From: Bacteroidota bacterium
GTDB lineage: Bacteria; Bacteroidota; Ignavibacteria; Kryptoniales; JAKASW01
Assembly (NCBI GenBank): GCA_021794075.1
Contig: JAJYRM010000033.1
Span: 1-37,566 of the forward strand
Direction: 5' to 3'
DNA: 37,566 bases
Shown here: positions 1-37,566 of the stretch, piece after piece
How positions within the stretch are numbered: the stretch's first letter is position 1
Layout: every line of letters begins with the position of its first letter
Made by a program: the position numbers and the translations under genes
The notes under the pieces: model-generated
What the model saw: the letters and a program-made list of their open reading frames with translations, nothing else
The model's database searches: none
What the model was told of the DNA's origin: nothing

Positions 1-470
1 CGCTTGAAAGCGACTCGGGACGGCCTGTTTTTAGAACGGCCGACGGCAGGAAGGTGTACGGCGGTGGAGGTATTACGCCCGACTATATCGTAAAGATGGG
101 CAAAGTCCCCGGGTTCATCTATCAATTCCAGCTGAAGAATATTTTTCTAGAGTATGTCGATAATCACGTTAGTCAGCATCAGGATGAGATGCGAAAGAAG
201 TACGGAACGTCAGCAAATTTTGACAAGGAGTTCAAAGTCTCGAACAGCATGCTCGAAGAATTGTACGACCACGCCGAGAAAGCGGGGATCAAGCTGACCC
301 GCGAAGACTACGACAAGAACACGAAATACGTCTCGATGCTCCTGAAGGCGTGGATCGCTCGAAACATCTGGGGCAACGTCGGGTGGTACAGGGTTGTGCT
401 TACTCTCGATAACCAATTCCAGAAGGCTTTGACGCTCTTCCCTGAGGCCAAGAAGATAGAAGGACTTTAA
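1..470 (+). CDS. S41-family C-terminal processing peptidase, 3' part only
   Basis: The gene is cut by the left edge of the window. The frame is open from base 3, with no start visible, to a TAA at 468-470. The visible 155 residues begin with the conserved end of the S41 protease domain: a stretch reading FRTADGRKVYGGGGITPD, which in this family closes the catalytic domain. The rest is a charged, helical C-terminal tail as found in long tail-specific/CtpA proteases. Known family role: serine-lysine peptidases that cleave the C-termini of periplasmic proteins. The catalytic Ser/Lys and the PDZ domain would lie upstream of the window, so activity cannot be judged here. A strong hairpin follows 9 bases after the stop. 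The in-frame GTG at 54 lies inside the conserved motif and is not a real start. Confidence 0.9.
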   Translation, partial: LESDSGRPVFRTADGRKVYGGGGITPDYIVKMGKVPGFIYQFQLKNIFLEYVDNHVSQHQDEMRKKYGTSANFDKEFKVSNSMLEELYDHAEKAGIKLTREDYDKNTKYVSMLLKAWIARNIWGNVGWYRVVLTLDNQFQKALTLFPEAKKIEGL

Positions 471-479
471 TAGACATTT

Positions 480-522
480 GATCCGCCTTACCGAGGACAA
501 GCGTTCTACGGTTGGGCGGATC
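480..522 (+). terminator. Hairpin after the S41 peptidase gene, probable terminator
   Basis: GATCCGCC at 480-487 pairs exactly with GGCGGATC at 515-522. The stem continues inward through one T:G and one T:T position to ACCG/CGGT, giving about 14 paired positions around a 15-base loop. It begins 9 bases after the peptidase stop. There is no strong T-run, so this may be a Rho-dependent or 3'-stabilising hairpin rather than a classic intrinsic terminator. I see no gene in the rest of 471-745. Confidence 0.5.
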
Positions 523-745
523 TTCGTATTCCTGATACTGGCGCGGTGCGTCACTCGAAAGAATTTGAAGTGTGCAATCGATGCTCTTTGTCCAGGGATA
601 TGTGAGGGAAATCCGGGACATCGAGCAGAAGTAACGCAAGACCCTGCAGATAAATAGAGCGGGTATGTCCTGAGGTTTAGGGCTCCCGCTATTCTCGTAC
701 ATCACAAATCCGCAGTAACATTAACTCGAATCAAGAGAAATAAAA

Positions 746-1642
746 ATGGAAGTTGACACCGGGAAATTAAGAAAGAAAATTTTCAAAGGGATGGCTGTCG
801 CGTTTGTAGTGGCCGCGTTCTCGCTACTTGTGCTGAGAGCGGTCTATGCCTTCACGCTTTTTAACGGCTTATCCGGCGCCATGCAGAATTCAGGTTGGAA
901 AAGTGCGCCGCAGGATTCCATAATGCAAGATGGTGAATCGCTGACTTTTGAGGCCAGCTATCTCTTCTTCAAAATCGGAAGCGTGAAAATGGAAGTCCTC
1001 GGAAAAACATTATATCATGGCGTACCCGCGTATCATGTCCGCGCGCTTATCAATTCATACAGCGGTATCCCGTTTGTAAACCTTCACGCGATGTATAACA
1101 CTTATCAAGACGCAAGGACATTCATGTGCCTTTCCACCGACAACATTCAGAAGGACGGCAAAGATTCGATGTTCACGTCGTACAATTTCGAGTTCAACAA
1201 GAAAATCCTCGACTGGACACTGTGGAAGAACGGCGTCCGGATCGATTCCTCGAAGGTGCCGCTTGACAGGCACTACACGGACGGCGTCAGCTTCTTTTAC
1301 TATATTCGTGAGGCGAGCAGGAAAGCCAATGGAGCCAGGACAACGATGTCGGTCCCGATAGTCGTCGATACAGTCCGTTCCACCGTGGATCTGACTATAA
1401 ACGAAAAGAAGGAAGACTGCAAGGTAACAGCCTTCAAGTATCCACTGGAGGCTTACAAGATGTCCGGCCACATCAACTTCACGGGATTTTTCGGGGTGAC
1501 AGGCGACTTCACGGGTTGGATGAGCGCCGATTCAGCAGAAGTTCCTCTGAAAGCGGATGTGAGCGTAATTCTCGGAAGCGTCGTGGTGAAACTGAAGGAT
1601 GCCAGCAGACCGGGTTGGATACCTCCGAAGAGCAACGACTGA
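746..1642 (+). CDS. DUF3108 domain-containing exported protein
   Basis: The protein has 298 residues. Residues about 13-36 form a hydrophobic segment after a lysine-rich start, which fits a signal anchor or uncleaved signal peptide. The rest fits the DUF3108 family of periplasmic or outer-membrane-associated beta-rich proteins: an early 'EASYLFFKIGSVKMEV' strand pair, a repeated aromatic/charged strand pattern, and a middle 'DGVSFFYYIR' stretch. No catalytic residues are evident and the molecular function of the family is not established. Its TGA (1640-1642) shares a base with the ATG of the next gene, so the two are probably co-translated. The ribosome site before ATG 746 is weak (AAGAGA). 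Confidence 0.75.
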   Translation: MEVDTGKLRKKIFKGMAVAFVVAAFSLLVLRAVYAFTLFNGLSGAMQNSGWKSAPQDSIMQDGESLTFEASYLFFKIGSVKMEVLGKTLYHGVPAYHVRALINSYSGIPFVNLHAMYNTYQDARTFMCLSTDNIQKDGKDSMFTSYNFEFNKKILDWTLWKNGVRIDSSKVPLDRHYTDGVSFFYYIREASRKANGARTTMSVPIVVDTVRSTVDLTINEKKEDCKVTAFKYPLEAYKMSGHINFTGFFGVTGDFTGWMSADSAEVPLKADVSVILGSVVVKLKDASRPGWIPPKSND

Positions 1643-2154
1643 TGCTGATAGAGTATCTCGGGAAAAAACCTCAGCTGCACGACAGCGTCTTTGTGGCCGA
1701 GGGGGCGCATGTGATAGGCGACGTGCTCATCGAAAAAGACTCGAGCCTTTGGTTCAACGCCGTTATTCGCGGTGACGTCAATTATATCAGGATAGGCGAA
1801 CGGACGAATGTCCAGGATAACAGTGTGATTCACGTTACGCATGAAAAATTCCCGACTGTTATAGCTTCTAACGTAACTGTGGGACATGCCGCCGTCATCC
1901 ACGGCTGTACTATCGAAGACTTCAGCCTGATCGGGATGGGAGCAATTTTGCTGGACGGTTGCAGAATAGGCGAGCATAGTCTTGTAGCCGCGGGATCAAT
2001 CGTGAGGGAAGGATTCGTTGTACCAGCCGCGAGCCTCGTCGCGGGAGTTCCTGCGAGAGTTGTGAGAGAGCTCAATGAAGAAGAGCTTAGACGACTCGAA
2101 GAGTCAGCACAGCATTATGTGGATTACGTATCGAACTACAGACGGGAAGGGTAA
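1642..2154 (+). CDS. Gamma-carbonic-anhydrase-like hexapeptide-repeat protein
   Basis: The protein has 170 residues starting at ATG 1642, which overlaps the previous stop (TGATG). The frame is open further upstream, but that part lies inside the DUF3108 gene and has no family match. The sequence is a left-handed beta-helix with hexapeptide repeats (V-I-G-D-V-L-I, then many I/V/L-G-x-x steps) and a C-terminal helix. Family landmarks are present: RGD at 43-45, a QDN triplet at 58-60, and histidines at about 64, 82 and 87 that match the zinc triad of the YrdA/CamH-like gamma-carbonic anhydrase group. Many family members have no proven carbonic anhydrase activity, so the reaction (CO2 hydration) is an inference. 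A tight hairpin follows the stop. Confidence 0.88.
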   Translation: MLIEYLGKKPQLHDSVFVAEGAHVIGDVLIEKDSSLWFNAVIRGDVNYIRIGERTNVQDNSVIHVTHEKFPTVIASNVTVGHAAVIHGCTIEDFSLIGMGAILLDGCRIGEHSLVAAGSIVREGFVVPAASLVAGVPARVVRELNEEELRRLEESAQHYVDYVSNYRREG

Positions 2155-2157
2155 ACT

Positions 2158-2174
2158 CCTTCGCCGAGCGAAGG
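2158..2174 (+). terminator. Short perfect hairpin after the gamma-CA gene
   Basis: CCTTCGC-CGA-GCGAAGG forms a perfect 7-bp stem with a 3-base loop, starting 4 bases after the TAA at 2154. There is no T-run after it, so it may be a weak terminator or an RNA-end stabiliser. The rest of 2175-2337 shows no gene. Confidence 0.4.
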
Positions 2175-2337
2175 CTAGCGGTGATGAGCCGTTGTTTAGG
2201 TGGCTTCGGACAGTGTGCCAAATCGTCCCGCTACGGCCTTGCAACTGAGGTGAGATAATTACACAAAAGAGTTTTCGTGGCGTGACCAGCTGAGGGACCC
2301 ATCTCACGCGTAAGCGCTGCTCGAGGAAGGAGACGGA

Positions 2338-3234
2338 ATGAAAGTGAAATTTTGGGGCGTTCGAGGATCCATCGCGACGCCGGGAAAATCGACCATATAT
2401 TACGGCGGGAACACCTCGTGCACTGAATTGCATTTGGACGACGGCAACCTCATCATACTCGATGCCGGAACGGGAATACGAGAGCTCGGCAACAAGCTCG
2501 CGAAGGGCAACAAGAAAGTCCGCGCTTACATCCTAATCACGCATCCACACTGGGATCACATTCAGGGTTTTCCTTTCTTCAAGCCCGCGTTTGTGGAGGG
2601 GAATGAGATAACTATTGTCGGCCCAGAAGCTCGCGGCGTAACTCTGTCAAAGATCATCGCCGAGCAGATGAACAAGATTTATTTCCCTGTGAAGCTGTCC
2701 GAGCTGCAAGCTCAAATCAATTTCATGCCTGTCAAAGAGGGAACGCTGAAAGTCTTCAATGCCGAAGTGCGGTCTTTTTACGTCAACCATCCCGGCTTCA
2801 CACTCGGCTATAGGATAACATTTAGCAATAAATCACTCGTGTATATAAGCGATAATGAGCCGTATTCCAGAGAGACGGCCAGGCTCTTCTCGAACGGGGA
2901 ACCGGATGTCCAGAGACTCTTCGAGAATTATCGGGGAGATCCGAACAACCGCGTGACAGACTTTATACGTGGGGCGGATGTGCTTATTCACGACTCGACA
3001 TACACGCCAGAGCAATACAGCGATCACATCGGTTGGGGTCACTCGCACTATCTTCACACCCTGCATGTCGCGGCCGATGCGGGCGTGAAAAAGCTCTGTC
3101 TGTTCCACTATGATCCCGCACTCGACGACAAGGCTATCGATACTGTTCTGACGAAATGCCGCAAAGAGATGAAGAAGATGAAATACACTTTCGATCTTTG
3201 CGCGGCGAGAGAAGGGGAAGAGTTCAGGTTCTGA
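2338..3234 (+). CDS. Metallo-beta-lactamase-fold hydrolase
   Basis: The protein has 298 residues starting at ATG 2338, preceded by a strong site (AGGAAGGAG, 5-base spacing). The MBL signature HPHWDH is at residues 69-74, supplying the first zinc ligands, and later histidines and aspartates follow in 'SDNEP', 'LIHDSTY' and 'LFHYDP'. The N-terminus 'MKVKFWGVRGSIATPG' is typical of the MBL subgroup related to class II cyclic-nucleotide phosphodiesterases and RNase Z, often a stand-alone cytosolic protein in two-component-rich bacteria. There is no signal peptide. The substrate cannot be told from sequence; phosphodiester hydrolysis is the likeliest chemistry. It appears to be monocistronic. Confidence 0.9.
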   Translation: MKVKFWGVRGSIATPGKSTIYYGGNTSCTELHLDDGNLIILDAGTGIRELGNKLAKGNKKVRAYILITHPHWDHIQGFPFFKPAFVEGNEITIVGPEARGVTLSKIIAEQMNKIYFPVKLSELQAQINFMPVKEGTLKVFNAEVRSFYVNHPGFTLGYRITFSNKSLVYISDNEPYSRETARLFSNGEPDVQRLFENYRGDPNNRVTDFIRGADVLIHDSTYTPEQYSDHIGWGHSHYLHTLHVAADAGVKKLCLFHYDPALDDKAIDTVLTKCRKEMKKMKYTFDLCAAREGEEFRF

Positions 3235-3255
3235 GCTGAAGGCCGGTTCTGAGTT

Positions 3256-3302
3256 GAAGGTCGCCTTCTACTTCGCCATTGCATAAGCAGAAGGCGACCT
3301 TC
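3256..3302 (+). repeat. 14-bp perfect inverted repeat after the MBL gene
   Basis: GAAGGTCGCCTTCT (3256-3269) and AGAAGGCGACCTTC (3289-3302) are exact reverse complements separated by 19 bases. The stem can form on either strand. No T-run follows, so this is either a factor-assisted terminator or a small dispersed palindromic element. A second, shorter pair (GCCATTG at 3275-3281 with CAATGGC at 3305-3311) interlocks with it and could give an alternative fold. Confidence 0.6.
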
Positions 3303-3413
3303 TACAATGGCAAGGTGGTGACGGTCACCAGCCACACAGTCGCAGTTTCCCTGCGCACTTTTCCTTGAATCTCTTCAAGATCGTTGGTATGTTCCTGTCG
3401 AAGGGAGTCGTGC

Positions 3414-6400
3414 ATGAAGAGGCTGTCGTTTCTGGGCTTGATCCTCATCGCTGGAACTACGTTCGCGCAGGTTGATGAGTTCGGAAAAAACAAAGTCCAG
3501 TACCGAAACTTCGATTGGTATTTCATTCAGTCGAAACATTTCGATGTCTATTTCTATCCACAGGAATATTACCTGGCTGAATTCACCGCCCAGGCGGCCG
3601 AGGCAGCTTACTCTTCCATAAGCGAACATTTCCATTACGATATCACGAGCCGGATCCCCATCGTCATCTACGATTCACACAACGACTGGCAGCAGACGAA
3701 TGTAGTCTCGGAATATCTTGAGGAGGGTGTCGGCGGGGTTACGGAGTTGTTCAAGAACCGCGTCGTGGTTCCCTTCGAGGGATCCTACCGCCTCTTACGA
3801 CATGTCATCCACCATGAACTCGTGCACGCCGTCATTAATGACATGTACTACGGTGGCTCGATACAGTCGATAATCGCGAACAACATTACAATGCAGATCC
3901 CGATGTGGTTCAACGAGGGACTAGCGGAATACGAATCACTCGGATGGGACGCGAACTCCGATATCTTCATGCTGGACGCGACAGTCAACGAATACCTGGT
4001 TCCAATCGAAGACCTTAACGGCTACTTTGCATACCGGGGAGGGCAATCGGTTTGGTACTATATCGCTAGGAGATACGGTGACGAGAAGATAGGCGAGATA
4101 TTGAGCAGAATCAGGACTACGAGAAGCGTTGAACAGGGGTTCAAAAGCGCTCTCGGCATAACAATCAAAGAACTCTCCAGGAGATGGACTCACGAGCAGA
4201 AGGTTCTTTATTGGCCGGAGATCGCCACGCGAAAGCGTCCTGAGGATTTCGCCACCAGGCTGACCGACCATAAAGAAATAGGCAACTTCTACAACACAAG
4301 TCCGGCCATTTCTCCCCAGGGCGACAGGATCGCCTGTATTTCCGACCGGGACGATTACATGAGTATATACCTGATAAATGCCGGCAACGGAAAGGTCATA
4401 AAGAAGCTTGTCGATGGGCAGACGACAAAGAATTTCGAAGAACTTCACCTTCTGACTCCCGGGCTCACATGGTCGCCTGACGGGAAAAAGGTAGCCATTG
4501 CGGTTAAAAGCGGAGCTCACGATGCCATATTTATGATAGACGTTCAAACTGACAGAATGGAGAAGGTCGAATTCCCGGACCTTGCCGGGGTTTTCTCAGT
4601 TACCTGGTCGCCGGGCGGCGAAAGGCTGGCATTCATCGGCCAGAAAGGACCGCAGTCCGATGTTTATGTCTACGATATAGCCAATAAGAAAACGGTCAAC
4701 ATTACAAACGACATCTTCTCGGAGAGCGATCCAAGCTGGTCGCCTGACGGGAAAACGATTTACTTCGCCAGCGACCGCGGTCCATATCTAGACAAGCGAC
4801 AAACGGGGAAAGAGTTCAGGATGTGGAATCATAATTTCAACCGAAGCAGCATTTATTCAATATCCGTTGCATCGGGCATCATAAGTCGGGTTTCAAAATC
4901 TGATTCTACGGAAGAATCATATCCGGTCGCCGCCCCCGATGGGAAGCATCTCTACTATATCTCCGATAAAAGCGGTATCACCAACATCTATGATCTGAAT
5001 TTTGAGACGGGCAGAGCTCTACCCGCTACGAATTCTTTAAGCGGGATTACGCAGTTTTCGATTTCCAGCGATGGATCCAGGCTGGCTTTTTCCACTCTCG
5101 AGAACGGAGGATTCGATATCTTTGTCTTGAGATCTCCGGGCGAACACCTTCTCAACGACGAAGAGGTGCCGCTGACTGTATTTATGAAGGGGCAGGTCGC
5201 CGAGCGCGATCAGGCAAGGAGTCGAGCACGGAAACCGCTGCACGCCGGGGTGGCACTCGATTCTGCTCAAGTCACAGACTCAACTAAAGTCAGGGAATTG
5301 TACGGAAAAGATATTCAGGTCGATCTTAGCAATTACGTTTTCGGCGGGAGGCGGCCTGCCATCGACAGCTTATTTGAAGCGCCGAACTTCAACGAGAATT
5401 TCAATGTGAAGGACAATGTCGACAGCACCGGGAATTTCGTCGCACAGAAATACAAGGTCAGTTTCTCGCCGGACATTATCTACGGTAATGCAGGCTATAA
5501 TTCGCTCTTTGGCGTCCAGGGAAGCACGGTGATGGCTTTCAGCGACATGCTCGGCAATCACCAGATATTTCTCCTAACCGATCTTGTAGTTGATCTGAAG
5601 AACAGCGACTACGCGTTCGCGTATACCTACCTCCCCTCGCGAATCAATTATTCGATCGTGGGCTCGCACTTCGCCCATTTCCTCTACCTGTCGTCGCAAT
5701 ACACGGGATACTACGACCTTTATAGATTCCAAACCTCATCCGTATCTCTTAGCGCCGAGTATCCATTCGACCGCTTCAACAGGCTCGAAGCTGGGCTAAG
5801 CTGGATGAGCCTGACGCGGGAAAATCTCATGGAAAATTACGAGCCTAACCAGGAAAGGACCCTGATCGTACCGACGCTCAACTATGTACACGATAATTCT
5901 TTCTTCGGCTACATCGCGCCGATAAATGGTTCGAGATACATCCTATCGCTTTACGGAACCCCCAAAACCGGATCGCAGGGGATCGACTTTCTCACAGGGA
6001 CGGTTGACTACCGCAGCTATGTGCGGCTCTCAAGCAACTTCTACACCTTTGTATGGAGAGTATTCGCGGGGACTTCAATCGGCTCAAGCCCGCAAAAGTT
6101 TTTCATAGGCGGGACGGAGAACTGGATAAATGTCAGGTTTAACGGCGATTTCATACCGGTACGGAACGCGGAAGATCTCGAATTCCTGACGCCGGTCGTC
6201 CCGATGCGCGGCTACGACTACAACGCCAAATTCGGGAATAACTTCGCGTTGCTGAACATGGAACTCAGGTTTCCGATGTTTGGGTTTCTGTCCGCCGGAC
6301 CGTTGCCGCTCTTCCAGACTTTCTTCGGGACCACATTTGTTGATGTCGGCTCGGCGTGGGGGTGGGACTGGAACAACAGGTATGTGAAGTTTCAGCCCTT

Positions 6401-6572
6401 CGACTACGATAATGGCGGAAGACTCAAGACGAGGGACCTGCTGGTAGGAACGGGCGTTGGAGTTAGAATGGTTATCCTCTACTTTCTCCTTCGGCTCGAT
6501 GTCGCTTGGGCGTTTAATATGCAAAGCTTCTCCCCGCCCAGATATTACTTCTCGCTCGGATACGATTTCTAA
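3414..6572 (+). CDS. Peptidase MA / TolB-propeller / Omp85-like barrel outer-membrane protein
   Basis: The protein has 1052 residues. ATG 3414 is chosen because it follows AAGGGAG at 6-base spacing and begins a clean signal peptide (cleavage expected near residue 18, TTFA|Q). Residues about 40-280 match a gluzincin peptidase of the MA type: HELVH at 134-138 and a downstream WFNEGLAEY at 165-173 give two zinc histidines, a catalytic Glu and a third-ligand Glu. Residues about 290-590 hold at least six TolB/PD40 propeller blades (TWSPDGKKVA, SWSPDGKTIYFASD, and others). After a linker, residues about 690-1052 look like a transmembrane barrel of the BamA/TamA surface-antigen type: 'GGTENWINVRF', 'PMRGYD', then a final aromatic strand ending SLGYDF. 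Likely an outer-membrane protein with a periplasmic enzyme and propeller. Substrate unknown. It appears to stand alone. Confidence 0.88.
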   Translation: MKRLSFLGLILIAGTTFAQVDEFGKNKVQYRNFDWYFIQSKHFDVYFYPQEYYLAEFTAQAAEAAYSSISEHFHYDITSRIPIVIYDSHNDWQQTNVVSEYLEEGVGGVTELFKNRVVVPFEGSYRLLRHVIHHELVHAVINDMYYGGSIQSIIANNITMQIPMWFNEGLAEYESLGWDANSDIFMLDATVNEYLVPIEDLNGYFAYRGGQSVWYYIARRYGDEKIGEILSRIRTTRSVEQGFKSALGITIKELSRRWTHEQKVLYWPEIATRKRPEDFATRLTDHKEIGNFYNTSPAISPQGDRIACISDRDDYMSIYLINAGNGKVIKKLVDGQTTKNFEELHLLTPGLTWSPDGKKVAIAVKSGAHDAIFMIDVQTDRMEKVEFPDLAGVFSVTWSPGGERLAFIGQKGPQSDVYVYDIANKKTVNITNDIFSESDPSWSPDGKTIYFASDRGPYLDKRQTGKEFRMWNHNFNRSSIYSISVASGIISRVSKSDSTEESYPVAAPDGKHLYYISDKSGITNIYDLNFETGRALPATNSLSGITQFSISSDGSRLAFSTLENGGFDIFVLRSPGEHLLNDEEVPLTVFMKGQVAERDQARSRARKPLHAGVALDSAQVTDSTKVRELYGKDIQVDLSNYVFGGRRPAIDSLFEAPNFNENFNVKDNVDSTGNFVAQKYKVSFSPDIIYGNAGYNSLFGVQGSTVMAFSDMLGNHQIFLLTDLVVDLKNSDYAFAYTYLPSRINYSIVGSHFAHFLYLSSQYTGYYDLYRFQTSSVSLSAEYPFDRFNRLEAGLSWMSLTRENLMENYEPNQERTLIVPTLNYVHDNSFFGYIAPINGSRYILSLYGTPKTGSQGIDFLTGTVDYRSYVRLSSNFYTFVWRVFAGTSIGSSPQKFFIGGTENWINVRFNGDFIPVRNAEDLEFLTPVVPMRGYDYNAKFGNNFALLNMELRFPMFGFLSAGPLPLFQTFFGTTFVDVGSAWGWDWNNRYVKFQPFDYDNGGRLKTRDLLVGTGVGVRMVILYFLLRLDVAWAFNMQSFSPPRYYFSLGYDF

Positions 6573-6898
6573 GTGCGAAAGGACAGATGGGATGAGCATG
6601 GAACCTTGGACCGATTTGGCTTCAAGTCTCACTCCTTGTTTGATATTATGTAAGTCCACGCTACCGTTTTGACGAAGCAAAATCTCTTCTGGCGCTGTTC
6701 GAACAGGCAAGCTTCCTTAGCCGTTCATGCCCACCGCCGGCTAGGCCTGTTTGTATGAAGGAAATTACCCAACCTGTGAAAGAACGTTAGTGCTGATATC
6801 ATGACCGCGTGGAATCTGAATTCGAGGATGAAGAAGGGTATTTAAGAAATTAGGAAGGCATTTAAACTCGTCGCAATGTTTGCCGCAAGTTGTACATG
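6573..6898. other. Non-coding stretch between convergent genes
   Basis: These 326 bases separate the outer-membrane protein gene (plus) from the Sel1 gene (minus). I see no supported gene, RNA or clear intrinsic terminator. The only ordered feature is a perfect 12-base palindrome, CTGTTCGAACAG, at 6695-6706. Confidence 0.5.
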
Positions 6899-8461
6899 CT
6901 ACCCGTTACTGACGTCGAATATCTTCTCTTTCGGCCTGAGCTTGTTGTACATTGCAAGGAGCGCGTTGTAAGCGCTTTCGCTTCCGCGTTGAGCGCAATC
7001 TCTATAAAGCTTAACGGCCATCGGCGTGTCCCGCCGAACGCCGACACCATGCTCGTAACAGAACCCCAGCGCGAGCTGCGCGATCATTGAACCGTCACCA
7101 ACCCCGTCAGATAATATCTCGATCGTGTCCGCCAGAGCTGCGTCAGATGCCGCACTGTCCGATATTACTGCCGCCGCGGCGAGTCTTATCTCCGCGTCTC
7201 TGCTGCCGTCTTCGGCGGCACGCTCCCAGCATCGAGCGCCGAGGGCCGGATTACGCGGAGTCCACTGTCCTGTATAGTAGCATCGCCCAAGCTCGATCAG
7301 CGATGGAATATTGTCGTGATCCGCCGCCGTCAGAAGGAGGTGGAAAGCCTGATCGTCGAGTAACTGGTGATCCAATCCGAGCTCGGTCAGGCCGGCCCAG
7401 ACGAACGCCGCGTCGTAATCTCCAGCCTTAGTCCGCTCCGCAACTTTCTTGATGAACCCTTTCTCTCTGACGAGCCGCAACAGCAGAGCGAGGCCATGAC
7501 GCGAATCCATGCGAGCCGCGCGCAAATATTGCTCGGCGGCCAATATCCTGTCGCGAGGAACTCCGGTGCCCTTCTCGTAACAGCGTCCGAGCACGGCCAA
7601 AGCTTCCGGACTTCCGACGGATGCCGCCGCCTCGATCACGCCGATTGCAGTAGTGTCGTTTTCGGCCCCCTTCTCAAATAAATTCGTGACGCCGAGCGCC
7701 TTCCTAAACTTCGCGCTGCCCTCCTTGTAAGCTTCGTTTAAAAGAGTCAGATCACTCACGTTCGAAGATGTATCCGGCCCGTAATCAAGATAGAGCGGCT
7801 CGATCGGCTGGTTTGATACTCCCAGGGAAGAATCGCGCTTGGCGTCTTTCGTTCGTGAGCTGTCGGTGTGAGCGAGCAACCCTCTTTTTATAAACTCATC
7901 GATGATTTTCTTGGCCGGTTCGTATTTCGCGTCTTCAGCGAGCTTAAGCCATTTGTACGCTGTTTCCAAATCCCTATGAACGACTAAGTTGTCCGTATAA
8001 AATAACCCGAACGCAAACTCGCCTTCAGGAAGACTGTCTTCTGCCGCTGACTTGAATCTTTCGTACGCCTTGAATGGATTCCATGGTATCCCCCATCCGT
8101 TATTCAGGAATACTCCCATGTTGTATTGAGCGATCGGCATGTTTTGGTCAGCGGCCTTCTCGATCCAGTACGCGGCCTTTGCCGTGTCAGCTGGGAAACC
8201 CTTCCCGAGAAAATACCTGAAGCCAAGTTCTTCCTGTGCGACGGGGTCACCTCCGTTCGCCCGCCTCATTAGCATTAGCGCTTCCCACAGTTGATACGTT
8301 ACATCGGACGGTCGTATCAGCTGCGGACCGTCAGACGCCCTGTAATCCCTGAACACGGAACTGTTCGGATGGTCCTGTCTCAGCGCCTGTCCAAAGACTA
8401 GAAAAGGCGCGAGCAATACCGCGAGCATCAGCAACGGAGTAAGAAAATTTCGCAATCCCAT
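6899..8461 (-). CDS. Secreted Sel1-repeat (TPR-like) protein
   Basis: I place the start at the ATG complementary to 8459-8461, giving 520 residues that begin with a good signal peptide (MGLRNFLTPLLMLAVLLAPFLVFG, cleavage near FGQA). The frame is open 16 codons further to a GTG at 8509, but that would bury the signal peptide; neither start has a clear ribosome site. The mature protein contains many 35-40-residue Sel1-like repeats (A-x2-x-L-G-x2-Y-x-x-G-x-G-V-P-x-D pattern, for example 'LGRCYEKGTGVPRD' and 'LGFCYEHGVGVRRD'). These alpha-alpha solenoids usually serve as periplasmic protein-protein scaffolds. There is no catalytic motif. The partner is unknown. The next gene upstream on this strand is the permease, about 170 bases away. 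Confidence 0.85.
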   Translation of the reverse strand: MGLRNFLTPLLMLAVLLAPFLVFGQALRQDHPNSSVFRDYRASDGPQLIRPSDVTYQLWEALMLMRRANGGDPVAQEELGFRYFLGKGFPADTAKAAYWIEKAADQNMPIAQYNMGVFLNNGWGIPWNPFKAYERFKSAAEDSLPEGEFAFGLFYTDNLVVHRDLETAYKWLKLAEDAKYEPAKKIIDEFIKRGLLAHTDSSRTKDAKRDSSLGVSNQPIEPLYLDYGPDTSSNVSDLTLLNEAYKEGSAKFRKALGVTNLFEKGAENDTTAIGVIEAAASVGSPEALAVLGRCYEKGTGVPRDRILAAEQYLRAARMDSRHGLALLLRLVREKGFIKKVAERTKAGDYDAAFVWAGLTELGLDHQLLDDQAFHLLLTAADHDNIPSLIELGRCYYTGQWTPRNPALGARCWERAAEDGSRDAEIRLAAAAVISDSAASDAALADTIEILSDGVGDGSMIAQLALGFCYEHGVGVRRDTPMAVKLYRDCAQRGSESAYNALLAMYNKLRPKEKIFDVSNG

Positions 8462-8633
8462 CAGAATAATGTAAGACAATCGCAACCACCAAATCGACAC
8501 ATTCGGCACGCAACTGGTTTAATTTAGGTAGGAAATTATTTCTCTGGGTAGGGTCGTTTAGGTTTAGAGGAATTTACCAACTGAGTGAGTCCACTGACTC
8601 TTAGACAAGCCATCAGCTTATGACAACGTGTTA

Positions 8634-10049
8634 CTAAGACGATCCTTCGGAACTATGAAATTTCCCGGTTCGATTCCAGTAAATGTAGGCCGGTATCCCT
8701 ATCAGGACCAATCCGAGCCCGAAGAGTGAGTCGCGTGGATCTGTGACAATGGTGTTGTAGACAAACCATGTCGCTACGATAACAAACGCCATTGGAACAA
8801 ACGGGTATCCAACAGTCCTGTATGGCCGCGCGGCATCCGGACGTTTCTTCCTCAAAACAAAAATGCCGAAAGCGCCGAGGGCATAAAAAAGCCAGGACGC
8901 GAAAATCACATAAGTAAACAGTTGGTCGTATGTCCCGGTCAGGGTGAGAAGGGAAGCCCATATTCCCTGAACGATCAACGACACATGGGGCGTCCTATAC
9001 TTCGGATGGACTCTTGATATTCCCTTGAAGAAGAGCTTGTCCCGCGCCATAGCAAAGTAGACTCGAGCGGTCGTCATGGTCGTGGCATTGACAGTCCCGA
9101 ATGTCGATAACATCACCGCGACGGCGATGAGCGCTGCTCCGTTCGTTCCGAAAAAATGTGAGATCGCGTCGGCGGCCACCAGCCTGGAGTGAGCAATCTG
9201 AGAGACGGGCAGGACATACATATACGCGAGGTTTGTGACCACATAAATAATGATGACCACAATGGTACCGGCTACGAGCGCGATAGGTATGTTTCGCTGC
9301 GCGTCCTTCACCTCTCCGGAAAGATAGGTGACGCTGTTCCATCCGTCGTACGCCCACAGTACCGCAACGAGCGCGACGCCGAAAGCGCTGAGAAGCGATG
9401 TTCCCTGAAACGAAACTTTGGAGAAAAAGGGCGTGTACAGATGCCCGGTGTGAGTTCCGAAGGCGAAGCACGTGAATACAATTCCCGCGATGGCGAGAAC
9501 CTTCAAAGATGTGAAGAGTCTTTGAATGAATCCGCCGAACTGAACCCCGAAATAGTTGACAAATGTCACGAAGAGAATCGCTCCTATCGCGACAAGCTTG
9601 ATCCCGACTTCAGGCATTACAAAAAGTCCGAAGTTCACCTTCAGCGAACTAAGAGTTGGGAAGAAAAATCCGAGATATTCTGCGAAAGCAACCGCGATCG
9701 CGGCGATCGACCCGGTCTGGTAGACGATAAAGGTTGTCCAGCCGTACAGAAACGCAGGGAAGGTTCCATAAATCTCACGGAAGTAAACGTACTGCCCTCC
9801 TGCGGCGGGAATCATCCCCGCGACCTCAGCGTTCGTCAGAGCGCCCGCAAGGGAAAGGAGACCTCCAAACAACCAGACCGCTATGATCAATCCCGCGTCG
9901 TTGAGCGTCATCGCGATCTTTTGCGGCACAAGGAATATGCCAGACCCGATGACGCTGCCGATCACCACGGCTATCGCCGTCGGAAGACCGACGCGCTGCG
10001 CCAGCCCCGGCCCTTTTTCCGGACTCGTCAGCCCTTGTGCCTCAGGCAA
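8634..10049 (-). CDS. APC-superfamily amino-acid permease
   Basis: The protein has 471 residues and about twelve hydrophobic membrane segments. The first carries the APC signature GSVIGSGIFLVP (about residues 31-42), whose GSG turn binds the substrate backbone in this family. The overall pattern (conserved 'GGLLSLAGAL', 'PAAGGQYVYF', and the late 'VPMAFVIVATWFVYN') resembles the LAT/YfnA-type amino-acid permeases of the APC family. The start is a TTG at 10047-10049 with AGGGA six bases upstream; no ATG is available before the first membrane helix. Cytoplasmic-membrane uptake or exchange of a neutral amino acid is likely; the exact substrate cannot be read. No metabolic partner sits beside it. 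Confidence 0.9.
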   Translation of the reverse strand: MPEAQGLTSPEKGPGLAQRVGLPTAIAVVIGSVIGSGIFLVPQKIAMTLNDAGLIIAVWLFGGLLSLAGALTNAEVAGMIPAAGGQYVYFREIYGTFPAFLYGWTTFIVYQTGSIAAIAVAFAEYLGFFFPTLSSLKVNFGLFVMPEVGIKLVAIGAILFVTFVNYFGVQFGGFIQRLFTSLKVLAIAGIVFTCFAFGTHTGHLYTPFFSKVSFQGTSLLSAFGVALVAVLWAYDGWNSVTYLSGEVKDAQRNIPIALVAGTIVVIIIYVVTNLAYMYVLPVSQIAHSRLVAADAISHFFGTNGAALIAVAVMLSTFGTVNATTMTTARVYFAMARDKLFFKGISRVHPKYRTPHVSLIVQGIWASLLTLTGTYDQLFTYVIFASWLFYALGAFGIFVLRKKRPDAARPYRTVGYPFVPMAFVIVATWFVYNTIVTDPRDSLFGLGLVLIGIPAYIYWNRTGKFHSSEGSS

Positions 10050-10205
10050 TAGATGTCCCTGAAAACACGCTAAAACTCGGCGGTTCAGCGGAATTTTTCA
10101 AAGTGGAGTCAGCCCGACTATTGATGCAGTCCCCTGTGCCCGACAGCCCTTCCTTCGACATCATTCCAAGTCTCGGTGACATATACCGCGGATAGATAGT
10201 CCTTG

Positions 10206-10508
10206 CTACGCGCTTATATCTGCGTAGAACATTTGCACGACATCTTTCGCGAATCCCATCAGGTCTTTCGCCGCCGCAACTCCCTCCCGCGACATGATTG
10301 CCTTCGTGAGGCTTGCCTGATCATCGAAATACATCTCTGTCATTCGGTAAATCTGTGGCGTGGATACCGGCGCCCCCGTCACCTCTGAAAGCTCAAGTCT
10401 CTTCAAGCCCGGCATCTTCCTAACCAGACCTAAGTGGACATTCTTGTAATGTTCCTCAAAAGCAGATTTGTCGGCAGGCTTCTTGAAGATTGCTACCAGC
10501 TTCACCAT
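10206..10508 (-). CDS. EthD-family small protein
   Basis: The protein has 100 residues with ATG at 10506-10508 and a good site (AAGGAAA, 6-base spacing). 'MVKLVAIFKKPADKSAFEEHY' followed by 'MPGLKRLELSEVTG' is the EthD ferredoxin-like dimeric alpha/beta-barrel pattern. The founding member is linked to ether degradation in actinomycetes, but most homologues are uncharacterised and act as small dimeric proteins of unknown role. Nothing nearby suggests ethyl tert-butyl ether breakdown, so the name should be read as a fold family only. The upstream region (10509-10826) is shared with the divergent nuo operon. Confidence 0.85.
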   Translation of the reverse strand: MVKLVAIFKKPADKSAFEEHYKNVHLGLVRKMPGLKRLELSEVTGAPVSTPQIYRMTEMYFDDQASLTKAIMSREGVAAAKDLMGFAKDVVQMFYADISA

Positions 10509-10826
10509 TGCTGATTTCCTTATTTTGCTTACAGTTGTCCTCGAATATAGTCTTCATCTCCTCAAAACTCAAAACTTGAAACGAAAACTTGATTCGGCTC
10601 AATCCGATAGACGAGGATACACTACCGATAAATGCGCAACACATTGACACGCGTGTGTTTTAAAAGTCAATCATTCCTGGAATTAAACATACAGCCATTC
10701 CGTTATTCTCATTTTCAACCAGTCCCCGGGGGCGGCGTATTTTCTTCCTCTATTCTACTAATCCTCCGCGGATCCTTTGATTTTTAGCCCTCCATTATTT
10801 AGATTTTTTAAAACGAGAACGAGAGA
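10509..10826. other. Divergent intergenic region, EthD gene / nuoA
   Basis: This 318-base region contains no supported gene. It holds a nested palindrome (10643-10671): the arms ATTGAC and GTCAAT flank a segment whose left side contains the perfect 10-base palindrome ACACGCGTGT (10647-10656). It also holds two copies of AAAACTTGA near 10570-10590 and a candidate nuoA promoter listed separately. Confidence 0.55.
10777..10805 (+). promoter_or_regulatory. Candidate nuo promoter
   Basis: TTGATT (10777-10782), a 17-base spacer and TAGATT (10800-10805) match the sigma-70 pattern in part (4 of 6 at each box) and would start RNA about 15 bases before the nuoA ATG. This is a weak sequence-only call. 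Confidence 0.3.
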
Positions 10827-11183
10827 ATGCTTACAAACTATATCCCAATTTTCTTAATGCTGGCTGTCGGTGCGGTATTAGGCATCGTGATGGGCAACAT
10901 TAATAGAATACTCGGCCCCCGTCGGCCGACCGCGGAAAAACTTTCAACTTACGAAAGCGGCATGGAGCCGATCCGTACCGCCCGCGAAAGATTTTCGGTC
11001 AGATTCTATTTGGTTGCGATCCTTTTCATACTCTTCGATGTTGAAGTTGTTTTCACTTATCCGTGGGCGGTGAACTTTTTGTCGCTGGGATGGTTTGGAT
11101 TTATAGAGATGTTGATCTTTGTTGTCATACTTTTGATTGGATATTATTACGTGATTAAAAAAGGAGCTTTACAGTGGCAGTAA
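10827..11183 (+). CDS. nuoA: NADH-quinone oxidoreductase subunit A
   Basis: The protein has 118 residues and three membrane helices. Family hallmarks are visible: '[12 protein letters not shown]' after helix 1, '[23 protein letters not shown]' spanning helix 2 with its buried acidic residues, and a third helix near the end. NuoA is a membrane subunit at the junction of the peripheral and membrane arms of complex I, next to the quinone site. The gene opens the nuoABCDEF run. It overlaps nuoB by 10 bases, so the two are translationally coupled. Confidence 0.97.
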
Positions 11184-11683
11184 ATAGAACAAATGAGAAC
11201 GAAGGCTTCCTGACCAGCCGCGTGGATGCGCTCTTCAACTGGTCATTGAAGAATTCTCTCTGGCCTATGCCGCTTGGCATCTCCTGTTGTGCTATTGAAA
11301 TGATGGCTTTTGCAGGCCCGCGATATGACGTGAGCCGATTCGGAGCGGAAGTGTTCAGATTCTCCCCGCGCCAGAGCGACCTCCTGATCGTTGCCGGGAC
11401 TGTTACATATAAAATGGCAAAAGTAGTCCGAAAGATTTACGATCAGATGCCCGACCCGAAGTGGGTCATTTCAATGGGCGTTTGCGCGTCGAGCGGCGGA
11501 ATGTATCGCTCATATTCGGTAGTGCAGGGAATAGACCAGTTTGTGCCGGTCGACGTTTATGTCGGTGGCTGTCCTCCCCGTCCGGATTCGCTTCTGAAAG
11601 CCTTAATGGAGATCCAGAAGAGAATTCAAGCCGGTGAGACTGCGACTCAGCAGCGGCAGCCAGAAAAAATATTGGTGGACTAA
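11174..11683 (+). CDS. nuoB: NADH-quinone oxidoreductase subunit B (cluster N2)
   Basis: The protein has 169 residues, starting at GTG 11174 inside the end of nuoA, with AAGGAG (11161-11166) at 7-base spacing. The four ligands of the terminal 4Fe-4S cluster N2 are present: Cys38 and Cys39 (GISCCAIEM), Cys104 (GVCASSGG) and Cys133 (GGCPPRP). This subunit passes electrons to quinone. Its length is normal for the family and all key residues are intact. Confidence 0.98.
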
Positions 11684-11689
11684 AATCAA

Positions 11690-12241
11690 ATGAGAGAGAA
11701 AATTGAAGAGAAACTCCGGGCTGCCTTCGGAGAGAGTGTGGTTTCTGTGTCGGAGTTCAAGGGGCAGGTTTCCGTCGAGGTTAAGAGGGATGTCATAGCT
11801 GAGGTTTGCCGGTTTCTCAAGGAAGACCCGGAATTCGAGTTCAGCTTCCTATCTGATATCTGCGGCGCGGACATGCTCAATTTTGAGGACGCGTCGTCTA
11901 GAAAGGCGTACCTCGCCGTGGAGCATGATTATCGCCCTGAAGAAGTTCCGGTCGCGGAGCGGTTCTTGGTTGTTTACCATCTGACATCCATCAAGAACAA
12001 GGAAAGGGTCCGGCTTAAGGTGAAGGTGGACGGCGACAATCCGGTTTGTCCTACACTGACTTCGGTCTATCCCGCTGCGAACTGGTATGAACGTGAGACG
12101 TTCGATATGTTTGGTATTGTCTTCGAAGGCCATCCTGATATGAGAAGGATGTATATGCCGGAAGAGTACGATTATTATCCTCTGCGGAAGGATTTCCCGC
12201 AGATGGGCGTGCCGGGCTCCATCCCTCTCCCGAGGAAGTAA
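11690..12241 (+). CDS. nuoC: NADH-quinone oxidoreductase subunit C
   Basis: The protein has 183 residues. The C-terminal half carries the NuoC/30-kDa signature: 'VYPAANWYERETFDMFGIVFEGHPDMRRM' and 'YPLRKDFP'. The N-terminal third is variable, as usual. It is separate from nuoD, not fused as in enterobacteria. It starts 6 bases after nuoB. It is a peripheral-arm subunit that helps seat the NuoB/NuoD quinone cavity. Confidence 0.97.
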   Translation: MREKIEEKLRAAFGESVVSVSEFKGQVSVEVKRDVIAEVCRFLKEDPEFEFSFLSDICGADMLNFEDASSRKAYLAVEHDYRPEEVPVAERFLVVYHLTSIKNKERVRLKVKVDGDNPVCPTLTSVYPAANWYERETFDMFGIVFEGHPDMRRMYMPEEYDYYPLRKDFPQMGVPGSIPLPRK

Positions 12242-12294
12242 GGCGCCCGCGTTCGCGAATTCAGAAATGAAAAATTAGAATTGAGAATTCTTTG

Positions 12295-13551
12295 ATGGCT
12301 AATTCATCTCGTGACAAGGATAATGTCGCCCAGATTGTGAGGGCGCTTGAAGATAAAGATACCAACGTGGCGCTTGAAGATCCTCTTGAGAATTACATGG
12401 TTCTCAATATGGGCCCGCAGCACCCTGCAACTCACGGCGTGCTGAGGCTCCTTGTAAAGCTCGACGGGGAAACGGTGGTTGAATGCATACCTGAGCTCGG
12501 CTATCTGCATCGGGGATACGAGAAGATCGCCGAGGCCTCGACATACATGGAGTTTATTCCACACACCGATAGGCTCGATTATATTTCTCCCATTGCGAAC
12601 AACGTCGCCTACGCCCTTGCAGTCGAGAAGATCGCTGGAGTCGAGGCTCCACCTCGCGCGCAGTATATCAGAGTTATCGGCGCGGAGCTCGCCAGAATTT
12701 CTTCCCACTTGATGGCTATTGGAGCCATGGCAATGGATGTCGGCGCCATGACAGTGTTCCTCTGGGCGTTCAGAGAAAGGGAGAAGCTTTATGATATATT
12801 CGATCTCCTCACGGGTGTCCGGTTCACGACGAGCTACACGAGGATCGGCGGAGTTGCACAGGATCTGACCGACGAGACCGCACAGGCAATCAAGAAGTTT
12901 ATCGACGAATTCCCGCACCATCACGCCGAGATCATGAAGATGCTAAACAAGAATAGAATCTTCCTCGACAGAGTGGTCGGCGTTGGAGCGATAGATGCCG
13001 AAACCGCGATCGGTCTCAGCTTCAGCGGGGCGAATCTTCGCGGCTGCGGAATCGAGCACGATATCAGAATTTTTTCGCCGTATCTCGTCTACGATCAGCT
13101 TTCTTTCGACGTGATCACCGAGAAAGAGGGCGACTGCTTCGCGCGATATATGGTAAGGATGCGCGAGATGCTGGAGAGCGTGAAAATAGTCCGCCAGGCG
13201 CTTGAGAAGATTCCACAGGGCCCAATCAAGGCTGATCTTCCCAAGAAGGTGCTCCCGCAAAAGGAAAGAGTTTATAACAAGATGGAGGAGCTCATCCACG
13301 ACTTCGTGATAGTCAATGACGGCGTCCATCCTGATGTAGGCGATGTCTACGTCACGACGGAGGGTTCGAAGGGCGAGCTCGGCTTCTATATCATGAGCGA
13401 TGGAAGCGGTCATCCATGGAGGCTTAAGATACGCTCTCCTTCATTCTGCAACCTTCAGGCGCTCCCTTACCTCGTGAAGGGACAGATGATCTCTGACGTG
13501 GTCGCGATCATCGGCAGCATCGACCCGATTATGGGTGAAGCGGATAAATAA
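12295..13551 (+). CDS. nuoD: NADH-quinone oxidoreductase subunit D
   Basis: The protein has 418 residues. A TTG at 12292 is immediately before ATG 12295, and the ATG is preferred. The quinone-site motif 'GPQHPATHGVLRLL' and then 'ELGYLHRGYEKIAE' are intact, as is the C-terminal 'GSIDPIMGEADK' closing motif of this hydrogenase-like subunit. The N-terminal 30 residues before 'YMVLNMGPQHP' are charged and variable. The 53-base gap before the gene contains an AT-rich element bounded by GAATTC at both ends, and no strong ribosome site. Confidence 0.97.
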   Translation: MANSSRDKDNVAQIVRALEDKDTNVALEDPLENYMVLNMGPQHPATHGVLRLLVKLDGETVVECIPELGYLHRGYEKIAEASTYMEFIPHTDRLDYISPIANNVAYALAVEKIAGVEAPPRAQYIRVIGAELARISSHLMAIGAMAMDVGAMTVFLWAFREREKLYDIFDLLTGVRFTTSYTRIGGVAQDLTDETAQAIKKFIDEFPHHHAEIMKMLNKNRIFLDRVVGVGAIDAETAIGLSFSGANLRGCGIEHDIRIFSPYLVYDQLSFDVITEKEGDCFARYMVRMREMLESVKIVRQALEKIPQGPIKADLPKKVLPQKERVYNKMEELIHDFVIVNDGVHPDVGDVYVTTEGSKGELGFYIMSDGSGHPWRLKIRSPSFCNLQALPYLVKGQMISDVVAIIGSIDPIMGEADK

Positions 13552-13584
13552 GAATTCAAAAACCAGAATCGAGAACTAGAGACA

Positions 13585-14064
13585 GTGTTTACACAAGAGA
13601 ACCTTCACAGAGTTGAAGAAATAAAGAAGCGCTATCCTAAGCCGATGGCGGCGCTGCTCCCCGTACTTTGGGTCGCGCAGGAACAATTCGGTTGGATTTC
13701 GGAAGAGACCATGCATTACGTCGGCGAACTGCTTGGCTTGCCTTTCAACCATGTCCTTGGCGTAGTGACTTTTTATACGATGTATAACAAGAAGCCGGTG
13801 GGGAAGTATAATATTCAGTTTTGCGGCAACATATCCTGCATGCTCCGCGGAGCGGATAATCTCATCGAGCATCTCGAGCACAAGCTAGGCATAAAGGTGG
13901 GTGAGACAACTTCCGACGGCATGTTCACTCTGAAGGAGGTTGAGTGTCTCGGCTCTTGCGGCACCGCCCCAATGATGCAGGTTAACAACGACTACTATGA
14001 AGATCTTACCGCGGAAAAGCTCGACAACTTACTAGAAGAATTCAGGAAGCAGGCTCAACGATAA
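13585..14064 (+). CDS. nuoE: NADH-quinone oxidoreductase subunit E (2Fe-2S)
   Basis: The protein has 159 residues starting at GTG 13585. The thioredoxin-like 2Fe-2S domain has all four ligands: Cys80, Cys85, Cys121 and Cys125 (FCGNISC ... CLGSC). The N-terminal helical bundle ('AALLPVLWVAQEQFGWIS') is typical. Its stop overlaps the nuoF start by one base (TAATG), so the NADH-module pair is co-translated. NuoE and NuoF form the NADH-oxidising tip of complex I. Confidence 0.97.
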   Translation: MFTQENLHRVEEIKKRYPKPMAALLPVLWVAQEQFGWISEETMHYVGELLGLPFNHVLGVVTFYTMYNKKPVGKYNIQFCGNISCMLRGADNLIEHLEHKLGIKVGETTSDGMFTLKEVECLGSCGTAPMMQVNNDYYEDLTAEKLDNLLEEFRKQAQR

Positions 14065-15368
14065 TGTCCGACTCCATAAAACTCTACGCTCAGAACGGCG
14101 ATCCCGCATTTCCGAGGATTGTTCTTCCCGATATTCCTAACCTCGCACAGATAGAGACATACGAAAGTAACGGAGGCTACGGCGCGCTAAAGAAAGCGCT
14201 GTCGATGGATCCCGCGGCTGTCACGGACGTGGTGAAAAAATCAGGCCTACGCGGACGCGGCGGCGCGGCATTCCCCACCGGGCTCAAGTGGACATTCATG
14301 CCGAAGGGAAATGAGAAGCCCAAGTATCTGGCAATCAATGCCGACGAGAGCGAGCCTGGCTCATTTAAGGACAGGCAAATATTGGAGTTCAATCCTCACC
14401 AACTTATCGAGGGCATTCTCATAGCGTCTTACGCCATGGGGATAAAGGCTGCCTACATTTACATTCGCGGCGAGTACTACAAATGGTACAAAATCCTCGA
14501 GAAGGCGGTGGAAGAGGCGTATTCCCGCAATTACATCGGCGAAAATATCGCGGGCTCCAATTTCTCCGTCGACCTTTATGTGCATCGTGGTGCGGGCGCT
14601 TATATTTGCGGCGAAGAATCAGGGCTCATGGAATCGATCGAGGGGAAACGCGGTTATCCTCGGGTGAAACCTCCCTTCCCGGCTTCGAACGGTCTATGGG
14701 GCAATCCCACGACGATCAACAACGTGGAGACCCTGACGAATGTGCCTGCCATTATTTGGAACGGCGCGGAATGGTTTGCTAAGATCGGCGCGGAGAAGCA
14801 TCCTGGCACACTGCTGTATGGTGTGAGCGGGCATGTAAACAAGCCCGGCGTCTTTGAACTTCCTTCAGGAACGCTTCTGACGGATTTAATCTACAAATAT
14901 TCAGGTGGCGTCACCGGCGATAAGAAGATCAAGATGGTGATCCCCGGCGGGAGTTCGATGCCTCCTCTCCGAGGCGATCAGCTCGAAGGCGTGAAAATGG
15001 ACGCCGAGTCTCTGAAAGGAGTCGGGAGCGCGATCGGCACCGGCGGCGTCATCGTTATGGACGAAGACACAAACCTGACAAAGGTGCTTCTAAGAATTTC
15101 AAAATTCTACTGGGACGAATCGTGTGGCCAGTGCACTCCATGCCGCGAGGGTACGGGATGGATGAAGAAGATACTCCAGCGTATGTACGACGGCTATGGA
15201 AAGGTCGAAGACCTGGATCTGTTGATGCGCGTCGCGAACAACATAGAAGGCAATACGATCTGCGCGCTCGGCGACGCAGCCGCCTGGCCGGTCAAGTTTA
15301 CCATCCAGCGCTTCAGGAAAGAGCTGGAAGAGGAATTGGGCCGTCAGGATAGAAGCGCGGCAGCGTAG
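14064..15368 (+). CDS. nuoF: NADH-quinone oxidoreductase subunit F (NADH/FMN, 4Fe-4S)
   Basis: The protein has 434 residues. The NADH-binding glycine-rich loop 'RGRGGAAFPTGLKW' is near residue 65. The FMN site motifs 'NADESEPG' and 'GAGAYICGEESGLMESIEG' follow. The N3 4Fe-4S ligands lie at 'ESCGQCTPCREG' plus a later Cys in 'NTICALGD'. All catalytic features are intact. nuoG is expected next in many genomes but is not here; the next gene is dut. Confidence 0.98.
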   Translation: MSDSIKLYAQNGDPAFPRIVLPDIPNLAQIETYESNGGYGALKKALSMDPAAVTDVVKKSGLRGRGGAAFPTGLKWTFMPKGNEKPKYLAINADESEPGSFKDRQILEFNPHQLIEGILIASYAMGIKAAYIYIRGEYYKWYKILEKAVEEAYSRNYIGENIAGSNFSVDLYVHRGAGAYICGEESGLMESIEGKRGYPRVKPPFPASNGLWGNPTTINNVETLTNVPAIIWNGAEWFAKIGAEKHPGTLLYGVSGHVNKPGVFELPSGTLLTDLIYKYSGGVTGDKKIKMVIPGGSSMPPLRGDQLEGVKMDAESLKGVGSAIGTGGVIVMDEDTNLTKVLLRISKFYWDESCGQCTPCREGTGWMKKILQRMYDGYGKVEDLDLLMRVANNIEGNTICALGDAAAWPVKFTIQRFRKELEEELGRQDRSAAA

Positions 15369-15471
15369 AGCATCTCTGAAAGCAGCAGCGGCCGCCAGTC
15401 GTCTCTCAAGATCTATGTTAGAGACCCGGGCCTTGTGCAGCCTGATTCTGTTTCGGAAAACTTCTCGTTCC

Positions 15472-15477
15472 AGGGAG
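15472..15477 (+). promoter_or_regulatory. Ribosome site deciding the dut start
   Basis: AGGGAG lies 5 bases before GTG 15483. It favours that start over the in-frame GTG 15435, which has no such site and would add 16 residues not found in the dUTPase core. Confidence 0.7.
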
Positions 15478-15482
15478 CAGGT

Positions 15483-15935
15483 GTGGAAAGTATCTCGATA
15501 AGAATCTATAGGATATCGGAAGACTTCAACGATCTTCCGCTCCCATCATACATGACGGATGGATCGGCGGGAATGGATTTGTACGCCGCCGTTTCCCAGC
15601 CAACTGTCATCGAGCCGATGACAACTGCTCTCGTCCCAACCAATCTAAAGATTGAGCTACCTCCGGGATTCGAAGCTCAGATCAGACCGAGGAGCGGTCT
15701 CGCTCTTCGCGACCGAATTACTCTTCCCAATTCGCCGGGAACTATCGATTCTGATTACAGGGGTGAAATAAAAATTATCATGCTCAACCTCGGCGGCCAG
15801 CCTTTTGTCGTGAATCGCGGCGATAGAATAGCTCAGATGATAATATCGAGATACGCCCGCGTCAACTGGGAAGAGTCAGATTCACTCGGCGAGACCGCGC
15901 GTGGCAGCGGCGGATTCGGGTCGACAGGAAAATGA
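15483..15935 (+). CDS. dut: dUTP diphosphatase
   Basis: With the GTG 15483 start the protein has 150 residues, the usual length for the homotrimeric dUTPase. All five motifs are present: GSAGMDLYA (27-35), PRSG (69-72), [12 protein letters not shown] (85-96), GDRIAQM (113-119) and the C-terminal glycine-rich [10 protein letters not shown] (140-149). The enzyme hydrolyses dUTP to dUMP and pyrophosphate, keeping uracil out of DNA and feeding thymidylate synthesis. It follows nuoF by 114 bases, and its stop overlaps the next start (ATGA). Confidence 0.97.
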
Positions 15936-16693
15936 CCGCCATTCTTGCCTATCATAAGGTTGACGACAGGTTCGAATTTGGGCTCACGAATGTCAAACCG
16001 AAATCTTTTTTGAGGCAAATACAGGCGTGTATCGCGGAAGGGTATAAGATCGTATCTGACGTTGAGCCCGCCGGATCTGGAAAAAGCGTATGCCTCACTT
16101 TTGACGATGGGTATGATTGTTTTTGTCGCAATGTTGTCCCAGCGCTTGAATCTACCGGAGGTAAGGCGATAGTGTTCGTGATCGCCGATTACGTCGGGAA
16201 AACAAACAGCTGGGATATTCGCCTTTCCTATAAGCCATTCATGCATATGACCTCTGAACAGATCAGAGAAGTTGCGGAAATGGGATATGAAGTAGGCAGC
16301 CATTCTTGCACGCATAGAGATTTAACGAGACTCTCTCAGTATGCGTTGAAAGATGAACTTGTTAGATCGAAGGAATTTCTGGAAGATGTCACGGGAGTTG
16401 AGGTCGATGCGCTGTCTTTCCCGTTTGGAAGGTACAATAGGGCGACAGCGGAAGCCGCGTTTGAGGCCGGATACCGCAGGCTTTTCGGCCTGGGATCTTC
16501 CGCCAGTGAAGGGGTACTTCCGCGAATTCCGGTGTATAGGATTGATTCCCCGGCGTCAGTTCTGCGAAAAATCGGATTGGGAAGGGGAGAAATAATGAAG
16601 AGTGATTTTATTCATTCTTTTGCTAATATTTCGGCGCTATTTTCGGTAAGAGAGTCGAGAGCCGGTCGGCGTCGTACTCCGGAAAAAGGTTGA
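15932..16693 (+). CDS. Polysaccharide deacetylase (NodB-type) family protein
   Basis: The protein has 253 residues. NodB motif 1 TFDDG is at 56-60 (catalytic and metal Asp), motif 2 HSCTH at 124-128 (two metal histidines), and motif 3 SFPFGRYN at about 148-155. There is no signal peptide, so it may act inside the cell or on a lipid-linked precursor; the substrate (an N- or O-acetylated sugar polymer) cannot be told. The gene overlaps dut by 4 bases. The C-terminal 25 residues are basic and unusual. Confidence 0.88.
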
Positions 16694-16706
16694 AATAGCA
16701 AACAAA

Positions 16707-17963
16707 ATGGCTCTGGAAGAGGAAAAAATCGTGCAGGATCGTGAACAGGTGAAGGAGGTAAGGACACTCTCCGAACTTCTTTCAAGCCGCAGGGAGTGGC
16801 TGCTCCTTGTTGTGACACTTGCGCTGATTCTTGTTCTTGGCTACACAGTAAGGGATGTTTTTAGTCCTATACTTGTTTACATCGTGTTCCTTATAGCCAC
16901 TTATCCGTTGCGTCATGAATCAATTATAAGACACGTCATACTGGTCGCTACGCTCCTTTTCGGAGTGTGGTTCTTTGTGGAAGTGTCAGGCGCCGTTCTT
17001 CCGTTTGTCATCGCCTTCCTCATTAGTTTTATATTCTCTCCGCTTGTCGAGATACTTGCCAAAAAGCGAATCCCGAGGTCGCTTTCTATCATAGCTATTC
17101 TTCTAACGCTTCTCGGCGCCGTCGTAACTCTTTCGATTGTGCTGCTCCCGATGGTGTTCCAGCAGTTTCAAAATTTTCTATCCTCTATCCCGACGCTGAG
17201 CAGCGAACTGAGCAACTCGCTAAATCGTCTCATCAACCGCGGCTTTCTCGGCTTCACTCCGGAAAACCAGAACCTTCAGCAAGCTATCATCGCGGAAATA
17301 TCCACAAGGGTCGAGGACATAACTCGCGCAATTCCAAACGGCATACTCAGCTTCGTGGCACAGGCGGCGTCGGCTCTCACGAAGATGCTCAACCTTGTGC
17401 TCGTTCCTTTTCTGAGCTTTTACATAATGAAGGATTTTGAGCTCATAAAGCATAGGGTGAAGATGCTCGTCCCACGCAGGTACCGCGCCCGCGCTTCAGA
17501 TGTGTATGGCATTGTGGATGTCATACTCGGGAGCTACTTGCGCGGAGCGCTGACGGTGGCATTCATAAACTCAATAGTCATATCGTCGCTAATGTCGATC
17601 TGGGGAGTCAAATATCCTCTTCTGATCGGATTGATCTCGGGCCTCCTCGACATGATACCCTATTTCGGCATCATCATAAGCATGTCGGTAGCTGTGCTCA
17701 TCGCCTTGTTCGGAGACAGCCCGGGCTTCCAGGTGGCGATGGTCATAATATCTTTCCTCGGGATGAACCTCACCGAGACGACCATCCTTTATCCGAAAAT
17801 CATCGGCTCGAAGATTGGCGTACACCCGGTGCTTCTGATTCTGGCGCTTCTCGTCTTCGGTTACTTCATGGGATTTCTCGGACTTCTAATCGCGGTTCCG
17901 ACGACGGCAATATTAATCGGACTCAGGAAGTATTACGAAAGAAACATCAGGCCCGCACATTGA
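16707..17963 (+). CDS. AI-2E-family transporter / permease
   Basis: The protein has 418 residues. An N-terminal cytosolic segment of about 30 residues is followed by two or three hydrophobic helices, a hydrophilic helical domain, and the conserved late helices with 'GSYLRGALTVAFINS', 'LLDMIPYFGI' and a final 'FGYFMGFLGLLIAVPTTA'. These match the AI-2E (TqsA/PerM) family of membrane proteins. Members are variously reported as autoinducer-2 exporters or Na+/H+ antiporters; which applies here cannot be decided. It overlaps the next gene by 4 bases (TTGA). Confidence 0.9.
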   Translation: MALEEEKIVQDREQVKEVRTLSELLSSRREWLLLVVTLALILVLGYTVRDVFSPILVYIVFLIATYPLRHESIIRHVILVATLLFGVWFFVEVSGAVLPFVIAFLISFIFSPLVEILAKKRIPRSLSIIAILLTLLGAVVTLSIVLLPMVFQQFQNFLSSIPTLSSELSNSLNRLINRGFLGFTPENQNLQQAIIAEISTRVEDITRAIPNGILSFVAQAASALTKMLNLVLVPFLSFYIMKDFELIKHRVKMLVPRRYRARASDVYGIVDVILGSYLRGALTVAFINSIVISSLMSIWGVKYPLLIGLISGLLDMIPYFGIIISMSVAVLIALFGDSPGFQVAMVIISFLGMNLTETTILYPKIIGSKIGVHPVLLILALLVFGYFMGFLGLLIAVPTTAILIGLRKYYERNIRPAH

Positions 17964-18643
17964 GCTCAACGTTATATCTTGTCTCGACACCGATAGGGAA
18001 TTACGATGATATTACGCTGCGTGCCCTTAACGTTCTGAAGAGTGTCGATTTCGTAATATGCGAAGAATTTAAAACCGGTAATCGCCTTCTTAAATACTAT
18101 GGCCTGGACAAACCTCTCGAAGCGCTCAACGAACACAACGAAGCTCGCGATGCGGAGCTAACTGTGGAGCGGATTAAGGAAGGTGCTGATGCGGCCATTA
18201 TCTCTGATGCCGGGACGCCGGTCTTCGCGGATCCCGGTGCGAAGCTGGTTCACATAGCCCTGAAGAAGGGGATAAGAGTCGTTCCTGTACCGGGGGCATC
18301 ATCGATACTTTCCGCGTTGGTCGTTTGCGACTTCGATATCAATTCCTTCCATTACGCAGGGTTTTTGCCTCGGAAAAGAGAGGAACGTCTCCGCGAGCTC
18401 GGCAGACTCGCTGCTTTGGGATGCGCCTGCGTGATTATGGAAGCGCCGTACAGATTCAAGCCGTTGATGGATGACTGCCTCGCTTCGTTTGGCAGGAACC
18501 GGCGCGCGATAGTCGCGGTCGACATGACTATGGCGAACGAACAGGTTATTCGCGGAACGCTTGGAGAGATAGACAAGAAATTCGACGACGCGCCGTTCAA
18601 GGCGGAATTCGTGCTGATAGTGGATGCGCCTAAAGCCAATTAG
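17960..18643 (+). CDS. rsmI: Short RsmI-type SAM-dependent methyltransferase
   Basis: The protein has 227 residues starting at TTG 17960, overlapping the transporter stop. The tetrapyrrole-methylase fold is clear: 'LYLVSTPIGNYDDITLRAL' at the start, then 'ISDAGTPVFADPGAKLV' and 'VVPVPGASSILSAL'. RsmI methylates the 2'-O of C1402 in 16S rRNA. Two differences are visible: the usual AEDTR region reads 'ICEEFKTGNRLLKYYG', and the C-terminal extension of the about 280-residue proteobacterial enzyme is missing. The call as an RsmI-family methyltransferase is firm; C1402 as target is inferred. The gene overlaps the following lipoprotein gene by 20 bases. Confidence 0.82.
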   Translation: MSSTLYLVSTPIGNYDDITLRALNVLKSVDFVICEEFKTGNRLLKYYGLDKPLEALNEHNEARDAELTVERIKEGADAAIISDAGTPVFADPGAKLVHIALKKGIRVVPVPGASSILSALVVCDFDINSFHYAGFLPRKREERLRELGRLAALGCACVIMEAPYRFKPLMDDCLASFGRNRRAIVAVDMTMANEQVIRGTLGEIDKKFDDAPFKAEFVLIVDAPKAN

Positions 18644-18947
18644 TCTCGTTCTACTCCTAACGTTTCTCCTCCCGGCGTGTTCCGGGGGACCGCCTATGCC
18701 GGAGAAAAAACTTGTCGATTTCTATATCGACCTGCAGCTGCTGGATGCCCGCTACGGCGCCGACAATGCCGTCCAAAAAGAAAAAGCCGATTCCCTGATG
18801 AAAGCCTACCACATCGACAAAGCGCTGTTCGACTCAACTATGTCATGGTACAGTAAGCGCCCTGACAGATGGCAAAAGTTCTTTACGAAGGCGGACAATC
18901 GGTTGGCCAAGATGAAGCACGATTACGTTAAACGGAAACCCCGGTAA
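18624..18947 (+). CDS. DUF4296-like small lipoprotein
   Basis: The protein has 107 residues. The N-terminus 'MRLKPISLVLLLTFLLPACSGG' is a textbook lipoprotein signal with the lipobox LPAC, the Cys at residue 19. The remainder, 'VDFYIDLQLLDARYG', an alpha-helical linker, then 'LFDSTMSWYSKRPDRW', fits the short DUF4296 lipoproteins common in FCB bacteria. The function is unknown. It starts inside rsmI (ATG 18624) and its last 20 bases overlap the end of recQ on the other strand, a tail-to-tail overlap. Confidence 0.75.
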   Translation: MRLKPISLVLLLTFLLPACSGGPPMPEKKLVDFYIDLQLLDARYGADNAVQKEKADSLMKAYHIDKALFDSTMSWYSKRPDRWQKFFTKADNRLAKMKHDYVKRKPR

Positions 18948-21519
18948 GCCTTGCGACGAGCTGCACCTCTGCAATTTCACAATCTCTTATGCTTTCTCGC
19001 ACCTTTGCGGTATCGGCTGTCTTTCTTAGTTCGCTTTCCAACAGTGCGAATTTGCGGGTACCGATGAGAGTGCGAAGATCAACTCCAAGCCCCCGTTGCT
19101 GTAACTTCTCCAGCGTTTCTATTACGCCCTGTACTGTCGTTGACAAAGCGACCGCTATTTCTCCGGCAGTGAGTTTTTCCAGATAAAGCTCGTAAATACT
19201 CCGCTCCATTTGGGACATCTCCGTACTGCTTTCGCTGCTGAAATCAAGGCAGACCTGGAGCATTCTTTTCGAAATGACACCTGACTTGGCTCCATCCCTT
19301 GAGAGAAGTTCGACTACGTTCTCTTCCTTCAAAGGATGAGTGTTCGCTATCTCTATGAGCTTGTCATCGCTGCAAATAGCGAACGCGGGCAGGCTGAGCT
19401 CCGAAGCGAGGGCTCGCCGCTCGTCGCGAAGGGCCTTGTACAGGGCTTTCCTGAGGATGAACGGTTTACTAACTGCCGGCGCGATGCCGGTTCTCAGATA
19501 CGACCCGCCTTCGTCCGTGATAATTACAGTTGGATAAACAAATCCGTTTTTAGCTATGTACTTGCGTGACATCAGAAGGTCGAACGCTGAGTAAACCACT
19601 TGTGCCGGAACCCCTTTCAATACACCGAAGTGTTCCTCAGACAGCGCCGGATCAGTTTTTCCTTTGTCTCCGTTGCCGAGAAGTATTTTGCAGCATGTGG
19701 TCCGGCCGTATTCTCCGTTTGCCGCGTTGACCAAAGAGAGTATAGCCCGATGGATTTCTTTGAGGGGCGTTAGCCCCTTGACATCAAGCGAAGCGTATTC
19801 GGATGTAACGGTGCAATTGTCGCAATTGCCGCACCCGCCCTCTATTGGGTCTTCTCCGAAATAATTCAGGATGTAGTTTGTCCTGCAACCGGTGTTTGTC
19901 GCGAACTCTTTAGTTCTCGAGAGCCTTTCAGTTGCCCGCTCACGAAGCTGAGAATAGTTATTGAAGTCGATTGGTATACTCTCGGGTTTCTCGCGTCTTG
20001 ATCGCATTCGAAACGTCACCCCCTCGGTAGGGGGTTTGTATTCAATGAGCCCGGACCGGTGAAGGATTGCCAGCGTGCGAATCACGTTTGAGGGGCCGAT
20101 ACCTGCTTTTTGCGCAACCTCGTCCATTCTCAGCGGCTTTTCTTCGGAGAACACTGCATTGCCATGGAGGCGCAGAATCGATTCGAGGACGGCCTTCGAA
20201 TCATTCGAAGAAGTCTTTTCGATGGCTCGCCTGTATGAAGCCATATCGACCCTTGACCGAACATAAGCGCTAGCGGAAATGTTTGGCATAAGCTGGATTA
20301 ACTCCCGTTGCGACAAAATCCGGAAAACCGAATCGATTATTCTCGGATTTAGTTTTGTCAGTAGGGAAATCTCCTGCGTGGATATTGTGAGATACTCTTC
20401 AGGTATTGAGCCGACAGCGATCGCAAGTTTGTCGAAGATTGCCGTGTAAACTCTGATGAAATCTTCGCGAGAGGGATAAAGTGTGTTAATAAAAAATTCT
20501 TGAACTGCGAGATCTTTTTTGTTGAAAAGCAACAGGCACTCGGCCAGCTTCCCGTCGCGACCGGCTCGTCCTGCCTCCTGGTAGTAAGCTTCCAACGTGC
20601 CTGGTATTTCGTAATGAATAACATATCTCACATCCGGCTTGTTTATCCCCATGCCGAATGCGTTTGTTGCGACCATGACACGGTTCGAGGAGATGAATTC
20701 AGCCTGTGAACTAGTCCGCTCTCTTTCAGTCAGGCCAGCATGGTAGTGCAAAGCTTTGATCCCTTTTGTTACGAGCAGGTCGTGGATCTCGTCAACGCTC
20801 TTTCGTGTTGCTGCGTAGATAATTCCTGATCCCTTGTTTGCCGCTACGTAATTCAACACGGAAGTGGTCTTTGCTTTTTCCACGAGAACCTGGAAGGAAA
20901 GATTGTCCCTGCGAAATCCACGGATGTACACACGCGGCGAGCGCATCTTCAGTTGCGCGATGATATCGTCCTGGACGTCCGGTGTAGCCGTTGCCGTTAA
21001 GGCGAGGATCACAGGATTTCCTACGGCTCCGGCGAACTCCGATATCCGCGTGTAATGTGGACGGAAATCGTGCCCCCACTGACTTATACAGTGCGCTTCA
21101 TCGACGGCGATGTGCGAGACTCTTGTTTTGGATATTGACTCGATGAACCTTCTGCTCTCTAGGCGTTCCGGTGCTACATACAGTAACTTCACGCCGCCGG
21201 TCCTTACGAGCTGTAACCTGGATCTAATCTCATCGAGGTCGAGTGAGCTGTCGAGCTGTGTCGCAATCCTTCCGAATCTATTTACCTGGGCGACCTGGTC
21301 TTTCATCAGGCTTACGAGGGGGGTGATGACAATCGTGAGCCCGTCGGAAAGGACTCCCGGTAGTTGGTAACAAATTGACTTTCCGCCGCCTGTGGGCATG
21401 ACCGCCAGCGTGTCGAATCCATTGATAACTGAAGTTACTACCTCAAGCTGGCCCGGTCTGAATTTATTCAAACCGAAAAACTTTTCGAGTGCTTTCTGTA
21501 AGCGTTCAGCGGGGATCAT
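18928..21519 (-). CDS. recQ: RecQ ATP-dependent DNA helicase, long form
   Basis: I choose the ATG at 21517-21519 (863 residues) because the family begins near 'LQKALEKFFGLNKFRPGQ'; the upstream GTG at 21594 adds 25 unmatched residues. Superfamily 2 motifs are intact: Walker A MPTGGGKS (41-48), DEAH (140-143), TATATP (175-180) and QEAGRAGRDG (314-323). Then comes an extra segment of about 170 residues with two winged-helix-like parts (about 375-412 and 463-510). The RQC zinc cysteines follow at 545, 563, 566 and 569, then a winged helix, an HRDC domain (about 685-760) and a C-terminal helix-turn-helix segment (about 765-815). RecQ unwinds forked and recombination DNA 3' to 5'. E. coli RecQ is about 610 residues. 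Confidence 0.95.
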   Translation of the reverse strand: MIPAERLQKALEKFFGLNKFRPGQLEVVTSVINGFDTLAVMPTGGGKSICYQLPGVLSDGLTIVITPLVSLMKDQVAQVNRFGRIATQLDSSLDLDEIRSRLQLVRTGGVKLLYVAPERLESRRFIESISKTRVSHIAVDEAHCISQWGHDFRPHYTRISEFAGAVGNPVILALTATATPDVQDDIIAQLKMRSPRVYIRGFRRDNLSFQVLVEKAKTTSVLNYVAANKGSGIIYAATRKSVDEIHDLLVTKGIKALHYHAGLTERERTSSQAEFISSNRVMVATNAFGMGINKPDVRYVIHYEIPGTLEAYYQEAGRAGRDGKLAECLLLFNKKDLAVQEFFINTLYPSREDFIRVYTAIFDKLAIAVGSIPEEYLTISTQEISLLTKLNPRIIDSVFRILSQRELIQLMPNISASAYVRSRVDMASYRRAIEKTSSNDSKAVLESILRLHGNAVFSEEKPLRMDEVAQKAGIGPSNVIRTLAILHRSGLIEYKPPTEGVTFRMRSRREKPESIPIDFNNYSQLRERATERLSRTKEFATNTGCRTNYILNYFGEDPIEGGCGNCDNCTVTSEYASLDVKGLTPLKEIHRAILSLVNAANGEYGRTTCCKILLGNGDKGKTDPALSEEHFGVLKGVPAQVVYSAFDLLMSRKYIAKNGFVYPTVIITDEGGSYLRTGIAPAVSKPFILRKALYKALRDERRALASELSLPAFAICSDDKLIEIANTHPLKEENVVELLSRDGAKSGVISKRMLQVCLDFSSESSTEMSQMERSIYELYLEKLTAGEIAVALSTTVQGVIETLEKLQQRGLGVDLRTLIGTRKFALLESELRKTADTAKVRESIRDCEIAEVQLVARLTGVSV

Positions 21520-21846
21520 GTTGAAATTTAATACCGAGGGGCCAAATAGATAAACTTTTTGGAAACTCGACTCTACAGCTACGAAAGGTTGCACTAAGAC
21601 TCTAGCTGTTGTGGCACGACGAGGAATCTCCTAGTTCGAAATGCGCCATCGAATCGCGGGGTTCGTTTAGTTGACACCCGTGGTTGTGTCTGCTGGCATT
21701 TCGTGATCTTCTGAAAAAACGAGAGGCGGATGCGGTATTGACTTGGTTTGCAAAATACGCGCCATTCATTTTGACTCCTCCTGATAGGAGGGAAAAAGTG
21801 GAGTAAGTCGTTGATTATCCGTATCTTTTGAGGCCTGTTTTTGACC
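21520..21846. other. Intergenic region upstream of recQ and the tRNA cluster
   Basis: No gene is supported in this stretch. It holds a small hairpin, CCTCCT-GAT-AGGAGG at 21777-21791, whose 3' arm is a perfect Shine-Dalgarno sequence followed 6 bases later by GTG-GAG-TAA (21798-21806). Promoters for recQ are probably here, but I could not identify one with confidence. Confidence 0.5.
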
Positions 21847-21874
21847 TTGACTTTCTCCCTTTTTTTCTTAAATT
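21847..21874 (+). promoter_or_regulatory. Candidate promoter of the tRNA-rpmG-secE cluster
   Basis: TTGACT (21847-21852, 5 of 6 to the -35 consensus), a 16-base spacer and TAAATT (21869-21874, 4 of 6) lie just before tRNA-Thr, and the sequence after them is AT-rich as in stable-RNA promoters. RNA would start near 21882, about 14 bases before the mature tRNA. Confidence 0.45.
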
Positions 21875-21895
21875 TATTAGCTCAAAATGAAGAAT

Positions 21896-21968
21896 GCTGG
21901 CGTAGCTCAGTTGGTAGAGCAGCTGACTTGTAATCAGCAGGTCGGGGGTTCAAATCCCTTCGCCAGCT
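21896..21968 (+). tRNA. tRNA-Thr (anticodon TGT)
   Basis: A 73-base cloverleaf. Acceptor GCTGGCG/CGCCAGC, D-stem GCTC/GAGC, anticodon stem GCTGA/TCAGC around loop CTTGTAA (TGT), T-loop TTCAAAT, discriminator T. The T-stem has two G:T pairs. CCA is not encoded. It reads ACA codons and is first in the cluster. Confidence 0.97.
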
Positions 21969-22049
21969 CGGTTACGGGCCTGCATACCGAGTTGCCAACT
22001 TGGCGAGAGTTAGATGCGAGTTGGCCCAACGGTGCGCATGTGTTCATTT

Positions 22050-22133
22050 GGGCGGACGCCGGAGTTGGAGAGCCGGGGCGGACTGTAAATCCGTTGGCTT
22101 ACGCCTTAGAGGGTTCGAATCCCCCACCGCCCA
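22050..22133 (+). tRNA. tRNA-Tyr (anticodon GTA), with weakened stems
   Basis: An 84-base class II tRNA. Acceptor GGGCGG/CCGCCC, D-stem CCGG/CCGG, anticodon stem GCGGA/TCCGT around CTGTAAA (GTA), a variable arm with GGC/GCC, T-loop TTCGAAT, discriminator A. Three departures are visible: position 7 pairs A:A (22056 with 22126), the T-stem has an A:C mismatch (22110 with 22124), and the normally invariant T8 is C (22057). CCA is not encoded. It may still function, but it is worse than its neighbours. Confidence 0.9.
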
Positions 22134-22274
22134 CTGCCTGTCTGGCCTTAGTCGATCGGGGACAGGTCGCTGTGGATGTAGATAAGGACGAACATCGTTT
22201 TCTGGAGGGCGCAAAGTTGTCTCGTGGAGAGCAGGCCTCGTCAGAGAGCGGGTTTGTTAAATCGAAATCAAAAC

Positions 22275-22347
22275 GCGGGAGTAACTCAGTTGGTAGAGTC
22301 ACAGCCTTCCAAGCTGTTGGTCGCGGGTTCGAGTCCCGTCTCCCGCT
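22275..22347 (+). tRNA. tRNA-Gly (anticodon TCC)
   Basis: A 73-base cloverleaf. Acceptor GCGGGAG/CTCCCGC, D-stem ACTC/GAGT, anticodon stem ACAGC/GCTGT around CTTCCAA (TCC), T-stem GCGGG/CCCGT with one G:T, discriminator T, no encoded CCA. It reads GGA and GGG. Confidence 0.97.
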
Positions 22348-22527
22348 CTCGGACGGACGTCTTCTCGTTGGAGGCGTTCTCGGTTGCGTTGTCGGTCTAC
22401 TGGTGTAGTTTCGCTTAGCCGATAAATGTCGGGAAGGCGATTTTGTGTCGTTTCAAATTACACGTAGCGGGCGCGGCTGGATGCGTGAGTTGTGCGACGC
22501 ACCGGATCTCTTTTTAACGTTGTATCC

Positions 22528-22600
22528 GCTCACGTAGCTCAGCTGGTAGAGCAACGCCTTGGTAAGGCGTAGGTCACGGGTTCGAGTCCCGTCGTGAGCT
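22528..22600 (+). tRNA. tRNA-Thr (anticodon GGT)
   Basis: A 73-base cloverleaf with fully paired stems. Acceptor GCTCACG/CGTGAGC, D-stem GCTC/GAGC, anticodon stem ACGCC/GGCGT around TTGGTAA (GGT), T-stem ACGGG/CCCGT, discriminator T, no encoded CCA. It reads ACC and ACT. In E. coli the matching tRNA is followed by tufB; here a hairpin and rpmG follow. Confidence 0.97.
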
Positions 22601-22601
22601 C

Positions 22602-22631
22602 GCAACATCCACGGCGTTCCGTCGATGTTGC
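22602..22631 (+). terminator. Strong hairpin between tRNA-Thr(GGT) and rpmG
   Basis: GCAACATC (22602-22609) pairs with GATGTTGC (22624-22631). After one C:C mismatch, ACGG pairs with CCGT around a CGTT tetraloop, for 12 paired positions in all. It begins one base after the mature tRNA end. There is no T-run. It could be a processing stem, a partial terminator or an attenuator ahead of rpmG. Confidence 0.5.
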
Positions 22632-22649
22632 CTAACTATAGGAAAGATT

Positions 22650-22799
22650 ATGAGAGACATTATTACGCTCGAGTGCACTGTCTGCAAGCATCGGAATTAC
22701 ACGACTACCAAGAACAAGCGAAAACAGTCGGGCAGAGTTGAGTATAAGAAGTACTGCCGGTTTTGTGCAAAGCATACGTCGCACAAGGAAACAAAGTAA
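22650..22799 (+). CDS. rpmG: 50S ribosomal protein L33 (zinc-binding type)
   Basis: A 49-residue protein starting at ATG 22650, with AGGAAAG just upstream. The sequence begins [21 protein letters not shown] and ends [16 protein letters not shown]. The two CxxC pairs (TVCKH preceded by ECTVC, and YCRFC) make the zinc-ribbon form of L33. It sits between tRNA-Thr and tRNA-Trp, the common rpmG-trnW-secE-nusG arrangement of several phyla. It is a component of the large ribosomal subunit near the E site. Confidence 0.96.
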
Positions 22800-22858
22800 G
22801 AGTTTCGAATCCCGGATTCTGAACTCCGTTCTGAAATAGCAAATTGTGAATCCAAGAT

Positions 22859-22931
<73 letters not shown>

Positions 22932-23017
22932 CTTGAGTTTCGAATTCCCTGCCCATCATAGCGGCGATACTGGGGCGGGTTTTTCAGCGCTTGAACGCGC
23001 AGAATAGAGGAAATGAT

Positions 23018-23200
23018 ATGAGAGAAAAAATCATCGGCTTCTTTGACGACGTAGTTAAAGAAATGAAGAAGGTGACTTGGCCGACAAAGGACGAATTGAA
23101 AGACTTCACGTCGGTCGTTCTCGTTGCTACCTTGATAATGGCCGTTTTCATATACGCCGTGGATACGATAGTTAATGTTGCCCTAAGGTACATATTATGA
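23018..23200 (+). CDS. secE: Protein translocase subunit SecE
   Basis: The protein has 60 residues. ATG 23018 is preferred because it follows GAGG at 7-base spacing and begins the usual 'MREKIIGFFDDVVKEMKKVTWPTKDEL'; the frame open further upstream adds only unmatched residues. The conserved 'EMKKVTWPT' amphipathic helix is followed by one transmembrane helix (about residues 30-52), the minimal SecE form. It clamps SecY in the SecYEG channel. Its TGA overlaps the nusG start (ATGA). Confidence 0.96.
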   Translation: MREKIIGFFDDVVKEMKKVTWPTKDELKDFTSVVLVATLIMAVFIYAVDTIVNVALRYIL

Positions 23201-23784
23201 GTGAAGAATCGGCAGAGAAGAAAGAAGCCGTTGTGCCTGCAAAGGTTTCCACGAAGCGGTGGTATGTGGTTCGCACATATTCGGGTCAGGAAAGCAAAGC
23301 GGTCGCCTATCTTGAAAGTCAGCTGAAAGAGTCGGACCTTCACGAGAAATTCGGCGAAATTGTCATACCGACTGAGAAGGTTCCCACGATTAGCGAATCT
23401 GGCAAGAGGAAGATCAAGACGAGAAATTTTATGCCTGGCTATGTGATGATCGAGGCCGAAATGGATGAGCGAGTCAAAGGTTTCATACTCGGCGTACCCT
23501 CGATTATCAGTTTTGTCGGCCCGAAAGGTGACCCGAGTCCTCTCCGCCCTGACGAAGTCGTCAGGATGAAAGGGAGGATCGATGAGCGTGAAGAACGCCA
23601 GGTGACGGAAGTCCCGTTCAAATTTGGCGACAAAGTGAAAGTGATTAGCGGTCCTTTCTCGACGTTCAAAGGTGAAGTGTCGGAAGTGAACGAGGATCGC
23701 ATGAAGCTGAAAGTGACGGTGACGATATTCGGTCGTCCGACACCCGTCGAGTTGAGTTTTACTGAAGTTGAACTAGAAAGATAA
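23197..23784 (+). CDS. nusG: Transcription termination/antitermination factor NusG
   Basis: The protein has 195 residues. After an acidic and lysine-rich extension of about 20 residues, the NGN domain begins 'KRWYVVRTYSGQESKAVAYLE', which binds the clamp helices of RNA polymerase. The KOW domain near the end contains 'GDKVKVISGPFSTFKGEVSEV', which contacts Rho or S10. No large insertion is present. It is coupled to secE by a 4-base overlap and precedes rplK by 12 bases. Confidence 0.97.
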   Translation: MSEESAEKKEAVVPAKVSTKRWYVVRTYSGQESKAVAYLESQLKESDLHEKFGEIVIPTEKVPTISESGKRKIKTRNFMPGYVMIEAEMDERVKGFILGVPSIISFVGPKGDPSPLRPDEVVRMKGRIDEREERQVTEVPFKFGDKVKVISGPFSTFKGEVSEVNEDRMKLKVTVTIFGRPTPVELSFTEVELER

Positions 23785-23796
23785 CCTAGGTGAACA

Positions 23797-24222
23797 ATGG
23801 CTAAGAAAGTCGTAGGTTTTGTAAAGCTGCAAATACCGGCCGGTCAGGCTACTCCTGCGCCGCCGGTGGGTCCCGCTCTCGGTCAGAAGGGCGTGAATAT
23901 CATGGAGTTCTGTAAGCAGTTCAACGCTCGCACTCAGGACAAGCAGGGGCTGGTGATCCCCGTCGTAATTACGGTCTATTCCGATAAATCGTTCACCTTC
24001 ATCACGAAGACCCCGCCGGCTGCCGTTCTCTTGATCAAGGAAGCAAAGATTGAGAAGGGGTCGGGAGAGCCGAATCGCGTGAAAGTGGCTAAAGTTACTG
24101 CCGAGCAAGTTAGAAAGATCGCCGAGATGAAGATGCCTGATCTGAATGCGTCAGACATTGAGGCCGCTGCAAGCATGATAGCCGGAACTGCCCGCAGTAT
24201 GGGTATTGTGGTCGAAGGTTAA
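23797..24222 (+). CDS. rplK: 50S ribosomal protein L11
   Basis: The protein has 141 residues, the normal length. It has the conserved start '[22 protein letters not shown]' with the proline-rich L11 motif, '[18 protein letters not shown]', and a C-terminal RNA-binding domain ending '[14 protein letters not shown]'. L11 binds the GTPase-associated region of 23S rRNA and takes part in the stringent response. It is followed at 19 bases by rplA. Confidence 0.98.
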
Positions 24223-24241
24223 AAAGGAAGAGTTTGAGAAG

Positions 24242-24943
24242 ATGAAAGAAAGCAAGCGAATTAAAGAGGCCAAGAAGCTTGTCGACAGCACAAAAGATTA
24301 TACTGTCGAGGAAGCAGTGGAAAGAATAAAATCAACCGCGAAAGCTAAGTTCGACGAGACAGTGGATATAGCGATAAGGTTGGGGGTCGATCCTCGCCAC
24401 GCTGATCAGGCCATAAGGGGCACGGTTTCCTTGCCGCACGGCATTGGTAAGACCGTACGTGTACTCGTTATCGCCAAGCAGGCTCAGAAGCAGGAAGAGG
24501 CGAAGCAGGCCGGCGCCGACCACGTCGGATTCGAAGACTACCTGAAGCAGTTGCAGGATGGCTGGTCGGATATCGACATCATCGTTGCCACTCCAGATTC
24601 GATGGCCGATGTCGGAAGACTTGGCAAAGTCCTTGGACCTAAGGGGCTCATGCCGAACCCAAAAAGCGGGACTGTGACCCCGGACGTCGCGAAGGCTGTT
24701 GCTGAAATTAAGGCCGGAAAGATCGAGTTCAGAGTAGATAAGGCGGGGAATGTCCATGCTGTCATTGGGAAGGCGTCTTTCGACAAGGAGAAGCTGGTCG
24801 ACAACCTGAATTCATTTATCGCGGCGGTCAATCGTCTGAAACCTGCCTCGTCAAAGGGCCAGTACATAAGAAACATCGCGGTCTCGACCACGATGGGGCC
24901 GTCGGTGAGGATAGACAAGACGCTTGCTTCAACCATACATTGA
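24242..24943 (+). CDS. rplA: 50S ribosomal protein L1
   Basis: The protein has 233 residues. ATG 24242 is preferred: the family begins '[23 protein letters not shown]', and AAGGAAGAG lies about 8 bases before it. Longer open frame upstream overlaps rplK and is not conserved. The L1 signature '[23 protein letters not shown]' is intact. L1 binds the mobile stalk of 23S rRNA and represses its own operon in many bacteria. A 149-base leader separates it from rplJ. Confidence 0.97.
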
Positions 24944-25092
24944 GTTTACGCACGTACGCGCAGGGGCGGCTCTTCGTTTTGCCGGAGCGATTTCGGCGAG
25001 ATGGAAAGTTGCAACGGCGCGTATAAAATGCTTCTAAGCCATTTCGGAGTCCTACCTCCGGAACGGACACACGTAAAATATCTGAGGAAAAG
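24944..25092 (+). promoter_or_regulatory. Probable L10 (rplJ) mRNA leader
   Basis: These 149 bases between rplA and rplJ contain no gene, while neighbouring gaps in this operon are short. A clear hairpin is TTTCGGAG-TCCTAC-CTCCGGAA at 25042-25063 (8 positions paired, one wobble), and a GCCG/CGGC pair lies further upstream near 24980-24997. In many bacteria this position holds the leader bound by L10(L7/L12)4, which controls rplJL. I infer the same here from position and structure; the kink-turn itself was not modelled. Confidence 0.55.
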
Positions 25093-25614
25093 ATGAAAAG
25101 GAATGAAAAGGAACAGGTCGTCGCTGAAGTGACTGAACTGGTTTCCAATTCGTCCAGCCTTTTCTTCACGGACTTCGCTGGAATGACTGTCGCGGAAAGC
25201 AGTGAGCTGCGACGGGAATTCCGAAAGCTGGGCGTTAAATATCAGGTTGTGAAGAACACCCTGATTAAGAAGGCGATGAAATCGGCCTCGTCAGGTGAGG
25301 AAGCTTTCGGCTACCTCGTCGGCCCGACCGGTGTCGCGTTCGGATCCGATGATCCTGTTGCACCCGCTAGAATCCTGAAGAAATTTTTCGACAAGAGCAA
25401 GAAACCTGCAACGAAAGCGTTTGTCATCGACAAGCAGGTGTTTGCTGGAGAAAGGCTGAACGAATTTGCGGCGATGCCGACGAAGCCCGAGATGATCGGA
25501 GCGATACTCGGGAGCATTTCGGCACCCATTTCGGGGATTGCCGGTTCGGTTTCGGCCGTAATGAGAGACCTTGTCTCGGTGATTGATGCCCTGGAGAAGA
25601 AACTCCCGGCTTAG
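25093..25614 (+). CDS. rplJ: 50S ribosomal protein L10
   Basis: The protein has 173 residues starting at ATG 25093 after GAGGAAAAG. L10 features include 'LFFTDFAGMTVAESSELRREFRKLGVKYQVVKNTLIKKA' in the N-terminal RNA-binding domain and a C-terminal helical tail (residues about 130-172) that docks L7/L12 dimers. L10 holds the stalk on 23S rRNA. It is followed 34 bases later by rplL. Confidence 0.97.
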   Translation: MKRNEKEQVVAEVTELVSNSSSLFFTDFAGMTVAESSELRREFRKLGVKYQVVKNTLIKKAMKSASSGEEAFGYLVGPTGVAFGSDDPVAPARILKKFFDKSKKPATKAFVIDKQVFAGERLNEFAAMPTKPEMIGAILGSISAPISGIAGSVSAVMRDLVSVIDALEKKLPA

Positions 25615-25648
25615 AATTTTAAACGATTTTCAAAAGGAGATATAAGAA

Positions 25649-26035
25649 ATGTCAGAAGTAGTTCAGGAATTAGTTGATAAGATAAGCAAGCTCACGCTCT
25701 TGGAAGCATCAGAATTGAAGAAGGCCCTCGAGGATAAGTTCGGGGTAACCGCCGCGGCGCCGGTAGTCGTTGCCGGTGCGGTTGGTGGAGGAGCGGCTGG
25801 CGCGGCTCCCGCTGCGGAAGAGAAGACTGAATTTGACGTTAACCTGGTCAGCGCAGGCGCGCAGAAGATCAACGTCATAAAGGTCGTTCGCGCAGCCACG
25901 GGCCTTGGTCTGAAGGAAGCCAAGGACCTTGTAGATGGCGCGCCGAAGGTAGTCAAGGAAGCTCTTTCGAAGGCAGATGCCGAGAAGCTGAAGAAGGAAT
26001 TGGAAGAGGCCGGAGCAACTGTCGAGCTGAAGTAA
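25649..26035 (+). CDS. rplL: 50S ribosomal protein L7/L12
   Basis: The protein has 128 residues with AAAGGAGA before the ATG. The N-terminal dimerisation helices (residues 1-35) are followed by an alanine/glycine-rich hinge (about 36-57) and the conserved C-terminal domain with '[28 protein letters not shown]'. The stalk protein recruits EF-G and EF-Tu. A long hairpin follows before rpoB. Confidence 0.98.
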
Positions 26036-26090
26036 CAGAACTTTAGCAGGCAATTGAACGTTCCAAGAAGTAGTGAAAATAGCCAATTCG

Positions 26091-26124
26091 GTAATCCGTC
26101 CCGGAAAAGACCGGGACGGATTAC
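26091..26124 (+). promoter_or_regulatory. rplL-rpoB intergenic hairpin (attenuator or processing site)
   Basis: GTAATCCGTCCCGG (26091-26104) and CCGGGACGGATTAC (26111-26124) are exact reverse complements around AAAAGA, a 14-bp perfect stem. A weak T-containing stretch (GTGTCTTTATAAG) follows. In E. coli the rplL-rpoB gap holds an attenuator and an RNase III site that set rpoB below rplL; the same job is inferred here. Confidence 0.75.
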
Positions 26125-26177
26125 GTGTCTTTATAAGGGATGTGCCTGCTATGCAATTCTCTCTTCGAAAAATATCT

Positions 26178-26184
26178 AAAGGAG
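26178..26184 (+). promoter_or_regulatory. Ribosome site deciding the rpoB start
   Basis: AAAGGAG ends 1 base before GTG 26186, too close to serve it, but 10 bases before the in-frame TTG 26195. The TTG is therefore the more likely rpoB start. Confidence 0.6.
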
Positions 26185-26194
26185 TGTGATTACG

Positions 26195-29100
26195 TTGAAG
26201 AACGTCAATTCAAATGGGCAGGATTTAGCGCGCGTCAATTTCGCAAAGATCCCTCAGAAGGTAGACTATCCCGATTTGCTCGACGTCCAGATCGAATCTT
26301 ACAAGAGATTCCTTCAGGAAGACCTTACGGCGAAACGCAGAAAGGCGATGGGACTTCAGGGAGTGTTCCAGGTCAACTTTCCGGTGTACGACAACAAGGA
26401 GCACTTTGCGCTGGACTTTGTGGAGTACAGCATTGAGAAGCCGCGCTATGGAGTGGATGAGTGTATTGAGAAAGGGCTGACCTACTCGGTCACGTTGAAG
26501 GCTAAGCTGCGTCTTGCCAGCAAGGATTCCGACCCAAACAAGGAAGGATTCATGGAGGCGAAGGAGCAGGAAGTCTATCTCGGATCGATTCCGTACATGA
26601 CTGACCGTGCGACTTTCATTATCAACGGAGCCGAGCGCGTAGTCGTTAGTCAGCTTCACAGATCACCGGGCGTGTTCTTCGTTGAGACTGAGCATCCGAA
26701 CGGCGCCAGGATCTGGAGCTCGAGGGTCATCCCGATGAGAGGTGCATGGCTGGAATTTACAACGGACATAAACAATGTCCTCTGGGTCTACATAGACCGC
26801 AAAAAGAAGTTTTACGCGACCACTCTCCTGCGAGCCCTTGGTTATGAGAAGAACGAGGATATACTCGATCTCTTCCAGCAGGTGGAGGAAGTGAATGTCG
26901 CCAAGATGCAGCCGGAAGAGCTGATTGGCAGAAGATTGGTCGGTGACGTGGTAGACACGAAGACCGGTGAAATCCTGATAGACACCTCCGATATGTCGCT
27001 CGAAGAGTTGAAGCTTACGGAAGAAAGTGTGGAGCTTATTAAGAACGCCAACGTTAAGAAACTCCGCCTGCTTAAGACCACGCGAAAGGGCGATGACCCG
27101 ATTCTCCTTCACACGATAAGGGCCGACTCCACGAGCTCCAGCGAAGGCGCTCTCAAGAAAATTTATGAAGAGCTCAGATCAATCGAGGCGCAGGACACGG
27201 AGACTGCCCGAGGCCTTTTGGAAAAAATGTTCTTCAGCGAGAAGAGGTACGATCTCGGCAATGTCGGACGTTACAGGATGAACGCGAAACTGACGCTCGA
27301 GATACCGACAAGCGTGACGGTTCTAACAAAAGAAGACATAGTCGCTATAGTCGACTACATATTGAAGCTCAGGCGAGACGAGGGACAGATCGACGATATC
27401 GATCATCTTGGAAACAGGCGCGTGAAGACTGTCGGCGAGCAGCTCGAATCGCAGTTCAACCTGGCATTGACGAGAATGGTCAGAAACGTCAAAGAGCGGA
27501 TGAACATCCATGACGAAGAGAACTTTACTCCGCAAGGGCTTGTCAACGCTCGTGTCATAACGACCGTGCTCAACTCGTTCTTCGGGACGAGTCAGCTTTC
27601 TCAGTTCATGGACCAGACGAACCCGCTCGCCGAGATGACGCACAAACGCAGGATGAGCGCACTTGGACCGGGCGGACTAACGAGGGAACGCGCGGGTTTC
27701 GAAGTTCGCGACGTTCACTACACTCACTACGGTCGTCTCTGCCCGATTGAAACGCCCGAAGGTCCGAATATCGGTCTTATTTCCTCGCTCGCCGTTCACG
27801 CGAGGGTCAACGATTTCGGTTTCATCGAGACGCCTTATTTTAAGGTCGTTAACGGAGTCGTGACGGATGAAATCGTTTTTCTGAGCGCGGCCCAGGAAGA
27901 TGAGTACAAGATAGGACAGGCCAATACCGAGGTCGATGAAAAAGGCAGGATTGTCAGCGAGCGTGTTAGATCGAGATATCACGGTGATTTCATATTGGAG
28001 AAACCGACCGAGATACAGTTCCTGGACATTGCGACGAATCAGATAGTCAGCCCCGCTGCCGCCTTGATCCCCTTCCTGGAGCATGATGACGCTAACCGTG
28101 CTCTTATGGGAGCGAATATGCAACGCCAGGCCGTTCCGCTCATAGCTAGCGAAGCCCCCGTGGTCGGTACCGGCATGGAGCGAAAGGTCGCCGTCGATTC
28201 AAGAACGCTTGTTGTGGCCGCGCATGATGGTGTCGTGCAGGAAGTGGACGGAAGCCGAATCATCGTTAAGTATGACATCAACGAAAGGTCGGATGAGGTC
28301 ATAGCGAGTTTCCAGGACCTCAGGACCGCTGAGTACAAGCTTAGAAAGTTCTTCAGGACGAATCAGGATACAACCGTCAACCAAAAACCGCTCGTCAAAG
28401 TCGGGCAGCGCTTCAAGAAGGGCGATGTCCTTGCCGACGGATGCTCAACAGAGAACGGCGAGCTCGCGCTCGGAAGAAACGTCCTCGTAGCGTTCATGCC
28501 GTGGCACGGTTACAACTTCGAAGATGCCGTGATTGTCAGTGAGGATCTTGTCGCGCACGACGCTTTCACGTCTATTCATATCCAGTCGCTTGAGACCAGC
28601 GTTAGAGATACGAAGCGCGGCGAAGAAGAACTCACGCGCGATATCCCTAATGTCTCGGAAGAAATGACGAAGGACCTTGACGACAACGGCATGATAAGGG
28701 TCGGCGCCGAAGTCGTGGAGAACGATATTCTGGTCGGAAAGATAACGCCGAAAGGCGAAACCGATGTCACGCCTGAGGAAAAACTTCTGCGCGCGATCTT
28801 CGGCGACAAGGCCGGTGACGTGAAGGACGCGTCCCTGAAGGCGCCTCCCGGTATGCACGGCGTTGTCATCGACACGAAGTTGTTCTCGAGGAAAAAGAAA
28901 GACGCCGAATCGAAGAAGGAAGAAAAGAAGAGACTCGAAGAAATCGAGAAATGGCTTAAGACTGCGAAGGGAGAAGTGCAGGATAAGCTGATAGACAAAC
29001 TCGCGGGATTACTGGAAGACGAAGTCTCTACTGGCATCCGCGGGAGAGATGGTTCGGTCGTCATCAGAAGCGGGACGTCTCTTAAGAGAGAGACATTTCA

Positions 29101-30037
29101 GAAGATTGAAGATCTTGAGAGACTCGACTTCAGTGAGCCGTGGGTTGAGAACGCCCGTAAGAACAGGCTCATCGAGCAGATTTACAGAAACTATCACACC
29201 AAGATACTTGATCTGGAGGAAGAGGCGCGTCGTGAGCGCAACAAGGCAATCACCGGTGATGAGCTCCCTCCGGGAATAGTCCAGCTCGCAAAAGTTTATG
29301 TCGCTTCCAAGCGGAAGCTCCAGGTTGGAGACAAAATGGCGGGCAGACACGGTAACAAGGGTGTCGTCTCAATCGTGGTTCCGAAAGAAGACATGCCGTT
29401 CATGCCGGACGGGACATCAGTCGAGATGGTGCTGAACCCACTTGGCGTGCCCTCTCGTATGAACATCGGACAGCTTTACGAGACAGCTCTCGGTTGGGCC
29501 GCAAAGAAACTTGGTGTGAAATACGCTTCTCCAATTTTCGACGGAGCGACATGGGAAGAAGTAGCCGACGAGCTCCGAAAGGCCGGACTCGGGGATAACT
29601 CGAAGACAGTCCTTTATGATGGTAAGAGCGGCGATGTTTTCTCGAACGAAGTGACTGTCGGATATATGTACATGATGAAGCTCGATCACCTTGTCGAGGA
29701 TAAGATACACGCCCGCTCCACAGGACAGTACTCGCTGATTACCCAGCAGCCGCTCGGCGGTAAAGCGCAATTCGGCGGACAGAGGTTCGGCGAAATGGAA
29801 GTCTGGGCTCTTGAAGCTTACGGCGCGTCGCATATACTGCAGGAAATGCTGACAGTGAAGAGTGACGATGTACCAGGAAGATCGAAGCTGTTTGAGTCCC
29901 TGGTTAAGGGTGACAACACGCCGGAGCCCGGAATACCTGAGGCGTTCAGCGTTTTGGTTCGCGAGCTGCAGGGGCTTGGCCTCGAAGTCAAGGTTATGCA
30001 TGATGGTGAATTCGCGAGAAGTGAAGACAGGAAGTAA
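26195..30037 (+). CDS. rpoB: DNA-directed RNA polymerase subunit beta
   Basis: With start TTG 26195 the protein has 1280 residues. The rifampicin-binding region reads FFGTSQLSQFMDQTNPLAE near residue 460 and 'HKRRMSALGPGGL' follows, all with the usual sensitive-type residues. The beta core 'IETPEGPNIGLI' and the late 'GDKMAGRHGNKGVVS' and 'GGKAQFGGQRFGEMEVWALEAYGA' are intact. A lysine/glutamate-rich insertion sits near residues 895-925. The enzyme makes RNA with RpoC and RpoA. Hairpins flank the gene on both sides. Confidence 0.97.
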   Translation: MKNVNSNGQDLARVNFAKIPQKVDYPDLLDVQIESYKRFLQEDLTAKRRKAMGLQGVFQVNFPVYDNKEHFALDFVEYSIEKPRYGVDECIEKGLTYSVTLKAKLRLASKDSDPNKEGFMEAKEQEVYLGSIPYMTDRATFIINGAERVVVSQLHRSPGVFFVETEHPNGARIWSSRVIPMRGAWLEFTTDINNVLWVYIDRKKKFYATTLLRALGYEKNEDILDLFQQVEEVNVAKMQPEELIGRRLVGDVVDTKTGEILIDTSDMSLEELKLTEESVELIKNANVKKLRLLKTTRKGDDPILLHTIRADSTSSSEGALKKIYEELRSIEAQDTETARGLLEKMFFSEKRYDLGNVGRYRMNAKLTLEIPTSVTVLTKEDIVAIVDYILKLRRDEGQIDDIDHLGNRRVKTVGEQLESQFNLALTRMVRNVKERMNIHDEENFTPQGLVNARVITTVLNSFFGTSQLSQFMDQTNPLAEMTHKRRMSALGPGGLTRERAGFEVRDVHYTHYGRLCPIETPEGPNIGLISSLAVHARVNDFGFIETPYFKVVNGVVTDEIVFLSAAQEDEYKIGQANTEVDEKGRIVSERVRSRYHGDFILEKPTEIQFLDIATNQIVSPAAALIPFLEHDDANRALMGANMQRQAVPLIASEAPVVGTGMERKVAVDSRTLVVAAHDGVVQEVDGSRIIVKYDINERSDEVIASFQDLRTAEYKLRKFFRTNQDTTVNQKPLVKVGQRFKKGDVLADGCSTENGELALGRNVLVAFMPWHGYNFEDAVIVSEDLVAHDAFTSIHIQSLETSVRDTKRGEEELTRDIPNVSEEMTKDLDDNGMIRVGAEVVENDILVGKITPKGETDVTPEEKLLRAIFGDKAGDVKDASLKAPPGMHGVVIDTKLFSRKKKDAESKKEEKKRLEEIEKWLKTAKGEVQDKLIDKLAGLLEDEVSTGIRGRDGSVVIRSGTSLKRETFQKIEDLERLDFSEPWVENARKNRLIEQIYRNYHTKILDLEEEARRERNKAITGDELPPGIVQLAKVYVASKRKLQVGDKMAGRHGNKGVVSIVVPKEDMPFMPDGTSVEMVLNPLGVPSRMNIGQLYETALGWAAKKLGVKYASPIFDGATWEEVADELRKAGLGDNSKTVLYDGKSGDVFSNEVTVGYMYMMKLDHLVEDKIHARSTGQYSLITQQPLGGKAQFGGQRFGEMEVWALEAYGASHILQEMLTVKSDDVPGRSKLFESLVKGDNTPEPGIPEAFSVLVRELQGLGLEVKVMHDGEFARSEDRK

Positions 30038-30048
30038 GGATTTTGCGA

Positions 30049-30075
30049 GCCCTGTCCGCAGTTAGCGGGCAGGGC
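30049..30075 (+). promoter_or_regulatory. rpoB-rpoC intergenic hairpin
   Basis: GCCCTGTCCGC (30049-30059) pairs with GCGGGCAGGGC (30065-30075) around AGTTA, an 11-position stem with one wobble pair. No T-run follows (GTGTCATAAAAATTGG), so full termination is unlikely; stabilisation of the rpoB end or mild attenuation is plausible. Confidence 0.55.
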
Positions 30076-30087
30076 GTGTCATAAAAA

Positions 30088-30094
30088 TTGGAGG
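30088..30094 (+). promoter_or_regulatory. Ribosome site deciding the rpoC start
   Basis: TTGGAGG lies 8 bases before ATG 30103. A TTG at 30088 in the same frame is part of this site and is not the start. Confidence 0.75.
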
Positions 30095-30102
30095 TTTCTT
30101 TA

Positions 30103-33100
30103 ATGCCTAGCATGGATTTTCGCCGTGATTTGCAACAGACCCGTAAGGTTGTTACGGCTATTCGTATAAGCCTTGCGTCTCCCGATTCGATAATCGATCG
30201 CTCGCACGGTGAGGTTACCAAGCCGGAAACGATTAATTATCGCTCGTACCGCCCGGAGAAGGACGGCTTGTTCTGCGAAAAAATATTTGGACCGGTCAGA
30301 GACTGGGAGTGCCATTGCGGAAAATATAAAAAGATTAGATACAAAGGGATCGTTTGCGATCGCTGCGGCGTCGAAGTAACTCAGAAGAGCGTACGCCGTG
30401 AGCGGATGGGACACATCACGCTTGCCACTCCTGTGGTTCACATTTGGTATCTGAGATCGTTGCCCAGCAAGATCGGAAATCTTCTCGGCATGTCGACGAA
30501 AGAGCTCGAGAAGATAGTTTATTATGAATCGTACGTGGTCGTCCAACCAGGCGCTGCGACCGACCTGAAAGAAAAGCAGCTTCTCACGGAAGAAGAATAT
30601 TACGATCTGCAGGAGAAGTTCCCTCACAATAGCGAGCTCGACGATTCGGATGGCCGAAAGGTTATTGTCAAGATCGGCGGAGAAGCCATCAAGGATATGC
30701 TCAAGAGAGTGGAGGTCGATGCCCTTAGCGAAACCTTGCGCACGAACGCTCGAACCGAAAAGTCGGAGCAGAAGAGGATCGATCTTCTCAAGCGGCTCAA
30801 GGTAGCAGAGGCATTCCGCACGCGCGAGGGCGATGAATTCATTAACAAGCCTGAATGGATGGTCCTTGAAGTGATTCCGGTTATTCCGCCGGAACTCCGC
30901 CCGCTGGTACCTCTAGAAGGTGGACGTTTCGCGACGAGCGATCTCAACGACCTATATCGACGAGTCATTATCAGGAACAACCGCCTGAAGAGACTTATAG
31001 ATATCAAGGCGCCGGAAGTGATCCTGCGTAACGAGAAGCGTATGCTCCAGGAAGCGGTAGACGCTTTGCTGGATAACAGCAGAAGAATCAGCGCGGTGAA
31101 CTCTGACAGCCAGCGCGCGCTGAAATCCCTCTCCGATGTCCTTAAGGGAAAACAGGGACGCTTCCGCCAGAACTTACTCGGAAAGAGAGTAGACTACAGC
31201 GGCAGGTCCGTTATCGTGGTCGGTCCCGAGCTCAAGCTTCACCAGTGCGGGCTTCCCAAAGATATGGCGGTCGAGCTTTTCAAACCTATGATCATCCGCA
31301 AGCTACTCGAGCGCGGCGAAGCTAAAACAGCCAAGACTGCGCGCAGGCTTGTCGACAGAAAGGTAAAGGAAGTCTGGGAAGTTCTCCCGTCGATCGTCGA
31401 AGGCAATCCTGTGATGCTAAACCGTGCTCCGACACTTCACAGACTCGGAATTCAGGCGTTCCAGCCCGTGCTGGTTGATGCGAAGGCGATCAGGCTTCAC
31501 CCACTGGTTTGCACGGCGTTCAATGCGGACTTCGACGGCGATCAGATGGCCGTTCACGTACCGCTTTCTTACGAAGCACAACTCGAAGCAAGAATTCTCA
31601 TGCTGTCGAGCCATAATTTGCTGTCGCCGGCTCATGGAAAACCGATCGTTCATCCGACTCAAGACATGGTTCTTGGTCTATATTACCTGACCAAGATTCG
31701 CAAGGCCAGCGAGCAGTCTGTAAAAACTTTCTCCGATGTCGATGAGATCCGCATGGCGTTGGAAATGAAGGCGATTTCTCATCACGACCCGATCAAATTC
31801 AGGGTGATCGGCCGGAAGAAAGACAACGAGAAGGATTGGAAATACTTTTCCATCGACACGACGCCCGGACGCGTGCTCTTCAACCAGATCGTTCCTGACG
31901 AACTGAAAGAGGCCGAAGAACGGGAAGTCGAGATAAATGGAAAGAAGGCGATTTATCTTGTCCCGACGATTGTGAATGAAGTTCTTACGAAGAGCAAGAT
32001 CATATCGACTATTGCGGAATCTTACAAGAAGGCGGGACCGCTGAAAACGGCCAACTTCCTCGATGATTTGAAGGAACTTGGATTCGAGAACGCGACGGCG
32101 GCAGGCCTCTCGATCAACGTGAACGACGTAATCATTCCGGACGTGAAGAGGAAGTTTATCGATATCTCCGACCGGGAAGTCAAAGAGATTGAAGCCAGCT
32201 ACGAAGGTGGATTCATCACAGCCGGCGAACGGTACAACAAGATCATAGACGTTTGGCAGAGAGCGACGAACCTAGTCAGCGACGCGGCATACAAGACTTT
32301 GTCCGCATCCAAAGACGGATTCAATTCAATCTGGATGATGTTGGATTCTGGTGCTAGAGGCTCTAAAGACCAGGTGAAGCAGCTGGCGGCGATGCGCGGA
32401 CTTATGGCCAAGCCGCAAAAGTCGCTCACCGGACAGGTCGGTGACCTTATCGAGAACCCGATCATCGCGAACTTCCGGGAAGGCCTCTCGATACTTGAGT
32501 ACTTCATATCCACCCACGGAGCGAGGAAGGGATTGGCTGACACGGCCCTGAAGACCGCAGACGCGGGCTACCTCACGAGGAGGCTTGTAGACGTATCCCA
32601 GGACGTGGTCATCGCCAGCGACGACTGCGGAACCATTCGCGGTATTTCCGTCAGCGCGATCAAAGACGGCGAACGCGTGCAGGAAACTCTGGTAGAACGT
32701 ATCCTCGGTCGCGTGGCGCTGTACGACGTGATCGATCCCCTTTCAAACGAAGTTATCGTAAAGGGCGGCGAGGAAATTACAGAAGACCTCGCGGAGAAGA
32801 TAGCGAACACCGCCATTGACAGTGTCGATATCAGGTCCGTGCTTACTTGCGAGGCTCCTCGCGGTGTTTGCGCGAAGTGCTACGGCAGAAACCTGGCGAC
32901 AGGGAAGATGGTCGAGATCGGTGACGCAGTTGGAATTATCGCTGCCCAGAGCATCGGCGAGCCAGGCACTCAGCTGACCTTGCGAACATTCCATACCGGC
33001 GGAACCGCCAGCGTCGAATCGCAGGAATCCAACGTCATCGCGCCGAGCGACGGCAAGCTGAAATTTGAAAACATGCATCCGCTCGTCGACTACACAAGCA

Positions 33101-34467
33101 GGACCACGGGCCGCGCGGAGAAGGTGCTTCTCGGCAGGCACGGAGTTATACAGATACTTGATAACGACAACAGGGCGATCAAGAAGATGGATGTCCCTCA
33201 GGGCGCGCATCTTCTTCTCGATGAAGGGTCTAGTGTGAAGAAGGGAGACCTTGTTTATCAATGGGATCCTTACAACACGTTGATCCTGACCGAGTTCTCA
33301 GGCAAAGTCAAATGGGTGGACCTCAAGAAGGATATCACCTACCGTGAACAGACTGACGAACAGACGGGACAAGTTGAGAAGGTCGTCATCGAGAGTGTCG
33401 ATAAGAACCTTACCCCATCGCTCGAGATTGCGCATAGTTCCAAGACGAAGCGGACATATAATCTTCCCGTCGGCGCGCACATAGTGGTCGAAGATGGCGA
33501 AGAAGTTCAATCAGGCGAGACTCTCGCGAAGAAACCGAAGGAACTCTCTCGCGTTCGCGACGTGACGACAGGTCTTCCTAGAGTGCAGGAGTTATTCGAA
33601 GCGCGCGCGCCGCAGGATCCTGCTACCGTCAGCGAAATCGACGGCTACATCGGATTTGGTGGACAATCCAGAGGCACGAAGGAAGTCTTTGTCACGAGCT
33701 CTGATGGAGCGGACAAGAAGACTTACAAAGTGTCGCTACGCCAGCATATACTGGTACAGGAGAACGACTTTGTTATCGCAGGCGAACGTCTGACAGACGG
33801 CCCGATTGATCCTCATGATATACTGAGAATCAAGGGCCCCGCCGACGTTCAGAAGTATCTTCTGGACGAAATCCAGGAAGTCTACCGTCAGCAAAATGTG
33901 ACGATCAACGACAAACACATCGAGGTCATAGTAAGGCAGATGTTCCAGAGGGTCCGCGTTGTCGACTCCGGAGACACACCCTTCCTTGAGGGCGATATTG
34001 TTGACGTCCACAGGATAAGGGAAGAAAACGCCTCGATAAGCAAGAAGATAGTCGTCACAGGTAAAGGCGATTCGAAGTATAGGGTCGGCCAGCTTGCGGA
34101 ACGCGCGGTGATAATGGCAAAAAACCGCGACCTACGCAGGTCCAAGAAGAAGCCTATCGAGTACCGCGATGCGATGGCCGCTACGGCGGAAGACGTGCTC
34201 CTTGGAATTACCTCGGCGGCGCTCTCGACCGACAGTTTCATATCTGCGGCCTCTTTCCAGGAAACGACCAAGGTTCTTACGGACGCCTCTGTGGAAGGAA
34301 AACTCGACGGGCTGATCGGCCTCAAAGAGAACGTGATCATCGGACAGCTTATACCTGCCGGTACCGGCTTGAAGAAGTTCCGCGACCTTATCCTCACGGA
34401 AGAGGAAATGCTGGACAAGGAAGCGGAAGAGGGAGAGGCGGTTTCCGAGCAGAAGGTGGCTTCCTGA
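30103..34467 (+). CDS. rpoC: DNA-directed RNA polymerase subunit beta'
   Basis: The protein has 1454 residues. The N-terminal zinc ribbon [19 protein letters not shown] is at about residue 70. The catalytic magnesium loop NADFDGD is near residue 474. The bridge and trigger regions follow ('[26 protein letters not shown]'), and the C-terminal zinc motif [11 protein letters not shown] is near residue 917. The '[16 protein letters not shown]' motif is intact. This is a single unsplit beta'. A good intrinsic terminator follows 18 bases after the stop. Confidence 0.98.
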
Positions 34468-34485
34468 GTTACACAGAAATCTACG

Positions 34486-34512
34486 GGGGAGAAAGAAATT
34501 TCTCCCCTTTTT
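34486..34512 (+). terminator. Rho-independent terminator after rpoC
   Basis: GGGGAGAAA-GAAA-TTTCTCCCC is a perfect 9-bp stem with a GAAA tetraloop, followed directly by TTTTT (34508-34512). It ends the rplKAJL-rpoBC transcript and separates it from the rpsL operon. Confidence 0.92.
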
Positions 34513-34526
34513 CATGGCCGTTTTCC

Positions 34527-34555
34527 TTGCTTGTTTAGGTTGCGGTACTTATATT
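34527..34555 (+). promoter_or_regulatory. Candidate promoter of the rpsL-rpsG-fusA operon
   Basis: TTGCTT (34527-34532), a 17-base spacer and TATATT (34550-34555, 5 of 6) lie just after the rpoC terminator. RNA would start near 34562, about 34 bases before rpsL. The -35 box is weak. Confidence 0.5.
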
Positions 34556-34595
34556 TTTATCTCTATGATGAAAGTACGTATTTTGGAGGAACACA

Positions 34596-34976
34596 TTGCC
34601 AACGATTAATCAACTGATAAGGCAGGGGAGGAAGAGGATTCTTCTCAAAGGAAAGTCCCCCGCGCTTCAGGGAAACCCACAAAAGCGTGGAGTTTGCACC
34701 CGCGTCTACACCACCACACCTAAGAAGCCGAATTCGGCTCTCCGTAAAGTAGCGCGCGTTAGGCTGGTTCATGGAATAGAAGTCACGGCCTATATCCCTG
34801 GCGAAGGACACAACCTGCAGGAACACTCTATAGTTTTGATTAGAGGCGGCCGTGTTAAAGATCTTCCTGGCGTGCGTTATCACATCATAAGAGGCACCCT
34901 TGATACTGCCGGTGTAACCGATAGGAAACAGGGCAGGTCGAAGTATGGTGCCAAGAAGCCTAAAGCTTCAGCTTAA
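34596..34976 (+). CDS. rpsL: 30S ribosomal protein S12
   Basis: The protein has 126 residues starting at TTG 34596, with GGAGGA (34585-34590) at 5-base spacing; the family begins [11 protein letters not shown] exactly here. The decoding-centre loops '[11 protein letters not shown]' and '[13 protein letters not shown]' carry the usual lysines at the positions where streptomycin-resistance changes occur in other species, so no resistance substitution is seen. First gene of the str operon. Confidence 0.97.
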
Positions 34977-34997
34977 TTCTAACTAAAAGAGTTTATC

Positions 34998-35465
34998 ATG
35001 AGGAAAAAGCGCTCTGACAGGCGTCAGGTCACGCCTGACCCTAAGTATAATGACGTGTTCTTGGCGAAATTCGTCAATAACGTCATGGAATCCGGAAAGA
35101 AGCATCGCGCACGCAAGATTCTCTACGACGCGTTTGACATAGTTGAGCAGCGCACGAAGCAGAACCCGCTCGATGTTTTCAGGAAGGCCCTCAATAATGT
35201 TCAGCCTATTATCGAGGTGCGCCCCCGTAGAGTCGGCGGCGCTACTTACCAGGTGCCGAGCGAAGTTCGGCCTGAGAGAAGTCTCGCTCTCGGAATGCGC
35301 TGGCTGATCAGGTATGCGAGAGAGCGTAAAGATAAATCGATGTCATTGAAGCTCGCAGCTGAGATCATTGCTGCAGCTAACGGTGAAGGTAATGCAATAA
35401 AGAAGCGTGAAGACACTCACAAGATGGCTGAAGCTAACAAAGCCTTCGCGCACTATAGATGGTAA
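34998..35465 (+). CDS. rpsG: 30S ribosomal protein S7
   Basis: The protein has 155 residues, the usual length. It begins [19 protein letters not shown], and the conserved '[24 protein letters not shown]' and the C-terminal '[12 protein letters not shown]' identify S7, which organises the 3' domain of 16S rRNA. It is 21 bases after rpsL and 27 before fusA. Confidence 0.97.
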
Positions 35466-35492
35466 AGAAGACTGGAAGGTTATAGATAGAAG

Positions 35493-37566
35493 ATGGCTAG
35501 AGAGTATCCGCTAGAACGAACACGCAATATCGGCATCATGGCGCATATCGATGCCGGTAAGACTACAACGACTGAACGGATCCTGTTCTATACAGGCAAG
35601 ACGCATCGTATCGGCGAAGTTCACGACGGCGCGGCAACGATGGATTTTATGGAGCAAGAGAAAGAGCGCGGTATTACAATCACCTCCGCGGCAACGACCT
35701 GCTTCTGGAGAGACAACAGGATCAATATAATCGATACCCCGGGCCACGTCGACTTCACTATAGAGGTCGAGCGTTCGCTTCGCGTGCTTGATGGAGCGAT
35801 CGCGCTCTTTTGCGCGGTCGGCGGTGTCGAACCTCAGTCGGAAACCGTATGGCGACAGGCGGATAAGTATGGCGTTCCCCGAATAGCGTTTGTTAATAAG
35901 ATGGATCGAGTCGGCGCGGATTTCTTCAACGTCCTCCAGATGATGCATGACAGGTTAAAGGCCAACGCGGTCCCCATTCAGTTGCCGATCGGTCAGGGCG
36001 ACTTGTTCGCCGGAATTGTGGACCTCATCAAGATGAAGGCCGTCATGTATAGCGAGACCAATCTCGGCACGACTTGGGAAGAGTACGAAATCCCGCATGA
36101 CCTTCAAAAGATCGCGCAGGAATACAGGACTAAGTTGCTCGAGGCGGTTTCGGATATCGATGACACTCTTCTAGTAAAGTATCTCGATGGGAAGGAAATT
36201 TCCGAGCAGGAGATTATCTCCACGATCAGAAAAGCGACCATCGAGCTTAAAATAGTTCCGGTAGCGTGCGGAACGGCTTTCAAGAATAAGGGCGTTCAGC
36301 GCCTTCTTGACTGCGTCGTCGATTTTCTCCCTTCGCCTATCGATGTCGGCAGCACGAAGGGGCATGACATGAGCGGCAACCAGATTGAACGCAAGCCTGC
36401 TGATGAAGAAAAGTTTTCGGCTCTGGCTTTCAAGATCATGACCGATCCGTACGTCGGCAAGCTGACGTTCTTCAGGGTGTACAGTGGTACTCTTTCCGGT
36501 GGCTCTTACGTTTATAACTCCATTACAGGCAGGAAGGAACGTATCGGTCGTGTGCTAAGAATGCACGCAAACCACCGAGAGGATATCGATACAGCCTACA
36601 CCGGCGACATCGTTGCCGCCGTCGGTTTGAAGTATACGAAGACGGGCGATACGCTTTGCGACGAGTCCGCCCCGATCGTTCTAGAGAAAATGGAATTCCC
36701 GGAGCCGGTTATCCAGGTTGCCATCGAGCCGAAGACGAAGGCCGATCAGGAAAAGCTTGGCGACTCGCTCGTAAAGTTGACCGAAGAGGATCCCACGTTC
36801 CGTATGTCTACCAATGAAGAAACCGGTCAGACGATTATCAGCGGAATGGGCGAGCTTCACCTCGAAATCATCGTTGATAGATTGAAGAGGGAATTCAAGG
36901 TGGAGGCGAATGTCGGTCGGCCTCAGGTGGCCTACAAAGAGACCATCAAGAAGAAGGTCACGCAGGAAGGAAAGTTTATCAGACAGTCGGGCGGACGCGG
37001 TCAGTATGGTCACGTCTGGCTGGAAATCGAACCCAACGAAAAAGGTAAGGGTTATGAGTTCACGAACGCCATCGTCGGCGGAGTTATTCCCAAGGAATAC
37101 ATCCCCGCGGTGTCGGATGGTATCGAGGAAGCTCTTCAGAGCGGAGTGCTGGCCGGATACCCGGTCGTGGATGTAAAAGTGAAATTGTTTGACGGTTCTT
37201 ATCACGATGTTGATTCGAGCGAAATGGCCTTTAAGATCGCCGGCAGCATGGGATTCAAAGATGGCGCGAAGAAGGCTGACCCGGCGTTGCTCGAACCCAT
37301 TATGGACGTCGAAGTCGTGACACCCGAAGAGTATCTTGGAGACGTGATGGGCGATCTTAATTCCCGACGAGGTCGAATCGAAGGTATAGGTTCGAGAAGG
37401 GACGCTCAAGTCGTTAGGGCGATGGTACCTCTTTCCGAGATGTTCGGATATGCCACGTCGCTCCGTTCCATGACGCAGGGACGCGCGATTTTCACTATGC
37501 AGTTCTCTCACTATGATGAAATGCCGCGCAGCATTGCGGACCAGGTCATAGAAAAAGTACGCGGCA
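35493..37566 (+). CDS. fusA: Elongation factor G, 3' end cut by window
   Basis: Translation from ATG 35493 gives 691 codons with no stop before the window ends, so only a few residues are missing. GTPase motifs are in place: G1 '[13 protein letters not shown]', G2 'RGITIT', G3 'DTPGHVDFT', G4 'NKMDRVG'. The domain IV region '[18 protein letters not shown]' and the domain V ending '[19 protein letters not shown]' are typical. EF-G drives ribosome translocation and, with RRF, recycling. The str operon often continues with tuf, which would lie beyond the window. Confidence 0.98.

Follow-up and report, generated by a model that had tools for sequence, protein, structure and literature searches.

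The Omp85 superfamily provides the closest described relatives of the protein considered here. Heinz and Lithgow (2014) name, in the main text of their classification, ten Omp85/TpsB subfamilies, one of which, WD40-Omp85, carries a TolB-like propeller, is devoid of POTRA domains, and is compared there to a fusion of BamA with BamB (PMC4104836). According to the same text, POTRA domains are missing from the Metallo and noNterm subfamilies as well, and what the "Metallo" class carries is PF00149, a metallophosphatase domain (PMC4104836). Omp85 subfamilies with N-terminal enzyme or WD40-like domains have been called poorly characterized; the best-studied enzyme–Omp85 fusion is PlpD, a patatin-Omp85 whose enzyme domain has been shown to be periplasmic (PMC11116518). 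Other arrangements bring an enzyme or a partner to the barrel in trans. BepA, a separate zinc peptidase, binds LptD while it is assembling at BamA and either assists or degrades it (PMC8423444). Both TamL and TamB are essential in Flavobacterium, TamL was co-purified with TamB, and the two genes are not co-operonic (PMC12045153).

The window we analyzed is a stretch of 37,566 nucleotides of a Bacteroidota genome. An uninterrupted open reading frame at 3414–6572 on its forward strand, stop included, encodes a protein of 1052 residues. From N to C terminus, it comprises a signal peptide, the Peptidase_MA_2 domain, a propeller of six TolB-like blades, and an Omp85 barrel. Its features are as follows:

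3414..6572, + strand: whole gene of the peptidase–propeller–Omp85 protein (ORF reading; full-length relatives)
3414..3467, + strand: signal peptide of the signal peptidase I type, residues 1–18 (read from sequence alone)
3471..4277, + strand: peptidase MA (gluzincin-like) domain, residues 20–288 (PF13485 at 1.5e-14 for the stretch)
3813..3827, + strand: HELVH zinc-binding motif, residues 134–138 (H, E, and H invariant in 40 sequences)
3906..3920, + strand: WFNEG, residues 165–169 (W, E, and G invariant in the 40)
4032..4037, + strand: Y207-R208, putative further active-site residues (near-invariant in zinc-bearing sequences)
4278..5183, + strand: six-bladed TolB/PD40 beta-propeller, residues 289–590 (PF07676, TIGR02800, and PDB TolB matches; Foldseek)
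5184..5465, + strand: linker, residues 591–684 (free of POTRA matches in Pfam)
5466..6569, + strand: Omp85-superfamily barrel, residues about 685–1052 (family-level Omp85/BamA/TamL matches; hhalign)
6207..6215, + strand: RGY, Omp85 loop-6 signature, residues 932–934 (R and G kept in both clades)
6336..6350, + strand: FVDVG, Omp85 inner-wall motif, residues 975–979 (F, D, and G kept in both clades)

This protein has the defining arrangement of WD40-Omp85, a TolB-like propeller directly N-terminal to an Omp85 barrel, and it shares with that class the absence of POTRA: a Pfam scan returned no POTRA match anywhere in its length. It differs in its zinc-peptidase domain. The main text of the 2014 classification describes neither a zinc peptidase in the WD40-Omp85 class nor a zinc-less branch (PMC4104836), and this was the only paper found by our search of open-access literature for the three-domain architecture. 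Thus, the propeller–barrel fusion is already known, and its peptidase domain seems undescribed. PlpD is alike in having its enzyme domain N-terminal to the barrel and is a likely model of topology (PMC11116518), whereas it bears a patatin lipase and one POTRA in place of a gluzincin and a propeller. Indeed, a Pfam scan found no patatin domain in our protein, which places it outside the patatin-Omp85, or type Vd, class. BepA of Escherichia coli resembles it as a zinc peptidase that acts on outer-membrane proteins during their assembly at an Omp85 barrel (PMC8423444); unlike our protein, BepA is separate and soluble, acts on BAM in trans, and belongs to family M48 (PMC7950410) rather than peptidase MA. 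The translocation and assembly module (TAM), TamA or TamL with TamB, likewise ties an Omp85 barrel to a TamB-family protein, here through gene order only. However, TamA and TamL both have POTRA domains and TamL is a lipoprotein, whereas the signal peptide of our protein, MKRLSFLGLILIAGTTFA, reads as having no lipobox cysteine, and its own link to TamB is one that gene order suggests.

The N-terminal domain carries the hallmarks of a zinc peptidase. Peptidase_MA_2 (PF13485) matches residues 77–259 at 3e-13, scoring 50.4 bits against a curated Pfam cutoff of 32.4, and it matches 36 of 40 diverse zinc-bearing members of the family. H134, E135, H138, W165, E168, and G169 are invariant among these 40, the last three within WFNEGLAEY (residues 165–173). 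By the gluzincin pattern, E168 is probably the third zinc ligand. Y207-R208 are probably further active-site residues, since they have disappeared together with the zinc histidines in the zinc-less sequences described below. A PDB profile search with the N-terminal domain gave no meaningful match, and an AlphaFold model of this domain by itself, from a shallow alignment of close relatives, has a pLDDT of 36.2.

The propeller is nearest to TolB in both sequence and fold. Its blade motifs (SPQGD at 300, WSPDG at 353, WSPGG at 398, WSPDG at 442, APDG at 508, and SSDG at 552) amount to six blades, the number found in TolB. PD40 matches at 2.6e-26 and solved TolB structures at 8e-15; the TolB model matches at 4.6e-38, which is weaker than its own equivalog cutoff. 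In an AlphaFold model of the full protein (alignment of 7 close relatives only; pLDDT 37.9) the propeller alone is folded, and Foldseek placed this part on TolB. By comparison, TolB itself is a separate periplasmic protein of the Tol-Pal system with an N-terminal domain of its own.

The barrel emerges chiefly at the level of the family. In the single 1052-residue sequence its signal is weak (NCBIfam TamL 6e-7, Omp85 5e-5). Among 30 diverse barrel regions, the NCBIfam TamL model, which is the best match of the barrel sequences, hits 29 and the BamA model 25; PF01103, the Pfam Omp85 family, matches 10 of the 30, at best with 7e-19, and TIGR03303 matches also occur in the family. Aligned by hhalign with 13 BamA proteins of the same phylum, the profile of these 30 barrels gives a probability of 99% and an E value of 3.7e-17 over 339 columns, barrel end to end. 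The sequence MRGY stands at 931–934; R932, G933, F975, D977, and G979 are conserved in zinc-bearing and zinc-less clades alike, and the last residue of the chain is phenylalanine. From profile homology, we identify the C-terminal region as an Omp85-superfamily barrel homologous to BamA over its full length. The missing POTRA is compatible with this membership, since the WD40, Metallo, and noNterm subfamilies also do without it. A PDB profile search with the barrel gave no meaningful match, and the barrel region of the full-length AlphaFold model from 7 close relatives has a pLDDT of about 20–30.

Relatives matching at 1e-20 or better occur in 134 of 198 sampled genomes of the phylum. Nearly all are single open reading frames of about 950–1150 residues, and full-length relatives of 1040–1100 residues are found throughout the phylum; in one genus of the window's family, all 13 of 13 genomes carry the gene. 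These full-length relatives, taken with the invariant H134, E135, H138, W165, E168, and G169, rule out a chance fusion, and the comparisons identify the three-domain protein as a stable family. An earlier note had read a signal peptide, HELVH with NEGLAEY, at least six WSPDG-type blades, and a terminal Omp85-like barrel segment with an aromatic end from this one gene, and had remarked that such domains are usually separate. The profile matches, motif positions, blade count, BamA alignment, and terminal phenylalanine agree with that description, and each third, searched against peptidase MA, PD40, and Omp85 profiles, found its match, the barrel mainly through the family. The protein is not exotic; it is a widespread, poorly characterized kind of Omp85 protein.

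Several variants accompany the main form. The window's genome holds a second copy with 44% identity and a distant third. This third paralog (locus L063, G000:C55, 7350–10541, minus strand; 1064 residues) is very divergent, carries HEFTH, and has a PorV-like gene and a PorU-like fragment in its vicinity. A subfamily with an intact zinc site (L070, L072–L074, L077, L078, L080, L133–L144) mostly ends in PGW instead of the aromatic phenylalanine strand, and it coexists with the zinc-less form in genomes of family f28. A scan of viral contigs returned no relatives of the 1052-residue protein.

Part of the family has lost the zinc site. Zinc-less proteins account for 18 of the 62 in our tree (family codes f19, f28 as a second copy, f30, f31, f32, and f39) and retain the same three-domain architecture. 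Both zinc histidines of HExxH are missing in every one of them, and the glutamate ligand in nearly all. The tree is unrooted and was built from propeller and barrel columns only, the peptidase domain being left out. On it, a single branch with support of 100 separates the 18 zinc-less sequences from all the others, so that one change suffices; shuffled zinc labels on the same tree require about 16. Because the zinc ligands agree with those of the wider peptidase family, the natural direction of this change is a loss, which would have happened once. The peptidase fold has been retained: hhalign aligns the zinc-less with the zinc-bearing domain at a probability of 100 and an E value of 1e-52 over 259 columns. 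Between the two clades, sequences are on average 24.9% identical in the peptidase domain, as against 24.3% in the barrel and 19.6% in the propeller; by this measure, conservation of the peptidase domain does not fall below that of the barrel. Only ten positions are near-invariant in zinc-bearing sequences and absent from all zinc-less ones. The peptidase domain holds five of them, among which are both zinc histidines and Y207-R208; residues of a single active site would be expected to disappear jointly in this way. Since a whole clade lost the catalytic site yet kept all three domains, catalysis is not the general purpose of the architecture. This pattern of conservation suggests that the peptidase domain has a second, noncatalytic job, at least in the zinc-less clade.

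The surroundings of the zinc-less genes have features of their own. At six loci (L098, L099, L168, L171, L175, and L176, in genomes G177, G083, G087, G197, G060, and G205), zinc-less members lie near PorV-like and PorU-like genes, with a phosphatidylserine-synthase-type gene and a divergent MBL-fold hydrolase nearby; the neighbors at these six loci were named by reading their sequences, independently of a family scan. The MBL-fold gene is a repeated neighbor of the zinc-less form, present at most of the loci read.

In many genomes, gene order suggests a link between the protein and TamB. Outside the window's genus, a recurrent block runs rfaE1, rfaE2, a gene of about 1500 residues, RNase R, and then the propeller–barrel gene. 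We searched the same 198 genomes with the 1500-residue family; both genes were located in 86, and in 46 of these, spanning eight family codes, the TamB/AsmA-family gene lies 2.1–4.5 kb upstream on the same strand. Wherever the locus was read, RNase R stands between the two. The Pfam matches of the upstream gene are to DUF748/AsmA, and we considered the possibility that it is unrelated to TamB. This was discarded: in the window's genome, the family matches a PF04357 (TamB) open reading frame that also follows rfaE1-rfaE2, and by this homology it is TamB-like. That TamB gene is on contig C189, away from the window, and is followed by a different gene; the window's own gene has no envelope-assembly genes among its neighbors. 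In the window's genus, the upstream genes are DUF3108, a gamma-carbonic-anhydrase-like gene, and an MBL-fold gene (746–3234 in the window, in an order largely conserved across the genus), and Sel1-repeat and amino-acid permease genes follow downstream on the opposite strand. In genome G136, the propeller–barrel and TamB-like genes are adjacent and head to head, unlike the usual order. In some genomes (for example, G134) the neighbor is a second TamB-like gene, another TamB lying near a TamA-like gene. Genomes with the propeller–barrel gene also encode BamA and TamA/TamL-like proteins, the TamL matches falling mostly below the model cutoff. The protein is therefore not the sole candidate partner of TamB, and the idea that it replaces TamL outright was dropped.

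We tentatively favor, with somewhat less than even confidence, a POTRA-less protein of WD40-Omp85 type that serves outer-membrane assembly or homeostasis in the TamB/AsmA pathway, with a peptidase domain that grips or cuts clients. Omp85 barrels have both termini in the periplasm. With the barrel in the outer membrane, the propeller and the peptidase domain would hang in the periplasm, a placement suggested by those termini and by the enzyme domain of PlpD, which stays there. The propeller may act as a docking platform in place of POTRA domains and BamB, and, close to the barrel, the peptidase domain could hold on to clients that are unfolded or stalled. Zinc-bearing members might also cut such clients, in cis, just as BepA can either help LptD along or degrade it on BAM; zinc-less members would be left with gripping or scaffolding alone. 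The protein would then share a pathway with the TamB/AsmA-family protein so often encoded upstream of it, and it is this gene order that suggests the partner.

Other readings give the peptidase the leading part. An outer-membrane-anchored protease of the periplasm or envelope, with barrel and propeller merely holding a trimming peptidase and no role in assembly, would fit the invariant zinc motif of the zinc-bearing groups and the gene context in the window's genus, which is unrelated to assembly. We think it unlikely, since a large clade retains everything but the catalytic site and a mere anchor would not require conserved Omp85 loop-6 and inner-wall motifs. Alternatively, the barrel could deliver peptidase and propeller to the cell surface, there to act on outside substrates in the manner of type Vd proteins. 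PlpD was first interpreted in this way, and surface display is raised for enzyme–Omp85 classes in the main text of Heinz and Lithgow (PMC4104836). However, the enzyme domain of PlpD proved to be periplasmic (PMC11116518), export would require the passage of about 570 folded residues, the Pfam scan found no POTRA, and synteny is conserved with a TamB-family protein that spans the periplasm; export of this kind is accordingly improbable. The earlier note had proposed a conveyor, in which the enzyme processes a substrate, the propeller hands it on, and the barrel exports it. The three domains do follow one another in that order in one chain, but no dedicated substrate gene stands beside the propeller–barrel gene in the loci read, and a propeller of TolB type is not known to move substrates. 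Catalysis is moreover dispensable in one clade, and the periplasmic termini together with the periplasmic enzyme of PlpD (PMC11116518) speak against this proposal, which we regard as the most doubtful of all.

A last rival takes the neighborhood as inherited gene order. RNase R still adjoins the gene at locus L096, where the TamB-family gene of the cluster was not found, so common descent alone may account for the order. The protein could then be a housekeeping assembly factor of the outer membrane, its TamB neighborhood an inherited arrangement with RNase R and rfaE and its actual partners BAM or Tol-Pal, and the propeller is indeed nearest to TolB. Against this, the order with TamB is kept in 8 family codes even though the flanks on the other side differ, and G136 has the two genes adjacent in a different, head-to-head arrangement; we consider this reading rather unlikely. 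A more specific version of the TamB reading is a POTRA-less TAM of deep branches of this phylum, in which a propeller-Omp85 with a zinc protease surveying clients or lipids at the barrel is the outer-membrane partner of a TamB-family bridge, the protease having decayed once, in one clade, to a pure binding domain. This is speculative, and we give it a modest chance. If true, the zinc-less clade would be a natural experiment that parts the catalytic from the scaffolding roles of an envelope protease.

These findings matter in several ways. The WD40 class gains a third domain and, through gene order, a candidate partner; its zinc-bearing and zinc-less forms can be compared cleanly. If the TamB link is true, lineages whose tamL is not next to tamB would have in this protein an outer-membrane partner for their TamB-family genes. 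More broadly, a barrel fused to its own peptidase may be a compact counterpart of the BepA–BAM arrangement. What makes the family stand out is its seemingly undescribed third domain, its recurrent TamB-family neighbor, and a large clade in which the zinc site was lost, apparently a single time.

Two further genes of the window may be recorded. A 138-residue open reading frame at 54–470 (plus strand) has no Pfam match, and 18928–21594 (minus strand) encodes a RecQ-type helicase of 888 residues with RQC and HRDC domains.
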